A stretch of 64,000 bases of DNA, from the NCBI GenBank assembly GCA_029961055.1, contig JASBVM010000004.1:62001-126000 (forward strand), given 5' to 3'. Positions 1 through 64,000 of this stretch are shown here, one piece after another. Made by a program: the position numbers and the translations under genes. The notes beneath the pieces are model-generated. The model worked only from the letters and a program-made list of their open reading frames with translations, searched no databases and was not told the origin of the DNA. This DNA comes from Bacillota bacterium (GTDB lineage Bacteria; Bacillota; Sulfobacillia; JAIMAT01). Each line of letters opens with the position of its first letter. The first letter of the stretch is position 1.

Positions 1-26
1 CCTGGGCGGAGGTCCTGAAGCGGTGA
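1..26 (+). CDS. 3' end of an upstream gene (partial)
   Basis: Only the last seven codons and a TGA are in the window, reading WAEVLKR. The stop overlaps the GTG start of the next gene as GTGA, so the two are probably translationally coupled. Because the next two genes are sugar ABC permeases, this could be the end of the solute-binding lipoprotein gene. That is inference from gene order only. Confidence 0.4.
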
Positions 27-910
27 CAGCCCGGCACTACTACGAGGTAAGGGGGTGGCTTCTGGCCTCCCCCTACCTCCTCTACACGCTGGTCTTCTTC
101 GCGGTACCGCTGGTCTGGGCGCTCCAGCTGGCTGGCATGGACTGGAACCTGATTGCGCCCCAACGCACCTGGGTAGGCTTCGGCAACCTGGTCGAGGCCC
201 TGCACAGCCCGCGGATCTGGGCGGCCTTCGTCAACACGTACAAGTTCCTCGTCCTCTTCTTGCCGCTGGTGCTGGCCCTCTCCGTCGGCATCGCCCTCCT
301 GGTCAACGGCTTGCCGCGGGGCGGGCACTGGTTCACGGTCCTCTTCTTCCTGCCCTACCTCTCCAGCGGCGTCGCCACCTCGCTGGTGATACAGGGGTTG
401 ATCGCCGTCAACGCCCCGCTCAACCGCTGGCTGGTCTCGGCCTTCGGCTTCAGCCCGCCCTGGCTGGAGAGCCCCGGCTGGGCCACGGTGGTCATCGTGG
501 TGCTCATCGCCTGGAAGTTCTCGGGCTACTACGCCCTCGTCTACCTGGCCGCCCTCCGGTCTCTGCCCAGGGAACTCTGGGAGGCGGCCGCCCTCGACGT
601 CCCCAGCGCCTGGCAACGCTTCTGGCGGGTCACCTGGCCCAACCTCTACCCGGCCACCTTCACCGTGACCGTCTTGGCCACGGGGCTGATGTTCAGCGTC
701 TTCACGGAGCCCTATGTCCTGACGCAGGGCGGCCCGCAACTGGCGACCCATACGTGGCAGCTGGAGATCTACTATCAGGCCTTTGCCAACTTTCGAGCCG
801 GCTATGCCTCGGCCGTCGCCCTGCTCAACGCCGTGGCCACCTTCGCCGGTGTGGCCGTGGTCCGATGGTTGATGAACCGCTGGGGGCGCGCACATGGTTT
901 CGAGCCATAG
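23..910 (+). CDS. Carbohydrate ABC transporter permease (MalF/UgpA-like)
   Basis: This 295-residue inner-membrane permease of the sugar type (CUT1) forms half of the translocation channel of an ABC importer. An N-terminal membrane segment covers residues 12-35 and five more follow. The cytoplasmic EAA loop, which contacts the ATPase, is seen near residue 185 as the stretch around ELWEAAALDVPSAWQ. The GTG start overlaps the upstream stop, and the gene ends 15 bases beyond the start of the second permease, so the pair is one transcription unit. No ATPase gene is visible here. CUT1 systems often borrow a shared MsmX/UgpC-type ATPase encoded elsewhere. The substrate is not readable from the permease, but the GH130 enzyme downstream suggests a mannoside or related oligosaccharide. 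Confidence 0.9.
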   Translation: MTARHYYEVRGWLLASPYLLYTLVFFAVPLVWALQLAGMDWNLIAPQRTWVGFGNLVEALHSPRIWAAFVNTYKFLVLFLPLVLALSVGIALLVNGLPRGGHWFTVLFFLPYLSSGVATSLVIQGLIAVNAPLNRWLVSAFGFSPPWLESPGWATVVIVVLIAWKFSGYYALVYLAALRSLPRELWEAAALDVPSAWQRFWRVTWPNLYPATFTVTVLATGLMFSVFTEPYVLTQGGPQLATHTWQLEIYYQAFANFRAGYASAVALLNAVATFAGVAVVRWLMNRWGRAHGFEP

Positions 911-1727
911 GCGACTCCGGACAGGCGGCCTGTACGTGGCGGCTCTCCTGGGCTCCGCGGCGGCGGTCTTTCCCTATCTCTACATGGTGTTGCAGTCGCT
1001 CGCGCCGTGGGACGAAGTGGAGAGGGTCATCTGGCCCAGCCGTCTCACCCTGCGCTCCTACGTCTGGCTCTTCACGGGCGGCGAGACGGGCCTGGCCAGG
1101 CCGTGGCTGCGGGCGCTTTTCAACAGCTTCCTGGTCAGCGGCGCGGACACCCTGGCCATGGTCGCCTTTGGTGCGATGGTCGGGTATGCGCTCTCCCGGA
1201 TCCGTTTCCGGGGCGCTCGCTGGATCGAATCCTTCCTTATGTTCCACATGTTCTACCCGGCCATCATCCTGATCATCCCCACCTTTCTGATCATCCGGTA
1301 CCTGGGTCTCTACGACACCTACCTGGCCATGATCCTCCCCAAGGCGGTGAGCGTCTGGGCGATTTTCATGTACACCACCTTCTTCCGAAGCATGCCCGAG
1401 GAGCTCCTGGACGCCGCCAGGGTGGACGGCGCCGGTGAATGGACGGTGGTGACGCGGATTCTTTTGCCCATGAGCACGACCCTGACCACGGTGGTGGCCC
1501 TGGTGCTGTTCATGGAGCGTTGGACGGAGTTGCTCTGGGACCTCCTCGCCGTCAAGAGCTATAAGTATATGACGCTGAACGTCCTGCTGGCGACCATGAA
1601 GGGGCCGTACGGCATCTACCCGGGGCCGCTCTATGCGGCGAGCGTGGTGCTGACGCTTCCCGTGGTCATCCTTTTCCTTCTCTTCAGCAGGCGCTTCTTC
1701 TCGGGCTTCCATTACATCTTCCGATAA
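894..1727 (+). CDS. Carbohydrate ABC transporter permease (MalG/UgpE-like)
   Basis: The 277-residue second permease of the same importer has six predicted membrane segments, the first near residues 12-35. Its EAA loop reads MPEELLDAARVDGAGEW near residues 167-183, as is typical of the MalG side. The ATG at 894 lies inside the end of the preceding permease gene, so the two are co-translated. The next gene, an oxidoreductase, begins 19 bases after the TAA. Family assignment is firm and the sugar is unknown. Confidence 0.9.
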   Translation: MVSSHRRLRTGGLYVAALLGSAAAVFPYLYMVLQSLAPWDEVERVIWPSRLTLRSYVWLFTGGETGLARPWLRALFNSFLVSGADTLAMVAFGAMVGYALSRIRFRGARWIESFLMFHMFYPAIILIIPTFLIIRYLGLYDTYLAMILPKAVSVWAIFMYTTFFRSMPEELLDAARVDGAGEWTVVTRILLPMSTTLTTVVALVLFMERWTELLWDLLAVKSYKYMTLNVLLATMKGPYGIYPGPLYAASVVLTLPVVILFLLFSRRFFSGFHYIFR

Positions 1728-1746
1728 GGCCAAGAGGTGTGCAGAG

Positions 1747-2925
1747 ATGATCGAACCGGTGGGTGTCGGTGCGGTGGGGCTCGGGGGTTTCGGACAGTTC
1801 GCCCTGGCGGCTTTGACGAAGGCCCCCGAGGTGAGGCTCGTGGCGGTCTACGATGAGGAAGCGGAGCGGACGGCCAAGGTCGCCGCCCGCCACGGAGCGG
1901 CGCCCTGCGGAAGTTATGAGGAACTGCTGGCGCACCCCGGGGTCGAAGTGGTCTATCTGGCCACGCCCCCGGCCCACCATGGGCCGGCGGCCATCGCGGC
2001 CCTGGAACGGGGCCGGCACGTCTGGGTGGAGAAGCCCCTGGCCACCTCGCTGGCGGAGGCCGAGGCGATGGCGCGGCTGGCATCCTCCCGCCGCCTGCGC
2101 GTGGGCGTGGACTACGTCCTGCGTTACAATCCGATGTACCGTCTGGCCAGGTTTCTGGGCGAGGCGGGCTTCCTCGGCCAGCTGCGCCATCTCTCGCTGG
2201 AGAACGACGCCGCCGACGACCACCTGCCCCCCGACCACTGGTTCTGGGATGCGGGCGTCAGCGGGGGCATCCTCGTGGAGCACGGCGTCCACTTCTTCGA
2301 CATCGCGGCCTACCTCAGCGGCGCCGAGGGCGAGTGGGAGTCCAGCCAGGCCTGGGTACGCCCACGCCGCCGCCTGGTGGACCGGGTCGTGGCCCTGGTG
2401 CGGTTCGGTGACGTGCCGGCCACTTTTTACCACGGCTTCGACAAGCCCCGTCGGATCGAACGCGCCGAGTTCCGCCTGGCCTACGACGTGGGCTACGTGA
2501 CCGTGAAAGGCTGGATGCCGTCGGCGCTGGAGCTGGAGGCTCTGGTGGACGAGACGGGCCTCTCCCGGCTCCAGGAGGTCGCCGGGCGCATGGCGCTCGA
2601 CTGCGGCGCCGGGCGCTCGGCACCCGTCCGGGTCGAGCTCGACCTCGCCGAACCGTACCAGGGGGGTGAGCAGCGGATCCTGGGGCGCGAGCTCGAGCGC
2701 AGGGTGACCCATCGTGTCCGCCTGGCCGTGGAGTCGATCGACGGGAAGGAAACCACCTACGCCCGAGCGATTGAGGCCGCCGTGGCCGACTTCGCCCGCG
2801 CCGTCCGCGAGCCGGAGCACACGCCGGAGGTCACCCTGGAGCAGGCGCTCTCGAGCCTGCGCCTGGCCCTCGCCGCCAGCCGGGGCGCCGCGATCCGCGA
2901 GCCGTCATCGGACGCGGGCGCATGA
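1747..2925 (+). CDS. Gfo/Idh/MocA family oxidoreductase
   Basis: This 392-residue NAD(P)-dependent sugar or inositol dehydrogenase-type protein starts with a Rossmann fold (GAVGLGGFGQ at residues 8-17) and has the family EKPLA motif near residue 97, where the Lys is catalytic. The C-terminal alpha/beta domain contains the usual HGVHFFD stretch. An AGAGGTG Shine-Dalgarno precedes the ATG. Lying between an ABC sugar importer and a GH130 enzyme, it probably oxidises or epimerises the imported sugar. The exact substrate cannot be read from the sequence. A second family member is encoded at 61103-62350 and is not closely similar. Confidence 0.9.
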   Translation: MIEPVGVGAVGLGGFGQFALAALTKAPEVRLVAVYDEEAERTAKVAARHGAAPCGSYEELLAHPGVEVVYLATPPAHHGPAAIAALERGRHVWVEKPLATSLAEAEAMARLASSRRLRVGVDYVLRYNPMYRLARFLGEAGFLGQLRHLSLENDAADDHLPPDHWFWDAGVSGGILVEHGVHFFDIAAYLSGAEGEWESSQAWVRPRRRLVDRVVALVRFGDVPATFYHGFDKPRRIERAEFRLAYDVGYVTVKGWMPSALELEALVDETGLSRLQEVAGRMALDCGAGRSAPVRVELDLAEPYQGGEQRILGRELERRVTHRVRLAVESIDGKETTYARAIEAAVADFARAVREPEHTPEVTLEQALSSLRLALAASRGAAIREPSSDAGA

Positions 2926-2974
2926 GCCGATTTCGATCTCCGACATCGAGCCGGGGACGACGGGGAGGTCGACC

Positions 2975-3934
2975 ATGGAACGGTTGCGGCTGCGGCGGCT
3001 CTCGGAGAGGCCCATCTTGACACCGCTTCCCGAGCACGAGTGGGAACGGGCCGCGGTCTTCAACGCGGCCGCCATCTACGACAACGGTCTGGTCCACCTG
3101 CTCTACCGTGCCAGCAACAACGCCTTCGACCTGCGCAGCGACCGGCCCCGGAAGGAGGCGAAGTTTGTCTCTTCCATCGGGTACGCGGTCAGCAGCGACG
3201 GCATCCACTTCGCGAGACTGGACCGGCCGGTGCTGACCGGGGTGGGGGAGCAGGAAGCCTGGGGTGTGGAGGACCCCCGCGTCACCAAGATCGGTGACAC
3301 CTACTTCCTGCTGTACACCGCCTTCGGCGGACGGGACTGGATGGATTACCGTCCGGCCATGTGCTGGTCGAAGAACCTCCTCGTCTGGGAAGGGCACAAG
3401 GTCCTGCTGGAGGAGCCCAACAAGGACGTGGCGCTCTTCCCGGAGTGCGTCGGCGGGCGTTACGTCCTCCTCCATCGCCGGGCGCCGCACATCTGGATCG
3501 GCCTTTCGACCGACCTGGAGCACTGGACCGATCATCGCATCCTGATGCGGGCCCTTCCCGGCTCCTGGGAGAGCAAGAAGATCGGCATCGCCGGTCCTCC
3601 CCACAAGACCGAGGCGGGGTGGGTCCTCTTCTACCACGCAGTGGACGACCAGAACGTCTACCGGCTGGGTGTGGCGCTCCTCGACCTGAGGGATCCGACC
3701 CGGGTGCTGGCCCGCTATCCCTACCCGGTCCTGGAGCCGGAGACACCCTGGGAGCGCCGCGGCCTCGTTCCCAACGTGGTCTTCTCCTGTGGGTCGGTGG
3801 AGATGGACGGCGGTTTCTACGTCTACTACGGCGGTGGCGACAGTGCCCTCGGGGTGGCCGCCGTCAATCGTACCGTCCTCCTGGATCACCTGACGGCGGA
3901 GTCGCGGCTGGCGCGCTCGGGGCGGAGCGCCTGA
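2975..3934 (+). CDS. GH130 family glycoside phosphorylase/hydrolase
   Basis: The 319-residue protein is a five-bladed beta-propeller of glycoside hydrolase family 130, whose known members phosphorolyse beta-1,2- or beta-1,4-mannosides and mannosyl-N-acetylglucosamine. Family signatures seen are LYRASN near residue 44, a GVEDPR motif (Asp is the proposed general acid) near residue 95, the ALFPE segment and the GPPHKT...GW..FYHAV block. No signal peptide is present, so it acts in the cytoplasm on sugar delivered by the preceding ABC importer. The ATG at 2975 was chosen because GGGGAGG lies six bases upstream. An open frame continues further 5' but lacks homologous content. Phosphorylase or hydrolase activity cannot be decided here. 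Confidence 0.88.
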   Translation: MERLRLRRLSERPILTPLPEHEWERAAVFNAAAIYDNGLVHLLYRASNNAFDLRSDRPRKEAKFVSSIGYAVSSDGIHFARLDRPVLTGVGEQEAWGVEDPRVTKIGDTYFLLYTAFGGRDWMDYRPAMCWSKNLLVWEGHKVLLEEPNKDVALFPECVGGRYVLLHRRAPHIWIGLSTDLEHWTDHRILMRALPGSWESKKIGIAGPPHKTEAGWVLFYHAVDDQNVYRLGVALLDLRDPTRVLARYPYPVLEPETPWERRGLVPNVVFSCGSVEMDGGFYVYYGGGDSALGVAAVNRTVLLDHLTAESRLARSGRSA

Positions 3935-4280
3935 CGGGCCGGCGGGACGGCCGGCTTGGCAGCGGTCGCGGAGCGGAGGATGGGTCCCCGGCGGGGGTGC
4001 GGCGACGGGAGGTGAGCCGCCCCTTCCTTCGCGGCGGCCATGGCGCCGGCGCTCCGGGTGGCTTCCTCCCGCGCGAACGCGCGCGTCGACCGTCTATCGC
4101 GGCGGGCCGCGGCCGAACGTACGGGCAAGAGGTCGGTTCCCCGGCCGGAACGGCGGCCCCGCTCACCGCCGAGGAGTCACGGAGGGACTGCGCTGCAGCA
4201 CACGGGCCGCCGGGAAAGCCGGGTCGGCTCCTCCCGGCGGGAGGAGCCGACCCCGGATCCCTTGTCCTGAGCCGATTTTC
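3935..4280. other. Intergenic region of 346 bases, GH130 to tRNA-Lys
   Basis: I find no convincing gene here. The only clear element is the 15-bp perfect inverted repeat at 4221-4253. Open frames through this stretch are G+C-driven and have no recognisable content. Confidence 0.6.
4221..4253 (-). terminator. Terminator-like hairpin downstream of the tRNA genes
   Basis: Bases 4221-4235 and 4239-4253 are perfectly complementary: 15 bp, G+C-rich, with a three-base GGC loop. It lies 28 bases beyond the 3' end of tRNA-Lys in the direction of tRNA transcription. Only a short T run (TTT) follows on that strand, so it is a weak intrinsic terminator at best. It could also act as a roadblock between the GH130 and tRNA transcripts. 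Confidence 0.5.
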
Positions 4281-4356
4281 TGGTAGGCCCGGTGGGGCTC
4301 GAACCCACGACACCCTGATTAAGAGTCAGGTGCTCTCCCAGCTGAGCTACGGGCCT
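4281..4356 (-). tRNA. tRNA-Lys(CTT)
   Basis: A 76-base cloverleaf: acceptor stem AGGCCCG paired with CGGGCCT, D-arm GCTCAGCTGGGAGAGC, anticodon stem CTGA/TCAG around loop CTCTTAA (anticodon CTT), T-arm with GTTCGAGCC, discriminator A and an encoded CCA (4283-4281). It lies eight bases downstream of tRNA-Met on the same strand, so the two are cotranscribed. Confidence 0.97.
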
Positions 4357-4364
4357 GCGCAACC

Positions 4365-4439
4365 TGGTAGCGGCGGGTGGATTTGAACCACCGACGCAGC
4401 GGGTATGAACCGCTTGCTCTGCCACTGAGCTACGCCGCC
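4365..4439 (-). tRNA. tRNA-Met(CAT), elongator type
   Basis: A 75-base cloverleaf with acceptor GGCGGCG against CGCCGCT (G1 to T72 wobble), anticodon loop TTCATAC (CAT), T-loop GTTCAAATC, discriminator A and encoded CCA. The acceptor and anticodon arms resemble the Bacillus elongator tRNA-Met. The initiator-type mismatch and anticodon-stem G-C triplet are absent. Ile-CAT is less likely on the acceptor-stem sequence but was not formally excluded. Confidence 0.93.
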
Positions 4440-4453
4440 GGAGACCAGGAGCC

Positions 4454-4482
4454 ATTATAGTCGCCCGGACGCCATGCCACAA
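4454..4482 (-). promoter_or_regulatory. Promoter of the tRNA pair
   Basis: On the minus strand there is a perfect -10 hexamer TATAAT (4459-4454) with TTGTGG 17 bases upstream (4482-4477). The first tRNA base is at 4439, leaving a short leader, as expected for a stable-RNA promoter. Confidence 0.75.
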
Positions 4483-4525
4483 GCAGCGGCCGGGCGCCGC
4501 CGCGACAGGCGCCGGGATCGCGCGG

Positions 4526-6430
4526 TCAGTCCTCCAGGGTGGAGACGTCGCCGGGCTCGAGGCCGAGCTCCTGCGCCTTCAGGAGCCTGCGCATGATCTT
4601 GCCGCTCCGCGTCTTGGGCAGCCGATCGACGATCTGCACCGATGCCGGTGCGGCGATGGGTCCCAGGACGTCGCGCACGTGAGCGATCAGGGCGGCGGGC
4701 AGCGATTCCGAAGGCTCGACGCCCGCCCGCAGGATGACAAAGGCCTTGATCGCCTCGCCCTTGACCGGATCGGGTACGCCCACGACGGCCGCCTCGGCCA
4801 CGGCGGGGTGGCTGACCAGCGCGTTCTCCACGTCCGCCGTGCCGATCCGGTGGCCGGCGGGGTTGAGCACGTCGTCCGAGCGGCCGAGGAACATGAAGTA
4901 GCCTTCTTCGTCGCGCTGCGCCAGGTCGCCGCTGGCGTAGACGCCGGGGATGGCCTGCCAGTATTCCTCGTAGCGCTGGGGGTCGTTCCAGATGGTGCGG
5001 AACATGCTGGGCCAGGGCCTGCGGATGACGAAATGACCGCCGGTGTGGGGCGGGACCGGCCGGCCCTGACCGTCGACCACGTCGGCGTCAACGCCGATCA
5101 GGGGCCGGCCGCACCAGCCGGGTTTGACGGGCAGGGCCAGGGGGGTGCCCACCATCGGCGCGCCCGTCTCCGTCTGCCACATGTTGTCCGCCATCCAGGC
5201 GCGACCTTCGCCGCAGAGCGTCTTCCAGGCCCAGCGCCAGGCCTCGGGGTTGAGGGGCTCGCCCGCGCAGGTCAGATGGCGGAGGGTCGACAGGTCGTAC
5301 TTCCTCGCCCACTCGTCACCGAACTTCATGAGCATGCGGAGGGTGGTCGGCGCCGTGAAGAGGCGGGTCACGCCGTACTTCTCGATCAGCCGGTAGATCG
5401 TACCGGGGTCGGGGTAGTCGGGGGCGCCTTCGCGGACCAGGCAGGTGGCCCCCACCACCAGCGGCGCGTAGACGATGTAGCTGTGACCGACGATCCAGCC
5501 GATGTCCGAGGTCGACCAGAAGAGATCGTCGTCGCCGATGTTGTAGAAGGCCTTGGCATGGTAAGCCGTTCCCACCATGTAGCCGCCGTGGACGTGGACC
5601 GTGCCCTTGGGCCGGCCGGTGGTCCCCGACGTGTAGAGGATGAACAGCGGATCCTCCGCGTCCATCGGTTCCACCGGGCAGTCGGCGGAGGCCGAGGCCA
5701 CGATCTCGTCGAAGTCGACCTCGCCGGGAGCCAGCGGTGCAGGTGGCGTGCGGCGACGGTGGACGATCACCCGCTCCACGAAGTCCAATCCCTCGAGCGC
5801 CTGGTCGACGACGGGCTTCAAGTCCACCGTCCGGCCGCGGCGGTAGCCGACGTCGGCGCAGACGACCACCTTGGCGCCGGCGTCCTCGACCCGCTGGCGC
5901 AGGGCGCTCCAGCCCAGGCCCGCGTAGACGACGCTGTGGATGGCGCCGATGCGTGCCGTCGCCAGCATGGTGGCGATGCCCTCGGGGGTCAGCGGCATGT
6001 AGATCACCACGCGGTCGCCGCGGCCGACGCCCTGTGCCTTCAGCGCGTTGGCGATCCTGGAGACCCAGCGGTGGAGCTGCGCGTAGGTGAAGACGCGCTG
6101 GCTCCCGTCCTCGCCCTCCCAGAAGAGCGCCACCTTGTGGCGGCGGCCGTCGTCCAGGTGGCGGTCGAGGGCGTTGGCGACGATGTTCGTCTTGCCGCCG
6201 ACGAACCACCTGGCGTAGGGGTACTCCCACTCGAGCACCTTCCGCCAGGGTTGGAACCAGGTGAACTGCCGGGCCACCCCGCCCCAGAAGGCCTCCGGCT
6301 CCTCCACGGAGCGCCGCCACGTCGACTCCCAGTCGCGAACGTACGCTTCCTCGAGCAGATGCGGAAGCGGGGGATGGACCTCGTTCACCCGCGTCAGCGC
6401 TTCCAGGTCTCTCCGCTCCTCCGCTGTCAA
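4526..6430 (-). CDS. acsA: Acetyl-CoA synthetase (AMP-forming)
   Basis: This 634-residue adenylate-forming ligase activates acetate to acetyl-CoA through acetyl-AMP in the cytoplasm. The P-loop-like motif TSGTTGRPKG is at residues 267-276. The substrate-pocket Trp is in NMWQTETG near residue 405. The hinge/ATP motif is in SGDLAQRDEEGYF, and the C-terminal PKTRSGKIMRR carries the catalytic Lys that is acetylated in Acs homologs. Length matches the family (about 650). The start is TTG, supported by GGGAGGTG eight bases upstream. A closely related acyl substrate such as propionate is possible, but the conserved Trp favours acetate. It could work with the isocitrate lyase at 27133-28467 in growth on acetate. 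Confidence 0.93.
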   Translation of the reverse strand: MTAEERRDLEALTRVNEVHPPLPHLLEEAYVRDWESTWRRSVEEPEAFWGGVARQFTWFQPWRKVLEWEYPYARWFVGGKTNIVANALDRHLDDGRRHKVALFWEGEDGSQRVFTYAQLHRWVSRIANALKAQGVGRGDRVVIYMPLTPEGIATMLATARIGAIHSVVYAGLGWSALRQRVEDAGAKVVVCADVGYRRGRTVDLKPVVDQALEGLDFVERVIVHRRRTPPAPLAPGEVDFDEIVASASADCPVEPMDAEDPLFILYTSGTTGRPKGTVHVHGGYMVGTAYHAKAFYNIGDDDLFWSTSDIGWIVGHSYIVYAPLVVGATCLVREGAPDYPDPGTIYRLIEKYGVTRLFTAPTTLRMLMKFGDEWARKYDLSTLRHLTCAGEPLNPEAWRWAWKTLCGEGRAWMADNMWQTETGAPMVGTPLALPVKPGWCGRPLIGVDADVVDGQGRPVPPHTGGHFVIRRPWPSMFRTIWNDPQRYEEYWQAIPGVYASGDLAQRDEEGYFMFLGRSDDVLNPAGHRIGTADVENALVSHPAVAEAAVVGVPDPVKGEAIKAFVILRAGVEPSESLPAALIAHVRDVLGPIAAPASVQIVDRLPKTRSGKIMRRLLKAQELGLEPGDVSTLED

Positions 6431-6603
6431 GGGATCTCACCTCCCTGGCCTGCCGGATTCGTTGCCGAAACCCGGATACCTGTTTCGCAAGACGGGAAGG
6501 GTGCCTTGCCCCGGAGGCCGCCTGGGGAGGCGGATGGCTCTCGTCGCCGGCTTCTCCCCAGGACGACGGCATGTCATGATGGGGAGCGACAGGGGGTGGC
6601 AGG

Positions 6604-7503
6604 GTGCCCGGCAGCTCTGCAACGCGACGTTCGGGCGGGGGCGGACGTTCGACCCGGGGTCGACGCCGGCCCGTCGCCTGGATCGCCCTGGGGGCCGTCC
6701 TGGTGGTCCTGCTCGTCATCGTGGGAGCCGCGATCTGGAAGGAAGGCGGTCCTGGCGGCGGCTCGAAAAGCCCCGCTGTCCGGACGCAACCCCCGTCCGG
6801 CGCGGGCGGGGGAGCGCCCGTCTCGGAGGCGATGCTCAGGGAGTTGACCACGATCCCCGCCAGCACCTTCGACGCGGCCGGCGGCGGCCAGCTGCCGTCG
6901 CCCCAGCTGGCACCCGCGGGCACGCGCGTGCCGGACGCTCCCGGCGCGGGCGGCAAGCCGACGCTGCTCTACGTGGGCGCCGAGTTCTGCCCCTTCTGTG
7001 CCTCCGAACGGTGGCCGCTGGTGATCGCCCTCAGCCGCTTCGGGACGTGGCAGGGGCTGGAGCTCTCGCGTTCCTCCTCGCAGGACGTCTTCCCGGACAC
7101 GCCGACCTTCACCTTTCTCCATGCCAGCTACAGCAGCCCCTATCTCGCCGTCCGCGCCATCGAGATGGCGGGCCGCGTGCCGGGTCCCGACGGCCGGTAC
7201 CCGCCGCTCCAATCGCCCACGCCCGAGGAAGCGGACCTGGTCCGCCGCCTCGATCCCGACGGATCGATCCCCTTCCTCATCGTGGGGAGGACGTACTGGG
7301 TCGGCTCGCCGCTCTCGCCGGAGGTCTTGAAGGGCAAGACCTGGGAGGGCTTCGCCCGGGAGGTGGCGCAGGGGAAGACGCCCGCGGCCAGGGCCACGCT
7401 GGCCGTGGCCAACCAGATGACCGCCGCCATCTGCCGGGTGACCGGCGGCCAGCCCACCGAGGTGTGCAACTCGCCTGCGGTCCAGGGGGTCCGGCTTCCG
7501 TGA
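6604..7503 (+). CDS. DUF929 family thioredoxin-like membrane-anchored protein
   Basis: The 299-residue protein has a basic N terminus and one membrane anchor (residues 25-45). Its DUF929 domain has a thioredoxin-like CPFC motif at residues 129-132 inside [17 protein letters not shown]. The anchor orientation places the CPFC domain outside the membrane. The stop codon overlaps the GTG start of a VKOR gene (GTGA), so the two should be made together. By analogy with DsbA/DsbB, this protein would be the thiol oxidant or carrier and VKOR its reoxidant. The family itself is uncharacterised, so the role is inference from the motif and coupling. Confidence 0.85.
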
Positions 7504-7967
7504 GCGGCGAGCTCTCCCCTTCCGGCACCCCGGGCCGCCACCGGTCGGCCGGGCCGGCCCCGACCCTGGCCGGCCGGCCGCTGGCCATCCGCCTGGGGCT
7601 GGCCGGTGCCGGTGCCGCCGTCTCCGCCTACCTGACGCTCCTCCACTGGGCGCCCCGGGCGCTGGCCTGCCCCCGCGCCGGGCTGGTCGACTGCGGCACC
7701 GTGCTCGACAGCCCGGCGAGTCTCTGGCTGGGCATCCCCGTGGCGATCTGGGGCCTGGTCTGGTTCCTGGTGGCGGGGGTGCTGGCCTGGCGCGCCGCCA
7801 GCGGTCTCCGCTTCCTCTGGGCGGGGGCGGGCGCCGTGGCCGTCCTGGGCCTCGTCTACACCGAGCTGTTCGTGGTCGGCGCCCTCTGCCTCTGGTGCAC
7901 CCTGGTCCATCTCCTGGTGCTGGCGCTCTTCGCCCTGGAGACGGCCAGCTTCGCCAGCGGTGCATAG
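7500..7967 (+). CDS. Vitamin K epoxide reductase (VKOR) family protein
   Basis: This 155-residue four-helix membrane protein carries the two VKOR cysteine pairs: a loop pair C57 and C65 ([15 protein letters not shown]) and the quinone-site pair C130-L-W-C133. Family members oxidise a partner thioredoxin-like protein and pass the electrons to quinone. The GTG start sits on the stop of the DUF929 gene. An open frame extends far upstream but encodes no related sequence. The N-terminal 25 residues are low complexity and cytoplasmic. Confidence 0.92.
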
Positions 7968-8069
7968 AGTGGACCGGCCCTGCCGGGCCCTGCCGGGCGC
8001 GGCGGGGCGCGGCCGGCAGGCGGCGCGGCCCGCGAGGTTCGAGCGTGCGAGGAGGAAGGTGAAGCCGGG

Positions 8070-8624
8070 ATGGAACCCGTCGACCCACCGGACTTCGGGA
8101 AGCTGCTCCTTCAACAATGGATCGCCGCCAACCTGGGGGCCTCTCCGGTGGCGGGCGGTCCCGCCTCGGGCCGGGGGGCGGGGGCGGCCGAGGCACAGGC
8201 GGCCGTGCCGCGCGGCTCGGAGGATGCGGGCCGGGGCGGGGATGGCCGCCCCGAGCCCCCGTTCCGCCAGCTCTTCGAGCGGGCGGCCGCCCGCTACGGC
8301 GTGGACGCCCGGCTCCTGGAGGCGGTGGCCCGGGCGGAATCGGGCCTCGACCCCCGGGCGGTTTCCGCCGCGGGAGCCCTGGGCCTGATGCAGCTGATGC
8401 CGGAGACGGCCCGGGCGATGGGGGCGGAAGACCCTCTGGATCCCGCCCAGAACGTGGAAGCGGGGGCGCGCTACCTGAAGGAGCTGATCGACCGCTTCGG
8501 CGACGTCCGCCTCGCCCTGGCCGCCTACAACGCCGGCCCGGCCGCCGTGGAGCGGTACGGAGGCGTGCCCCCGTACCCGGAGACGCAGGCGTACATCTTC
8601 CGGGTGCTCCACGCGGTCGGCTGA
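8070..8624 (+). CDS. Lytic transglycosylase (SLT domain)
   Basis: The 184-residue protein has a soluble lytic transglycosylase domain at residues 64-182. The catalytic Glu is E90 in ARAESGLDP, followed by [19 protein letters not shown] and AYNAGPAAV, the standard family-1 motif series. It would cleave peptidoglycan to 1,6-anhydromuropeptides. No clear signal peptide is seen; residues 1-60 are Ala/Gly-rich. Export may therefore be non-classical, or the enzyme may be assembled with other machinery. An optimal GAGGAGGAAGGTG precedes the ATG. Confidence 0.9.
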
Positions 8625-8644
8625 GGGACGGGGGGAGCCGGCAG

Positions 8645-10216
8645 GTGGCGGTGGCACTCGGCGAGCTCCTGCGGCAGGACCTCCCGGGCGTCCGTCTTCT
8701 CGCCGGGGGACGCGGGCTCGGGCGCCCTGTCAGCCGGGTGATCCTGATCGACCCCCGCCGGAGGGGGATGTGGAGGGAGCCGGTGGAGGAGGGCGGGCTC
8801 TACTTCCTTCCGGCTTGGACCGGGGCGGACGAGTCGCCTGCCCTCGACGTCCTGATCCGCCGGCTGGCCTCTTCGGGGGCGGCGGGCCTGGCCCTGGAGG
8901 GCCCGCGAACCCTGCCGGAAGCCGTCGCCCTTCTGGCCGACCGGACCGGCCTTCCGCTCCTGGACCTGGGTGGCACAGGGATCGTCGCCGTGGTGGAGCG
9001 GCTGGCGGTCCTGCGGCAGGAGGACCTGCTGGCGGCCTACAGGAGGCTGGATTCGGCGGTCGCCGCGCTGCTGGAGAGCCGGCGGGAGGGGAAGCCGGTC
9101 GAGGCGCTCCTCGACCGGTTGGCACAGGAAGTGGAGGGCGAGGCCGAGTTGTCGGCCTTCCCGGCCCGGCGCCAGGAAGCTCGGGAGCCCGCTGCGCCAC
9201 CGGAGGTGACGGAGACGCCCGAGCAGGTGGCGGGATCCATCGTCCTGCGGGTGCAGGGGCGGGCGGGCTACGTGCTCCGCCTCCGCGGCCGGGCCCGCGC
9301 GCACCAGGGCTTTGTCACCCGGCGCCTGCTCGCGGTGGCGGGGGCGCTGCTGGAGTCCCTGCTCGAGGAACGCCACAGGAAGTGGGAGAGCCGGCTCCGC
9401 TCCAAGGCCGACCTGCTGCGGGAGCTCCTGACCGTGCCCGGGCAGCCCGCGCCGGAGGTGCTCGCGCGCGCCTGGCAGAGCGGCTGGAACCCCTCGGCGG
9501 TCCACGTGCTCGCCTCGCTCCAGGTCCACGGCTGGGACGAGGTCCTCGCCTCCCGGGGGTGGACCGAGGAGAAGCTCCTCGAGATGCAGAGCGAGGTGCT
9601 GGAGACGCTGCAGCGGGAGCTGGAGCGGGGCGGGCTCTGGGCCTTTGCCGCGCTGGGGCCGGACGGTCGCTTCGTGGTCGTCCTGCGCGCGCGGGGCGCG
9701 GGGGACCCGCTCCGGCCGGAAGCCGCCCGGGCCGCGCTGGAGCGTGCGCTCCGTCCTGTCGACCGCCTGGGGTACGGATTCCGGTTCGACGGCGTCGTCA
9801 GCGGCCCCGCGGTGGGCTGGGAGGGGCTCCGGCTCGCCTACCGGGAGGCGGAGGAGACGCTCGCCCTGGTCCCGGCGGTACGCGGGGCGGGCAGCCTGGC
9901 GACGGTGGCGGAGCTGGGCCCCGAACGGCTGCTCCAGGGGTGGTACCGCTCCGCCGAGGGCGTCTCCTTCGCCCAGCAGCTCCTGATGCCGGTGCTGGCG
10001 CTACCGGAGGCGCGCAGGAAGCAGCTCCTGGAGACGCTGGAGGTCTTCCTCCGGGCGCGGGGGGATGTGAGCCGGACCGCCGAGCGCCTGGCCATCCACC
10101 GGAACACCGCGCGCTACCGCCTCAAGCAGTTCGAGGAGCTGAGCGGGTTGAGCCTGGAGCGGGACTTCTTCCTGCTCGAGGTGGCCATCCGCGTCCTGCG
10201 GGCGCAAGGCCATTGA
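8645..10216 (+). CDS. PucR family transcriptional regulator
   Basis: This 523-residue regulator has an N-terminal PucR domain (LPGVRLLAGGRGLGRPVSRV, residues 13-32), a GGDEF-like CdaR-type middle region, and a C-terminal helix-turn-helix (residues 460-520) with the family hallmark RTAERLAIHRNTARYRLKQ. PucR-type regulators respond to purine breakdown products such as allantoin. The GTG at 8645 was chosen because GGGGGAG lies seven bases upstream; a second GTG at 8651 is possible. It is followed by an NCS1 permease and the DUF917/hydantoinase genes, so it probably controls that locus, perhaps via the inverted repeat at 10266-10282. Confidence 0.9.
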   Translation: MAVALGELLRQDLPGVRLLAGGRGLGRPVSRVILIDPRRRGMWREPVEEGGLYFLPAWTGADESPALDVLIRRLASSGAAGLALEGPRTLPEAVALLADRTGLPLLDLGGTGIVAVVERLAVLRQEDLLAAYRRLDSAVAALLESRREGKPVEALLDRLAQEVEGEAELSAFPARRQEAREPAAPPEVTETPEQVAGSIVLRVQGRAGYVLRLRGRARAHQGFVTRRLLAVAGALLESLLEERHRKWESRLRSKADLLRELLTVPGQPAPEVLARAWQSGWNPSAVHVLASLQVHGWDEVLASRGWTEEKLLEMQSEVLETLQRELERGGLWAFAALGPDGRFVVVLRARGAGDPLRPEAARAALERALRPVDRLGYGFRFDGVVSGPAVGWEGLRLAYREAEETLALVPAVRGAGSLATVAELGPERLLQGWYRSAEGVSFAQQLLMPVLALPEARRKQLLETLEVFLRARGDVSRTAERLAIHRNTARYRLKQFEELSGLSLERDFFLLEVAIRVLRAQGH

Positions 10217-10265
10217 GGCCGGAGGGGTCGCCCACCTGGCGGGCTTCGGCGTGGAGCCGGTGCAC

Positions 10266-10282
10266 TTGTGCAATCCGCACAA
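10266..10282. promoter_or_regulatory. Inverted-repeat operator candidate upstream of the NCS1 permease
   Basis: TTGTGC-AATCC-GCACAA is a 6-bp inverted repeat with a 5-bp spacer, centred about 98 bases before the permease ATG. A -10-like TAGAAT lies at 10336-10341. The stretch 10261-10350 is less G+C-rich than its surroundings, as expected of a promoter. The likely binder is the PucR protein encoded just upstream, but this is inference. Confidence 0.5.
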
Positions 10283-10371
10283 ATGGGAGCGAACATTTCT
10301 CCCCTGTGCACGACGCATTCCGCACGCGCGCACCTTAGAATCACCGCAAAACATCTGGGAGGTGCGCGCGA

Positions 10372-11718
10372 ATGGCGGCTGACCTCTCCGCCGGGCGCGA
10401 AGCCGGCCCGGCCGTCGGTCACGACGATTTCGCCCTGTCACGTGTCCCGCTGGGGCAGCGCTACTCATGGGTCAGCGTGGCCGTCCAGCGTTTCGGGCAG
10501 CTCTCTGCCCTCTCCCAGTTCCTGCTCGGGGCCACCCTGGGCTTCGGAATGCGGTTCTGGGACGCGTTCTGGGCGCTGACGCTGGGGGCGGTCATCCTCG
10601 AGCTGGTCGCGATCCTCACCGGGATCATGGGTCAGCGGGAGGGGCTGAGCACCTCGGTGCTCGGCCGCTGGACCGGCTTCGGCCGTTACGGGTCGAGCCT
10701 GGTGGGGCTGGTGATCGCGATCAGCCTGATCGGCTGGTTCGGCATCCAGAACGCGGTCTTCGCCGAGGGGATCCGCTCGCTGGTCGGAGGCCTGCCCACC
10801 TGGGCCTGGTCGATCGTCACCGGACTTGGCGTCACCCTCATCGTCCTCTACGGTTTCCTCTCCATGGCGTGGACCGCCTACATCACGGTACCGGCCTTCC
10901 TTCTCCTGGCCGGCTACTCGATCACCAGCGCCCTCCTGCAGCATCCGCTGGCCCAGCTGGTCGCCTCGCCGGCGCCCGGACCGGCGCTCAGCCTGGCGGC
11001 GGGCACCACGCTCGTGGCCGGCGGCTTCATCGTGGGGTCCGTCATCACGCCGGACATGACCCGCTTCAACCGGAGCGCCGCCGACGTGGTCAAACAGACG
11101 CTCGTGGGCATCACGCTGGGCGAATACACCATCGGGTTGATCGGCGTCCTCCTCGCCCACGCCGTCCGGAGCGCCGACGTGATCCGGATCGTCACGTCCA
11201 CCAGCGGCGTGCTGGGGACGCTCATCCTGATTGTGGCCACGCTCAAGATCAACGACTGGAACCTCTACTCCTCCTCGTTGGGCCTGGTCAACCTGATCGA
11301 CGCCCTCTCGGGCAAGAAGGTCGGCCGCGGGCTGGTCACCCTGATCGTGGGCCTCCTGGGGACGGTGCTCTCGGCGGCCGGCATCCTCCAGCAGTTCCAG
11401 GGCTTCCTCCTGCTCCTGGGGGTCACCATTCCGCCGGTGGCCGGGATCATGGTCGTCGACTACTTCGTCCTGCGGCGACACCGCCGGGTCCTGGACGAGA
11501 GTGCCGCCTCGGGAGGCGTGCCCGCCTCGGTCGAGAGCTGGAACCCCGTGATGCTGGTGGCGTGGGCCGGAGCCTCCCTGGTGGGCTACGAGGTCCGGAC
11601 CGGGATCCCGGCGCTGAACGCGCTGGTCGCCGCCGGCCTCCTCTACTGGGGTCTGATGCGCCTGGCCGCCCTCCTCCAGGGTCGACCGCAGGCGTACTTC
11701 CGCGAGATCCCGTCCTGA
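10372..11718 (+). CDS. NCS1 family (cytosine/purine/hydantoin-type) permease
   Basis: The 448-residue integral membrane transporter has about 12 helices and resembles CodB and the hydantoin/allantoin permeases of the NCS1 family. These import nucleobases, hydantoins or related heterocycles by cation symport. Supporting segments are PLGQRYSWVSVAVQRFGQL near residue 26, GSVITPDMTRFNRS near residue 223 and LKINDWNLYSSSLGLVN near residue 296. A TGGGAGGTG Shine-Dalgarno precedes the ATG. Placed between a PucR regulator and DUF917/hydantoinase genes, it probably imports their cyclic substrate. Confidence 0.9.
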   Translation: MAADLSAGREAGPAVGHDDFALSRVPLGQRYSWVSVAVQRFGQLSALSQFLLGATLGFGMRFWDAFWALTLGAVILELVAILTGIMGQREGLSTSVLGRWTGFGRYGSSLVGLVIAISLIGWFGIQNAVFAEGIRSLVGGLPTWAWSIVTGLGVTLIVLYGFLSMAWTAYITVPAFLLLAGYSITSALLQHPLAQLVASPAPGPALSLAAGTTLVAGGFIVGSVITPDMTRFNRSAADVVKQTLVGITLGEYTIGLIGVLLAHAVRSADVIRIVTSTSGVLGTLILIVATLKINDWNLYSSSLGLVNLIDALSGKKVGRGLVTLIVGLLGTVLSAAGILQQFQGFLLLLGVTIPPVAGIMVVDYFVLRRHRRVLDESAASGGVPASVESWNPVMLVAWAGASLVGYEVRTGIPALNALVAAGLLYWGLMRLAALLQGRPQAYFREIPS

Positions 11719-11767
11719 CGGGGGAGAACGGGGGGAGAACGGGGGAGAACGGGAGGGGGAGGGGGAG
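11719..11767 (+). repeat. G-tract tandem repeat overlapping a ribosome-binding region
   Basis: Right after the permease stop, a unit of about 10-11 bases, ACGGGGGAGA, occurs three times and is followed by AACGGG and two GGGGGA blocks. Six runs of three to six G are spaced by one to five bases on the coding strand, so the transcript could fold into a G-quadruplex. The last runs form the Shine-Dalgarno for the DUF917 gene. Confidence 0.8.
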
Positions 11768-11770
11768 ACG

Positions 11771-12904
11771 ATTCGTACGGCAGAGAGGAAGTGGACCGTC
11801 GCCCAGATCGACGAGGCGGTTCTCGACGACCTTGCGCTCGGCGCGACGGTCCTCGGCACCGGCGGGGGCGGTGACCCCTATGTGGGCTGCCTGATGGCTC
11901 GCGAGGCGATCCGCCGCAAGGGCCCGGTGCCCCTGATGGACGTGGAGGCGCTCCCCGAGCGGGGGCTGGTCGTGCCGGTGGCCATGATGGGAGCGCCCAC
12001 CGTGCTGGTCGAGAAGCTTCCCTCCGGCGAGGAGCTGGCCCGGGTGGTGCGGGCGCTCGAGCGAAGGGTGGGCCGACCGGTCGTGGCGCTGATGTCGGCC
12101 GAAGCGGGCGGAGTCAACTCGACCATACCCGTGGCCGCGGCGGCGGAGCTCGGGCTGCCGCTCCTGGACGCGGACGGGATGGGCCGTGCCTTCCCCGAGA
12201 TCCCGATGTGCTCGATGCACCTGGCCGGTGTGGCTGCCACGCCCATGGCGCTCGCCGACGAGAAAGGAAATCTGGAGCTGCTGGAGACGGTCGACAACTT
12301 CTGGACGGAGCGACTCAGCCGGACAGCCACCGTCGCCATGGGCGGCTCCTCCATCATCGCGCTCTATCCCATGGAGGCAGGCCAGGTCCGGGGAGCGGTC
12401 ATCGCGGGGACGATCGGCCGCGCCATCGGCATCGGACGGGTGCTGCGCGAGGCCCGGTCGGGCGGTTTCGAGGTCCTGGAGGCGCTTCTCGACGTGACGG
12501 GGGGCCGCCTCCTCTTCGCGGGCAAGGTGGTGGACGTCCTCCGGCGCACCCAGGGCGGCTTCGTCCGCGGCACCGCCTCGCTGGACGGCACCGGACGGGA
12601 CGAGGGATCGGTGCTGCGCCTGGAGTTCCAGAACGAGAATCTGGTGGCGGTGCGGGACGGGCTTCCTCTGGCCAGCGTGCCGGATCTGCTCTCGGTTCTG
12701 GACGCGGAGACCCACACGCCGATCACCACCGAGGGGCTGGCGTACGGCCAGCGGGTGGAACTGCTCGGCATCCCCTCCGAGCCCGTCTGGCGGACGCCGC
12801 AGGGACTGGAACTCGTCGGTCCGAGGGCCTTCGGATACGATTTCGACTTCATCCCGCTCGAGCGAGGGGGGTCCGGAGAGCGTGGGCTACAGGCTGGGCA
12901 TTGA
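11771..12904 (+). CDS. DUF917 family protein (S-methyl-thiohydantoin desulfurase-like), copy 1
   Basis: This 377-residue protein belongs to DUF917 (Pfam PF06032, as I recall now named for an S-methyl thiohydantoin desulfurase). Family blocks seen are LGTGGGGDPY, AMMGAPTV, GGVNST and DADGMGRAFPE, all shared with the paralog at 14449. Homology to that paralog begins near 11792 (WTVAQID). The first ATG in frame at 11894 and the GTG at 11882 would both lose the conserved GTGGGGDP block. No ATG, GTG or TTG lies upstream, so ATT at 11771, after GGAGGGGGAG, is the best start I can see. A sequencing error is the alternative. The 3' end overlaps the hydantoinase gene by 23 bases. Confidence 0.8.
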   Translation: MRTAERKWTVAQIDEAVLDDLALGATVLGTGGGGDPYVGCLMAREAIRRKGPVPLMDVEALPERGLVVPVAMMGAPTVLVEKLPSGEELARVVRALERRVGRPVVALMSAEAGGVNSTIPVAAAAELGLPLLDADGMGRAFPEIPMCSMHLAGVAATPMALADEKGNLELLETVDNFWTERLSRTATVAMGGSSIIALYPMEAGQVRGAVIAGTIGRAIGIGRVLREARSGGFEVLEALLDVTGGRLLFAGKVVDVLRRTQGGFVRGTASLDGTGRDEGSVLRLEFQNENLVAVRDGLPLASVPDLLSVLDAETHTPITTEGLAYGQRVELLGIPSEPVWRTPQGLELVGPRAFGYDFDFIPLERGGSGERGLQAGH

Positions 12905-14447
12905 TGTGGGCGGCACCAACACCGACGCGGTGGTGCTCGACGAGGAACACCGGGTCCTGGCCAAGGCCAAGACGCCGGTCAGCCGGGACGTGGTCAGCGG
13001 CATACGGGCGGTCGTGGCGGAGGTCTTGCAGAAGTCGGGCGTCGATCCGGCGGCCGTCACCCACGCCATGCTGGGCACGACCCAGGTGACCAACGCGATC
13101 ATCGAGCGGCGGGGTTTGGCGCCGGTCGCCATCCTGCGTCTCGGCGCCCCGGCCACCCGCGCGGTGGGGCCTTTGGCGGCCTGGCCGAGCGACCTGCGCG
13201 AGAAGGTGGAGGGACCGTCGGCGATCCTGCCGGGTGGCGTCGAGTATGACGGGCGACCCATCTCGGCCTTCGACGCAGAAGCGGTGCGGCGCTTCGTGCG
13301 CGAGGCGCTGGACCAGGGGTTCCGGGCCTTCGCGGTCACCGGCGTCTTCTCGCCCGTCCGCAACGACGACGAGTTGCACGCCGCCGAGATCATCGAGCAC
13401 GAGGCGGGCGGCGAGGCGGTCCTCTCCCTTTCCTACGAGATCGGCAGCGTGGGGCTTCTGGAGCGCGAGAACGCGGCGGTCCTCAACGCCGCCGTCTCGG
13501 GGGTGGCCGCCCGCGTGACGGAGGCCTTCCGCGCGGCGCTGGAGTCGCTCGACGTCCGCGCGGAGCTCTTCCTCTCGCAGAACGACGGCACCCTGATGTC
13601 GCTCGACTACGCGCGGCGGTACCCGATCCTCACCGTCGCCTGCGGGCCGACCAACAGCATCCGCGGAGCCGCCTTCCTCTCGCGCCGGCGCGACGCGGTC
13701 GTCGTCGACGTGGGCGGGACGTCGACCGACGTCGGCGTCCTGGTGTCGGGCTTCCCGCGGGAGTCGGCGGTGGCGGTGGAAATCGGCGGGGTCCGCACCA
13801 ACTTCCGCATGCCGGACCTGATCTCCATCGGCCTGGGCGGGGGCTCGCGGGTCCGCCTGGAGGCGGGCGAGCTGCGCGTGGGGCCGGAGAGCGTGGGCAG
13901 CGCCATCCTCGAGGAGGCGCAGGTCTTCGGCGGTCGGACGCTCACCATGACCGACGTGGTGGTGGCCCGGGGCATGGCCTCGCTGGGCGACCCGAAGCGG
14001 GTGACGGCGGAGGCCGGCCTCCTGGAGGCCGCCTTCCGGAAGGCGGTCGCCATGGTGGAGGAGGCGGTCGACCGGATCAAGACGAGCGCCGCTCCGGTGC
14101 CGGTGGTGGCGGTGGGCGGGGGGAGCATCCTGCTTCCGGATCGCCTGGAGGGCGCCTCGGAGATCGACCGGCCCGAGCACTACGAGGTGGCCAACGCCAT
14201 CGGCGCGGCGATCGCCCAGGTCTCCGGGACCGTCGACCGCATCTTTTCGCTCGAGCAGCGCAGCCGGGAGGCCGCGCTGTCGGAGGCGCGCGAGAGCGCC
14301 TTCGCCGAGGCGGTGCGGGCCGGCGCCGATCCCAAGACCGTGGAGGTGATCGAGGTGGAGGAGGTGCCGCTGGCCTACCTGCCCGGCAACGCGGTCCGGG
14401 TGAAGGTGAAGGCGGCCGGCCGCCTGCGCGGTGTGGAGGTGAGCTGA
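12882..14447 (+). CDS. Hydantoinase/oxoprolinase family protein (HyuA-like, short form)
   Basis: The 521-residue protein has the ASKHA ATPase-type N-terminal domain of hydantoinase A/oxoprolinase (GIDVGGTNTDAVVLD at residues 5-19; MLGTTQVTNAIIERR near residue 63) and the central hydantoinase domain (VVVDVGGTSTDVGVLVSG near residue 273). Full HyuA/oxoprolinase is about 680 residues; this is the shorter form with a reduced C terminus. No HyuB partner is nearby. Lying between two DUF917 genes and behind an NCS1 permease, it would open the ring of a hydantoin-like intermediate in an ATP-dependent way. The GTG start overlaps the upstream gene by 23 bases. Confidence 0.9.
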   Translation: MGYRLGIDVGGTNTDAVVLDEEHRVLAKAKTPVSRDVVSGIRAVVAEVLQKSGVDPAAVTHAMLGTTQVTNAIIERRGLAPVAILRLGAPATRAVGPLAAWPSDLREKVEGPSAILPGGVEYDGRPISAFDAEAVRRFVREALDQGFRAFAVTGVFSPVRNDDELHAAEIIEHEAGGEAVLSLSYEIGSVGLLERENAAVLNAAVSGVAARVTEAFRAALESLDVRAELFLSQNDGTLMSLDYARRYPILTVACGPTNSIRGAAFLSRRRDAVVVDVGGTSTDVGVLVSGFPRESAVAVEIGGVRTNFRMPDLISIGLGGGSRVRLEAGELRVGPESVGSAILEEAQVFGGRTLTMTDVVVARGMASLGDPKRVTAEAGLLEAAFRKAVAMVEEAVDRIKTSAAPVPVVAVGGGSILLPDRLEGASEIDRPEHYEVANAIGAAIAQVSGTVDRIFSLEQRSREAALSEARESAFAEAVRAGADPKTVEVIEVEEVPLAYLPGNAVRVKVKAAGRLRGVEVS

Positions 14448-14448
14448 G

Positions 14449-15600
14449 GTGCGCTGGATCCATCCGGAGGACCTGGAGGCTCTGGCCGTCGGCGCGGCCA
14501 TCCTCGGCACGGGAGGAGGGGGCGATCCCTTCATCGGCAAGCTGATGGCCCAGGAGGCGATGCGCGAGACTGGGCCCGTCGCCCTCATCGCGCCGGAGGA
14601 GCTGGAGGACGAGGCGCTCGTCCTGCCGACCGCCATGATGGGCGCCCCCACCGTGATGATCGAAAAGGTGCCCGAGGGGATGGAGGCCTACCGGGCGCTC
14701 CGGGCGGAGGAACGGCGTCTCGGCCGGAAGGCGGACGCGACCTCGCCGATCGAGTGCGGTGGTGTCAACTCGCAGATCCCCTTCGCCATCGCGGCCCGGG
14801 CCGGCATCCCGGTGGTCGACGGCGACGGCATGGGGCGCGCCTTCCCCGAACTGCAGATGGAGACCTTCCACGTCTACGGCGTGGCCGGCACGCCGGCGGT
14901 GGTGGCCGACGAGCGGGGGGCCGTGGTCACCGTCGAGACGCCGGACAACTTCCGGCTGGAGTGGCTGGCCCGCGGCGTCACCATCCGCATGGGCGGCCAC
15001 GCCCACCTGGTCGACTACCCCATGTCCGGCCGCGACTTCAAGCGGACGGCGGTGAGGGGGACGATCTCGATGGGCCTGGCCATCGGACGGGCGATCCAGG
15101 AAGCGCGCTTGCGGGGGCGGCACCCGGTCGACGCGGTGCTCGAGGCGACGCGCGACTCCATCTATGGCCACGGGGTCCGGCTCTTCGAGGGGAAGGTAAC
15201 CGACGTCGAGCGCCGGACGCGGGAGGGGTTCGCCGTCGGCCGCGCGCTTCTCCGAGGACTCGGCCCCGACCAGGGGAGCGGGCTGGAGATCCGGTTCCAG
15301 AACGAGAACCTGGTGGCACTGCGGGATGGAGAGCCGGTCGCCACCGTCCCCGACCTGATCTCGGTCCTCGACAGCGAGACCGGGATGGCCGTGACGACGG
15401 AGCGCATCCGCTACGGGCAACGGGTGACGGTGATCGGCATCCCCACGCCCGAGATCATGCGCTCGGAGGCGGCCCTCCGGGTCTGGGGACCCAGGGCCTT
15501 CGGCTACGACCTGCCCTTCGTCCCGCTGGAGCTCCGTTTCCGGGACCAGTATCGGCGCTGGGGTGTGCCCCGCGACAAGGAGCACTACCTGGTGGCCTGA
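14449..15600 (+). CDS. DUF917 family protein (S-methyl-thiohydantoin desulfurase-like), copy 2
   Basis: A 383-residue paralog of the product of 11771-12904, sharing AAILGTGGGGDPFIG, AMMGAPTV, GGVNSQIP and DGDGMGRAFPEL. Its GTG start lies one base after the hydantoinase stop with GGAGGTGAG upstream, so it is translationally coupled. Two diverged copies flanking one hydantoinase suggest a heteromeric enzyme or two successive steps. DUF917/hydantoinase pairing is recurrent in bacteria; substrates are known only for few members. Confidence 0.9.
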   Translation: MRWIHPEDLEALAVGAAILGTGGGGDPFIGKLMAQEAMRETGPVALIAPEELEDEALVLPTAMMGAPTVMIEKVPEGMEAYRALRAEERRLGRKADATSPIECGGVNSQIPFAIAARAGIPVVDGDGMGRAFPELQMETFHVYGVAGTPAVVADERGAVVTVETPDNFRLEWLARGVTIRMGGHAHLVDYPMSGRDFKRTAVRGTISMGLAIGRAIQEARLRGRHPVDAVLEATRDSIYGHGVRLFEGKVTDVERRTREGFAVGRALLRGLGPDQGSGLEIRFQNENLVALRDGEPVATVPDLISVLDSETGMAVTTERIRYGQRVTVIGIPTPEIMRSEAALRVWGPRAFGYDLPFVPLELRFRDQYRRWGVPRDKEHYLVA

Positions 15601-15648
15601 GGGGGACACCTCGGAGGCCGGGGGGCCGACCTTCACGCCGCCCTCCCC

Positions 15649-16569
15649 TCACTCCTGCCAGTCGGAGAGCCCTGCCAGGCCAGGCCCGGTGTGGGCCCCC
15701 AGCACCGGCGTGAAGTCGGCGCGCCAGAACTCGACCAGCGGATAGCCGAGCCGGTGCACCCCATCCTCCAGGAAGGCCGCCGCCTCCGGGTTGTCGGCGT
15801 GGAAGACCGAGAGGTGGAGCGGGCGGCCGTGGTCGGGGTGGCGTCTCTCCAGGGAGTCCAGCAGCCAGCGCAGCGCGGCGCGGAAGGTTCGGACCCGGGC
15901 CACCGGCTCGACCACTCCGTCTTCGGCCAGGGCGATGACCGGTTTGACCTGGAAGAGCGTGCCCGCCCAGGCGGCGGCACGCCCGATGCGGCCGCCCATG
16001 GCCAGGTAGCGGAGCGTCTCCACCACCGCCTCCATGTGGACGCTGGGGCGGAGTTTCTCCAGGGCGACGAGGAGCGACGGGCCGTCCAGCCCCGCATCGG
16101 CCAGGCGGACGGCGGCGGTGACCAGGAGGCCGTGGCCGCCGGCGGCCGCCCGGCTGTCCCAGACGTGGACGGGGACGTCGCTCCGTTCCCGCCAGAGGTC
16201 GGCGGCCGCGCGGGCGCTGGAGTAGCTGCCGCTGAGCCGGGAGCTGAGCGTGATGACGGCGATCTCGCGGGCGCCCGCTGCCGCCGCCCGCTCATAGGCC
16301 GCCAGGAAGCGCTGCGGCGAGGGCTGGGAGGTGGTGGCCGGCTCTCCGCTGTCGCGGAGACGCCGGAAGAACTCCTCGGCCGGCAGCTCGATCCCGTCCA
16401 GGTACTCGCCCCCGCCCAGGCGGACCGTGAGCGGCACCACCTCTACCCCTTGCTCCGCCGCCCATCCGGGCGGCAGCGTGGCGGTGCTGTCGGTCACCAC
16501 CGCCGTCCGACGCCCGGCTGCGGCGCCGCCCTCCGGACCGCCCGCCTCCGGCCGCTCCCGCTCGTCCAT
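15649..16569 (-). CDS. DegV family fatty-acid-binding protein
   Basis: The 306-residue DegV/FakB-type protein binds a fatty acid for phosphorylation by FakA in homologs. Signatures are [13 protein letters not shown] near residue 23, TSQPSPQRF near residue 99, [14 protein letters not shown] near residue 124 and [10 protein letters not shown] near residue 193. The ATG at 16569 was chosen because GGGAGGT lies six bases upstream. A longer frame to 16692 adds only low-complexity Pro/Ser/Gly residues. It is transcribed divergently from the amino-acid ABC operon. Confidence 0.9.
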
Positions 16570-16631
16570 CGGAGACCTCCCGGAACTTCTTTCGACGGCC
16601 TCTCCGCGAGACCCCTGCTGCGCAGGAGCCG

Positions 16632-16647
16632 CCACCCCGCGGGGTGG
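16632..16647. promoter_or_regulatory. 16-bp palindrome in the DegV/ABC divergent region
   Basis: CCACCCCGCGGGGTGG is a perfect palindrome between the divergent starts, 63 bases from degV and 111 from the ATPase gene. It could be a shared operator, but such palindromes also arise by chance at this base composition. Confidence 0.3.
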
Positions 16648-16757
16648 AGAAGGGGAGCCCGCCGGCGCGGGCGAATGCAACAGGAACTGCACGCGCTTCC
16701 GGTTCCGGTGATCGCCGCTTCCTGAAGACGCCTCGACTCCGCGGGGGTGCCGGCGCG

Positions 16758-17486
16758 TTGATCGAGTTCCAGGACGTCCACAAGTGGTTCGGCCCGCTCC
16801 ACGTGCTGCGCGGGATCAACCTGACCATCCGGACGGGGGAGAAGACGGTGATCTGCGGCCCCTCCGGCTCCGGCAAGTCGACCTTGATCCGCACCATCAA
16901 CCAGCTGGAGCGCGTCCAGCGGGGGAGGATCCTGGTCGACGGCCAGGAGGTGACCGACCCGCGCACGGACCTCACCGCCCTGCGGCAGCGCATCGGCTTC
17001 GTCTTCCAACAGTTCAACCTCTACCCGCACATGACCGTGCTGGACAACGTCACCCTCGCGCTCCGCCTCGTCAAGCGGATGCCGCGGGAGGAGGCGGAGG
17101 CGGTGGGCCGGCGCTACCTGGATCGGGTCGGCCTGGCCGAGAAGGCGCACGCCTACCCGGCCCAACTCTCGGGCGGGCAGCAGCAGCGCGTCGCCATCGC
17201 GCGGGCGCTGGCCATGGAGCCCGAGGTGATGCTCTTCGACGAGCCGACGTCGGCGCTGGATCCCGAGATGATCCGCGAGGTTCTGGACGTGATGCGGGAG
17301 GTGGCACACGAGCAGATGACCATGATCGTGGTCACCCACGAGATGGGGTTCGCCCGGCAGGTGGCCGACCGGGTCGTCTTCATGGACGACGGGACGATCA
17401 TCGAGGAAGCCCCGCCCGACCGGTTCTTCGACGACCCGCGGGAGGAACGGACGCGGCAGTTTCTCAGCAAGATCCTGGTCCACTGA
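16758..17486 (+). CDS. Polar amino acid ABC transporter ATP-binding protein (GlnQ-like)
   Basis: The 242-residue ATPase of a polar amino-acid importer has Walker [11 protein letters not shown]-loop [18 protein letters not shown], signature LSGGQQQR, Walker [15 protein letters not shown] and the His switch VTHEMGF. The conserved product starts [11 protein letters not shown], so the TTG at 16758 is the best start; the frame stays open upstream without family sequence. It is first of a four-gene operon with a binding protein and two permeases, all within short or overlapping junctions. Confidence 0.92.
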
Positions 17487-17509
17487 GATGGACGCGAGGA
17501 GGCGGAACG

Positions 17510-18376
17510 ATGCACCTCGAGACCGGCTTCCTATCCGGCAGGAAGCGAGCCCTGGCGGCGGTGGCTGCGCTCACCCTCGGGCTGGCGCTCGCGCTGGGCG
17601 GCTGCGGCGGCGGGGGCGGCGCCGCCGGCACCGCCGCCAACGGCGGCAGCTCGACGCCCAACATCGACGCGATCAAGAGCCGCGGCGTCCTGCGGGTGGG
17701 TGTCAAGGCCGACGTGCTCGGCTTCGGCTACAAGAACCCGCAGACCAACCAGTACGAGGGCTACGAGATCGACATCGCGCACGAGCTGGCCAAGCGGCTG
17801 CTGGGCGACCCGAACAAGGTGGAGCTCACCACCGTCACCGCCAAGACGCGCCAGGGTCTCCTCGACTCCGGCCAGGTGGACATGGTGATCGCCACCTTCA
17901 CCATCACGCCCGAACGGCAGAAGGTGATCGATTTCTCGCCCGTCTACTACACCGACGGCATCCAGCTGCTGGTCAAGAGGGACAGTGGCATCAAGAGCCT
18001 GAAAGACCTGAACGGCAAGGTGATCGCGGTCGCCCAGGGCGCCGACACCGGCCAGAAGCTGCAGGAGAAGGCCAAGGAGCTGGGCGTCACCATCCAGACG
18101 GCGGAGTACGCCAGCTACGCGGAGGACATGGCCGCCCTCCAGAACGGCCGGGCCCAGGCCTTCGCCACCGACGGCTCGATCCTCAAGTACTACGAGAATC
18201 AGGATCCCTCGACGGTCATCCTGCCCGACCGGTACTCGGAGGAGCCGTACGGCATCGCCATCAAGAAGGGGAACAAGGATCTGCTCGACTTCGTCACCAA
18301 GGCCATCGACGACATGAAGCAGTCGGGCGAGCTGCAGCAGCTGATCCGGAAGTGGAAGCTGAGCGGGAGCGTGTAA
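17510..18376 (+). CDS. Amino acid ABC transporter substrate-binding lipoprotein
   Basis: This 288-residue lipoprotein has a signal sequence ending in lipobox LGGC (Cys near residue 27) and a type-2 periplasmic-binding fold. The GVLRVGVKADVLGFGYK start and GYEIDIAHELAKRL segment are typical of the GlnH/ArtJ cluster. The anchored protein captures the amino acid and delivers it to the two permeases downstream. A GAGGAGGCGG ribosome site precedes the ATG. Ligand identity is not determined. Confidence 0.92.
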   Translation: MHLETGFLSGRKRALAAVAALTLGLALALGGCGGGGGAAGTAANGGSSTPNIDAIKSRGVLRVGVKADVLGFGYKNPQTNQYEGYEIDIAHELAKRLLGDPNKVELTTVTAKTRQGLLDSGQVDMVIATFTITPERQKVIDFSPVYYTDGIQLLVKRDSGIKSLKDLNGKVIAVAQGADTGQKLQEKAKELGVTIQTAEYASYAEDMAALQNGRAQAFATDGSILKYYENQDPSTVILPDRYSEEPYGIAIKKGNKDLLDFVTKAIDDMKQSGELQQLIRKWKLSGSV

Positions 18377-18377
18377 G

Positions 18378-19088
18378 TTGCTGGGAGCCCTTCTCGACGC
18401 GCAGAGCTGGCGGACGCTCCTGGAGAACTGGCCGATCTTCGCGGCGGGCCTCCTCCAGACCGTTGTGGCCTCGGTCCTCTCCATGCTCCTCGCCGCGGCC
18501 ATCGGCCTGGTGATGGGGGCCTTCGCGCTGGCGCCGGTCCGGCTCCTCCGCTGGGTCAACCGGGTCTACGTGGAGTTCTTCCGGAACACGCCGCTCCTGG
18601 TGCAGGTCTTCTTCCTCTATTACGGCCTGCCGCAGGTGCACGTGGTCATCCCCACGCTCTGGGTGGGCGTGCTGGGGCTGAGCATCTACACGGGAGCTTA
18701 CATCGCCGAGGTGCTCCGGGCCGGCTTCCAGGCCGTCCCCCGCGGCCAGATGGAGGCCGGCCTGGCCTCGGGGCTCACCTACAGCCAGGTGGTGCGGCGG
18801 ATCATCCTGCCGCAGGCGCTCCGCTTCACCCTGCCGCCGCTCACCAACCAGTTCGTCAACCTGGTGAAGAACTCGCAGGTGCTGGCGCTCATCGCCGGCT
18901 TCGACCTGATGTACCAGACCGACTCCTGGTCGTCCCAGACCGCGCTGTACGTCCAGGCCTACATCGCGGCGGCGGTACTCTATCTGGCGCTCACCCTGCC
19001 TCTGGCGACCTGGGCGCGCCGGATGGAGCGCCGGATGAATCGGCAGCTGCAGCGGCGGGCGGACGCGGGGGTGACGGAGGTTGCCTGA
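18378..19088 (+). CDS. Amino acid ABC transporter permease (HisM/GlnP type), first
   Basis: The 236-residue permease has about five helices and the polar amino-acid EAA loop GQMEAGLASGLTYSQVVRRIILPQA near residues 124-148. The start is TTG one base after the binding-protein stop, so it is coupled. It forms the channel with the next gene product. Confidence 0.9.
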   Translation: MLGALLDAQSWRTLLENWPIFAAGLLQTVVASVLSMLLAAAIGLVMGAFALAPVRLLRWVNRVYVEFFRNTPLLVQVFFLYYGLPQVHVVIPTLWVGVLGLSIYTGAYIAEVLRAGFQAVPRGQMEAGLASGLTYSQVVRRIILPQALRFTLPPLTNQFVNLVKNSQVLALIAGFDLMYQTDSWSSQTALYVQAYIAAAVLYLALTLPLATWARRMERRMNRQLQRRADAGVTEVA

Positions 19089-19776
19089 GAGCGCCCCCTT
19101 CCATCCCTGGGCGGTCCTCTTCACCCCCGAGAACCTTCGCTTCCTGGCCTGGGGCTTCGGCGTCACGCTGCGCATCGCGCTGGGGGCCATGGCCATCAGC
19201 TTCGCCGCCGGGGTGGTGCTGGGGACCGCGCGCTTCGCCGGCGACCGCTTCCCCGAGAGCCCGCTGGCGCGGGGCGTGGCGGCGCTGGCCACGGTCTACA
19301 TCGAGGTGATCCGCAACCTGCCCATGCTCCTGATCATGCTGGCGGTCCGCTTCCTGACGCCGATCCCGGCCATCTGGGCGGCGATCACCGGCATGTCCAT
19401 CTTCACCGCGGCGATCATGGCGGAGATCGTGCGGGGCGGGCTGATGAGCGTGGAGCAGGGGCAGTGGGAGGCGGCGGCCTCCCAGGGGCTCAGCCTCTGG
19501 CAGACGCTCCGCTGGATCGTGCTGCCGCCGGCGCTCCGGCGCATGGTGCCGGCACTGGTCAGCGAGTTCATCACCATCACCAAGGACACCACCTTCGCCT
19601 GGTCGCTGGGGATCCAGGAGCTGCTCGGTTCCGGCGTCATCCTCTTCAACCGCTACCTGAACGCGATGCAGGTCTTCGCGCTGATCGCGGTCGTCTTCTT
19701 CACGGTCGACTTCCTGATGTCGCTGGCGGCGCGGGCGCTGGAGCGGCGGACGGGGGAGGGCCTGGCAACGCAATAG
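19081..19776 (+). CDS. Amino acid ABC transporter permease (HisQ/GltK type), second
   Basis: This 231-residue permease has the same architecture as the preceding gene product. The EAA loop GQWEAAASQGLSLWQTLRWIV lies near residues 127-147, and FRNLP-like IEVIRNLPMLL near residue 76 is typical of this family. The TTG start overlaps the previous gene by eight bases. It is the last gene of the amino-acid importer operon. Confidence 0.9.
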   Translation: MPESAPFHPWAVLFTPENLRFLAWGFGVTLRIALGAMAISFAAGVVLGTARFAGDRFPESPLARGVAALATVYIEVIRNLPMLLIMLAVRFLTPIPAIWAAITGMSIFTAAIMAEIVRGGLMSVEQGQWEAAASQGLSLWQTLRWIVLPPALRRMVPALVSEFITITKDTTFAWSLGIQELLGSGVILFNRYLNAMQVFALIAVVFFTVDFLMSLAARALERRTGEGLATQ

Positions 19777-19907
19777 GGCGGAGGTGGGGGGCGGCTGCGG
19801 CAGGCCGCCTCGCTTCTCCCGAGACGGTTCGGAGCGGTGAAGGAGGCCGGGATCAGCGCGCGGCGGCTCTTTCCTGGGCGGGCTCACCCCGGGCCGCCTG
19901 CCTCAGC

Positions 19908-19931
19908 GGAGGAGGGGGAGCCCCTTCCTCC
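19908..19931. terminator. Terminator-like hairpin between convergent genes
   Basis: GGAGGAGGGG at 19908-19917 pairs with CCCCTTCCTCC (19921-19931) with one bulge and a short loop, between the end of the ABC operon and the end of the minus-strand lipoprotein gene. No T run follows on either strand, so intrinsic termination is uncertain. Confidence 0.3.
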
Positions 19932-19940
19932 TCCCAGCCG

Positions 19941-20789
19941 TCACTGCCGGAACCGGACGGGGACCATCACCACATCCTGTTTCGAGCCGTCCCGCGGGCT
20001 GACCGTGTAGACCATCAGCATACCGGAGGGGTTGGTGGGCGCCGCGAAGGGCAGCTCCTGGTCAAGGCTCATCCAGTCCGGCGCCCCTGCACCGGTGAGC
20101 GTCTTCTCCAGCAGGACGTCGTGGCCGTCCTCCAGGTAGACGTGGACCACGCCCTCGAAGGCGCGGGCCTTCCCCTGCAGGTGGAGCCGCCCGCTCAGGT
20201 TGGCGTCGGGCTGAGGCGACGTCACCACGATGTTGGGCTCCACGCGGCCGGGCGACTCGGGCGCGCCCGGTCCCAGGAAGGCCAGCTCGTATACGGTCGC
20301 GGCCGGCAGCGCCACGAGGTCGAAGGGGTAGCTGATCACCTGGGCGTACATCTTGCCCGGCTCCGGATCGCTCCAGGTGACCGTCACGCGGATGCGGTCG
20401 CCCGCCAGCTGGCGGATCTCGGTGACGCGGACGCCGTAGCCGGGGTTGGGGCTCTGGCCGCGGCTGACCATCAGGTAGCGCGTCGACCCGAAGGTGAAGA
20501 AGCCCCAGAAGAGCCGCTCCCGGTTGGCGCGCACCCATTCACCCAGCTCGTAGGCGGGGTAGGCCTTCTCGTCCACATGACGGATCGCCAACGGCTTCCC
20601 CTCCGGACCATCGCCCGCAGACGGGCTCGCCCCGGTCGCCTGCCCCGCGGGGCCGGAGCTGCCGCTGCCTGGGGCCTCCGCACCGCCTCCGCCCGCTCCG
20701 AGACCTCCGCAGGCGGTCAGCGTCAAGGCTGCTGCCATCAGCATCGCGAGCATCCACCGCATCGACGGGAGCGCCCGTCCTCGCCGCAT
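19941..20789 (-). CDS. Lipoprotein with PrcB_C-like and Gmad2 domains
   Basis: The 282-residue secreted lipoprotein has a basic start and hydrophobic segment ending in lipobox LTAC (residues 18-28), then a Gly/Ser/Ala-rich linker. A PrcB C-terminal-like domain (residues 110-165, with GQSPNPGYGVRVTEIR and the alternating beta pattern) follows, and a Gmad2 immunoglobulin-like domain (NIVVTSPQPDANLSGRL onward, residues 185-280) ends it. Gmad2 domains occur in sporulation/germination and cell-surface proteins of Bacillota. The ATG at 20789 follows AGGTGAGGTGG. Function is unknown; anchoring outside the membrane is clear. Confidence 0.8.
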   Translation of the reverse strand: MRRGRALPSMRWMLAMLMAAALTLTACGGLGAGGGGAEAPGSGSSGPAGQATGASPSAGDGPEGKPLAIRHVDEKAYPAYELGEWVRANRERLFWGFFTFGSTRYLMVSRGQSPNPGYGVRVTEIRQLAGDRIRVTVTWSDPEPGKMYAQVISYPFDLVALPAATVYELAFLGPGAPESPGRVEPNIVVTSPQPDANLSGRLHLQGKARAFEGVVHVYLEDGHDVLLEKTLTGAGAPDWMSLDQELPFAAPTNPSGMLMVYTVSPRDGSKQDVVMVPVRFRQ

Positions 20790-21054
20790 CCACCTCACCT
20801 CGCCCGTCCGGGTGTCGGCGCCGGCGCCCTGGCCGCCGGTGGCCCGCCTTTTCACCCCGTAAGACGACGGGGGACCGCCCGAGTTCCCGGCGGCGGGTCC
20901 GACCGGAGAGCCAGGGGGTGGACCCGCGTCGACCAGCGGAGCGTGCCCGTGAGGAAGGCATCGATGGACTGCGGTATCCGCCCCGCGAGGAGGGACGGGC
21001 CAGAAACCGACCCGGGTCACGATCGCGGCCCTCGCGGGCCGGGGCTCGATCGTT

Positions 21055-21432
21055 CTACCTCTCGCCGCCGGCTTCCTGCCAGAGGCGCTCCAGCTCCCGG
21101 CGGTCCTCGTCGCCGAGCCAGTCGACGCCGCCCTGTGCCTCCACGTGGTGCTCCAGCTCGTGGAGCAGGGTGGTGACCAGCTCCTTCCTCCAGGTCTCGG
21201 GCGGCTCGCCGCCCAGCGTGCGGCGGAACGAACCGTAATAGAGGAAGATGAAGCTCCCCAGGCCCGGCTCGACCACGTACTCGCCGAGAAGGTAGACGCC
21301 CGGCGGGTCCTCGGGGTTGCGGCGCGCCTTCCGCTCGATCTGGATGCCGCCCGAGAGCTCCTCCAGCAGCCGCTCGGGCAGCTGGTCGGCGATCTCCTCC
21401 ACCCACGCGCAGAACGTCTCGAAGTCGACCAA
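21055..21432 (-). CDS. Small zincin-like metallopeptidase family protein
   Basis: A 125-residue cytoplasmic protein of the short metallopeptidase family (Zincin_1, PF06262 type), with zinc motif H91-E92-L-E-H95-H near the C terminus. Homologs are small stand-alone zincins of unknown substrate. The start is TTG at 21432 with GGAGGGGGAAGG just upstream. No signal peptide is present. Confidence 0.8.
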   Translation of the reverse strand: MVDFETFCAWVEEIADQLPERLLEELSGGIQIERKARRNPEDPPGVYLLGEYVVEPGLGSFIFLYYGSFRRTLGGEPPETWRKELVTTLLHELEHHVEAQGGVDWLGDEDRRELERLWQEAGGER

Positions 21433-21493
21433 GCCTTCCCCCTCCTGCAGGCCGCGTCCCTCGCCGGTCCGGCCTCCGGCCGGCCTTCGCCGG

Positions 21494-22423
21494 CTAGGAT
21501 CCGACCTGGCCCTCCGGCGCCCGCAGCGACGCCAGGATGGCCACGGCCACCGTGGTCAGCACCACCGCCAGCGAGGCGGCCACCGGCACGTGAAGACCGA
21601 AGGGCGCCGCCACCATCTTGACACCGATGAAGGCCAGCACCAGCCCCAGCCCGACATCCAGGTAGCGGAAGCGGGTGAGGCTTCCTGCCAGCAGGAAGTA
21701 GAGCGCCCGCAACCCCAGCACCGCGAAGAGGTTGGACGTCAGGACGACGAAGGGATCGGTGCTCACCCCCATCACCGCCGGGAGGCTGTCGATGGCGAAG
21801 AGCAGGTCGGTGCCCTCGACCAGGAGGATGGCCAGACCCAGGGTGGTCAGGGCCCAGCGGCCTTCCTGCCGCGTGATCAACCGGTGGCCGTCGAAGCCCC
21901 GGTGGATGGGGAGCCGCTCCGTCGCCCAGCGGTAGAGCGGCGACCTCTCCAGCGGCCTCCTGCGCGCGCCGCCCCCCAGCATCCGCCCCGCACTCCAGAG
22001 AAGGAAGAGGCCGAAGAGGGGGAGCAGCCAGTCGAAGCGATGGACCAGCTCGACGCCGACCACGATCAGGAAGCCGCGCATCACCACGGCTCCCAGCACG
22101 CCCCAGGCCAGGGCGCGATGCTGCAGCCCGCCCCGCACCCCCAGAAGCCCGAAGAGGACGGCGATGACGAAGAGGTTGTCGATGCTGAGCGCCTTCTCCA
22201 GCACGTAGCCGGTGAGGTACTGCATCCAGAGTTCCGGGCCGTAGCGGATCCAGATGTAGCCCGAGAAGGCCAGCGCCAGCGCGATCCAGGCGGCCGAGGT
22301 CCAGGCCGCCTCGGGCAGGCCGATCTCGTGGTCGTCCCGGTGCAGGACGAAGAGGTCGAGCCAGGTGGCGAAACCTACGAACGCGAGGAAGAGGAGAAGT
22401 TCGAGAGCGTGCGCTCCCCACAC
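21494..22423 (-). CDS. TerC/Alx family membrane protein
   Basis: This 309-residue integral membrane protein of the TerC family has about nine helices. Signatures are LSIDNLFVIAVLFGLLG near residue 78 and EGTDLLFAIDSLPAVMGV near residue 209, both with the conserved membrane Asp residues. Family members (Alx, YkoY, YceF) are implicated in Mn2+ export or metallation of exported proteins. The GTG at 22423 follows GGAGGTG. A longer frame to 22597 would run through the riboswitch leader and is rejected. The manganese riboswitch upstream supports the Mn2+ role. Confidence 0.92.
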   Translation of the reverse strand: MWGAHALELLLFLAFVGFATWLDLFVLHRDDHEIGLPEAAWTSAAWIALALAFSGYIWIRYGPELWMQYLTGYVLEKALSIDNLFVIAVLFGLLGVRGGLQHRALAWGVLGAVVMRGFLIVVGVELVHRFDWLLPLFGLFLLWSAGRMLGGGARRRPLERSPLYRWATERLPIHRGFDGHRLITRQEGRWALTTLGLAILLVEGTDLLFAIDSLPAVMGVSTDPFVVLTSNLFAVLGLRALYFLLAGSLTRFRYLDVGLGLVLAFIGVKMVAAPFGLHVPVAASLAVVLTTVAVAILASLRAPEGQVGS

Positions 22424-22474
22424 GGGTGGACACCTCCGCCGGCCGGGACCGGGGTTCGCCGCGCGCGGGCGTTG

Positions 22475-22642
22475 CACAAGAGGGCGCGGCGGCCCCGGTT
22501 CCCTGGGAACCAGGGTCTCGCCGCGCCCCCGCACCGTCCTCGATGGTGGGGTGGCTGGCCTGCCGGGAGCTCGGCTCGGGTTGACCGGCAGGTCCACCGG
22601 CCCGCCTCAGCGCGTGCGGGACCGGTCGCTACTCCCCCTGTG
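22475..22642 (-). ncRNA. yybP-ykoY (manganese) riboswitch
   Basis: The leader of the TerC gene contains the conserved blocks of this class in order: AGGGGGAGTAGC (complement of 22628-22639), CCGGTCAACC (22579-22588) and GCGAGACC (22514-22521). The ends CACA...GGG and CCCTCTTGTG (22475-22484) can close the first helix, and GGGCGCGGCG/CGCCGCGCCC forms the arm around GAGACC. TerC/Alx genes are the classic targets of this riboswitch, which turns expression on with Mn2+. A TAGAAT -10 element lies just upstream at 22651-22656. The region between the aptamer and GTG (22424-22474) presumably holds the expression platform. Confidence 0.85.
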
Positions 22643-22650
22643 CGGCTGTC

Positions 22651-22656
22651 ATTCTA
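22651..22656 (-). promoter_or_regulatory. -10 element for the TerC transcript
   Basis: TAGAAT on the minus strand, about nine bases before the riboswitch 5' helix. No good -35 hexamer is seen at 16-18 bases. Confidence 0.45.
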
Positions 22657-22691
22657 CCGGAAAGGCTGCCGGAAACCTACCACGGCCCGCG

Positions 22692-24323
22692 TCACCAGGC
22701 GGCCACCTGGCCGTCGGCGCGGGGCTCGCTGGCGCCCACCAGAGAGCCGTCCGCCGTCCGGAGGATCACCTGCCCGCGGCCGAAACCGCCGGAATGCGTC
22801 GCCCAGCTCACCTGGTGGCCACGGCGGGCCAGCGCCTCCACCAGGTGGGGCGGCATGCCCGGCTCGAACTCCACCCGGCGGCCGTCCACCCAGCGCCAGC
22901 GCGGCGCGTCCAGCGCCGCCTGCGGGTTGAGCCCCAGGTCGAGAAGGCCGGTCAGGAGTTGGACGTGTCCCTGCGGCTGCATCAGCCCGCCCATCACGCC
23001 GAAAGGCCCCAGCGGGGCCCCGTCGCGCGTCAGGAAGCCCGGGATGATGGTATGGAACGGGCGTTTCCCCGGTTCCAGGCGGTTGGGGTGACCTTCCTCC
23101 AGGGTGAAGCAGGCGCCGCGGTTCTGGAGGGCGATGCCGGTGCCGGGCACCACGAGCCCGGAGCCGAAGCCGGTGAAGTTGCTCTGGATGTAGGAGACCA
23201 TGTTCCCCTCGCGGTCGGCGGTGCAGAGGTAGACCGTGCCCCCGGCGGGCCGCGGCCCCGGCGCCGGTTCCAAGGCCCGGGCGCCGATCCGCTTGCGGCG
23301 GCCGGACGCCCGCCCGGGGGCCAGCAGCTCGGCGGGCGGGAGGCGCATGGCGCGCGGGTCGGCGATCTCGCGGAAGCCTTCCTCGAAGGCGAGCTTGACC
23401 GCCTCCACGGCCCGGTGGATCCGCTCCGCCTCGGCCTCCCAGCCGCGGGAGGAAGGGGGATCGAAGCTCTCCAGGAGCTGGAGCGCCATCAGCGCCACCA
23501 GCCCCTGGCCGTTGGGGGGGAGCTCCCAGACGTCCACCCCGCGGTAGCGGACGGAGAGCGGCTCCACCCATTCGGGCCGGAAGACGGCCAGGTCGCCGGC
23601 CCGGAGCCAGCCGCCCGTGCGGCGGGCGAAGGCGTCCATGGCCTCGGCCAGCTCGCCCCGGTAGAAGGCGTCGGCGCCGCTCGCGCCGATGGTCCGGAGG
23701 GTCCGCGCGTGGGCGGGCGAACGCCAGAGGCCGCCGATGGCCGGGGCGACGCCCTCTGGGGCGAAGGTCTCGAGCCAGGGGCGGTAGAGCTCCGGCTCCT
23801 CCCGGGCCAGGGAGCGGTACCGCTCCACGGCGGCCGCCCAGGCGGCGCCCAGGACCGGGGAGAGGGGGTAGCCCTCCTCGGCGTACCGGGCTGCGGGTTC
23901 CAGGAGCTCCGCCAGAGGGCGGCGGCCGAAGCGGCGCTGAAGCTCCGCCCAGGCGGCGGGGGCGCCGGGGACGGTGACCGCCGCCCAGCCCTGGAGCGGG
24001 ACCTCCCGGTAGCCCCGGCGGAGGAGCTCCTCGGCGGAGGCCAGGGCGGGGGCGGGGCCGCTGGCGTTCAGCCCGTGGAGCCGGCCCTCGCTCCAGACCA
24101 GGGCGAAGGCGTCGGAGCCGATGCCGTTGGAGGTCGGCTCGAGGACGGTCAGGGCGGCGGCGGTGGCCACCGCGGCGTCCACGGCGTTGCCGCCGTGGCG
24201 GAGGACTTCCAGCCCCGCCTGGGCTGCCAGCGGTTGGGAGGTGGCCACCATCCCGTTCCGGGCGTAGACGAGCAGACGCCGGGAGGGATAGGGATAGGTG
24301 AGGGGATCGAACGAGAGGCTCAC
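22692..24323 (-). CDS. Gamma-glutamyltransferase family protein
   Basis: The 543-residue Ntn-hydrolase belongs to the gamma-glutamyltransferase/cephalosporin acylase family. The nucleophile position is the Thr in GGTVYLCTADREGNMVS, where autoprocessing would create the small subunit. This replaces the usual TTH(Y/F)S triplet with T-V-Y. Other conserved parts are HGGNAVDAAVA near residue 36, FGVMGG and the GGHPNRLEPGKRPFHTI-like segment. No signal peptide is evident, so it resembles cytoplasmic GGT-like enzymes. The GTG start at 24323 precedes the SLSFDPLTYPYPS start. It is divergent from the fusion gene at 24472. Confidence 0.9.
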   Translation of the reverse strand: MSLSFDPLTYPYPSRRLLVYARNGMVATSQPLAAQAGLEVLRHGGNAVDAAVATAAALTVLEPTSNGIGSDAFALVWSEGRLHGLNASGPAPALASAEELLRRGYREVPLQGWAAVTVPGAPAAWAELQRRFGRRPLAELLEPAARYAEEGYPLSPVLGAAWAAAVERYRSLAREEPELYRPWLETFAPEGVAPAIGGLWRSPAHARTLRTIGASGADAFYRGELAEAMDAFARRTGGWLRAGDLAVFRPEWVEPLSVRYRGVDVWELPPNGQGLVALMALQLLESFDPPSSRGWEAEAERIHRAVEAVKLAFEEGFREIADPRAMRLPPAELLAPGRASGRRKRIGARALEPAPGPRPAGGTVYLCTADREGNMVSYIQSNFTGFGSGLVVPGTGIALQNRGACFTLEEGHPNRLEPGKRPFHTIIPGFLTRDGAPLGPFGVMGGLMQPQGHVQLLTGLLDLGLNPQAALDAPRWRWVDGRRVEFEPGMPPHLVEALARRGHQVSWATHSGGFGRGQVILRTADGSLVGASEPRADGQVAAW

Positions 24324-24403
24324 CGCGCAGACGCCTCGCTTCCTGAGGGGATGGGACGCGCACCGTGCACCTGCTCGATACGCTTCAGGAGGAGAGGAAT
24401 CCT

Positions 24404-24422
24404 GGCGGGAGGGGCTCCCGCC
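24404..24422. repeat. Hairpin and repeated CTCCCGCCGGCG in a divergent region
   Basis: GGCGGGAG-GGG-CTCCCGCC is a perfect 8-bp hairpin. CTCCCGCCGGCG occurs twice in 24415-24443, just before the ribosome site of the fusion gene. It could act as a leader structure or operator. Confidence 0.35.
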
Positions 24423-24471
24423 GGCGGGGTCTCCCGCCGGCGCGCTGCGGCGATCCCGCGGAGGTGGTGAG

Positions 24472-25833
24472 ATGGGCGGGATCCTCCGCGCCCTGGTCTT
24501 CCCGGGTGCCCAGAACCTGCCGCTCTGGCGGATGGCGGAGGAGGGCCGGGTGGAGCTCCGGCTGACGGCCTCGCGCCAGGAGCAGATCGAGCGGATCGCC
24601 GCCGGTGAGGTGGAGGTGATCCACACGGCCCCGGGCAACCTGGAGCAGCCCGACGCCCGGCGGGCGGGCCTCCGCGCCTTCATGGGCGGGAGCGCCGGCC
24701 CGCTCTTCCTGGTCGCCGGTCCGCGTTGGCCGGGGCGCCGGCGCCTGGCGGTGGACGATCCCGGCTCGGGCTTCGCTCCGCTCGCCTACCGCTGGCTTGC
24801 CCGGGCCGGTCTGCCGGAGGAGAGCCGCCTGGCAGTGGGCGGCACCGGCCGGCGGTGGGAGGCGCTCCAGGCGGGGGAGGCGGACCTGGCGGTCCTCCAC
24901 CCACCCTTCAGCGAGTGGGCCGAGCAGGCGGGCTTCCGCCTCCTGGCCCGGTTGGACGAAGGCCGGACGCTGGTGGGCGCCAGCCGGCCGGACGTGCCCG
25001 AGGAGGCCCTCCGCGCCTACGTCCGCGCCTATCGGCGGGCGCTGGCCGGCCTGATGGCCGAGCCGGGCGAGGCGGCGCGGCTCCTGGAGGAGCGGGCGGG
25101 GGTGGCGAGGGAGCTTGCGCCGGCCACGGCCGAGAGGCTCCTGACCGCGCTGGCCGAGGCAGGGACCGCCCTCGAGGCCGACTCGCCCTTCGACCGCCTG
25201 GCGGACCGGTACGAGGCCTGGTTCGAACGGCATCCCCGCACCTATGCCGCCGAGAAGGAGGCGGTGCGGCAGCTGCTCACGCCCGGCCGCTGGCTCGAGG
25301 TGGGCGTGGGCAGCGGGCGCTTCGCCGCGCCGCTCGGGATCCGGGACGGTGTCGAGCCCGCGCGGGCGATGCGGCGGTTGGCGCTGGCCCGCGGGGTGCG
25401 CGCGACGGAAGGGGTGGCGGAGGAGCTCCCGTACGGGGAGGCTTCCTGGGACGGGATCCTGATGGTGACCACCGTCTGCTTCGTCGACGACCTGGCGCGG
25501 AGCCTGGAGGAGGCGCGCCGGGTGCTCCGTCCGGGCGGGGCGCTGGTGATCGGCCTGGTCGACCGGCTCGCCCCCCTGGGCCGCCTCTACGAGAGGCAGA
25601 AGGAAGCCAACCCGTTCTACCGCTCCGCGCGCTTCTACTCGGTGGCGGAGCTGGCGACGGCGCTCCGGGCGGCGGGCTTCGCCCTGGACGGGTTCCGGCA
25701 GACGCTCTTCCGACCGCTGGAGGAGCTGGAGGCGCCCGGCAGCCCGCCCGAACCGGTCGAGGAAGGGCACGGGCGGGGCTCCTTCGTGGCGCTCCGCGCC
25801 GTCGCCGGAGCGACAAAGGAGGGCATCGGTTGA
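24472..25833 (+). CDS. Fusion: binding-protein-like domain plus SAM methyltransferase
   Basis: The 453-residue protein joins two domains that I do not know as a standard pair. Residues 1-235 look like an SsuA/TauA/NMT1-type binding fold (RALVFPGAQNLPLWRMAEEG, a VEVIHTAPGN loop, then a two-lobe pattern ending in a helical region). They lack a signal peptide, so the domain is cytoplasmic. Residues 240-415 form a class I methyltransferase with motif I WLEVGVGSGRFAAPLG (274-289), acidic VEP at 294-296 and a motif-IV-like MVTTVCFVDD. The ATG at 24472 follows GGAGGTGGTGAG. The stop overlaps the next start (TTGA). A ligand-sensing methyltransferase, perhaps for a thiamine- or sulfonate-like molecule, is inference. 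Confidence 0.8.
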   Translation: MGGILRALVFPGAQNLPLWRMAEEGRVELRLTASRQEQIERIAAGEVEVIHTAPGNLEQPDARRAGLRAFMGGSAGPLFLVAGPRWPGRRRLAVDDPGSGFAPLAYRWLARAGLPEESRLAVGGTGRRWEALQAGEADLAVLHPPFSEWAEQAGFRLLARLDEGRTLVGASRPDVPEEALRAYVRAYRRALAGLMAEPGEAARLLEERAGVARELAPATAERLLTALAEAGTALEADSPFDRLADRYEAWFERHPRTYAAEKEAVRQLLTPGRWLEVGVGSGRFAAPLGIRDGVEPARAMRRLALARGVRATEGVAEELPYGEASWDGILMVTTVCFVDDLARSLEEARRVLRPGGALVIGLVDRLAPLGRLYERQKEANPFYRSARFYSVAELATALRAAGFALDGFRQTLFRPLEELEAPGSPPEPVEEGHGRGSFVALRAVAGATKEGIG

Positions 25834-27128
25834 GCGAGAGAGAGGTCGAGAAGCGATACGTGGCCAACCCCCGGGGCCAGACCCTGGTCCTGGACCTCTA
25901 CCGGGTCGAGGGTGCGCGCGCCGTGGCGCTGCTGAGCCACGGCCTCGGCTCCTCGCGCCGCGTCCAGCGGATGAGCCGGCTGGCCCGGGAGCTGAACCGG
26001 CGCGGCATCGACGCCTGGGTGCCCGACTACCCCAACCACGGCAACGAGGCCAGCGGCGGCCTGGACGGGCTCTCCTTCCCGCACTGGGTGGACGACGTGC
26101 GCCTGCTGGTCGAGGAGGCGCGGGCGCGGTACGCGCAGGTCTTCCTCTTCGGGCACAGCCTGGGCGGGACGGTCAGCCTGGCGGCCGCCCTGGAGGAGCA
26201 GGGAGCGGTGGCGGCGGTGGCGGTCATGTCGGCCCCCTCCTGGCCGCTGGCCAACCCCGAGTATCAGGCGCGGATGGAGGACTGGCGGGCCCGCGGATAC
26301 CTGCTCCGCTTCAGCGAGGAGGAACCGCGCTTTCTGATCCCCTGGCGGTACGCCCAGGAGGTCCTGGAACGCTACCCGCGCGCCGCCTGGGAAGAGCGCC
26401 TCCGCCGGATGGAGCGGCCGCTCCTGGTGATCCACGGGAGCCAGGACGAGGTGATCCCCCCGGCCGAGGCGGAGCACCTGGCGGCCCTGGTCCCGGGGGC
26501 GGAGCTGCTCCTCTTCGAGTCGGGCCACGAGTGGCGGAACTTCAGCACCCAGAAGAGGGCCAACCGGAGGGTGGCCGACTTCTTCGCGGCGCTGCTCCGG
26601 TACCCGGCGGAGGAGCGCGCCCCGTCGCCGGGCTCGCCGGAGGCGCCGGGGGCGGAGGCTCCCCGGGGCGGGGCGGCGGCAGCCGGCGGCCCGCCCCCGG
26701 AACGGGCGGGCGCGGAAGAACTCCCGCCCGCCGCGGGCCGGCGCCTTCGCCTCGTGCCGGGGCGCTTCGCGCTCCTCTCGCTGCCGCCCGACTCGCCCGT
26801 CCCCGCCTGGGCGGAGGAGGGGCGGGCCGGCGCACTGGGCGCGGCCATCCGGACGCGCGAGGAGCTCACGCTGGTGGAGCCGGAGGAAGCCCTGCCGCAG
26901 GGCGCGGGGGCGGCCCGGGGCTGGCGGGCCCTGGCGGTGGACGGGCCGCTCGACCTCTCCGAGGTCGGGATCCTGGCAGGGCTTGCGGTGCCGCTGGCCG
27001 AGGCGGGGGTGCCCGTCTTCGTCCTGTCGACCTACCAGACGGATCTGCTCCTGGTCCCCGAGGAGAAACTGGCGGTGGCCCGCGAGGCGCTCCTCCGCGC
27101 GGGCCACCGCCTGGCGGGCGAGCCTTGA
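25830..27128 (+). CDS. Fusion: alpha/beta hydrolase plus ACT domain
   Basis: This 432-residue protein has an alpha/beta hydrolase at residues 15-255 with nucleophile elbow GHSLGG (108-113), acid GSQDEVIPP and His in ESGHEWRNF. A Pro/Gly/Ala-rich linker (256-305) is followed by a C-terminal ACT_7-type domain (about 308-428, with VPGRFALLSLPPDSPVPAW and VPVFVLSTYQTDLLLV). ACT domains bind amino acids and regulate enzymes, so the hydrolase may be allosteric. The TTG start overlaps the stop of the methyltransferase fusion, and AAGGAGGG is seven bases upstream. Linker codons are as G+C-rich as the domains, so the fusion does not look like a recent read-through. Confidence 0.85.
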   Translation: MSEREVEKRYVANPRGQTLVLDLYRVEGARAVALLSHGLGSSRRVQRMSRLARELNRRGIDAWVPDYPNHGNEASGGLDGLSFPHWVDDVRLLVEEARARYAQVFLFGHSLGGTVSLAAALEEQGAVAAVAVMSAPSWPLANPEYQARMEDWRARGYLLRFSEEEPRFLIPWRYAQEVLERYPRAAWEERLRRMERPLLVIHGSQDEVIPPAEAEHLAALVPGAELLLFESGHEWRNFSTQKRANRRVADFFAALLRYPAEERAPSPGSPEAPGAEAPRGGAAAAGGPPPERAGAEELPPAAGRRLRLVPGRFALLSLPPDSPVPAWAEEGRAGALGAAIRTREELTLVEPEEALPQGAGAARGWRALAVDGPLDLSEVGILAGLAVPLAEAGVPVFVLSTYQTDLLLVPEEKLAVAREALLRAGHRLAGEP

Positions 27129-27132
27129 ACCG

Positions 27133-28467
27133 CTAGGCGTTCGCCGCCGTCCGCTGCGGCCGCGGACCGCCCTCGAACTGCTCTTCCTCCGTGGAGCCGC
27201 GCAGCGCCAGCGTGGAGGCGAGGCCGCCGCTGATCACCTCGGCCACCGCGTCGAAGTAGCCGGCGCCCACCTCCCGCTGGTGGCGGGTGGCGGTGTAGCC
27301 CTCCCGCTCCAGGGCGAACTCCTGCTCCTGGAGGTCGACGTAGGCGCTCATGCCCCGTTCCGCGTAGCCCCGGGCCAGCTCGAACATGCTGGCGTTGAGG
27401 GCGTGGAAACCTGCCAGGGTGATGAACTGGAACCGGTACCCCATCTCGCCCAACTCCTCCTGGAAGCGGGCGATCTGCCCCTCGGTCAGGTGCCGCCGCC
27501 AGTTGAAGCTGGGCGAGCAGTTGTAGGCCAGGAGCTTCCCCGGGTGGCGACGGTGGATCGCCTCGGCGAAGAGCCGCGCCTCCTCCAGGTCGGGGTGCGC
27601 CGTCTCGAACCAGAGCAGGTCGGCGTAGGGGGCGTAGGCCAGCGACCGCTCGATGGCCGCCTCGAGCCCGTTCCTCACCCGGAAGTAGCCCTCCGGGGTC
27701 CGCTCGCCGGTGAGGAAGGCGGCGTCGCGGGGATCGATGTCGCTGGTCAGGAGGTTGGCACCCAGGGCGTCGGTCCGGGCCACGATCAGCGTGGGCGTGC
27801 CCAGGACGTCGGCCGCCAGCCTCGCCGCCTGGAGCGTACGGATGTGCTGGGAGGTCGGCACCAGCACCTTGCCGCCCATGTGCCCGCACTTCTTCTCCGC
27901 GGCCAGCTGGTCCTCGAAGTGGACGGCCGCGGCGCCGGCCTCGATCATCTCCTTCATGATCTCGAAGACGTTGAGCGGCCCGCCGAAGCCCGCCTCGGCG
28001 TCGGCGACGACGGGCGCAAGCCAGTCGGTGCCCTCGCGCTCCTCCAGCCAGTCGATCTGGTCCGCCCGGAGGAGCGCACGGTTGATCCTCCTCACCAGTG
28101 CCGGGACGCTGTTGGACGGGTAGAGGCTCTGGTCCGGATAGGTCTCGCCGGCCAGGTTGGCGTCGGCCGCCACCTGCCAGCCGCTGAGGTAGATGGCCTC
28201 CAGCCCGGCCTTGACCATCTGCACCGCCTGGCCGCCCGTCAACGCCCCCAGGGCGGGGACGAAGGGCTTTTCATGCAGGAGCTGCCAGAGCCGCTCCGCC
28301 GTTCTCCGGGCCAAGGTCTGCTCGATGCGCACCGAGCCCCGGAGACGGACCACGTCGTAGGCCGAGTACCCGCGCTCGATCCCCTGCCAGCGCGGGTCCT
28401 CGGCCCACTCCCTCTCCAGCTGCTCCGCCTCACGGCGGACGCGTTCGCGCACCCTGCTCGCCTCCAT
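27133..28467 (-). CDS. aceA: Isocitrate lyase
   Basis: The 444-residue glyoxylate-cycle enzyme splits isocitrate to glyoxylate and succinate in the cytoplasm. The catalytic loop KKCGHMGGK has the active Cys at residue 194. [20 protein letters not shown] and the C-terminal [16 protein letters not shown] and [12 protein letters not shown] blocks match the family. Length (about 430) is normal. AAGGAGGATGGG precedes the ATG. No malate synthase gene is next to it. With the acetyl-CoA synthetase at 4526 it would support acetate use. Confidence 0.95.
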
Positions 28468-28587
28468 CGTCCCATCCTCCTTCACCGCGCATCCGCCGTT
28501 TTCGCGCATCATGCCCGAAACTTCCGGCGGCGTCCAGCCCCTTGCCGCGACCTGCCGCCGCACCGGTGGGGGTCGCCCGGCGCCCCC

Positions 28588-28593
28588 TTTATA
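28588..28593 (-). promoter_or_regulatory. -10 element for isocitrate lyase
   Basis: TATAAA on the minus strand, about 120 bases before the aceA ATG, in an otherwise very G+C-rich stretch. No convincing -35 is present, so it may need an activator. Confidence 0.4.
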
Positions 28594-28700
28594 GCCCGTG
28601 CCGCTGCCGCCCGGCCAGCGCCGGCCGGCCGGCGGTCGCAACGCGGCGGTGGACGGTCCGGAGCGGGGGATGGGCGGTGGTCGCCCGGGCCAGCGCCATG

Positions 28701-28706
28701 TACAAT
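28701..28706 (+). promoter_or_regulatory. -10 element for the LytS-like kinase
   Basis: TACAAT preceded by TG, about 53 bases before the kinase ATG. No good -35 is seen. Confidence 0.45.
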
Positions 28707-28758
28707 GGGCAATCGAAGCCGGAAGACGAAAGGCCGTTTCGCCCGGAGGAAGCCGAGC

Positions 28759-29835
28759 ATGAACCCGCCCCTGCTCCCGGAGGCTGCCCAGCGCATCGCC
28801 CGCATCATCCTCGGCCTCTCCGGGGCCGACGCGGTGGCGATCACCGACGACCGCAGGATCCTGGCCTACGAGGGGCACGGCTGCCCGCACGTGCGCGCCG
28901 GCATGCCGATCCAGACCGAGGCGACCCGCCAGGCGATCCGCAGCGGCCGGATCACCCGGGTCCACGACAAGTCCGAGCTCCGCTGCCCCGTGGCCGGCTG
29001 CCCCTGCTCCGTCCAGTCGGCGGTGATCGCCCCGCTCCGGCTGGAAGGCCGCGTGGTGGGCACGGTGAAGCTCTACCGGAGCGCCCACGGCTCCCCCGAG
29101 ACGGCGGGAGGCGTGGACGACACCCGCCTGGCCGCCGGCATGAGCGAGCTGCTCAGCCTCCAGGTGGCGCTGGCGGAGGCGGACCGCCAGCGGCAGCTGC
29201 TCGCCCAGGCCCGGCTGGAGGCGCTCCAGGCGCAGATCCGCCCGCACTTTCTCTTCAACGCGCTGAACACGGTGATCGCCGTCAGCCGTGAGGAGCCGGA
29301 CCGCGCCCGCGAGCTGCTGGTGGAGCTGGCCACCTTCCTCCGCCGGGCGATCGCCGTCCGCGAGGAGCGGGTGGCGGTGAGCAGCGAGCTCCGCTTCCTC
29401 GAAGCCTACCTGAAGCTGGAGAAGGCGCGGTTCGGCGAACGCCTGGACGTCCGGGTGGAGGTGGACGCCCGCGCCCGGAGGGCGCGGATCCCGGCGCTCA
29501 CCCTCCAGCCCCTGGTGGAGAACGCGCTGGTCCACGGCATCCTGCCCCGGGCGGGAGCGGGTCGCGTCCGCGTCCGCCTGCGGGCGGGCGCAGGCCGCCT
29601 CCATCTGCTGGTGGTGGACGACGGCGCGGGCATCCCCCGCGAGCGGCTGCGGCGGGTGCTGGAGCCGGGCGTGGGCGAGGGGTCCGGCCTCGGGCTCTCC
29701 AACGTCCACGCGCGCCTGCTCCACCTCTACGGGCAGGGCGCGGGCCTCCGCGTCCGCTCGGTGCCCGGCCGGGGCACGGCGGTGCGGGCGGTCCTCCCGC
29801 TCGAGGCGACGGGGGAGGAGGCGGTGGCACCCTGA
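28759..29835 (+). CDS. LytS-type sensor histidine kinase, soluble, with Cys-containing GAF domain
   Basis: This 358-residue histidine kinase lacks the usual multi-pass LytS membrane domain. Residues 5-135 form a GAF-like sensor with four cysteines (C42 in GCPH; C76, C81 and C83 in RCPVAGCPC). The His_kinase domain follows, with phospho-His H163 in [14 protein letters not shown], and a HATPase at residues 240-350 ([24 protein letters not shown]). The Cys cluster could bind a metal or Fe-S centre or sense redox state; that is inference. It is coupled to a LytTR response regulator by a CTGA junction. Confidence 0.9.
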
Positions 29836-30548
29836 GACTGCGCACCATCCTGGTGGACGACGAGCCGCCCGCCCGGGCAGAGCTGCGCTACCTCCTGGGG
29901 CGCTTCCCGGCGGTGGAGGTGGTGGGCGAGGCGGGGAGCGCGGGGGAGGCGGAGGCGCTCCTGGCGGCCGAGCCTTGCGACGCCCTCTTCCTCGACATCC
30001 AGATGCCCGGCCTGGGAGGTCTCGACTGGGCGAGCCTCCTGGGACGCCGCCGGCAACAGCCCCTGCTGGTCTTCGTCACGGCCTTCGAGGAGCACGCGTT
30101 GGAGGCCTTCGGGCTGCGAGCGGTCGACTACCTGCTCAAACCGGTCGAACCGGCGCGCCTGGCCGACACCGTCGACCGCCTCCTGGAACAGGTGGTCAAC
30201 CGGCGGCCGAGGACGCTCCTGGCGGAGGAAGGCGAGAGGCTCCTCCCCCTCCCCCTGGAGGCGATCGCCTTCCTGGAGGCGCAGGGCGACGAGGTACGCG
30301 CGCAGCTGGTGGACGGGCGGAAGGTCCGGGTGCGGGCGCCGCTCCACCGGCTGGAGCGGGCCCTCCCCTCCGACCTCTTCTGCCGATGCCACCGCGCGTT
30401 CCTGGTCAACCTCCGCCAGGTGACCGAGATGGTCCCGCTCTTCCACGGCACCTACCGGCTCCGCCTGCGCGCGCCCGCGGGCGCGGAGCTGCCCGTCAGC
30501 CGGAGCGGTGCGCGCCGCCTTCGCCAGCTCTTGGGCTGGCCGCTCTGA
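29832..30548 (+). CDS. LytTR-family response regulator
   Basis: The 238-residue regulator has a receiver domain (LVDDE at 7-11, phospho-Asp D55 in FLDIQMPG, Lys in YLLKPV) and a C-terminal LytTR DNA-binding domain (residues 130-235). Receivers start with a beta strand like RTILVDDE, which lies upstream of the first GTG (29853). The only start-like codons in that frame are CTG at 29832, overlapping the kinase stop as CTGA, and CTG at 29838. I chose 29832 because most other coupled genes here use the same overlap and GGAGGAGG lies about ten bases upstream. Confidence 0.88.
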
Positions 30549-30597
30549 CCGCGGGAGCGGGGGCGAGTACCATGGTGGCCGGGAGGGGTGAGCGACG

Positions 30598-31755
30598 GTG
30601 CCGCGGCAGTCCGAACAGCTGCTCTCCCGGCAGGTGCTCCGCTTCGCCGGCGCGCTCCGCCGGGCGGGCTTCCTGGTGGGGCCGGGGGAGAGCGCCGACG
30701 CGCTCTCGGCCTTGGAGGTCGTCTCCCTGGACGACCGGGAGGCGATGCGGGAGGCGCTCCGGCTCGTCTTCACCACCCGTCCCGAGGAAGCGCCCGTCTT
30801 CGACGCCCTCTTCGACCTCTTCTTCCGGGAACCGGGCGCGCCTCCGCCCCCGGGGGGCGCCTCCGCCCAACCCGACCCCTTCCGGCGCGGCGACGACGGC
30901 GCCCCGGCCGCGGAGGGCGAGGGCGAGGTGGGCCTGCCGGAGAGGTCGCCCGGGGGCGGGGGCCGAGCGGAAGCCGAGCGGCCGCGGAATGCGCTCTACA
31001 GCCCGGCGGCCGGCAGGCCGGGCGGCGAGGCGGCGGTGCCGGCCGAGCAGCTGGAGCCGGTGTTGGCGGCCGCACGCGCCCTGGCGCTCCGCGTCCGGCT
31101 GGGGAGGAGCCGCCGCTGGCGGCCCAGCCGCCACGGGCGGCGCTTCGCCTTCCGCCAGACGCTCCGCCACGGCCTGGAGACCGACGGCGAGTGGGAACGG
31201 CCGTACTGGCTGGGCCACCCGCCGCGGCGCCCGCGCTTCGTCCTTCTCCTCGACGCCAGCCGCTCCATGGCCGCCCAGGCCGGCCTGATGCTCCAGCTGG
31301 GGTACGCGCTCCTCCGCTCCGCCCAGCGGGTGGAGGTCTTCCTCTTCTCCACCGCGCTCCGCCGCGTGACCCGGGAGCTGCGCACCGGGGGTCCGGGGAG
31401 GCTCCCCACGCTCCGCGGGCTGGGAGCGGAGTGGGGCGGAGGGACGCGCATCGGCGCCGCCCTGGAGGGGTTCCTGAAGGGGTGGGGGGACCGCCTCCTG
31501 GGGCGCGAGACGGTGGTCCTCATCCTCTCCGACGGGCTGGACACGGGGGAGGTGGACCGGCTGGAGCGCGCCATGCGGGAGATCCACCGGCGCTCCGCCG
31601 GCGTTGTCTGGCTCAACCCGCTCCTCTCCACGCCGGGGTACCGGCCCCTGGCCCGCGGGATGCGGGCGGCGCTCCCGTACGTCGACACCTTCGCCGACGC
31701 CCACGACGCGACGGCGCTGACGGCGCTGGCGGAACGGCTCCGCCTGCGGCGGTAG
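30598..31755 (+). CDS. VWA domain protein (CoxE-like)
   Basis: This 385-residue protein has a helical N-terminal part, an acidic Pro/Gly-rich linker (80-130), and a VWA domain with MIDAS motif D219-A-S221-R-S223 (VLLLDASRSM) and a later SDGLDTGE. CoxE-type VWA proteins work with MoxR/CoxD-type AAA ATPases to insert metal into large-subunit molybdenum enzymes. A MoxR-family ATPase is encoded at 43655. The GTG start follows GGGAGGGGTGAG. Confidence 0.88.
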   Translation: MPRQSEQLLSRQVLRFAGALRRAGFLVGPGESADALSALEVVSLDDREAMREALRLVFTTRPEEAPVFDALFDLFFREPGAPPPPGGASAQPDPFRRGDDGAPAAEGEGEVGLPERSPGGGGRAEAERPRNALYSPAAGRPGGEAAVPAEQLEPVLAAARALALRVRLGRSRRWRPSRHGRRFAFRQTLRHGLETDGEWERPYWLGHPPRRPRFVLLLDASRSMAAQAGLMLQLGYALLRSAQRVEVFLFSTALRRVTRELRTGGPGRLPTLRGLGAEWGGGTRIGAALEGFLKGWGDRLLGRETVVLILSDGLDTGEVDRLERAMREIHRRSAGVVWLNPLLSTPGYRPLARGMRAALPYVDTFADAHDATALTALAERLRLRR

Positions 31756-31779
31756 CCGGCCCGCCGGGTCGAGGGTGCG

Positions 31780-31799
31780 CCGCCGGGCGCGCCCGGCGG
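31780..31799. repeat. 20-bp perfect palindrome
   Basis: CCGCCGGGCG followed by CGCCCGGCGG, in the 77-base gap between the VWA and QueT genes, 34 bases before the QueT start. It could be a stem-loop of a terminator or attenuator, with no T tract. No preQ1 aptamer consensus is seen in the gap. Confidence 0.4.
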
Positions 31800-31832
31800 G
31801 GGAAGCGCGGGAGCCGAGGGGGGACGGGTGCC

Positions 31833-32417
31833 ATGAGGTTGGAGAGGCGAAGGGAGGGAGGGCTGCGCGCGGCGGAAGGCGGCGGAGAGCCTTCCGGGCG
31901 TACCGTCGCCCGCAGGCTGGCTCGGGTGGCACTGGTGGCGGCGGCCTACTTCGCCCTCACCGTGGTCCTCGGGCCGCTGGGCTACGGGCCGGTCCAGCTC
32001 CGCGTCAGCGAGGCGCTGACGCTCCTGCCGGTGCGGATGGCGGAGGCGCCCCTGGGACTCTGGGCCGGCTGCATGCTGGCCAACCTGGCCGGCGGCCTCG
32101 GCCCCTGGGACATCTTCGGCGGCAGCGCCGTCACGCTGCTGGCCGCCCTCCTCACCCGGCGGCTGCGGGGATCGTGGCTCGCCTTCCTGCCGCCCATCCT
32201 GCTCAACGGGCTGCTGGTGCCCGCCTACCTCAGCCCGCTCTACCACGTGCCCTACCTGCCCACGGCGGCCGCCATCACCGCGAGCGAGGCGGTGGTGGTC
32301 GTGCTCTTCGGCGGGGCGCTCCTCATCGGCCTCCGGCGCCTGCCGGCCTCGCTCCTGGAGGAGGGGGGGCAGCGGGCGCCGGTCCGGGGGCGGCAGGAGG
32401 AAGGGCGGGGGCGATGA
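31833..32417 (+). CDS. queT: QueT family queuosine-precursor ECF transporter substrate-binding subunit
   Basis: The 194-residue integral membrane protein of the QueT family is an S-component of an ECF transporter that takes up a queuosine precursor (preQ0/preQ1). The recognisable core is FALTVVLGPLGYGPVQLRVSEAL at residues 40-62, followed by ANLAGGLGPWDIFGGS. It has about five helices. The ECF energising subunits are not nearby. The stop overlaps the next start (ATGA). Confidence 0.9.
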   Translation: MRLERRREGGLRAAEGGGEPSGRTVARRLARVALVAAAYFALTVVLGPLGYGPVQLRVSEALTLLPVRMAEAPLGLWAGCMLANLAGGLGPWDIFGGSAVTLLAALLTRRLRGSWLAFLPPILLNGLLVPAYLSPLYHVPYLPTAAAITASEAVVVVLFGGALLIGLRRLPASLLEEGGQRAPVRGRQEEGRGR

Positions 32418-33907
32418 CGGCGGCCGGCCGGCGGCGCGCCCTCTGGCTGCTGGCGGCGCTGCTGGGGGCGCTCTTCACCTGGCTGAAGGTGGAGCAGTAT
32501 CGCAACTGGCTCCTCACCGCCTGGGACACCGGCATCTACCTGCACACCATGGCGCGGATCGCAGCCGGCGACTGGACCGGCTGGAACGGATTGAACGGCC
32601 GGTCCATCCTGGGCGACGCGGCGCAGTGGATCGTCTACCCGCTGGCGCCGCTCCTCCGGCTGGGCGGACCGGTGGCGGTCTTCGCCCTGCAGGGCTTCGC
32701 CCTCGCCTTCGGCGCCGTCCCGCTGGTCCTCCTGGCCTGGCGCCACTGGGGAGGAAGCGGCTGGTCGCTGGCGCTCCTTCCCGCGGTGCTCCTCTTCCCG
32801 GGGGTGATCGCCGGCGCGGTGGTGGAGTGGCACCCTGACTCGCTGGGCTTCTTCTTCCTCGCGTGGCTGATCTGGGCGCTCGAAAGCGGCCGCGACCGCC
32901 TCTTCGGACCCCTGGTGCTGCTCACCCTGGCGGTGAAGAACCAGGCGGCGGTGCCGGTCACGGGCCTGGGTCTGACGCTCCTCCTGGCGGGCCTTCGGCG
33001 GGGTCGCCTCGACCGGCGGGGGCTCGTCGCCCTCGTCCTGCCCGGCCTCCTCCTGGTGCTGGAGCAGCACTTCATCCTGCCCCGCCTCGAGCCGGGCCTG
33101 CAGGACCGGACCATCGCCGGCAACTACGGGTACCTGGGCGGCTCGGTGCCGGAGATGGTGCTGACGCTCCTTCGCCACCCGGGGTACCTGGTGGGGGCGG
33201 TCGCCGGCCACGCAGGGTACTGGGTCACCCTGCTCGGCTTCTTCGCGGGGCTCCCGCTCCTCGGGCCCGTGGAGGCGCTGCCGGCGCTCCTGGTGTTGCT
33301 GGTCAACTCGCTGGGGAAGGCGCCGATCCTGGGGCTGCCGTACATGCAGTACACCATCTGGGCGGCGCCCTTCCTGGCCTGGGCGGCGATCCGGGCGACC
33401 GGCCGCTGGATCCGGCGCCGCCCGGAGCAGCGCCGGCTGCGGGCAGGGGCGGCGGCGCTCCTGCTCCTGGCTTCCGCCACCGTCGTCACCGTGCGGGAGG
33501 GCGTGCCGGCGCTGAGCTGGCGCATCCGCCCGCTGCCGCCGCCGCTGGTGGCCGGCCTCGACCGCGCCGCCGCGCAGGTGCCTCGGCAGGCGATCGTCTT
33601 CGGGCAGACCGGCACCGTGGTCCCCCTCTACGACCGGGCGGCCGTGGGCGCCGAACCCTACGACCGCTTCGACACCTTCCTCGCGCGGGCGTGCGCCAAG
33701 GGGTTGGGCGGACTTCGGGTCTGGGTCCTGTGGGCGCCGGGCCGCTCCTTCGCGCCCATCGTCCCGCTGGACGAGCAGCAACGGGACCTCCGCCGCATCC
33801 TGGCCTCGGGGCCCTTCCGCCTCCGCTACGCGGGCGACGGGGTCGTCCTCTACCAGTCGGCGGTCGCCGCCCGCGAGCTCGCCCCCTCCGCCTGCACCGG
33901 CAGATGA
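32414..33907 (+). CDS. DUF2079 family polytopic membrane protein
   Basis: The 497-residue membrane protein has about 10-12 helices and belongs to the DUF2079 family, which is related to GT-C glycosyltransferases. It carries LLTAWDTGIYLHTMARIAAGD near residue 30 (D in the first loop) and a C-terminal soluble tail with QTGTVVPLYDRAAVGAEPYDRFDTF. Function in the family is unknown; a lipid-linked sugar transferase is the usual guess. It is translationally coupled to QueT through ATGA. Confidence 0.85.
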   Translation: MTAAGRRRALWLLAALLGALFTWLKVEQYRNWLLTAWDTGIYLHTMARIAAGDWTGWNGLNGRSILGDAAQWIVYPLAPLLRLGGPVAVFALQGFALAFGAVPLVLLAWRHWGGSGWSLALLPAVLLFPGVIAGAVVEWHPDSLGFFFLAWLIWALESGRDRLFGPLVLLTLAVKNQAAVPVTGLGLTLLLAGLRRGRLDRRGLVALVLPGLLLVLEQHFILPRLEPGLQDRTIAGNYGYLGGSVPEMVLTLLRHPGYLVGAVAGHAGYWVTLLGFFAGLPLLGPVEALPALLVLLVNSLGKAPILGLPYMQYTIWAAPFLAWAAIRATGRWIRRRPEQRRLRAGAAALLLLASATVVTVREGVPALSWRIRPLPPPLVAGLDRAAAQVPRQAIVFGQTGTVVPLYDRAAVGAEPYDRFDTFLARACAKGLGGLRVWVLWAPGRSFAPIVPLDEQQRDLRRILASGPFRLRYAGDGVVLYQSAVAARELAPSACTGR

Positions 33908-33910
33908 CGC

Positions 33911-33943
33911 GGCGCCACCCGCTTGCCCAGGGCGGGTGGCGCC
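33911..33943. terminator. Hairpin between convergent genes
   Basis: GGCGCCACCCGC (33911-33922) pairs perfectly with 33932-33943 around a nine-base loop, four bases after the DUF2079 stop and about 55 bases before the end of the radical SAM gene. It is G+C-rich with no T run and may serve both directions. Confidence 0.5.
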
Positions 33944-33998
33944 TCATCAGGAAGAAAGAGACCGACTAGCGGAAGAATGGAGACATCGTCCGGAAGCA

Positions 33999-35078
33999 TT
34001 ATACCGCCTCTTCCCCTGCCGGTGTATAGGTGCAGAGCGGGTCGCTGCCCAGGGGATCGCCGCTGGTCGCCCAGGCCAGCGCCCGCGAACCGCCGCAGAC
34101 GCGGCGGAACTCGCAGCGGCCGCACTTCCCGTGGAAGCCGTCGGGCCTGCGGAGGGCGCGCAGGAGCGGCGCCTCCCGGTAGATCGCCCCCAGCCGCTCC
34201 CGGCGGACGTTCCCGGTCTCCAGCGGCAGGAAGCCGCTGGGGAAGACCTCTCCGCGGTAGGAGACGAAGACGAAGCCGTTGCCGTCCCAGACCGGCAGCG
34301 GGCTCCCCGGCATGCCCCGGCCATGCCGGCCCCCCGCGGCACCCGCGCCATCCGGTCGGGCGCCCGCCTGGGCGCGGATCCGCCGCACCTGCGGGCCCTC
34401 GGTGGAGGTGATGGCGAAGGGGACGCGGCCGCCCAGGTCGACCAGCCAGGCCATCACCCGCTCGTGCTCCTCGGGGGTCAGCTGCTCCACCCCCGAGACC
34501 GCCCGACCGACCGGGATCAGGGTGAAGACCTCCCAGCGGACGGCGCCCAGCTGCCGGACCAGCTCGGCCATCGCGGGCAGCAGGTCCAGGTTGTGGCGGG
34601 TGACCACCGTGTTGATCTGGACGGGCAGGCCCTCCTCCCGCAGCCAGCCGATCCGCTCCAGCGTCAGGTCGAAGGTTCCCGGCACGCCGCGGAAGCGGTC
34701 GTGCACCTCGGCCGTCGGCCCGTCCAGGCTGAATGCCCACTGTTGGAGACCGGCCGCCGCCAGGGCGCGGATGCGCTGGCGGGTGACGCGCGGCGTGGCG
34801 CTGGCCGTCACCGCCACCCCCAGCTTCCTCTCCCGGGCGCGGCGCACGATCTGCTCCAGGTCCTCGCGCATCATCGGGTCGCCCCCGGAGAGGACGAAGA
34901 GCGGCCGCTCCAGCTCGGCCACCTGGTCGACCAGGTCCAACGCCTCCGCGGTGCTCAGTTCCTCGGGGTCCCGCTCCTGCCGGGCGCTCGCCCGGCAGTG
35001 GAGGCAGCCCAGCCCGCAGGCGACGGTGGTCTCCCAGATCACCAGGAAAGGGTAACGATCGAAGTCCCGCGACGGCAT
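33999..35078 (-). CDS. Radical SAM/SPASM domain protein (heme/RiPP-maturase-like)
   Basis: This 359-residue radical SAM enzyme has CGLGCLHC (Cys 21, 25, 28), typical CxxxCxxC, followed by FVLSGGDPMMREDL. The C-terminal SPASM-like cysteines lie in CGRCEFRRVCGG and DPLC. It resembles the TIGR04053/NirJ-like branch. Family members act on peptides or tetrapyrroles; the substrate is not shown here. GGAGGTCG lies seven bases before the ATG. There is no obvious precursor peptide nearby. Confidence 0.88.
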   Translation of the reverse strand: MPSRDFDRYPFLVIWETTVACGLGCLHCRASARQERDPEELSTAEALDLVDQVAELERPLFVLSGGDPMMREDLEQIVRRARERKLGVAVTASATPRVTRQRIRALAAAGLQQWAFSLDGPTAEVHDRFRGVPGTFDLTLERIGWLREEGLPVQINTVVTRHNLDLLPAMAELVRQLGAVRWEVFTLIPVGRAVSGVEQLTPEEHERVMAWLVDLGGRVPFAITSTEGPQVRRIRAQAGARPDGAGAAGGRHGRGMPGSPLPVWDGNGFVFVSYRGEVFPSGFLPLETGNVRRERLGAIYREAPLLRALRRPDGFHGKCGRCEFRRVCGGSRALAWATSGDPLGSDPLCTYTPAGEEAV

Positions 35079-35144
35079 CCCATCGACCTCCGACTACCGA
35101 CCATGCCCGCCCGCATGCGCCGGATCCATCCCCTGAGCGGGCGA

Positions 35145-35828
35145 TCAGCCGCGCCCGGCCTCCTCCAAAAGGGCCAGCACCTCCTCGTCCGGAACGGCGG
35201 CGAAGCGCCGGTAACTGGCGCCCAGCGCACCGAGCGGCGAGAGCGGCGCCAGCGCCAGCAGCGCCTCCATCCCCTGCGGCAGGAAGCGCGCCAGCCGTCG
35301 CGCGGCCAGTCGCTCCGCCACCGGGACCCCCACTCCGGTCCAGGCGGGCTCCAGCGCGACCAACCAGAGCAGCGCGGCCTCCAGCGTGAGGCCGGTCACC
35401 AGCCCGTCGTCCACCAGGAGGAGGCGGTGTGCACGTGCCTCCTCGGGGTCGAGGCACCAGCGGCCGTACCTCGCCTTCGCCTCGGCCTGGGCGAGCCGCT
35501 CGGCGGCGATCTGGCGCCTGAAGGGAGGGAGCCGTTCCAGCTCCTCCGGCTCTCCCACCGAGGCCAGCAGGTCGGGATTCCAGAGAAGGCGCCCGTCCGG
35601 CGCCAAGGCGCCCGCGGCGAACTCGGGCTGGTACGGATGGTGGAGCTTCCGGGCCAGCGCGACGCGGAGCGGGGCCCGGAGCGAGCGTGCCACCTCGGCG
35701 CCCACCACCACGCCGCCGCGGGGCAGGGCGACCACGAAGTCGACCTCCCAGCCACGCTGCAGGCAGGCCTCGGCCAGCCGGCGCCCGGCCTGGCGGCGGT
35801 CTTCGAACGGGACAGGCGGCGCGGCCAG
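35145..35828 (-). CDS. Phosphoribosyltransferase family protein (COG1926 type)
   Basis: The 227-residue protein contains the PRPP loop LLLVDDGLVTGLT and the family start FEDRRQAGRRLAEA...VVALPRGGVVVG. The N-terminal stretch FEDRRQAG is conserved but lies upstream of the first in-frame GTG (35735), and no ATG, GTG or TTG precedes it in frame. CTG at 35828, with GGAGGAGGGG about eight bases upstream, is the best start. If GTG at 35735 were used, about 31 residues would be lost. Homologs act on unknown bases or nucleotides. Confidence 0.75.
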   Translation of the reverse strand: MAAPPVPFEDRRQAGRRLAEACLQRGWEVDFVVALPRGGVVVGAEVARSLRAPLRVALARKLHHPYQPEFAAGALAPDGRLLWNPDLLASVGEPEELERLPPFRRQIAAERLAQAEAKARYGRWCLDPEEARAHRLLLVDDGLVTGLTLEAALLWLVALEPAWTGVGVPVAERLAARRLARFLPQGMEALLALAPLSPLGALGASYRRFAAVPDEEVLALLEEAGRG

Positions 35829-35937
35829 GAGTTCATCCCCTCCTCCATCATGACACAGCCCTCCGCGAGCGGCGCCGATCCGGGGAGTGCGGATGCGCCC
35901 GGCACCGCCCGGGCCGGGCGGGAACGGGACCGCTTCC

Positions 35938-35966
35938 TTGACCCGCCGGTCGCGCTCTGATATCCA
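35938..35966 (+). promoter_or_regulatory. Promoter of the c-di-AMP riboswitch operon
   Basis: TTGACC (35938-35943) is 17 bases before TATCCA (35961-35966). The -35 matches in five positions; the -10 is weak. Transcription would begin just before the riboswitch helix at 35994. Confidence 0.55.
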
Positions 35967-35984
35967 TGAGAGGACAATCGAGTT

Positions 35985-36130
35985 ACGCCGGTTCGCCTGA
36001 TCGCCGAATCCCCGGAGACGGGGAGCGGGGGACCCAAGTTCGTGGGGCCAATCGGTTCCGGCAGGAACCGTAGGGCCAGACTCTTCCGGCCCGAGCCCGT
36101 CAGCTAACCTCGCAGGCGTGGGGAGAGGAG
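35985..36130 (+). ncRNA. c-di-AMP riboswitch (ydaO-yuaA class)
   Basis: The sequence contains the highly conserved ydaO blocks in order: ATCGCCGAATCC, GAGCGGGGGACCCAAG, a GGGGCCAATC segment, CCGTAGGGCC, and CCCGTCAGCTAACCTCG. The first helix closes by CGCCTG (35994-35999) pairing with CAGGCG (36113-36118). ydaO riboswitches bind c-di-AMP and usually switch transcription off when it is high. A terminator follows 26 bases later, so the switch acts by transcription attenuation on the opine-dehydrogenase-like gene. Confidence 0.93.
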
Positions 36131-36155
36131 GCGGCCGGGCGCGCTGCGTGCGCGA

Positions 36156-36180
36156 CCCAGGACCCCTCCTGGGCTTTTTT
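36156..36180 (+). terminator. Rho-independent terminator of the riboswitch
   Basis: CCCAGGA-CCCC-TCCTGGG hairpin (7 bp) followed by C and TTTTTT. It lies between the aptamer and the first gene, exactly where an expression platform is expected. Confidence 0.92.
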
Positions 36181-36227
36181 CATGCCCTCAGGACCGGCCT
36201 CGAGATCCGCCGGAAGGGGGGATCGTC

Positions 36228-37352
36228 GTGCGCAGCCCGCAGAACGAGCCGCGCTTCCTCGTGGTGGGCGCGGGAGGCGGGGGGTTGGCCATGGCCGGCC
36301 ACCTCGCCCTGCTCGGCCACCCGGTCATGCTCCTCAACCGCAGTCCCGAAAAGACCGCCGCCGTCGCCGAGCGCGGTGGCATCGAGCTCGAGGGCGCGCT
36401 GGAGGGCTTCGGTCGCCTCCTGGGGGCCGGGACGGATCCGGCATCGCTCCTGGAGGCCGCCGATGTGGTGGTGGTGGTGGTACCGGCCCACGCCCACCGC
36501 GACGTCGCCACCTGGCTGGCTCCCCATCTCCGACCGGGCCATAAGATCCTTCTCCACCCGGGTCGGACGCTGGGTGCCCTCGAGTTCTCGCAGGCGCTCC
36601 ACCGGGCCGGGGCGCCCTCGAATCTCCTGGTCGCCGAGGCGCAGACGCTGCTCTACGCCAGCCGGGTGTCCGGCCCCGCGCGCGTCCGCGTCTTCCAGGT
36701 CAAGCGGGAGGTGCCCCTGGCGGCCATCCCGGCCTGGCGGACGGAGGAAGTGCTCCGCCCGCTGGCGCGGGCCCTGCCCCAGTTCGTGGCCGCCCCCGAC
36801 GTGCTCACCACCTCTCTCGGCAACATCGGCGCCATCTTCCACCCGGCGCCGACCCTGCTCAACATGGCCCGGATCGAGGCGGGAGAGCTCTTCGAGTACT
36901 ACCGCCAGGGCATCTCGCCGGCGGTGGCGCGGGTTCTGGAGGCTCTGGACGAGGAGCGGCTGGCCGTGGGCCGCGCGTTGGGCGTGCCCGTGCAGAGCGC
37001 CCGGGGGTGGCTGGAGGAGGCGTACGGCGCCGCCGGGGAGGACCTGTACGCGGCCATCCAGAGCAACCCCGCCTATGAGGGGATCGTTTCGCCGAGCACG
37101 CTGGCCAACCGCTATCTCTACGAGGACGTGCCGACGGGTCTCGTACCGATGGCCTCGCTGGGACGGTCGCTGGGGGTCTGCACGCCCCTGATGGACGCGC
37201 TGATCGGGCTCGCCTCCCGCGTGGTCGGGACCGATCTCCGGGCGCGCGGCCGCACGTTGGAGAACCTGGGCTTCGACGGCTTCAGCGGCGAGCAGCTGAT
37301 CCGTTACGTCCGCGAAGGAGGGGTCCGCTCATGGCGTCCCATGCCGGTCTGA
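36228..37352 (+). CDS. NAD/NADP octopine/nopaline (opine) dehydrogenase family protein
   Basis: This 374-residue protein has an N-terminal Rossmann domain (VVGAGGGGLAMAGHLALLG, residues 12-30) and a C-terminal opine dehydrogenase domain with catalytic-type His205 in SLGNIGAIFHPAPTLLN. Family enzymes reductively condense an amino acid with a keto acid. The GTG start follows GGAAGGGGGG. It is the first gene after a c-di-AMP riboswitch and terminator, and its last 22 bases overlap a B12-binding protein gene. Substrate unknown. Confidence 0.9.
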   Translation: MRSPQNEPRFLVVGAGGGGLAMAGHLALLGHPVMLLNRSPEKTAAVAERGGIELEGALEGFGRLLGAGTDPASLLEAADVVVVVVPAHAHRDVATWLAPHLRPGHKILLHPGRTLGALEFSQALHRAGAPSNLLVAEAQTLLYASRVSGPARVRVFQVKREVPLAAIPAWRTEEVLRPLARALPQFVAAPDVLTTSLGNIGAIFHPAPTLLNMARIEAGELFEYYRQGISPAVARVLEALDEERLAVGRALGVPVQSARGWLEEAYGAAGEDLYAAIQSNPAYEGIVSPSTLANRYLYEDVPTGLVPMASLGRSLGVCTPLMDALIGLASRVVGTDLRARGRTLENLGFDGFSGEQLIRYVREGGVRSWRPMPV

Positions 37353-39010
37353 AGCAGCCGCTGGTGATGGCGGGTGCCGTCGGCGACTGCGTCCACGTGG
37401 TGGGCGTCAGCCGCTTCCTGCGCCTCGCCGGGGAGGCGGGCTACCGCACGATCTTCCTCGGCCCCGCCGTCGATCCGGTCGACTTCGCCCGCGCCGTCGA
37501 GCGCGAGCGCCCCGACCTGGTCGGCGTCAGCTACCGGTTGACGCCGGAGGCGGCGGGGAGGGTGCTGGAACTCTTCGGTCGCGAACTGGAAGCGCGCCTG
37601 GCCAAGACGGGTTGGCGGCCCCGCCTGGTCTTCGGCGGCACGCCGCCCGTCGCCCGGGTCGCGGCCCGGAGCGGCCTCTTCGAGGCGGTCTTCGACGGCA
37701 CCGAAGGCGACGAGGCGGTCCTGGCCTGGCTCCGTGGGCGACCGCTGGAGGCGGCGCCCACCGCCTACCCGGAGACGCTGGTCGAGCGGGTCCGCGCCCA
37801 GGCGCCGTTCCCGCTCATCCGCCACCACTACGGGCGCCCTTCCTACCGGGAGACGCTGGAGGGCGTGGCCGCCATCGCCGAGTCGCGGGCGGTGGACGTC
37901 ATCTCGTTGGGCGTCGACCAGAACACCCAGGAGCACTTCTTCCACCCGGAGGAGCGGGACCCCCGCCAGGAAGGTGCAGGGGGCGTCCCCGTCCACAGCC
38001 CCGAGGAGTTCCGGGCGCTCTACCAGGCTTCGCGGCGGGGCAACTTCCCGCTGATGCGCTCCTACAGCGGGACGCGGGACATCCTCCGCATGGCCGAGGT
38101 CCTGCGCGAGACCATTCACCTCGCCTGGGGAGCGGTCCCGCTCACCTGGTACAGCGTCCTGGACGGTCGCAGCCGGCGGTCGCTGGAGGAGACGATCCGG
38201 GAGGCGCAGGCGGCCTTCGCCTGGCACGGGGCGCACGGCATCCCCCTGGAGTCCAACGAGGCGCACCACTGGAGCCTTCGCGACGCCCCGGACAGCGTCG
38301 CCGTGGCCATGGCCTTCCTGGCGGCGTACAACGCGCGGGCGGCGGGGGTCCGCACCTACGTGGCCCAGTTCATGTTCAACACGCCGCCGGGCACCTCGTT
38401 CACCATGGACCTGGCCAAGATGCTGGCCAAGGCGGAGCTGATCGAGTCGCTGGAGGGCGACGGCTTCACCGTCCTGCGCGAGACGCGGGCAGGGCTGACC
38501 AGCATGCCGGCCGACCTCGACGCGGCGCGCGGCCACCTGGGCGCCACCACCCTCCTGCAGATGGCGCTCCGGCCGCAGATCGTCCATGTGGTGGCGCCGG
38601 TGGAGGCCGACCACGCGGCCACGGCGCGGGACGTGATCGAGGCCGCGCGCCTCGCCCGGGGCGTGATCCGGGACGCGCTGGACGGCCTGCCGGCCATGGC
38701 GGTCGACCCCAACGTGCAGGCCAGGCGCGACGAGCTGGTTCAGGAAGCCATGATCCTTCTGGAGGCGATCCGCTCCGTCGCCGACCCGGGCGTGGCCGAT
38801 CCCTGGGCGGACGCCACCACCCTCGCCCGAGCCGTCCACGTCGGGCTGATCGACGCGCCCCAGCTGCGGGGGAATCCCGAGGCGCGGGGCGAGGTGGTCA
38901 CCCGCCTCGTCGACGGCGCCTGCCGGGCGGTGGACCCGGAGACGGGCGAGCCGCTGAGCGAGAGCGAGCGGGTCCGAAGGCTCCTGGACCAGGCGCTGCG
39001 CGCCGTCTGA
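37331..39010 (+). CDS. Cobalamin (B12)-binding, mutase-like protein
   Basis: The 559-residue protein has a Rossmann-type B12-binding domain in the first 140 residues (GDCVHVVGV with D19, H22, G25; SYRL; LVFGG) and a long TIM-barrel-like domain resembling adenosylcobalamin mutases. The first motif is spaced DxxHxxG rather than the usual DxHxxG, so axial His ligation is not certain. Conserved-looking barrel stretches are ISLGVDQNTQEHFF, LPLTWYSVLDGR-like and QFMFNTPPGTSFTMDLAKM. GAAGGAGGGG precedes the ATG, which overlaps the opine dehydrogenase gene. It is probably the second enzyme of the same c-di-AMP-controlled pathway. Confidence 0.8.
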   Translation: MASHAGLKQPLVMAGAVGDCVHVVGVSRFLRLAGEAGYRTIFLGPAVDPVDFARAVERERPDLVGVSYRLTPEAAGRVLELFGRELEARLAKTGWRPRLVFGGTPPVARVAARSGLFEAVFDGTEGDEAVLAWLRGRPLEAAPTAYPETLVERVRAQAPFPLIRHHYGRPSYRETLEGVAAIAESRAVDVISLGVDQNTQEHFFHPEERDPRQEGAGGVPVHSPEEFRALYQASRRGNFPLMRSYSGTRDILRMAEVLRETIHLAWGAVPLTWYSVLDGRSRRSLEETIREAQAAFAWHGAHGIPLESNEAHHWSLRDAPDSVAVAMAFLAAYNARAAGVRTYVAQFMFNTPPGTSFTMDLAKMLAKAELIESLEGDGFTVLRETRAGLTSMPADLDAARGHLGATTLLQMALRPQIVHVVAPVEADHAATARDVIEAARLARGVIRDALDGLPAMAVDPNVQARRDELVQEAMILLEAIRSVADPGVADPWADATTLARAVHVGLIDAPQLRGNPEARGEVVTRLVDGACRAVDPETGEPLSESERVRRLLDQALRAV

Positions 39011-39085
39011 GCGGCCCGGAGCGGCGGGGCGGGCCGGGGGGCGCGCCCCACCGCTTTCTCCACGGTTGCCGGCCGGGCTGGCGGT

Positions 39086-39820
39086 TCAGCGGCGGTCGGC
39101 CAGGCCCGGCGCCTCCGGCGCCCCGAGTGCCCCGAGAGCCGCCCGGCCACCTGGAATCCCGCCCGCCGCAGCGCCGCGCTGCAGGGCCAACTCCGCCAAG
39201 CGCTTGCCGACCGCGGGCGACTCCGGCGGCAGGGTCACCTCGCCGAAGGCGCCGGCGTCGGACCGCGCCTCGCGCAGGCGGGCGATCCGGTTGGAGGTGT
39301 CCATGCCCAGGAGGGTGTGGGTGGAGTAGGCCTTCAACGCGCCTCCCTGGGTGAGGACGCCGACCACCCGCCGCCTCCCTTCCTCCTCGCGGACGACGGC
39401 CAGCTCGGTGGCGTCGAGGAGGGCGAAGAGGCGCGTCGCCTCCTCGAGGGAGGCCTCAGCGGCGACCCAGGGGTAGTTCGAGCTCCGCGGAGGATCATGA
39501 TGCCGCGGCGGCGGAGGCGGACCGTGTACATCGAATCCTCCAGCAGCGAGCCGTGCACCAGGTAGGCGACCGCGCAGGCGGCCATGGCCGCGGGGGCGAG
39601 GCGACAGTCGCCGGTCATCTCCAGGATGATGGTGGTCGCCGTCAGCGGCGCCTGGGCGGAGGCGGCGAAGACGGCGCCGGAGCCGCCCGCCCCGGAGCGC
39701 CAGCGCCTGCAGGATCTGGGGGACACCGTGCCCCTTCACCTCCCGCGCCGCGTAGGTGGTGATGGCGCCCACGAGCAGGAGGCCGGCCACGGTGGAGAGC
39801 GGCGCCCGCTCGCGCTCCAC
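39086..39820 (-). pseudogene. Broken ClC-type chloride channel gene with CBS/TrkA_C tail
   Basis: Three pieces of one ClC-like gene are spread over two frames. Frame 1 begins near 39820 with STVAGLLLVGAITTYAAREVKGHGVPQILQALALRGG. Frame 2 (39726-39490) then encodes GGSGAVFAASAQAPLTATTI and ILEMTGDCRLAPAAMAA. Frame 1 returns near 39480 with a CBS-like domain (WVAAEASLEEATRLFALLDA) and a TrkA_C-like end (PPESPAVGKRLAELALQRGA). The selectivity-filter core of about 200 residues is missing between the first two pieces. An in-frame TGA lies three codons upstream of 39820. A pseudogene with internal deletion and frameshifts. Confidence 0.75.
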
Positions 39821-39936
39821 GGGGGATCAGGCCCATTGTATGACGGTACGACGGGGTCGAGCCAAAAGCTTCCTTCCGGTCTGCCGGCCGGCCTTCGGCC
39901 GCCGGCCCGGGCGGAGCGAGCCCGGGCGGAGCGAGC

Positions 39937-41112
39937 TCAGGAGCGGCCCTGGGCCGCGCGTTCCGCTTCCCCGGGCGCCTGCCCCTCGCGGGAGGGGGGC
40001 ATCGCCGCCAGCGCCACTTCCGTCGGGCGCCCGCCAAGCCGCCACAGGTAGCGGAGCTCGGCCAGCCACTTGACGACGTGGGCGGGAAGCCCGGCCAGCT
40101 CGGTCTCCCGGAGGCGACCGAAGCCGTCGCGGGGGCCGAGGCTGGCGAAGAGCCCCAGGAGCCGCGGCGGCTCCATGGCCTCCGCGCCCTCGGCTCTCCC
40201 GGCCAGCCGGAGGGAGAGAAGGCGACCGAGGCGCTCGCCCTGAGCCACCGCCAGCTGGGCTGACGGCTCCCGCCCGTCGTCGGCGGCATCGCCCACCGCG
40301 TAGAGGCCTTCCGCGCCCGGCACGGCGTAGGAGGCGTCGACCTTCAACCTCCCACCGCGGCCCAGGGCGGCGCCCTGTTCGCCCAGCCGCCGCAAGAGGG
40401 GAGCGCCGCCGACGCCGCCGGTCCAGACGAAGAGGTCCGCCTCCAGATCGCCATCGCCCGCGAGGCGGAGGCGCCCCGGCTCCACTTCCTCGATCCGCGC
40501 GCCCGTTCGAAGCTCCACCCCCATGCGCGCCAGCGCAGCCCGGACGTGCCGGCGGAGGCGGGGCGAGAAGGGCGGGAGGATCTCCGGCAGCGCCTCCACC
40601 AGGACGATCTCCCGGGGCCGGCGCGGTCGGGAGGCCACCTCGGTGGCCAGCTCGAGGCCGGTGAGGCCGGCGCCGCCCACCACCAGCCTGCCCAGCCGTT
40701 CGGGCGCGGCCAGCTCGCGCCGCACCCGGAGGGCGTCCTCCAGCGTGCGCAACGGCAGGCTGAAGCGGTCGAGGCCGGGGATCCCATGATAGGCGGGGAC
40801 CGAGCCGACCGAGAGGACCAGCAGGTCATAGTCGAGGGGACCGGCCTCGGTCCACAGCCGTCGCGACCGCGTGTCGACGGCAGTGGCGCGGGCGGGCAGG
40901 AGGTCCGCGCCCTGCGCCACGCGCTCCAGGGGCACCGTCACCCCCGAGGGAGGAAGCGTCCCCGCGGCGACGGCGTGGAGGCGCGTGACGATCGTATGGT
41001 AGGGGTGCGGCTCGACCAGCGTCACCTGGGCACGGCGCATCCCGCCGAACCGCCTGAGTGCCCGGACGACCGCCAAACCCGCATAGCCCGCGCCTACGAC
41101 CACCAGTCGCAC
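39937..41112 (-). CDS. NAD(P)/FAD-dependent oxidoreductase (NDH-2-like)
   Basis: This 391-residue two-dinucleotide flavoprotein has an FAD motif at residues 3-12 ([14 protein letters not shown]), an NAD motif ([18 protein letters not shown]) near residue 141, and the second FAD contact [10 protein letters not shown] near residue 269. It resembles type II NADH dehydrogenase/sulfide-quinone oxidoreductase-like proteins; no cysteine pair diagnostic of SQR is apparent. The start is GTG at 41112. The role is electron entry from NADH to quinone or a related thiol/quinone step. Confidence 0.85.
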
Positions 41113-41263
41113 CGCCGCCCACCCCCGACTGACGTTCTCACTGCATTAACTTGCGAAAACGGCGGGGAAGGCAAAGCGGAGGTCGCCCGGCGAGCGGCCC
41201 TGGCAGTGCCTGATCGGAGGTGGCGATTGCTCCAGGTGCTGGGACGGCGGGTGGGCCCGTCGG

Positions 41264-41289
41264 ACTCGTTCGCACTTTCACGAACGAGT
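41264..41289 (-). terminator. Hairpin after the EamA gene
   Basis: ACTCGTTCG pairs perfectly with CGAACGAGT around an eight-base loop, 22 bases beyond the minus-strand EamA stop. No clear T run follows, so it is a likely but not certain terminator. Confidence 0.4.
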
Positions 41290-41310
41290 GGGGCGGGTGG
41301 TCAAAGCGGC

Positions 41311-42273
41311 TCAGCGGCCCGCGGCCGGCGGGCGGAGGCCGAGACGCCGGGCCGTCGCGGAGGAGATGCCAGGCGGCAGCGCCAGCAGCAGGAGCCCTCC
41401 CAGGAGGAGGAGCGCCCCGGCCGCCTCCGGCCCTGTGAAAGGCTCGCGAAGGACGACCGTACCGAGAAAGGTGGCGGTCAACGGCTCGGCGAGGGAGAGG
41501 GTGGCGGCGGTGGCGGCAGGCAGCCGTCTCAGCCCGCGGGTGAAGAGCGTGTAGGCCAGGGCCGTGGCCACCAGCCCCAGGTGGAGCGCCACCAGGGCGC
41601 CGCGCGGCCGCAGGAGCCAGGCGGGATCCGACAGCAAGAGGAGCGGGGCCGAACCGAGGCCGGCCACGGCGAAGACCACCGCCGCCACCGCGGCGGGGTC
41701 GTGCTCCTCCAGCAGGCGCTTGCTGGTCACGGTATAGAGCGCGTAGGCCACGCCCGCGCCCATCGCCATGGCCACCCCCAGCGGCTCGGCCCGCAGCTCG
41801 CCGCCCGAACCGGCGAGCAGGCTGGCGCCCGCCACGGCCAGGAGCGTGGCCGCGAGCCAGCGGCCGGTCAGCCGCTCACCCCGCAGCACCGCGGCCAGGA
41901 GGCCGGTGGCGATGGGCGAGCTGCCGATCCCCACCAGCGTGCCCACGGCGACCCCTGCGCGGGCGACCCCGCCGAAGAAGAGCGGCTGGTAGGCGGCCAT
42001 GCAGGCGGCCGAGAGGAGGAGCGGTGTCCACGGCCAGCGGCGGAGGGGGCCGGGGAGCCCCCGCCCGGCGCCCAACGCGAGCAGCGCCAGCCCGCCCACC
42101 AGGAGCCGCGCGGCACCCACCGCCGGCGGCGTGGCCCCCGCCGGCGCCAGCGCCTGGGCCGTCCCCGTGGTCCCCCAGAGCATGGCGCCCGCCAGCACCT
42201 GAAGCGCGCCGCATCCCGTCCGGCCGCCGGTCGTCCCCGTCCCGCCACCCCCGAACGGGGTCGGCTCGCCCAT
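41311..42273 (-). CDS. EamA/DMT-family transporter
   Basis: The 320-residue protein has ten predicted helices in two EamA repeats ([12 protein letters not shown] near residue 31; a second repeat from [21 protein letters not shown]). Such proteins move small metabolites in or out; no substrate is indicated. A start near 42273 gives a Gly-rich N terminus without homology; ATG is the only start there. A second EamA gene is at 62347. Confidence 0.85.
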
Positions 42274-42427
42274 CCGTCCATCCCTCGCTCGGAAGGATTA
42301 TCGGAGAAGGAGCCGCTTCCTGCCGTTCCCTCGCCGCCCGGGCTCATCCGATCGGTACGGCGCTCGCCGCAGAAATGCTCCTTTCGTGGAATGGTGGCGG
42401 GCCGAAGGTTTCTCTATCGTCGGACTT

Positions 42428-42477
42428 GCAAATGGAAGCGCAAGCGACGGGCAAGTCTGCTGCAAGGTACCTGCAAG
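42428..42477 (+). repeat. Five GCAA(G) repeats at 11-12 base intervals
   Basis: GCAAA (42428) and GCAAG at 42440, 42451, 42462 and 42473 occur at steps of 12, 11, 11 and 11 bases, one helical turn apart, in the 267-base gap upstream of the sigma factor. The last is 68 bases before the ATG. This spacing is typical of direct-repeat sites for OmpR/PhoB-type regulators. Confidence 0.75.
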
Positions 42478-42540
42478 AAAGACGCTCGCGGGCGATCAAC
42501 CGGCCGCGGCGGCGGCCGGCGAGGGATGGGGCGAGGAACC

Positions 42541-43401
42541 ATGTCCACCCACCTGTCCGAGGAGATCGAGGAAGAGGCCGGCACCCAGGATGCGGTGCGG
42601 CTCTACCTGGACGAGATCGGGCGGCAGCCTCTCCTGGACGAGCAGGAGGAGCGCGAGCTGGCGCAGCGTGCCGAGCAGGGTGACCGGGAGGCGCGCCAGC
42701 GCCTGGTGGAGTCCAACCTCCGGCTGGTGGTCAGCGTGGCCCGGCACTACATGGGCCGCGGTCTTCCCCTGGCCGACCTGATCCAGGAAGGAAACCTGGG
42801 ACTGCTCCACGCGGTGGAGAAGTTCGACTGGCGCCGCGGCTACAGGTTCAGCACCTACGCCACCTGGTGGATCCGGGAGGCGATGATCCGCGCGGTGGAG
42901 AACCAGGGGCGGGCCATCCGCATCCCCGCGGGCGAGGCGGGCCGCCTGCGGAAGGCCGAGCAGCAGTTCGCCGCGCGCGAGGGGCGCGACCCGACCCCGG
43001 AGGAGCTGGCCAACGAGGCGCGGACCGGGGTGGAGCGGGTGAAGGCGATCCAGCTCGCGGTGCGCGAACCCGTCTCCCTGGACACGCCGGTGGGCGACCG
43101 CGGCGACGAGCGCCTGGGTGACCTGGTGAGCGACCCCGAGGTGGGCCCCACCCTGGACGAACTGGCCGTCCACCGGCAGCTCTCGGCCGACGTCCGGCAG
43201 CTGATGCGGGTGCTCAGCCCGCGCGAGCAGCAGGTCCTGGTCTACCGCTTCGGGCTTGACGGCGGGGAGGCGCGGACGCTGGAGCGCGTGGCCGAGCAGA
43301 TGGGCGTCAGCCGCTGCCGGGTCCACCAGCTGGAGCAGAGGGCGCTGCGCAAGCTCCGGCGCGCGGCCGGCCGCGGCCTGATGGAGTACCTGGCTTCCTG
43401 A
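42541..43401 (+). CDS. RNA polymerase sigma-70 family factor (RpoD-like, group 2)
   Basis: This 286-residue sigma factor has region 1.2 ([22 protein letters not shown]), region 2 ([36 protein letters not shown]), region 3 and region 4 with a helix-turn-helix ([28 protein letters not shown]). It lacks the long N-terminal region 1.1 of a primary sigma factor, so it is an alternative factor that should recognise -10/-35 promoters like those of the main one. The start is ATG at 42541 after GGGGCGAGGAACC. Upstream repeats suggest strong regulation of the gene itself. Confidence 0.9.
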
Positions 43402-43654
43402 GGCCGGGATCCCGGGTCCTGCGCAAGGGACCCGCCCGCAGCGAGCCGCCTCTCCCTCCAGCCAGCGCAGGACCGGGCAAGTCCCTCCTCGACGAGCCGC
43501 CATGCCGATGGTCCGGGATGCGGCACGATCGCCCCGCCACAGGCGCGGAGGGCGTGTGCCGCGGGCGGCCTTCGCCCCCCACCCCTGGGCTTTCCCCTGC
43601 GGTGAGACTATGGTGAGATGAGAAAGGTTACCACTCGAAGCCGACGGGTCGGGG

Positions 43655-44617
43655 GTGAGATCGACGTCCGCGGAGAAGGGGGCGGGAGAAGAGGTCGCCG
43701 GCCGCCCGCTTCCCGGGGTGGAGGCGATCCAGGCCGCCTTCCGGGAGCAGGGGTACGTGGCCGACCGGGCGGTGGCGACGGCGCTCCGGCTGGTCCTCGC
43801 CCTGGAGAAGCCGCTCCTGGTGGAGGGGCCGGCGGGCGTGGGGAAGACGGAGATCGCCAAGGTGCTGGCGGAGGTGCTCGGGACCCGCCTGATCCGCCTC
43901 CAGTGCTACGAGGGTCTGGACGCCTCCACGGCGCTCTACGAGTGGAACTATCCGAAGCAGATGCTCCATATCCGTCTGACGGAGCAGAGCGGGCAGCCGG
44001 CCGAGGTGCGGGAGGCGGAGATCTTCAGCGAGCCCTTCCTGCTGCGCAGGCCGCTCCTGGAGGCGATCAGCCAGGAGCGGGCGCCGGTCCTGCTGATCGA
44101 CGAGATCGACCGGGCGGACGAGGAGTTCGAGGCCTTCCTGCTGGAGGTGCTGGCCGAGTTCCAGGTGACCATCCCCGAGATCGGCACCCTCCGGGCGCGG
44201 CAGCGGCCCTACGTGATCCTCACCTCCAACCGGACCCGGGAGCTGAGCGACGCGCTTCGCCGGCGCTGCCTCTACCTCTGGATCCCCTATCCCGACTTCG
44301 AGAAGGAGGTCCGCATCCTGGAGGCGCGCCTGCCGGGCGTCGACCGGCGGCTGGCGCGGCAGGTGGCGCGCTTCGTGGAGCGGTTGCGGCAGCTCTCGCT
44401 CAACAAGGCGCCCGGGGTGGCGGAGAGCCTGGACTGGGCGCGGGCCCTGACGGCTCTCCACCGGGACGCCCTGGACGAGGCGATGGTGCGGGAGACCCTC
44501 GGTTGTATCGTGAAGGACAGGGAGGACTGGGAGCTCCTGACGGGGGGCGCGGGGGAGCCGCTCCAGGCGGCCCTGGAGCGCGCCCTGGCCGAGGGGGCGG
44601 AGCTCGACGGGAGGTGA
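43655..44617 (+). CDS. MoxR-type AAA ATPase (CoxD-like)
   Basis: The 320-residue ATPase has Walker A GPAGVGKTE near residue 58, Walker B LLIDEIDRADEEFEAFLLE near residue 148 and an arginine-finger segment SNRTRELSDALRRRCLYLWIPYPD. The sequence matches the CoxD/MoxR family, which matures molybdenum-containing dehydrogenases with a CoxE VWA protein. The GTG start is at 43655. It begins an operon with XdhC-like and MocA-like genes, all supporting molybdenum-enzyme maturation. Confidence 0.9.
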   Translation: MRSTSAEKGAGEEVAGRPLPGVEAIQAAFREQGYVADRAVATALRLVLALEKPLLVEGPAGVGKTEIAKVLAEVLGTRLIRLQCYEGLDASTALYEWNYPKQMLHIRLTEQSGQPAEVREAEIFSEPFLLRRPLLEAISQERAPVLLIDEIDRADEEFEAFLLEVLAEFQVTIPEIGTLRARQRPYVILTSNRTRELSDALRRRCLYLWIPYPDFEKEVRILEARLPGVDRRLARQVARFVERLRQLSLNKAPGVAESLDWARALTALHRDALDEAMVRETLGCIVKDREDWELLTGGAGEPLQAALERALAEGAELDGR

Positions 44618-44623
44618 GCCCTC

Positions 44624-44980
44624 ATGGGCGAGCGGGAGCTGCTGCTGGAGGCGATCGAGGAGGCCCGGCGATCGGGCCGGCGGGCGGCCCTGGCCACGGT
44701 GGTCCGCGTGCGGGGCTCGGCGTACCGGCGCGAGGGGGCCAAGCTGCTGGTCCACGAGGACGGTCGGATCGTGGGCACCGTCTCGGGAGGGTGCGTCGAG
44801 GCGGACATCGCCGAGGTGGCGCGCCAGGTGATGGAGGGCGGGAAGCCGCTCCTCCGCCACTACGAGCTGGACGACGAGACCGTCTGGAGCCTGGGGCTGG
44901 GTTGCGGTGGCGCGCTGGACGTCTACGTCGAGCCGCTCCCGGAGGCAGGCGGCGCCGGCGCCGGAGGGGGCGGGCGATGA
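44624..44980 (+). CDS. XdhC/CoxI N-terminal domain protein
   Basis: The 118-residue protein corresponds to the N-terminal half of XdhC (GSAYRREGAKLLVHEDGRIVGTVSGGCVEADI near residue 31), which binds molybdenum cofactor for sulfuration and insertion into xanthine dehydrogenase-type enzymes. GGGAGGTGAG precedes the ATG. The stop overlaps the next gene (ATGA), which encodes the C-terminal half, so XdhC is split in two here. Confidence 0.9.
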   Translation: MGERELLLEAIEEARRSGRRAALATVVRVRGSAYRREGAKLLVHEDGRIVGTVSGGCVEADIAEVARQVMEGGKPLLRHYELDDETVWSLGLGCGGALDVYVEPLPEAGGAGAGGGGR

Positions 44981-45762
44981 GCCTTCCTTTCGAGCGCTGG
45001 CTGGAGGCGGTCCGCGGGGGGCAGACCGCCGTCCTGGTGACGGCGCTGGAAGGCGGCGCGCGCCTCTTCGTTCCCGAGGAAGGGGAGCCCGTGGGCAGCC
45101 TGGGCGACGCCGCCGTCGACCGCTGGGCGGTGGCGGAGGCGCGCCGCCGGCTGGCGGCGGCACGACCGCGCTCGGGAAGCGCGGAGGCGGAGCTCCCCGG
45201 CGGCGCCCGGCTCCCGCTCTTCTTCGACGTCCAGGCGGCGCCGCCGGAGCTGGTCCTCTTCGGCGCCGGCCATGACGCCGTTCCGCTGGCCCAGGGCGGG
45301 AGCCGGCTGGGCTTCCGGGTCCTGGTGGTCGACCCGCGGGAGGCCTACGCGACCCCCGAGCGCTTCCCCGGGGCAGAGGTGGTGCCCCTTGCACCGGACG
45401 AGCTGGAGGGGCGTCTCCATCTGGGTCCGCGCAGCTACGCGGTGGTGATGAACCACCACCTGGTCCGCGACCGGCTCAGCCTCCGCTTCGCCCTCGCCTC
45501 GGAGGCGGCCTACGTCGGGCTGCTCGGGCCGCGCGAGCGGGCCGAGCGGATCCTGGAGGAGCTCCGCAGGGAGGGCTTCCGCCCCTCGCCGGCGGCGCTG
45601 GCCCGCCTGTACAGCCCGGTGGGGCTGGACGTGGGCGCCGAGGGGCCGGAGGAGGTGGCGGTCAGCATCCTGGCCGAGGTGCTGGCCGTCCGGAACGGGC
45701 ACCGGGGAGGCTTCCTGCGCGAGCGGAGCGGGAGCATCCATGCCGAGGCGGCCACGGCTTGA
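44977..45762 (+). CDS. XdhC C-terminal (Rossmann) domain protein
   Basis: This 261-residue protein has the Rossmann domain of XdhC (LVLFGAGHDAVPLAQGGSRLGFRVLVVDPR near residue 91; VVMNHHLVRDRLSL and YVGLLGPRERAERI). The first 85 residues are variable, and the second half carries the XdhC_C block. ATGA overlap with the N-domain gene indicates a co-translated pair. The last 23 bases overlap the MocA-like gene. Confidence 0.88.
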   Translation: MSLPFERWLEAVRGGQTAVLVTALEGGARLFVPEEGEPVGSLGDAAVDRWAVAEARRRLAAARPRSGSAEAELPGGARLPLFFDVQAAPPELVLFGAGHDAVPLAQGGSRLGFRVLVVDPREAYATPERFPGAEVVPLAPDELEGRLHLGPRSYAVVMNHHLVRDRLSLRFALASEAAYVGLLGPRERAERILEELRREGFRPSPAALARLYSPVGLDVGAEGPEEVAVSILAEVLAVRNGHRGGFLRERSGSIHAEAATA

Positions 45763-46429
45763 CGCGGTGGTCCTGGCGGCAGGGCTGAGCCGCCGCATGG
45801 GCCGGCCGAAGCCGCTTCTGCCCGCGGGGCCGGGAGCCACGCTCCTCTCCCGGGCGCTGGAGGCGGCCGCCGCCGTGGACGGGCGGATCTGGGTGGTGGT
45901 GGGGCCCGCGGCGGCGGAGCTCCGGGCCGAGGCGCTGCGCTGGGCGCGCCAGCGGGGCGAGGACGCGCGCCTGCGGGTGGTGGACCACCGCGGGTACGCG
46001 CGGGGGCTTGCCTCCTCGGTGGCGGCGGGGGTCCGGGCGGCCGCCGCGGGGGAGCGGCCGGACGGGATCCTCTTCCTGGTGGTCGACCAGCCCGCGCTGG
46101 CGCGCAAACAGGTGGAGCGGCTCGTCGAGGCCTTCGGGCGGCGGGGGGAGGCGCTGGCCGTGGCGGCGGCGGAGGAGGGCGAGCTCCGCAATCCGGCCGT
46201 CTTCGCCCGGCCGCTCTTCGACGAGCTGCTGCGCCTGGAGGGTGACGTGGGCGCTCGCCAGCTGCTGGGCAGGTATCCGGACCGGGTGATGCGGGTGGAG
46301 CTGGGGCGGGGCCCCTGGTTCCGCGACGTGGACGATCCGGAGGCGTACCGGCGGCTGCTGGAGGAGATGGGCTGGGCTGGCGAGGGCGGGGAGCGAGCCC
46401 AAGACGCGAGGGAAGGGTGGCGAGCGTGA
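45740..46429 (+). CDS. MobA/MocA-like nucleotidyltransferase
   Basis: The 229-residue nucleotidyltransferase has the NTP-binding signature VVLAAGLSRRMGRPKPLL near residue 9, a GLASSVAAG loop and Asp in LVVDQPAL. MocA-like enzymes attach CMP to molybdopterin, giving the MCD form used by CO dehydrogenase/xanthine dehydrogenase-type enzymes. It fits with XdhC and MoxR in this operon. GTGA overlap links it to the next gene. Confidence 0.85.
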   Translation: MPRRPRLDAVVLAAGLSRRMGRPKPLLPAGPGATLLSRALEAAAAVDGRIWVVVGPAAAELRAEALRWARQRGEDARLRVVDHRGYARGLASSVAAGVRAAAAGERPDGILFLVVDQPALARKQVERLVEAFGRRGEALAVAAAEEGELRNPAVFARPLFDELLRLEGDVGARQLLGRYPDRVMRVELGRGPWFRDVDDPEAYRRLLEEMGWAGEGGERAQDAREGWRA

Positions 46430-47961
46430 GCGAGGCGATGAACGGAGCGCAGGGCGGGACGGCGGAGCTCCTGGTGATCGGGGGCGGGCCGGGCGGCTAT
46501 GTGGCCGCCATCCGCGCGGCCCAGCTGGGCCTGGACGTCACCCTGGTGGAGGCGGGGGAGGTGGGAGGGGTCTGCCTCAACGTGGGCTGCATCCCCTCCA
46601 AGGCGCTGATCAGCGCCGCCGACCTCTTCGCCCGCGCCCGCCAGGCCGAGACGATGGGGCTGCTCTTCGAGGGCGCCCGGGTCGACCTGGGGCGGCTCCA
46701 GGACTGGAAGGCGGGCGTCGTCCGGCAGCTGACGGGCGGCGTCCGCCAGCTCCTGCAGGGGAACGGTGTCCGCCTCGTCCACGGCCGGGCGCGGCTGCTG
46801 GGGCCCGGGCGGGCCCGGATCGAACCGGTCGCCGGGGCCGGCGGGGTCGCCGGGGCCGGCGCGGGCGCGGGCGCCGGCACCGCGGTCGTCCCACCCCAGG
46901 GAAGCGAGATCGCCTTCCGCCAGGCCGTCCTGGCCACCGGCTCGCGACCCGCGGCGTTGAAGGTGCTCCCCTTCGACGGGCGCTGGGTGCTCGACGCCAC
47001 CGGCGCCCTCGCCCTGCGGGAGCTGCCGGCGGAGCTGGTGGTGGTGGGCGGCGGCTACATCGGCATCGAGCTGGGCACGGTCTATGCCAAGCTGGGAAGC
47101 CGCGTCACCGTGGTCGAGGCGCTGCCCGAGATCCTGGGCGGCGTGGGGAGGAGCCTGGTGACGGTGGTGGAGCGGCAGCTCCGCAAGCTGGGCGTCACGG
47201 TCCACAAGGGCGCCCAGTTGCTGGGAGGCGAGCCGCCCGCCGGCGGCTCGGGTGCGGGCAGGGTGGCCGTCCGCCTGGCGGACGGGCGCGAGGTGGCGAT
47301 CCCGGCGGAGAAGGTTCTGGTCTCCGTGGGCAGGCGCCCCAACAGCGAGGAGCTCGGCTTGGAGAGCGTCGGGCTGAGCACGGACGAGAAGGGCTTCCTG
47401 CCGGTGGACGGCCAGCGCCGGACGCGGGCCGCCGGCATCTTCGCCATCGGGGATCTGGCGGGCGGGCCGCTCCTCGCCCACAAGGCGAGCCACGAGGGGA
47501 TCGTGGCGGCGGAGGCGGCGGCCGGCCGGCCGACGGTCTTCGAGCCGCGCGCCGTCCCGGCGGTCATCTTCTCGGACCCGGAGATCGCCACCGCCGGCCT
47601 GACCGAGGAAGAGGCCCGGGCGCAGGGGATCGAGCCGGTCAGCGCCCGCTTCAACTTCGCCGCCAACGGCCGGGCGCTGGGCGAGGCGCGGGGCGAGGGC
47701 TTCGTCCAGCTGGTGGCGGACGCCTCGGACCACGCGCTGCTCGGCGTCCAGATCGTGGGTCCGGACGCCTCCAGCCTGATCGCCGAGGGGGTGCTGGCCA
47801 TCGAGATGGGGGCGACGCTGGAGGATCTGGCGCTGACCATCCACGCCCACCCGACGCTGCCCGAGACGCTGATGGAGGCGGCCGCCCTGGGCCTGGGACA
47901 GCCGATCCACACGCTCCTCCGGCGGCGCCCCGAGCCCAGCGGAAGCGGGCGCCCCGCCTGA
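46426..47961 (+). CDS. lpdA: Dihydrolipoyl dehydrogenase
   Basis: This 511-residue flavoprotein has an FAD motif (LLVIGGGPGGYVAA), redox-active disulfide CLNVGCIPSK, NAD motif (VVVGGGYIGIELG) and the C-terminal His-Glu base HAHPTLPE. It reoxidises the lipoyl group of 2-oxoacid dehydrogenase or glycine-cleavage complexes. GTG at 46426 overlaps the upstream TGA and has GAGGGAAGG about nine bases upstream; GTG at 46417 is less well spaced. A low-complexity Ala/Gly run (about residues 135-151) interrupts the FAD domain. No E1/E2 or lipoate gene is in the window. Confidence 0.9.
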   Translation: MSEAMNGAQGGTAELLVIGGGPGGYVAAIRAAQLGLDVTLVEAGEVGGVCLNVGCIPSKALISAADLFARARQAETMGLLFEGARVDLGRLQDWKAGVVRQLTGGVRQLLQGNGVRLVHGRARLLGPGRARIEPVAGAGGVAGAGAGAGAGTAVVPPQGSEIAFRQAVLATGSRPAALKVLPFDGRWVLDATGALALRELPAELVVVGGGYIGIELGTVYAKLGSRVTVVEALPEILGGVGRSLVTVVERQLRKLGVTVHKGAQLLGGEPPAGGSGAGRVAVRLADGREVAIPAEKVLVSVGRRPNSEELGLESVGLSTDEKGFLPVDGQRRTRAAGIFAIGDLAGGPLLAHKASHEGIVAAEAAAGRPTVFEPRAVPAVIFSDPEIATAGLTEEEARAQGIEPVSARFNFAANGRALGEARGEGFVQLVADASDHALLGVQIVGPDASSLIAEGVLAIEMGATLEDLALTIHAHPTLPETLMEAAALGLGQPIHTLLRRRPEPSGSGRPA

Positions 47962-48185
47962 GGGCGAGGAGAAGCCAAGGCGGAGCGGGGCGGCGCCGGG
48001 GCGCGAGCGCGGCCGAGCCCCTCGGGTGGGCGCCCCAGGTGGGAGGGCGGCGCTTTCGGGCCCGGAACCGATGTTCACCGCCGAAGAGGCTGGCTATCCT
48101 CAAGATGCAACCGCTGGTCGCGGAGTCCTGAGGAGCGCGGGGAACTCACGACGACCGGCGGCCAGAATCGGAAGCCGGGGCGGCC

Positions 48186-48197
48186 GACCGATCGGTC
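48186..48197. promoter_or_regulatory. Palindrome GACCGATCGGTC
   Basis: A perfect 12-bp palindrome that looks like a TetR-type operator half-pair. No promoter is apparent beside it, and the flanking genes converge, so its significance is unclear. Confidence 0.3.
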
Positions 48198-48233
48198 CCG
48201 CACCCAGGCTTCACGAAAGCCCTCCGGGGGGCA

Positions 48234-48263
48234 GGAGCAGGTCTACCTCCCGAGACCTGCTCC
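48234..48263. terminator. Terminator-like hairpin 1
   Basis: GGAGCAGGTCT pairs perfectly with AGACCTGCTCC around an eight-base loop. It lies between the convergent lpdA and xanthine-dehydrogenase-family genes. Confidence 0.5.
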
Positions 48264-48267
48264 CAGA

Positions 48268-48297
48268 ACGGGCGCGGTGCCAAGGCACCGCGCCCGT
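48268..48297. terminator. Terminator-like hairpin 2
   Basis: ACGGGCGCGGTGC pairs perfectly with its complement around CAAG (13 bp). Plus-strand sequence CTCGTCTCTTCC follows, partly T-rich. It is likely the main terminator for the lpdA operon and may also serve the minus-strand gene. Confidence 0.6.
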
Positions 48298-48362
48298 CTC
48301 GTCTCTTCCGCCGTTCCGCTGCCGCGGGGTGGTCGGCCGCCGGCCCGCGCCGGCGGCCAGGC

Positions 48363-50621
48363 TCAGGCCGTACGCCGGTCCGCCTGCCCCAGCGCCTCGA
48401 GGACGGCCGCGGGGTGGAAGGGGATGCGCTCCAGGCGGACGCCCACCGCATCCTCCAACGCGTTGGCCAGCGCCGCCGCCACGGGGATGGCGGGCGGCTC
48501 GCCGACCCCTTTGGCACCGAAGGGGCCGTCCGGGGCGGGGACCTCCACCAGCTCCGCCTCGATGGGCGGGACGTCGGAGACGGTGGGCAGGCGGTAGTCG
48601 GCCAGGTTGGCGTCGGCCAGCTGGCCCGACTCGTCCCAGATCAGCTCCTCCAGGAAGGCGCGCCCGATCCCCTGCGTCACGCCGCCCCGGATCTGCCCGA
48701 CCACCTCGGCGGGGTTGATCGCCCGCCCCACGTCCTGAACGGCCAGGTAGCCGGTCACCCTGAGCTGGCCGGTCTCGCGGTCCACGTGGACACGGGCCAG
48801 ATGGACGGCGAAGCCCGGCGCGGAGGAGCGCTGCGCCACCCGGCCGTGGCCGTAGATGGGGGCGTACCGACTGCCGAACCGGGTGGTGAGCCGCGCCAGC
48901 TCGGCCAGGGTCACGGAGCGGGAGGGCACGCCCTTGACCGAGACGCGGCCGTCGCGCAGCTCCAGGTCCTCGGGCGCGGCCTCCAGCCGCTCGGCCGCCA
49001 GCTCGAGCACCTGGCGCCGGGCGTCCTCGGCGGCGCGCTGGACCGCGGGTCCGATGGTGTAGATGGTCTTGCTTCCTCCGGCGGAGCCGCCGAAGGGCGA
49101 GCTGTCCGTGTCCCGGTTGACGACCTGGACGCGCTCGGGGGGCAGGCCGAAGATCTCGGCCGCGATCATGGCCAGCGAGGTGGCCGAGCCGGTGATGTCG
49201 ACGGCGCCCACCTGGACGGTGAGGGTGCCGTCGGGGTCGAGGCGGCAGCCGGCCGCCGCCGGTTCCAGGCCGCCCGGCCAGCCGCCCACCGCCAGCCCCC
49301 AGCCCTCGTCGGGCCCGGCAGGCTTCTCCTGCCAGAGCGGATGCTCGCGCACCCGCTCCAGGCACTCCACCAGCCCCAGGCGGGGCCAGGACCGGCCGTC
49401 GGGGCGGGGATCGCCCTCGCGGGCCGCGTTCTGCAGACGGAACTCGAGCGGGTCGAGGCCGAGGCGCCGGGCGAGCCGGTCCATGTGCGACTCCAGGGCG
49501 AAGTAAGCCTGCGGCGCGCCGGGCCCCCTGTACGCCCCGGCGGGGCTCTTGTGGGTGAGCACCTCGTAGCCGACGATCTCCAGGTGGGGCACCCGGTAGG
49601 TGCCTCCCAGGAGAAGGGCGGCGATGCCCACCGGCGAGCCGGGTTCGGCGCCGGTGTCGAAGACCAGCCGGGCCTGAAGCGCGGTCAGGCTGCCGTCGCG
49701 CCGGGCGCCCATCTTCAGGCGGATGACCGCCGCCGGCGCCGGGCGGCTGACCAGGAAGTCCTGGACGCGATCCAGGACCAGGCGGACGGTGCGGCCCAGG
49801 CGGCGCGCCACGGCACCGGCCAGCGGCTCGAGAAGCATGAACTTGCCGCCGAAGGCGCCACCCACCGTCGTCGGCACCACGCGGATCCGGTGCTCCTCCA
49901 GGCCCAGCGTCTGGGCCGTGCCGTGACGGGTGTCGAAGGAGCCCTGGGTCGAGGTCCACAGGGTGAGGGAACCGTCGGGGCCGGGCTCCGCCACCACGCC
50001 GTGCGTCTCGATGTGGCCCTGGTGGACGGCGCCGGCGCGGTAGGTGGCCTCGATCACCGCGTCGGCCTGGGCGAAGCCGGCTGCGACGTCGCCGCGGCGG
50101 AAGTGGACCATGTCGCTGACGTTCTGCGGGCGGGGCTCGTCCTGGGCGCTGGCCGTCGCCGCCCCGTGCGCCGCCATCGCCTCCGAGGCATGGTCCTCCG
50201 GGAGGCGACGCACGAGGGGGGCGTCCGGGAGCATCGCCTGCTCGGGATCGAGGACCGCCGGGAGCGGCTCGTACTCCACCTGGACCCGCTCGGCCGCGTC
50301 CTCGGCCAGGGCTTCGCTCTCGGCCACCACCACGGCCACGGGGTGGCCGACGTAGAAGACCTCGTCCTCCGCCAGCAGGGCGGTGGGCTCCAGATCGGCG
50401 GCGGTCAGGACCGCCACCACGCCGGTCGTCTGAAGGGCGCCGGTCGCGTCGATGCGGACGATGCGGGCGTGGGGGTGGGGGCTGAGCACCAGCCGCGCGT
50501 GCAGCAGGTGGGCCGGGCGCAGGTCGGCGACGTAGCGCGCGGAGCCGCGCAGTTTCTCCGGCCCGTCCAGCCGTGGCTGCGACTTCCCGATCACCTGATA
50601 GGCGGGCTCTCGAGAGGACAC
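48363..50621 (-). CDS. Xanthine dehydrogenase family molybdopterin-binding subunit
   Basis: The 752-residue large subunit has the Mo-binding domains of the xanthine dehydrogenase/aldehyde oxidase family (AYQVIGKSQPRLDGPEKLRGSARYVADL at the start; VVPTTVGGAFGGKF; THKSPAGAYRGPGAPQAYFALE; and catalytic Glu in GAKGVGEPPAIP). The loop is AYRGPG, not the AYRCSF of CO dehydrogenase, so CO oxidation is unlikely. No FAD or 2Fe-2S subunit is adjacent; most homologs are encoded with both. Start GTG at 50621 with AAGGGAGCG upstream. It is downstream of the small membrane protein on the same strand. Confidence 0.9.
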   Translation of the reverse strand: MSSREPAYQVIGKSQPRLDGPEKLRGSARYVADLRPAHLLHARLVLSPHPHARIVRIDATGALQTTGVVAVLTAADLEPTALLAEDEVFYVGHPVAVVVAESEALAEDAAERVQVEYEPLPAVLDPEQAMLPDAPLVRRLPEDHASEAMAAHGAATASAQDEPRPQNVSDMVHFRRGDVAAGFAQADAVIEATYRAGAVHQGHIETHGVVAEPGPDGSLTLWTSTQGSFDTRHGTAQTLGLEEHRIRVVPTTVGGAFGGKFMLLEPLAGAVARRLGRTVRLVLDRVQDFLVSRPAPAAVIRLKMGARRDGSLTALQARLVFDTGAEPGSPVGIAALLLGGTYRVPHLEIVGYEVLTHKSPAGAYRGPGAPQAYFALESHMDRLARRLGLDPLEFRLQNAAREGDPRPDGRSWPRLGLVECLERVREHPLWQEKPAGPDEGWGLAVGGWPGGLEPAAAGCRLDPDGTLTVQVGAVDITGSATSLAMIAAEIFGLPPERVQVVNRDTDSSPFGGSAGGSKTIYTIGPAVQRAAEDARRQVLELAAERLEAAPEDLELRDGRVSVKGVPSRSVTLAELARLTTRFGSRYAPIYGHGRVAQRSSAPGFAVHLARVHVDRETGQLRVTGYLAVQDVGRAINPAEVVGQIRGGVTQGIGRAFLEELIWDESGQLADANLADYRLPTVSDVPPIEAELVEVPAPDGPFGAKGVGEPPAIPVAAALANALEDAVGVRLERIPFHPAAVLEALGQADRRTA

Positions 50622-50776
50622 GCTGACGGATCGCTCCCTTCCCGGGCGGGTCGGGAGGCGGGGACACCCCGCCTCCCCCCTCCCCGCCCTCGAACCCTAA
50701 GGATACGGCAGTTTCGACCAAGCCGGGGAGGGCATGGCGGCGGGAGCCCCGGTGCCCGCCGGCGAGCCGGCCGGCT

Positions 50777-51259
50777 TCAGCCGCCGCCGTCCCGGGCGGG
50801 TCCCGGGCCGGATGCCGCTTGCGGGCGGCCCAGCGCATGCCCGCGCCGCCAGCCGGCCACCTCGGCGCCTGCCACGGCCGCCAGCCCTGCCGCAGCGGCC
50901 GCCAGGAGTGCGGGCAGAAGCCAGAAGGCGACGGCCGCCGGGCCGGGAAGGCCGGCCAGGGCCATCACGACCTGGCTCTGCTGCCAGCCGCCCGCCGCCA
51001 GCAGCGCGCGCAGGTCGAAGGCGACCCAGGCGGCGAGGACGGCGGTGAAGGCTGTCCATCCTCGTCGCCCCGGCGGATCGAGCCAGGCGAAGAGAAGCGC
51101 CGCCGCCGGCGCGCCCAGCCACCAGAGGCCGGCCGCCAGGCCGGCGGAGGCCAGGAGTGCGGTGAGAAGGCCGGCGGCGGCGAGCCGCCACCTCCCGGCC
51201 GGGCGCTCCGGCGCGCCGGCCTGAGGGGCCGCCGCCGGGGCAGGATCCGTCTTCGACAT
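50777..51259 (-). CDS. Hypothetical membrane protein
   Basis: A 160-residue protein of unknown function with a disordered N terminus and about four hydrophobic segments (residues 29-65, 72-96 and 100-140), ending in a hydrophilic tail. Its ATG at 51259 shares a base with the penicillin acylase stop (TGATG), so it is co-translated. I do not recognise a family. An accessory or anchoring role for the acylase or the molybdenum enzyme would be speculation. Confidence 0.6.
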   Translation of the reverse strand: MSKTDPAPAAAPQAGAPERPAGRWRLAAAGLLTALLASAGLAAGLWWLGAPAAALLFAWLDPPGRRGWTAFTAVLAAWVAFDLRALLAAGGWQQSQVVMALAGLPGPAAVAFWLLPALLAAAAAGLAAVAGAEVAGWRRGHALGRPQAASGPGPARDGGG

Positions 51260-53964
51260 CACTTGCCACCCCCCGCTGGTTCGAACCGGCTGACGGCCAC
51301 CGCCCAACCACCCGCCTCCAGCATGGGCTGGCCGGGGAAGCGCAGTTCCTTGTACCGGTGGCCGGTCCAGAGCGGCAACTGGTCGGCGTAGTGCGGGCTG
51401 GTGGGGTCACCCGACTCGCCGCCGGGGAAGATGCCCCAGGAGTGGCCCAGGTCGGCGAGGTCGGCGATCATCCGCCAGCTGGGGCCGTGCGTCGAGGGTT
51501 CGCCGCCCGAGACGTCGACGGTGAAGGCGTCGCCCCCCGTGGGGAAGGGACCGCGGCCCAGGGCGGGGCGCTGGGTGAGGGAGGGGATGAGGCGCCTGTG
51601 CAGATCGCCCCACCGCCATCGAGCCGGGTTGTCGCCCAGCTTGGCGCGGAGATCGGCCACCGCCTCGCCCAGCGCCTGGAGCATCACTTCCTCGCGGCTC
51701 CGGTCCGTCTGCTGGACCGGGTCGAAGAACCAGGAGCGATCCGAGCCGGCCGGGTAGGCGACGGACTTGTACAGGGCCGACCCCGCGGGGGCGGTGGTCA
51801 TCACCTCCAGCGCCTGCAGGAGCGACGCCCTCCAGCCCGACTGGGCGGGCTGGAACCCCTTCAGGCGGAAGTCGGGGAAGCGTTCCAAGCCGGCTTGCTC
51901 CCACCAGGGTCCGAAGGTGTCCTCCAGGTAATGGCTCAGCCAGCTCCACCAGATGGCCGGCGCCGCCTGGTCCTCGGCCATCCGGCCGTCCCAGCGCTGC
52001 AGCAGGTCCGCCGACTGGCGGAGCTCGGGGGAGCTCGCCGGGCTCGCCCGCACCGCGGCCACCAGGACGGGGACCAGGCGGAGTGCCAGGCTGTCCACCC
52101 GGGAGGACTGCAGCTCGGCCATCCGTTCCCGGGTGAGCGGGCGGTGGGCCGGGTCGCCCAGCCAGGCGTGGACCGTGGCCGCGCGGTAGCCCGCGTCGAA
52201 GCCGCTCTCGGTGGTGCCGATGTAATAGGGGTAGTCGGGGCCGACCTCGCGCTGGTTGGAGGTGAAGGCGAAGTGGCTCGCGGGGTTGGCCACCTGTGGC
52301 ACCCGCTCGTAGGGGATCAGCCCCTGCCAGTCGTGCCGCGGGTCGCTCCCGTCCAGGGGCAGCCAGGGCTGGCCCCCTTCCACCAGCGGGTAGTAACCGG
52401 CGGAGAGGATGCCGATGTCGCCCTGCGTGGTGGCGTAGGCGAAGTTCTGGGTGGGGCTGCCCCAGCGCCGGAGCGCCGCCCGCACGCCCGTGGCGTTCTG
52501 CGCCCGCATCAGGGCGTCGAGCGCGGCGAAATCGTCCGAGAAGAGGTTCCCCGTCCAGGCCAGGCTGACCACCCGGCCGGGGAGCGGCGGGAAGCCCGGC
52601 AGATCGGCCGGGAGCACCGGTCCATGGACGGTCCAGCGGAGGGTGAAGCGTTCGGGCGCCCGTCCCTTCACCGGGATCTCCAGGGTCCGGGTGGCGAAGC
52701 GGAGCCAGCGGCCGCCGTGGAGGTAGAGGCCCGGGTGGGCCGGATCGGTGGTCTCTACGTAGTAGAAGGACTGCTGGTTCTGCACGTTGGTCAGGCTCCA
52801 GGCGACGTTCCGGTTGTGCCCGATGATCACCCCCGGCGTCCCCGGGATGCTCACCCCGTAGACGTGGAGGTCCGGAGCCTCCAGGTGGATCTCGTACCAG
52901 ATCGAAGGAAGGGTGAGGGCCAGGTGCGGATCGCCGGCCAGGAGCGGCTTCCCGGTCGCGGTCAGCGTCCCGTCCACCACCCAGTTGTTGCTGTCGGAGA
53001 GGCCGCTGGCCAGCGAACCGGTGACGGGTCCGCCGGCCAGGGCGTTCCGGACGGCACGGTCCAGGGCCAGCCAGTCCACCGCCTCGGGGGAGGGGGGCAG
53101 GGCGGCGCCCGGCGTCGCCTCGACCAGCCGGCTGGCCAGCGGCGCCCGGGCGCTGAGGCCGCCCACCCCGGCACCCGGGGCGAAGGGCAGGAGCACCCGC
53201 TCCAGCGCCGCCCGGTCCGGCGGCGTGGCCGGCGGGTAGGGCCCAGGGTCGTAAGGGAACTGGGGGTTGACGGCGGTGGCGCGGAAGAGCGCATTCGCCC
53301 GCTCCGCTCCCAGCCGGGCGGTGATGGCCGCCCGCTCCAGCGGGGAGGTGCTGAAGGCGAGGTCCTCGGCCATGAAGCCCTGGACCACCAGGCTGTCCGC
53401 CACGGTCCAGGGCGCCGGGCGGAAGCGGAGCAGCCCGAAGAGGGCCGGCAGCCGGCCCTGGTCCGAAGCCTCGCGGATCCAGGCGTTGACGCCCTGCGCG
53501 TAGGCTTCCATCTCCGCGTGGATGCGCGGCTCCTCGCGGGCGATCCGTTCCGCCGAAGCCTGGGCGGTCGGCCAGAGCCCCAGCGTCAGCTGGAACCGGT
53601 CACTGGGCAGGGCTGCCGGGCCCAGGATCTCGGCGAGACGCCCCTTGCTCTGCCGCCGGAGGAGCTCCATCTCCAGGAGCCGCTCCCGCCCGGTCAGGTA
53701 TCCCTGGGCGAAGAAGAGGTCGTGATCGTTCTGCGCGAAGATGTGGGGCACGCCCCAGCGGTCGAAGTCGACGGTGACCGGCGCCTGCAGGCCGGCGATC
53801 CGGAGCCTCTCCGGCACGGGCCGCCAGGAACCGGCGAAGACGCCGCGGGTCGGCTCGAAGGTCGGTCCCAGCGGCGGCAAAGGGCCCAGGGGCAGGAAGA
53901 GGGCGACGACCAGCAGCGACGACAGGACCGCGGCGCCCAGCCCCCTGCCCAGGGAAGCTCGCAT
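51259..53964 (-). CDS. Penicillin acylase family protein
   Basis: This 901-residue Ntn-hydrolase has an N-terminal hydrophobic signal/anchor (residues 10-30), a leader and alpha-chain with WGVPHIFAQNDHDLFFAQGY, and autocleavage before Ser325 in GLSDSNNWVVDG. Beta-chain motifs include GDPHLALTLPSIWYEIHL and SLTNVQNQQSFYYVE. Homologs hydrolyse penicillin G, cephalosporins or acyl-homoserine lactones. The protein should be exported. It lies downstream of the Ttr-like operon on the same strand after a 78-base gap. The real substrate is unknown. Confidence 0.92.
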   Translation of the reverse strand: MRASLGRGLGAAVLSSLLVVALFLPLGPLPPLGPTFEPTRGVFAGSWRPVPERLRIAGLQAPVTVDFDRWGVPHIFAQNDHDLFFAQGYLTGRERLLEMELLRRQSKGRLAEILGPAALPSDRFQLTLGLWPTAQASAERIAREEPRIHAEMEAYAQGVNAWIREASDQGRLPALFGLLRFRPAPWTVADSLVVQGFMAEDLAFSTSPLERAAITARLGAERANALFRATAVNPQFPYDPGPYPPATPPDRAALERVLLPFAPGAGVGGLSARAPLASRLVEATPGAALPPSPEAVDWLALDRAVRNALAGGPVTGSLASGLSDSNNWVVDGTLTATGKPLLAGDPHLALTLPSIWYEIHLEAPDLHVYGVSIPGTPGVIIGHNRNVAWSLTNVQNQQSFYYVETTDPAHPGLYLHGGRWLRFATRTLEIPVKGRAPERFTLRWTVHGPVLPADLPGFPPLPGRVVSLAWTGNLFSDDFAALDALMRAQNATGVRAALRRWGSPTQNFAYATTQGDIGILSAGYYPLVEGGQPWLPLDGSDPRHDWQGLIPYERVPQVANPASHFAFTSNQREVGPDYPYYIGTTESGFDAGYRAATVHAWLGDPAHRPLTRERMAELQSSRVDSLALRLVPVLVAAVRASPASSPELRQSADLLQRWDGRMAEDQAAPAIWWSWLSHYLEDTFGPWWEQAGLERFPDFRLKGFQPAQSGWRASLLQALEVMTTAPAGSALYKSVAYPAGSDRSWFFDPVQQTDRSREEVMLQALGEAVADLRAKLGDNPARWRWGDLHRRLIPSLTQRPALGRGPFPTGGDAFTVDVSGGEPSTHGPSWRMIADLADLGHSWGIFPGGESGDPTSPHYADQLPLWTGHRYKELRFPGQPMLEAGGWAVAVSRFEPAGGGK

Positions 53965-54042
53965 GTTCTCCCTCCCGCGAAAGGCATTCTCCGCACGCGG
54001 GAGGGCACCTGCGGGGGGCGGGGACCGGGCGCCCCGGGGCGA

Positions 54043-57000
54043 TCAGGCCCGGCGCACTTCCACCCGGGCGTCCAGCTCCGACGCCCCGCCGCCGATCGGG
54101 TCCTGCAGGTTCATCCCCAGGAGGGGATCCACCGGCTGGAGCCAGTTCGGGTTCCAGCCCTCTCCCCGGCCGGGCGCGTAACCGCTCTCCTCGTGCATCG
54201 GCTGGTCCAGGCGGAAGGAGGTGTGGCCGTACGGCCGGACCGCCGGGACGAGACGGCCGTCGATCTCCAGCGGCCGGCTCCCGTAGGCGGTGTGACCGAA
54301 GTTGTAGGAGGCGCCCACCACCCCCGGGCGGATCCCCTCGGTCAGGTGGGCGCGGGCGCGGGCGCGGCCGGACGCCGCCTCCACCCAGACCCAGTCGCCC
54401 TCGCGGATTCCCCGGACCTCGGCGTCGCGCGGGTGGATCCAGAGGAGGTCCTCGCCCCGGATCTCGCGCAGCCAGGCGTCCGCGATGGTCCGGTGGGTGC
54501 CGGCGTTCCGCGCCTTCCAGTTGATCAGCTGGAGCGGGCGCGGGTCGTCCACTTCCTGCCCGTCGAAGCGCCGGACCGGTTCCAGCCGCGGCAGGCCGTC
54601 GAAGGGCTCGCCCGTCACGGGGTGGGTGAGCGCGGCCACGCCCGCGTCGTAGAAGTTGGCCTGGCCACCGAAGCGGTAGCGGAGCCACTCGCCCTCGTAC
54701 TCGTTCCCCGGCGCCTCGAAGCGGCCGCCCCGGTTGAGCACGTAGACCACCTTCGGCCACTCCTCCGGCTTGACGGCGCGCCGCCAGGCGGCCGCGTCCC
54801 ACGTCCGCCCCAGGGCGAGGAGGCGGGCGCGCTCGAAGGCGGCTTCCTCCTCCTCGTCGGCGTCCGGGACCGGTTCCCCGTCGAAGGCGAGGTTGGCCGC
54901 CACCTTGAGATAGAAATCCTCGGCCCGGTCCAGCGGCTCGCCGCCCGGGAAGGCCCGCGGACCCACGCCGGGCAGCCCCATCCGCTTGAAGAGCTCGATC
55001 AGCACGTCCTGGAGGTCCCGCGGCCCCTCGGGGTCGGGGAAGACCCGCGTCACCGGCTGCTGGATGTGGCTGAAGCGGGTGCGCAGGACCGGGTAGATGT
55101 GCTCCAGCCCCCAGCGCTCCAGGTAGCTGACGTCGGGCAGAAGGAAGTCGGCGAACTGGCTGGACTCCGCCACCTCCAGGTCGAAGGCGACCACCAGCGG
55201 CAGCTTCTCGGGCGAGCGGAGCACCTCCTCCTGCAGCTGCGGGGCGGGGTCGGAGGCGAGCGGCGAGTGCCGGTAGAGGAAGAGCGCCTTCAGCGGGTAA
55301 GGGTAGCCCGCCCCCGCGCTGGGGAGGACCTCCTGGCAGAGGTTGCCGCTGAACGGGTACCAGTAACGCCGGGCCGGCCCTTCCCGGGAGAGCGAGACCT
55401 TGCGGTAGTCGGTCTGCTGGCGCGTCACCGGCACACCCCAGGCCTGGTGACCGCCCGGCACGTTCAAGAGGTCGTAGCGCCCCTGGACGTCGTGGAACTG
55501 GGCGCCCGCGTTCATGTCGCCACCCTTCCAGTCGTGGTTGCCCACCAGGTGGTTGAGGGCGTTGATGGCGCGGAGCGTGTAGTAGCCGTTGGTGTGCATC
55601 GCCGGTCCGCGGTAGGCGAGGAGGGCGACGCGCTTGCCGTGCGAGGTCCACTCCCGGGCCAGCTGCTCCAGGAGGTCGAGGGGCACACCGGCCAGATCCG
55701 CGTACTCCTGGAGGCTCTTCTCCATCAGCCGCTCCCGGTAGAGGTCGAAGACGGAGCGGACGGGGATGCCGGCCACCTCCGCGTCGACGAAGAGCTCGCC
55801 CTCCGGGGCCTGCTTCGCCGGCAGCGGCTTGCCCTGCCAGAGGACCACCGGGCCGTCGGCCTCGGAGCCGGCGGGCGCGAGTCCGATCTCCGACGCCTTG
55901 AGCAGCGGCCGCTCCGGGCGGTCGAGCCGGACGAGGAAGGTGGCGTCGCTCCAGGTGGGCTCGCCGTCAGCCGCGGCGGCCCTGGCGTTGGGATTTGTCA
56001 GGTAGCGGCGGTCGTAGCGCCCCTTCTCCACGATCCAGCGTGCCATGCCCAGCGCCAGCGCGGCGTCGGCGCCGGGGCGGACCGGCACCCACCAGTCGGC
56101 CTTCTGCGCGGTGGCGGAGAGGCGGGGGTCGACCACCGCCATCTTCATGCCCCGCGCCAGGGCGTTGGTCAGCATGGGCGCCAGGTAGACCGGTCCCTTG
56201 TTGGCCACGGCGGGGTTGGAGCCCCAGACGATGAGGAAGTCGCAGTGCTCCAGATCCGCGTAGAGCCGGTCCTTCTTGGTCTTGCCCTGGTGCGAGCGGC
56301 GGGTGCCGATGACGCCGCTGACGCCGCAGACGCCGCCGTGGTTGAAGAAGTTGACCGAGCCCAGCGTGCGGTTCCAGAGACGCTGGCCGACGAAGGTGGT
56401 GCGGTCGCCGCCGATGCAGGCGATCTGGTTGGCCTTGGGCCCCAGGTCGGGGTGGCGCGGATCGATGAGCGTCTCCCGGTACTTGGCCTCGAACTCGGCC
56501 TGGCTCATCTCGCCGCCCCGGACCCGGGCCAGGTCGGCCTTCACCTGCTCCTCGGGGACGAAGGCCCAGAGCTGGCGGAGACCGGGCGTGCCGAGCCTGG
56601 GGCTGCCGTCGAGGATCTCGCGGATCGCTTCCTCCCAGGTGACGCTCTCCCAGCGGCCGCTTCCCCGGGGTCCCACGCGGCGGAGCGGCCGGGTGACGCG
56701 GTGCAGGTCGAAGGCGGTCTGGATCCCCGCCTGGCCCTTGAGGCAGGCGCGTCCCCCGCGGCCGGCGTGGCTCGTCACCGCCATGCGCATGGTCCCGTGC
56801 CGCGCCACCTGCTGGGCCGGCGTCGTGTACGGGGCCGGCCCGTAGGGGACGGTGTTGATCGGGCTGTAAGGATTGCCGGAGATCTTCCGGACGAAGGAGG
56901 TCGGGTCCTGGGCCGAGCGGCCCGGCACCTCGGTGAGCAGCGCCTTGATGGAACAGAGCGAGTTGCACTGGACGCAGGTGGTGTAGATCACCCGCGAGGC

Positions 57001-57156
57001 GTCGTAATCCTCGGAGAAGTCGCCCACGCCGTGCGACGCGCCGCCGGCCAGCCAGCGCTGGATCGTCCGCCAGCCGACCGACCCTCCGGCGGAGGCGACG
57101 AGGAAGGTGCCGACCGCCGCGCTGGTTCCCAGGAACTGGCGCCTGGTCTGTTTCAT
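54043..57156 (-). CDS. Molybdopterin oxidoreductase catalytic subunit (TtrA/SrdA-like)
   Basis: The 1037-residue enzyme has a Tat signal (KQTRRQFLGTSAA) and a [4Fe-4S] site C61-x2-C64-x3-C68 with C138. A Mo-bis-pterin domain carries likely ligand Cys in NHGGVCGVSGVIG and the usual GSNPAVANKGPVYL and GVSGVIGTRRSHQG stretches. Length and gene order (B-C-A) match tetrathionate (TtrA) and selenate (SrdA) reductases; polysulfide or thiosulfate reductase (PsrA/PhsA) is possible but those proteins are shorter. It acts outside the membrane. The ATG overlaps the stop of the membrane-subunit gene (ATGA). Confidence 0.85.
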   Translation of the reverse strand: MKQTRRQFLGTSAAVGTFLVASAGGSVGWRTIQRWLAGGASHGVGDFSEDYDASRVIYTTCVQCNSLCSIKALLTEVPGRSAQDPTSFVRKISGNPYSPINTVPYGPAPYTTPAQQVARHGTMRMAVTSHAGRGGRACLKGQAGIQTAFDLHRVTRPLRRVGPRGSGRWESVTWEEAIREILDGSPRLGTPGLRQLWAFVPEEQVKADLARVRGGEMSQAEFEAKYRETLIDPRHPDLGPKANQIACIGGDRTTFVGQRLWNRTLGSVNFFNHGGVCGVSGVIGTRRSHQGKTKKDRLYADLEHCDFLIVWGSNPAVANKGPVYLAPMLTNALARGMKMAVVDPRLSATAQKADWWVPVRPGADAALALGMARWIVEKGRYDRRYLTNPNARAAAADGEPTWSDATFLVRLDRPERPLLKASEIGLAPAGSEADGPVVLWQGKPLPAKQAPEGELFVDAEVAGIPVRSVFDLYRERLMEKSLQEYADLAGVPLDLLEQLAREWTSHGKRVALLAYRGPAMHTNGYYTLRAINALNHLVGNHDWKGGDMNAGAQFHDVQGRYDLLNVPGGHQAWGVPVTRQQTDYRKVSLSREGPARRYWYPFSGNLCQEVLPSAGAGYPYPLKALFLYRHSPLASDPAPQLQEEVLRSPEKLPLVVAFDLEVAESSQFADFLLPDVSYLERWGLEHIYPVLRTRFSHIQQPVTRVFPDPEGPRDLQDVLIELFKRMGLPGVGPRAFPGGEPLDRAEDFYLKVAANLAFDGEPVPDADEEEEAAFERARLLALGRTWDAAAWRRAVKPEEWPKVVYVLNRGGRFEAPGNEYEGEWLRYRFGGQANFYDAGVAALTHPVTGEPFDGLPRLEPVRRFDGQEVDDPRPLQLINWKARNAGTHRTIADAWLREIRGEDLLWIHPRDAEVRGIREGDWVWVEAASGRARARAHLTEGIRPGVVGASYNFGHTAYGSRPLEIDGRLVPAVRPYGHTSFRLDQPMHEESGYAPGRGEGWNPNWLQPVDPLLGMNLQDPIGGGASELDARVEVRRA

Positions 57157-58493
57157 ACCTGTTCACCCCCGTCGGTCTCGGCCGCCTCGGCGGCGGGCGC
57201 GGGCTCCAGGGGCAGCAGCGTGGCCGCCCCCGTGTACAGCCAGAGGGCCACGGCGAAGACACCGGCGGCCATCAGCCACTCGAAGAGGTTGGGTGCGTAG
57301 AAGCTCCAGGGCAGCCCGGGCATCACCGGCGGGATGAGGGCGGGGACGACGATGTTGACGCGGACCCCGACGATGCCTGCCAGCACCAAAAGGGCGGCCA
57401 GCGGCTGGAGCCGCCGGTCGTGCCGGCGCCAGGAGCGAACCATGAGCAAGATGGGAAGGATGGCCCCCACCGTCAGCTGGAGCCCCCAGAACGTCCACGC
57501 GAAGGGCCCCAGGAACTGGGCGGTCAGGATCTCCAGCTCGTGCGGGCCGGCGTCGTAGACGGCTACCACGTACTCGAAGACCTGGAGCATCCAGTCCAGG
57601 GTCAGCAAGGCCACCAGGAACTTCGAGAGGCTGTCCATGAGCTCCGGGTCGGCGGGCCGGCCCGAGACGCGCTCTCGGGTCCAGTAGAGCAGCAGCGCCA
57701 GGGCCGCACCCGAGGTGATGGCGGAGACGACGAAGATGACCGGGAAGATACCGGTGTTCCAGGCCGGACGGGCTCGGGCGGCGGCGAAGAGGAGGCCGGT
57801 GCCGCCGTGGACGCCGAAGACGGCCAGCGGGATGCCGACGATGCCGAGGATCTTGCGGATGCGGCGGTCGCGCCGTTCGGCGGCCTCGCTCAGATCGCGC
57901 GAACCGAGGCGCAGCCAGGCGGCCACGCGTGCCCGCCAGCCGCTCCCCTGGGCGGCGCGGATCAGATCGGTCCGCATGGAGAAGTAGAGCTCTGCCGCCA
58001 GCAGGGCAATGTACAGGACGTAGAAGCGGATCTCCCAGGCCAGGACGCTGCGCGGGTTCCAGAAGATCCAGGCGTTCAAGGCCCGCTCGGGATGGCCCAG
58101 GTCTAACCAGACGAAGAGCATGCCGATCATCATGGACAGGATGGCGGCCAGCAGGGCGTCCCGGCCGACCGGCTGGAACTGCTCCTGCCCGAAGACGTGG
58201 ACGAGGCTCGAGAGGAGGAAGGCGCCGGCGGACAGCCCCAGGAAGAAGATATAGAGGGCGATCCACAACCCCCACGGCGTCCAGCTGCTCAGCTGGGTGA
58301 GGGCGAGCCCGCCCACGAGCGAGTGGGCGATCATGCCCAAGGTCGCGAACCCGGCCAGCGTGAGCGGCGCGAACCAGGCGAGGGCCGCCTTCCGCGATGG
58401 CCAGGTGATGCCGTACCGGTCGGCCGGCAAGCCACCTGTCCACTCGTCGGGCAGCGGTCGGACCCGAGGCAGGTCCAGCGTCTTCTCCGACAT
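57153..58493 (-). CDS. NrfD/PsrC-type membrane quinol-oxidising subunit (TtrC-like)
   Basis: This 446-residue integral membrane protein has about nine or ten helices and the NrfD pattern (WGLWIALYIFFLGLSAGAFLLSSLVHVFG near residue 73, FVWLDLGHPERALNAW near residue 124 and FAWTFWGLQLTVGAILP near residue 337). It should take electrons from the quinone pool and pass them to the Fe-S subunit. GAGGGGGAG lies about seven bases before the ATG at 58493. It is co-translated with the catalytic subunit. Confidence 0.88.
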   Translation of the reverse strand: MSEKTLDLPRVRPLPDEWTGGLPADRYGITWPSRKAALAWFAPLTLAGFATLGMIAHSLVGGLALTQLSSWTPWGLWIALYIFFLGLSAGAFLLSSLVHVFGQEQFQPVGRDALLAAILSMMIGMLFVWLDLGHPERALNAWIFWNPRSVLAWEIRFYVLYIALLAAELYFSMRTDLIRAAQGSGWRARVAAWLRLGSRDLSEAAERRDRRIRKILGIVGIPLAVFGVHGGTGLLFAAARARPAWNTGIFPVIFVVSAITSGAALALLLYWTRERVSGRPADPELMDSLSKFLVALLTLDWMLQVFEYVVAVYDAGPHELEILTAQFLGPFAWTFWGLQLTVGAILPILLMVRSWRRHDRRLQPLAALLVLAGIVGVRVNIVVPALIPPVMPGLPWSFYAPNLFEWLMAAGVFAVALWLYTGAATLLPLEPAPAAEAAETDGGEQV

Positions 58494-58516
58494 GCGGCAC
58501 TCCCCCTCGGCGGAAG

Positions 58517-59392
58517 TCAGCGCAGGTAGTAGACACGCGGCTCGGTGCCGAGCTCCTCCCGCAGCCGGAAGGCGCGCGGGCTGGAGGCCAGGCGTGCCAC
58601 CAGGCTGTCGGGGTCGTCCAGGTCGCCGAAGTAGCGGGCGTCGGCGATGCACGCCTCCACGCAGGCCGGCTCCTCGCCCCTCTCCAGGCGGTGGAGGCAG
58701 AAGCTGCACTTGCGGACGTTGCCCACGGGGGACTGACCGGCTTCCCGCTCTCCTCTCGGGACGCCGTACTCCGGCGCCTGCACCAGGTTGAAACCCAGCA
58801 TCTCGTCGCCCTGGCCCTCGCCGTATCCCTCGCCGAAGTCGAAACTGCGCGCCCCGTAGGGGCAGGCGACGATGCAGTAGCGGCAGCCGATGCAGCGCTC
58901 GTAGTCGATGGCGACGATCCCGTTCTCCAGCTTGTAGGTGGCGCCCACCGGACAGACCCAGATGCAGGGGGCGTTGTCGCACTGCATGCAGGGCCTGGGA
59001 AGGTTGACATGACCCGTGTTGGGGAAGGTGCCGCTCTCGTATTCGAGCACCACGTTGTAACTGACGCCGGGCGGGGTCCGGTTCTCGGCCTTGCAGGCGA
59101 CGGTGCAGGTGTCGCAGCCGACGCATTTTTGAAGATCGATCACCATGCCCCAGCGGGGCCCCTTCCTCTCCTGGGGCGCCGGCTGGGGCAGCTCCCGCCC
59201 GAACTCGCGCTGCACCGCCCCGTTCCACCGTGCCCGGAAGGTCGCTCCGTCCAGTTCGCCGCGGGCCACCTTCTGGGCGTCGGCGGCCATGGCCAGTCCC
59301 AGCGCCACGTCATGGCCGCCGGGCGACAGCACCGACTCGGGATCCGGCAGCGAGCGGACGACCGCCTCGTCTGCCCCGGGTTCACGCGCCAC
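58517..59392 (-). CDS. 4Fe-4S electron-transfer subunit (TtrB/NrfC/PsrB-like)
   Basis: The 291-residue protein has four cysteine clusters: CVGCDTCTVACK, CMQCDNAPCIWVCP, CIGCRYCIVACP and CSFCLHRLERGEEPACVEAC. It is the ferredoxin-like link between the membrane and catalytic subunits. The GTG at 59392 with AAGGGGTGG seven bases upstream is preferred; GTG at 59401 and a longer GTG at 59530 are possible. The longer version has no Shine-Dalgarno and would translate the AT-richer promoter region. It is the first gene of the operon, so regulation is probably at the sites in 59411-59471. Confidence 0.85.
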   Translation of the reverse strand: MAREPGADEAVVRSLPDPESVLSPGGHDVALGLAMAADAQKVARGELDGATFRARWNGAVQREFGRELPQPAPQERKGPRWGMVIDLQKCVGCDTCTVACKAENRTPPGVSYNVVLEYESGTFPNTGHVNLPRPCMQCDNAPCIWVCPVGATYKLENGIVAIDYERCIGCRYCIVACPYGARSFDFGEGYGEGQGDEMLGFNLVQAPEYGVPRGEREAGQSPVGNVRKCSFCLHRLERGEEPACVEACIADARYFGDLDDPDSLVARLASSPRAFRLREELGTEPRVYYLR

Positions 59393-59410
59393 CTGAGCCA
59401 CCCCTTCGTC

Positions 59411-59471
59411 TACACGGCATCGTGTCGTGTAATCGGCGAGGGAAGCGTAGCGAGCACGACGTGACGTCGTG
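59411..59471. promoter_or_regulatory. Operator-like inverted repeats upstream of the Ttr-like operon
   Basis: Two inverted repeats lie just before the Fe-S subunit gene: TACACG-N9-CGTGTA (59411-59431) and CACGAC-GTGAC-GTCGTG (59455-59471). A weak minus-strand promoter, TTGTGA with GATACA 17 bases apart, overlaps the second site. Confidence 0.55.
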
Positions 59472-59614
59472 TATCGCCCGGTGGAGGTATCTTCACAATT
59501 GGAAAGATTGAGAGGAACAAAACGATTCACCGGTCGGTGAGTAACGAGAAGAAGTGCGGTTGCACCCTGAACGGGAAGGTGAATCCTTGCGGCTCGCGTT
59601 GGCCGAGAACGGGA

Positions 59615-60580
59615 TCAGCCGATCCAGGCGGCGAAGGTGGTGCAGCGGATCAGGAGCACCGCCGCCAGCGGCAGAAAGGCGAGCAGGCTGGCCAGCAAGA
59701 GCCCGGCGCTGTTCGAGAGCCAGTGGACCGGCAGGTGCCGGCCGGCCCGGCCTTGGCCCGCTTCGATCAGGTGCCACAGGCGGAGATTCTCCCTGGCCGA
59801 GACCGGCCTAGCCGGCCTCCGGCGGGCGGCGAAGGGTGAGACCAGCGCCTCCGCCTCGGCGGCCGCAGCCTGCGGTGGCGCTCCCGGGGTCTCGATCAGC
59901 GCGGCCAGCGCCTCCAGCAGATCGGAGGGGCGGCTGCCGGCGGCCAGGGCCGCTTCGTCGGCCGCCGTCTCGCGCAGCTCCTCCAGGCGGCCAGCGGCAT
60001 AGCCCAGGAGGGGGACGTAGGGGAAGGAGCGCTGCAGGACCGCCTCCAGCAACCGGTGGAGCGGGTCGCGGTGGCGGACGTGGTCGAGTTCGTGGCGGAG
60101 CACGGCGAGGAGTGGCTCGTCGTCCAGCCGCGCCAGCGACGGCGAGAGAAAGACCCCCGGTCGCAGGAGGCCGAGCGTGAAGGCCTCGGGCGTCGTGGGT
60201 CGGGCCAGCACGTGAAGGACGGAGCGCTCCTGCGGGAGCAGCCGCCCGTCGCGCGCCAGGCGGTCGAGGCGGACCGCCAGCCCGGTCCCGCCGCCGTCGA
60301 GTCCGATCCGCTCGACCAGCCCGCGCCGGAGGGCGCGGACCCGCCGGACGCCCAGGGCGACGCCGAGCAGCGTCACGGCGGAGCTGGCGCCCAGGGCCGT
60401 CACCAGCGCCAGGAAGAGGAGCTGCGGCAGCACCAGGGAGCAGGTGGGACAGACGCCGCCCTTCGGGATGAGGGAGCGGATCTCGACCTCGTAGACGGCG
60501 GAGGCGAGCAGGAGAACGACCAGCTGCACCAGCGCGAAGGTGCCCCAGGAGGCCAGGCGGCGATAGGCCATGGGCTTCAT
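59615..60580 (-). CDS. M56 family (BlaR1-like) membrane metallopeptidase
   Basis: This 321-residue protein has two N-terminal and one or two C-terminal membrane segments and an M56 peptidase domain with HELDH (H163, E164, H167). BlaR1/MecR1-type proteins sense a ligand and cleave the cognate BlaI repressor. A beta-lactam sensor domain is not visible, and the C-terminal end is short. The start (ATG at 60580) overlaps the BlaI stop. Confidence 0.87.
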   Translation of the reverse strand: MKPMAYRRLASWGTFALVQLVVLLLASAVYEVEIRSLIPKGGVCPTCSLVLPQLLFLALVTALGASSAVTLLGVALGVRRVRALRRGLVERIGLDGGGTGLAVRLDRLARDGRLLPQERSVLHVLARPTTPEAFTLGLLRPGVFLSPSLARLDDEPLLAVLRHELDHVRHRDPLHRLLEAVLQRSFPYVPLLGYAAGRLEELRETAADEAALAAGSRPSDLLEALAALIETPGAPPQAAAAEAEALVSPFAARRRPARPVSARENLRLWHLIEAGQGRAGRHLPVHWLSNSAGLLLASLLAFLPLAAVLLIRCTTFAAWIG

Positions 60581-60990
60581 CCCTCCCGGGAGTCCGAGGA
60601 AGCCTCCCTGTGGCGGATCAGCTCGGCCAGGCGGCGAAGATAGGCGGGATCGGCGTCGGCGGCGGCGTCGACAAACCCGGCCAGCGCCAGCGGCCCCATC
60701 TCCGCCAGCAGCGACTCCATCTGCTGGTAGGAGCTGCGTCCGAGATACTCCCGCCGGCTCAGCGCGGGCTGGTACAGGTAGCGGCGCCGCTTGCCGCTCC
60801 GCCGCAGCAGCCCCTTCTCCACCAGCCGGTTCATCACCGTCATCACGGTGTTGAAGGTGACCGGGTGGTCCGGACCGAGCGCCTCCAGCACCTCGCGGAT
60901 GCTGAGCGGCCGGTCCGCATCCCAGAGCCGATCCAGCACGGCCCGTTCCAGCGGGCCGACACCGGGCACCTTCGCCGGTTTCGCTTCCAT
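60577..60990 (-). CDS. BlaI/MecI/CopY family transcriptional repressor
   Basis: The 137-residue winged-helix repressor has GPLERAVLDRLWDADRPLSIREVLEAL at residues 12-38, then HPVTFNTVMTVMNRLVEKGLLRRSGKRRRYLYQP, the family signature. It is the repressor partner of the M56 gene, with which it shares an ATGA junction. Its own operator is probably near the gene: TACACTAC occurs at 60994-61001 beside the ATG. The nearby Ttr-like operon could also be a target. Confidence 0.9.
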   Translation of the reverse strand: MEAKPAKVPGVGPLERAVLDRLWDADRPLSIREVLEALGPDHPVTFNTVMTVMNRLVEKGLLRRSGKRRRYLYQPALSRREYLGRSSYQQMESLLAEMGPLALAGFVDAAADADPAYLRRLAELIRHREASSDSREG

Positions 60991-61102
60991 GCCTCTACAC
61001 TACGGCAGGGCGTGGAGCCGTTCCCTCGCCCGGACGGGCGATCTGCGAGAGGAGGCGCGGGTGGAGGCGGGGAATGGCGAGGACGACGAGGGGGAGGAGC
61101 GA

Positions 61103-62350
61103 TTGGAGCGCGAGGAGGCGGCAAAGGCTGCGGGTCGCCCGCTTCGCTATGCGGTGGTGGGGCTGGGCGGCATCGCCCGCACGCACCTGGCCGGCTTGCA
61201 GGCGGCGCCGCTGGTCCGGCCCGGCGTGCTCCCCGCGGTCGAGCTGGCCGCGGCGGTCGTGGGCGCCGGGCACGCGGCGGAGGCGGAGAGGCTCGGCTTC
61301 CAGCAGGTGCAGGTGGTGGAGGAGCCGCGGGGTCCGGCGGAGGTCGCCCGGGCGGTGCGGGCGCTGGCGGGGAGGGTCGACTTCCTGGACGTCTGCCTGC
61401 CCAACGGGCTGCACGCGGCGGCGGCGGGGGCGGCCTGGGAGTCGGGCATGGCCGTCTACTGCGAGAAGCCGCTCACCGCCGACCTGGCGGAGGCGCGGGC
61501 GCTGGCCGAGCGGGTCCGCGGCGGCGGGGGCGGCGCGGCTCCCGGGAGGCCCTTCGGCCTGGCGTACAACCTCCGCTTCGACCCCAACCTGGCGCTGCTC
61601 CGGGCGCTCCTGGCCGGGGGGCTTTTGGGGGAGCCGCTCCACTTCCGCCTGCGGATGCTCCACGGCGGGTACCTCGATCCGGGCCGGCCCATCAGCTGGA
61701 AGTTCGAGCCGGCGCTCGCCCGGGGCGGCGCCCTGGTCGACCTCGGCTCGCACCTCCTCGACCTGGTGGGCTATCTCTTCGCCCCCCTCGGCGAGGGGGG
61801 AGAGGTCCGCCGGGTGCGGGCACGGCTTCGCACCTTCGCCGCCTCCCGCGCGGGCTCGCTCCTGGGAAGCGGCGGGCACCCCATCGACGACTGGGCGGAG
61901 GTCGCGCTCACGCTGGCCGGCGGGGCGGAGGGGACGGTCGAGGTCTCGCGGGTGGCCGACGGGGGCGAGGGGACCCGGGTGGAGGTGTACGGGAGCGGCG
62001 GCTCGGCCCGGATCGACCTGGAGGCGGGTCGTCTCGACCTGCGCCTGCACGCCGGCGGCCTCCACCTGCACGGCCGTGCGGGCGAGCTGGCCCGCCGGGT
62101 CGAGACGCGCCTGGGGGAGGAGGAGCCGTTCCGCTGGTACCGCCGGGTCGAGGCTCTCCTCCCCCCGCCGGCGCGGAGCCTGGGCAGGATGGTGGACACC
62201 CACCTGGCCTCGCTGGCCTTCTGGCTCGAAGCGGCGGAGGAGGCCCGCCACCAGCGGCCCTGGAGCGGCGACGCCGCCGGCCTGGAGGCCGGCTTGGCGG
62301 TGGAGGGACTGCTGGAGGGGATCCGGCAGGCGGCGGAGGACGAGGGGTGA
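61103..62350 (+). CDS. Gfo/Idh/MocA family oxidoreductase (second)
   Basis: This 415-residue protein has a Rossmann motif (YAVVGLGGIARTHLAG near residue 14), the EKPLTAD motif near residue 129 and a C-terminal domain with DLGSHLLDLVGYLF. It is a putative NAD(P)-dependent sugar or polyol dehydrogenase. The TTG at 61103 is supported by GGGGAGGAGC five bases upstream; the frame further 5' has charged low-complexity residues. It is coupled by GTGA to an EamA transporter, whose substrate may be its product. Confidence 0.85.
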   Translation: MEREEAAKAAGRPLRYAVVGLGGIARTHLAGLQAAPLVRPGVLPAVELAAAVVGAGHAAEAERLGFQQVQVVEEPRGPAEVARAVRALAGRVDFLDVCLPNGLHAAAAGAAWESGMAVYCEKPLTADLAEARALAERVRGGGGGAAPGRPFGLAYNLRFDPNLALLRALLAGGLLGEPLHFRLRMLHGGYLDPGRPISWKFEPALARGGALVDLGSHLLDLVGYLFAPLGEGGEVRRVRARLRTFAASRAGSLLGSGGHPIDDWAEVALTLAGGAEGTVEVSRVADGGEGTRVEVYGSGGSARIDLEAGRLDLRLHAGGLHLHGRAGELARRVETRLGEEEPFRWYRRVEALLPPPARSLGRMVDTHLASLAFWLEAAEEARHQRPWSGDAAGLEAGLAVEGLLEGIRQAAEDEG

Positions 62351-63330
62351 ACCGGCGGCTCGGCGGCCTGCTGATGGCCGTGGCCGCAGGTCTCCTCTGG
62401 GGGCTCTCGGGCACGGCGGCGCAGTGGTTGATGCAGCACGGCGGGCTCCGCCCCACCGGCCTGGTGGTCTTCCGCATGGGAAGCTCGGGGCCGCTGCTCC
62501 TGGCCGCGGTGGCCCTGGGAGCGCGCATCCGCCGCCGCGGGTCGCGCCGGGGGCTGCCGCCGGCCGTGCTGCTCGTCGCGCCGTGGCGGGCGAGAGGGGA
62601 CCGGTGGCGTCTTCTCCTCTTCTCCCTCTTCGGCTTCGCCGCCGTCCAGGCCACCTACCTGGCGGCCATCGACGCCGGCAACGCGGCCACCGCCACCTTT
62701 CTCCAGTACCTGGCCCCCGGGGTGGTGGTCCTCTGGGAGGCCTGGAGAGAGCGGCGCCTGCCGGAGCCGCGCTTCCAGGCAGCGCTCGCCCTGGGGCTGG
62801 CGGGGACCTTCCTCCTGGCCACGGGCGGAGGGAGCGCCTTCGCCCTGACGCCGGCGGCGCTCGCCTGGGGGCTGCTCTCCGCCCTGGCGCTCGCCTTCTA
62901 CACCGTCTACCCGGCGCCGCTCCTGACCCGTTATGGCACCCCCCTGGTCACCGGCTGGGCGATGGCGGCGGGTGCGCTCGCCCTCCTGCCGTGGACGCCG
63001 GCCGAGGCGCCGCTCTGGGTCCGTGCGCTGGCCTCCGGCGAGTCCTGGGCCGTGGCCGGCCTCCTCGCCTTCGTCGCCGTGGGCGGCACGCTGGTCCCGT
63101 TCACCCTGTACCTGGCCTCGCTCCGCAGCCTGAAGCCGTCGGAGACGAGCCTGGCAGCGTCGGTGGAGCCGCTGGCCGCCACGCTGGCGGCCGGTCTCTG
63201 GCTCGGTGTCCGGCTCAGCCCGCTGCAGGAGCTGGGGGCCGCCGCCGTCCTGGCCATGGTGGTGCTGGTCACCCGGACCCGCGCGGCCGGCGCGCCCGAG
63301 CGCCCGGCCGGCGACGCGGGCGTGGCATGA
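62347..63330 (+). CDS. EamA/DMT-family transporter (second)
   Basis: The 327-residue protein has ten predicted helices in two EamA repeats (GLLWGLSGTAAQWL near residue 15; a second from LAWGLLSALALAFYTVY). The start is GTG overlapping the previous stop. Transport of a small metabolite is expected; no specific substrate is indicated. Confidence 0.88.
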   Translation: MNRRLGGLLMAVAAGLLWGLSGTAAQWLMQHGGLRPTGLVVFRMGSSGPLLLAAVALGARIRRRGSRRGLPPAVLLVAPWRARGDRWRLLLFSLFGFAAVQATYLAAIDAGNAATATFLQYLAPGVVVLWEAWRERRLPEPRFQAALALGLAGTFLLATGGGSAFALTPAALAWGLLSALALAFYTVYPAPLLTRYGTPLVTGWAMAAGALALLPWTPAEAPLWVRALASGESWAVAGLLAFVAVGGTLVPFTLYLASLRSLKPSETSLAASVEPLAATLAAGLWLGVRLSPLQELGAAAVLAMVVLVTRTRAAGAPERPAGDAGVA

Positions 63331-63372
63331 TGGGAGCGAGAGAGCGGCTGGGGGCGGGAAGGAGGATGTCCG

Positions 63373-64000
63373 GGATGGCGGGGGCCGACGGTCGTACGGT
63401 GGCCGAGCGCTTCCGGGAGATCGCGGATCTGATGGAGCTGCTGGGGCACGACGTGCACAAGGCGCCGGCCTACCGCCGCGCCGCGGCGGCGGTCGAGCGG
63501 CGCGCCTCCGAGCTGCCGGCGCTGGTGGCGGCGGGCCGCGCCGGCGAGATCCCGGGCATCGGCCCGGCCCTGGCCAGGAAGGCGGCGGACATCCTGGCCA
63601 CCGGCACCTGCGACCTGCTGGAACGGCTGAGGGCCCAGGTGCCGGCCGGTGTCCGCAGGCTCCTCGAGCTGCGGGGTCTGGGCCCGCGCACGGTGGCCGC
63701 GCTCTGGAAGGCCGGTATCGACGGCCCGGAACTCCTGGCGGAGGCGGCGGCGGGCGGCCGGCTGCGCGCCCTTCCCGGCTTCGGCCCCCAGCGGGAGCGG
63801 GCGCTCCTGGAGGCGCTCCGCCTCTCCCGGCCCCGGCGCGGGCTCTGGCTGGGCGAGGCCTGGGCCCTGGCGCGCCGGCTGACGGCCCAGCTGGAGGAGC
63901 AGCCCGGCGTCCTGCGGGTGGCCTGGGCGGGCGCCCTCCGGCGGGCCGCCCAGGAGGTGGAGCGGTTGGACCTGGTGGTCGTGCTGGAGGAGGCTGCGCC
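63373..64000 (+). CDS. polX: DNA polymerase/3'-5' exonuclease PolX, N-terminal part
   Basis: The open frame runs off the window. The first 209 residues show the PolX N terminus: AERFREIADLMELLGHDVHKAPAYRRAAAAVE, two helix-hairpin-helix regions (GIGPALARKAADIL and LRGLGPRTVAALWKAG), and the start of the nucleotidyltransferase fold (AGALRRAAQEVERLDLVVVLEE). The canonical motif here would be GSLRR...D(L/I)D; the Ser is Ala and the second part reads ERLDLV. PolX proteins do base-excision repair synthesis. The ATG at 63373, nine bases from AAGGAGG, is preferred over the ATG at 63364. Confidence 0.85.

Follow-up and report, generated by a model that had tools for sequence, protein, structure and literature searches.

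A c-di-AMP riboswitch upstream of an opine-dehydrogenase-like gene and a fused B12-dependent mutase-like gene in Bacillota: a candidate osmolyte pathway

The nearest described parallel in regulation to the locus reported here is the tandem Na+-I/c-di-AMP riboswitch of Dehalobacter, which controls ablA, for the osmolyte precursor beta-lysine, and terminates transcription on c-di-AMP (PMC9337991). Riboswitches of the ydaO type are also known near cell-wall genes (PMC7288161). The two enzymes at our locus have nearest relatives of their own: N-(1-D-carboxylethyl)-L-norvaline dehydrogenase (CENDH; PDB 1bg6, PF02317) for the one, and glutamate mutase (GlmS and GlmE, PF06368, with GlmL) for the other. 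As in the ablA case, which is an OFF switch for an osmolyte precursor, a c-di-AMP aptamer and a terminator here stand before a mutase gene; however, the Dehalobacter system includes no opine dehydrogenase, and the leader in our window (the whole stretch of 64,000 nucleotides that was analysed, from a Bacillota genome) carries no match to a Na+ aptamer. The enzymes differ as well, lysine 2,3-aminomutase being a radical-SAM/PLP enzyme and not a B12 enzyme.

The riboswitch leader and the opine dehydrogenase gene

The original prediction had placed a near-perfect ydaO aptamer, with a promoter and a terminator, in front of two overlapping genes. A covariance-model search bears out the aptamer, RF00379 matching the window over its full length (E 3.9e-21) at 94.9 bits against a gathering score of 38 bits, and the two genes do overlap, by 22 nt. 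This aptamer is the only ydaO match in the whole 2.28 Mb assembly (96% complete), which encodes one diadenylate cyclase domain, and its core is conserved across an alignment with eight homologous leaders. The features of the locus are these:

35938-35966, + strand: possible sigma-70 promoter, TTGACC-N17-TATCCA (weak, 8/12 by hand count)
35992-36132, + strand: c-di-AMP (ydaO) riboswitch aptamer (RF00379, positions 1-134 of 134)
36118-36134, + strand: predicted antiterminator strand (minimum-energy fold)
36156-36181, + strand: intrinsic terminator, hairpin at 36156-36173 and T run to 36181 (pattern scan)
36228-37352, + strand: opine dehydrogenase, CENDH-like (PF02317), GTG start (Pfam and structure-database match)
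37331-39010, + strand: fused adenosylcobalamin-dependent mutase-like protein (PF02310, AF2 model, Foldseek, hhalign to GlmE)
37364-37720, + strand: its B12-binding domain, aa 12-130, motif C-V-H22-V-x-G25 (PF02310 and alignment)
37778-38611, + strand: its TIM-barrel-like catalytic domain, aa 150-427 (model secondary structure and fold match)

The predicted terminator has its counterpart in a terminator-like hairpin, CCCAGGA-CCCC-TCCTGGG, ahead of the T run; about 0.9 chance sites are expected from such a scan over 3.6 kb, so that where the hairpin lies tells more than its mere presence. For the promoter the outcome was poorer, the candidate being weak and a consensus scan of the leader listing no site at its threshold. 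In the minimum-energy prediction the antiterminator strand begins within the 3' end of the aptamer and pairs with the loop and 3' side of the terminator, so that the two structures would be mutually exclusive; the fold of 36110-36186 is predicted at -42.9 kcal/mol (z -2.8). Terminator and overlapping antiterminator together form a predicted expression platform able to switch, as a transcriptional OFF switch would require. Immediately ahead of this region the other strand (33999-35078, -) carries a gene for a radical SAM/SPASM protein (TIGR04053, 434.8 bits against a cut-off of 395).

The first gene behind the leader had been read as an opine dehydrogenase, and the family assignment holds: its product matches Octopine_DH PF02317 with an E value of 6.2e-49 (166 bits) as well as N-terminal NAD-binding families, and its nearest solved relative is 1bg6, CENDH itself (E 6.8e-80). 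Homology to CENDH extends over the full length (profile E 4.3e-120), with His205 and Asp300 of the C-terminal domain conserved. Judging by these matches the protein is of the opine-dehydrogenase family, with a Rossmann domain and an Octopine_DH helical domain. It differs from CENDH in that, in its branch, a B12 mutase gene almost always lies alongside; its substrate class is predicted. Opine dehydrogenases make metallophores of the staphylopine type, and synthesis of such a compound is one conceivable role for the pair; the metallophore enzymes, however, belong to another Pfam family, and the clustered neighbours of the pair include no recurrent exporter or metal-uptake gene; this role is very improbable.

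A fused relative of glutamate mutase

The second protein had been called cobalamin-dependent and mutase-like, a class now supported by both fold and profile. In Pfam it matches only an N-terminal B12-binding domain, PF02310, and no Pfam or NCBIfam model matches the protein end to end. An AlphaFold (AF2) model built from a 27-member alignment (mean pLDDT 90) was compared with the PDB by Foldseek, and B12 mutases and aminomutases fill the first 20 places, led by glutamate mutase subunit E (6h9e_B, E 8.6e-17, TM 0.65 by target length) and followed by 1cb7_B, also glutamate mutase, and then by ornithine and lysine aminomutases. The hhalign comparison with GlmE gives a collinear match of 374 columns (E 1e-5, probability 82%). 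On the strength of the Foldseek ranking and this collinear alignment, the protein is a B12 domain and a barrel mutase in a single chain, distantly related to glutamate mutase and of predicted activity.

The resemblance to glutamate mutase also includes the invariant His and Gly of the DxHxxG region (His22 and Gly25, 27 of 27 in the alignment), and GlmL genes lie beside or fused to some members of the branch. The differences are nevertheless considerable. The S and E parts form one chain here, Cys stands where DxHxxG has Asp in 25 of the 27 sequences, the Asp being kept in two, and the glutamate-binding set is not kept: for the residues that we take, in role and numbering, to bind glutamate in GlmE (Arg66, Arg100, Arg149 and Glu171) the profile alignment offers no equivalents, placement being uncertain at such a distance. 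This difference implies a substrate other than glutamate. Seven residues that lie in the barrel or ahead of it, R153, R164, H165, H166, R243, R280 and R317, are invariant across the 27 members, a set that suggests a carboxylate-rich substrate. The possibility that the protein is simply a glutamate mutase was considered and rejected, since PF06368 finds no match in its own genome, pairwise BLASTP to true GlmE is not significant and the binding residues differ. Some of its homologues just pass the PF06368 cut-off, at 26.7-32.1 bits, and others fail it. The widespread branch to which the protein belongs has no name of its own and represents the glutamate-mutase fold in fused form.

The missing glutamate-binding residues bear as well on a role in amino-acid or redox balancing, in which the pair, as K+ and turgor change, would remove or replenish NAD(P)H or anions resembling glutamate, with no dedicated solute. 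Opine dehydrogenases can act as fermentative redox sinks, c-di-AMP tracks K+, and the named carriers of the pair look largely anaerobic or thermophilic, judged by title. For such a role, however, a costly B12 mutase and the ATP-dependent ligases described below would be unnecessary, and the differing GlmE residues also speak against it; we think it unlikely.

Recurrence of the pair and its neighbours

A phylum sample of 299 genomes contained a mutase match in 62 and a dehydrogenase match in 79. The dehydrogenase gene adjoins the mutase gene on the same strand in 57 of the 58 genomes with a near-full mutase, and in 56 the two lie no more than 200 bp apart. The arrangement proposed for this one leader is found elsewhere too: when 60 genomes were searched with RF00379, an aptamer lay 9-1324 nt upstream of the dehydrogenase gene in 29 genomes from 16 families. 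Such linked aptamers make up 30 of the 78 ydaO matches above cut-off in the genomes searched, and in 10 genomes the linked aptamer is the sole ydaO match; with random placement expected to yield well below one case, the association of aptamer and pair recurs far above chance. In one genome (G274) the dehydrogenase and mutase genes are far apart, yet an aptamer stands 135 nt upstream of the former. In another (G045; L045:7568-7851), two tandem ydaO core motifs, both scoring as aptamers, precede the dehydrogenase gene. Aptamer and pair occur together also in MAGs labelled Symbiobacterium thermophilum, Thermosediminibacteraceae and Candidatus Fermentithermobacillaceae. Of the sampled Bacillota genomes that carry the pair, half have no aptamer beside it, and outside Bacillota, the Chloroflexota and Bacteroidota loci included, the pair showed no aptamer motif.

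Relatives in the genome collection number at least 574, the best 80 of which, by record title, come also from Chloroflexota, Bacteroidota, Ignavibacteria, Bipolaricaulota and Armatimonadetes; the cultured strain Bellilinea caldifistulae is among the pair carriers. The order mutase then dehydrogenase, the reverse of that in the window, is seen at 51 of 71 named loci, mostly of Chloroflexota, and the keeping of adjacency in both orders supports a single pathway. Protein distances of the two partners are correlated (Mantel 0.51, against 0.16 for the best of 999 permutations). Chloroflexota pair loci (L103, L108, L115, L140, L148, L150 and L154) often encode, in addition, a DUF2179/DUF5698 protein and proteins resembling Na+/Ca2+ antiporters.

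Genes in the same run as the pair were counted at 125 distinct loci. An AsnB-type (asparagine-synthetase-like) gene shares the operon at 18 of these, a D-Ala-D-Ala-ligase-like ATP-grasp gene at nine and the GlmL accessory gene at four. At three loci (L061, L073 and L093) the aptamer is followed by ATP-grasp, dehydrogenase and mutase genes in one run. Mutase and GlmL are fused into a single chain of about 1,220 aa at L032:1739-5383 and L033:4306-8007, beside a divergent opine dehydrogenase, and these fusions support GlmL as a helper of the mutase branch. As a general requirement GlmL was rejected: none was found in the source genome, and GlmL elsewhere in a genome may serve a canonical GlmE. 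The source genome likewise has only distant matches, and no close homologue, to the ATP-grasp and AsnB-type partners.

Among the 23 AsnB-type genes listed, seven replace the glutaminase Cys2 by Ser, Ala or Ile, with the SGGLDSS loop kept:

L165:8679-10028, Cys2-less AsnB-like gene
L158:4964-6304, Cys2-less AsnB-like gene
L166:5293-6624, Cys2-less AsnB-like gene
L131:9842-11170, Cys2-less AsnB-like gene
L112:4476-5846, Cys2-less AsnB-like gene
L115:9869-11230, Cys2-less AsnB-like gene
L089:8709-10325, Cys2-less AsnB-like gene

Having lost Cys2 and kept the ATP loop, these enzymes are not expected to use glutamine as AsnB enzymes normally do, and on this evidence they may ligate or cyclise. The AsnB family includes ligases and cyclases of just this make-up, and the beta-lactam and carbapenam synthetases are AsnB homologues that act on carboxyalkyl amino acids. 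The Cys-less partners, putative ligases or cyclases, resemble these synthetases in keeping the ATP loop without the glutaminase nucleophile; the genome that the window comes from yielded no close homologue.

These neighbours bring in the main rival explanation, a cell-wall route, in which peptidoglycan or another wall polymer would take up an uncommon amino acid, or an N-carboxyalkyl amino acid, made by the pair at low c-di-AMP. The D-Ala-D-Ala-ligase-like genes that share the operon are divergent members of their family, MurD (by NCBIfam cut-off) adjoins the pair at L042 and has a homologue at L038, and the association of ydaO with wall genes was mentioned above. Against this, MurD is confined to those two loci, those ATP-grasp ligases that were tested fall short of the Ddl cut-offs, the commoner AsnB-type partners do not point to the wall, and Chloroflexota and Bacteroidota, whose envelopes are very different, carry the pair too; we consider a wall role rather unlikely.

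Some mutase-less homologues of the dehydrogenase in Bacillota (L216:3357-6718, and similarly L217-L219) lie between an RpiR-type regulator and a membrane-protein-like ORF of 446-455 aa, which at L216 has no NCBIfam match, and possibly represent a separate use of opines. Together with the CENDH relatives, which act on opines judging by enzyme name, they lend something to the idea that the pair catabolises an external opine or amino acid. No importer recurs among the clustered neighbours at the 125 loci, however, and c-di-AMP switches do not sense nutrients, so that catabolism appears improbable.

A proposed compatible-solute pathway

The reading we prefer, to which we give a probability of about one half, is that the pair makes an amino-acid-derived compatible solute from an operon that is on at low c-di-AMP; it starts from the observed RNA, gene pairing, recurrence and fold class, and from these we infer in which direction the switch works, what the two enzymes do and in which order, and that the product serves as an osmolyte. 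With c-di-AMP bound to the leader, transcription would stop at 36156-36181; as c-di-AMP falls, in a hyperosmotic or low-turgor state, the antiterminator would form and the operon would be made. The dehydrogenase would then condense a 2-keto acid reductively with an amino acid, using NAD(P)H, and the adenosylcobalamin-dependent carbon-skeleton mutase would rearrange either the amino acid before this step or the opine after it, both orders being possible. In some lineages the product might next be amidated, cyclised or ligated by an AsnB-type enzyme or ATP-grasp ligase, and amidation or ligation would lower its net charge. The end product would accumulate as a compatible solute.

The results are compatible with the original suggestion of an osmolyte made by condensing a rearranged amino acid with a keto acid. 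The proposed regulatory logic is paralleled by the Dehalobacter switch for beta-lysine, which counts for the solute reading, and the ATP-dependent ligases beside the pair in other genomes add to it. There are also points against it: an opine is anionic and, if not amidated, less usual as a compatible solute; the MurD and D-Ala-D-Ala-ligase-like neighbours would suit a wall precursor too; the aptamer is missing from half of the sampled Bacillota pairs and from the Chloroflexota and Bacteroidota loci; and the source genome yielded neither GlmL nor close versions of the ligases. More tentative is the wider proposal that the new B12-mutase branch and the opine dehydrogenase, joined in many lineages by an ATP-dependent amidating, cyclising or ligating enzyme, make a new class of opine-derived compatible solutes in several phyla and are wired to c-di-AMP in Bacillota.

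In the open-access literature we found no paper tying an opine or octopine dehydrogenase to ydaO or c-di-AMP, to glutamate mutase, to cobalamin-binding or to a compatible solute, a scope outside which the main ydaO target surveys lie, so that an earlier listing is possible; nor did that literature yield a paper joining a c-di-AMP riboswitch with a mutase, cobalamin and the osmotic response.

Riboswitches for c-di-AMP flag genes needed at falling turgor, and here they flag a two-enzyme pathway found in several phyla. The two enzymes, which occur together in hundreds of bacteria, probably use vitamin B12 to make a small protective molecule. If that molecule is indeed a compatible solute, a B12-dependent class would be added to osmolyte chemistry, and a function would be assigned to a branch of the glutamate-mutase fold that is widespread but has no name.
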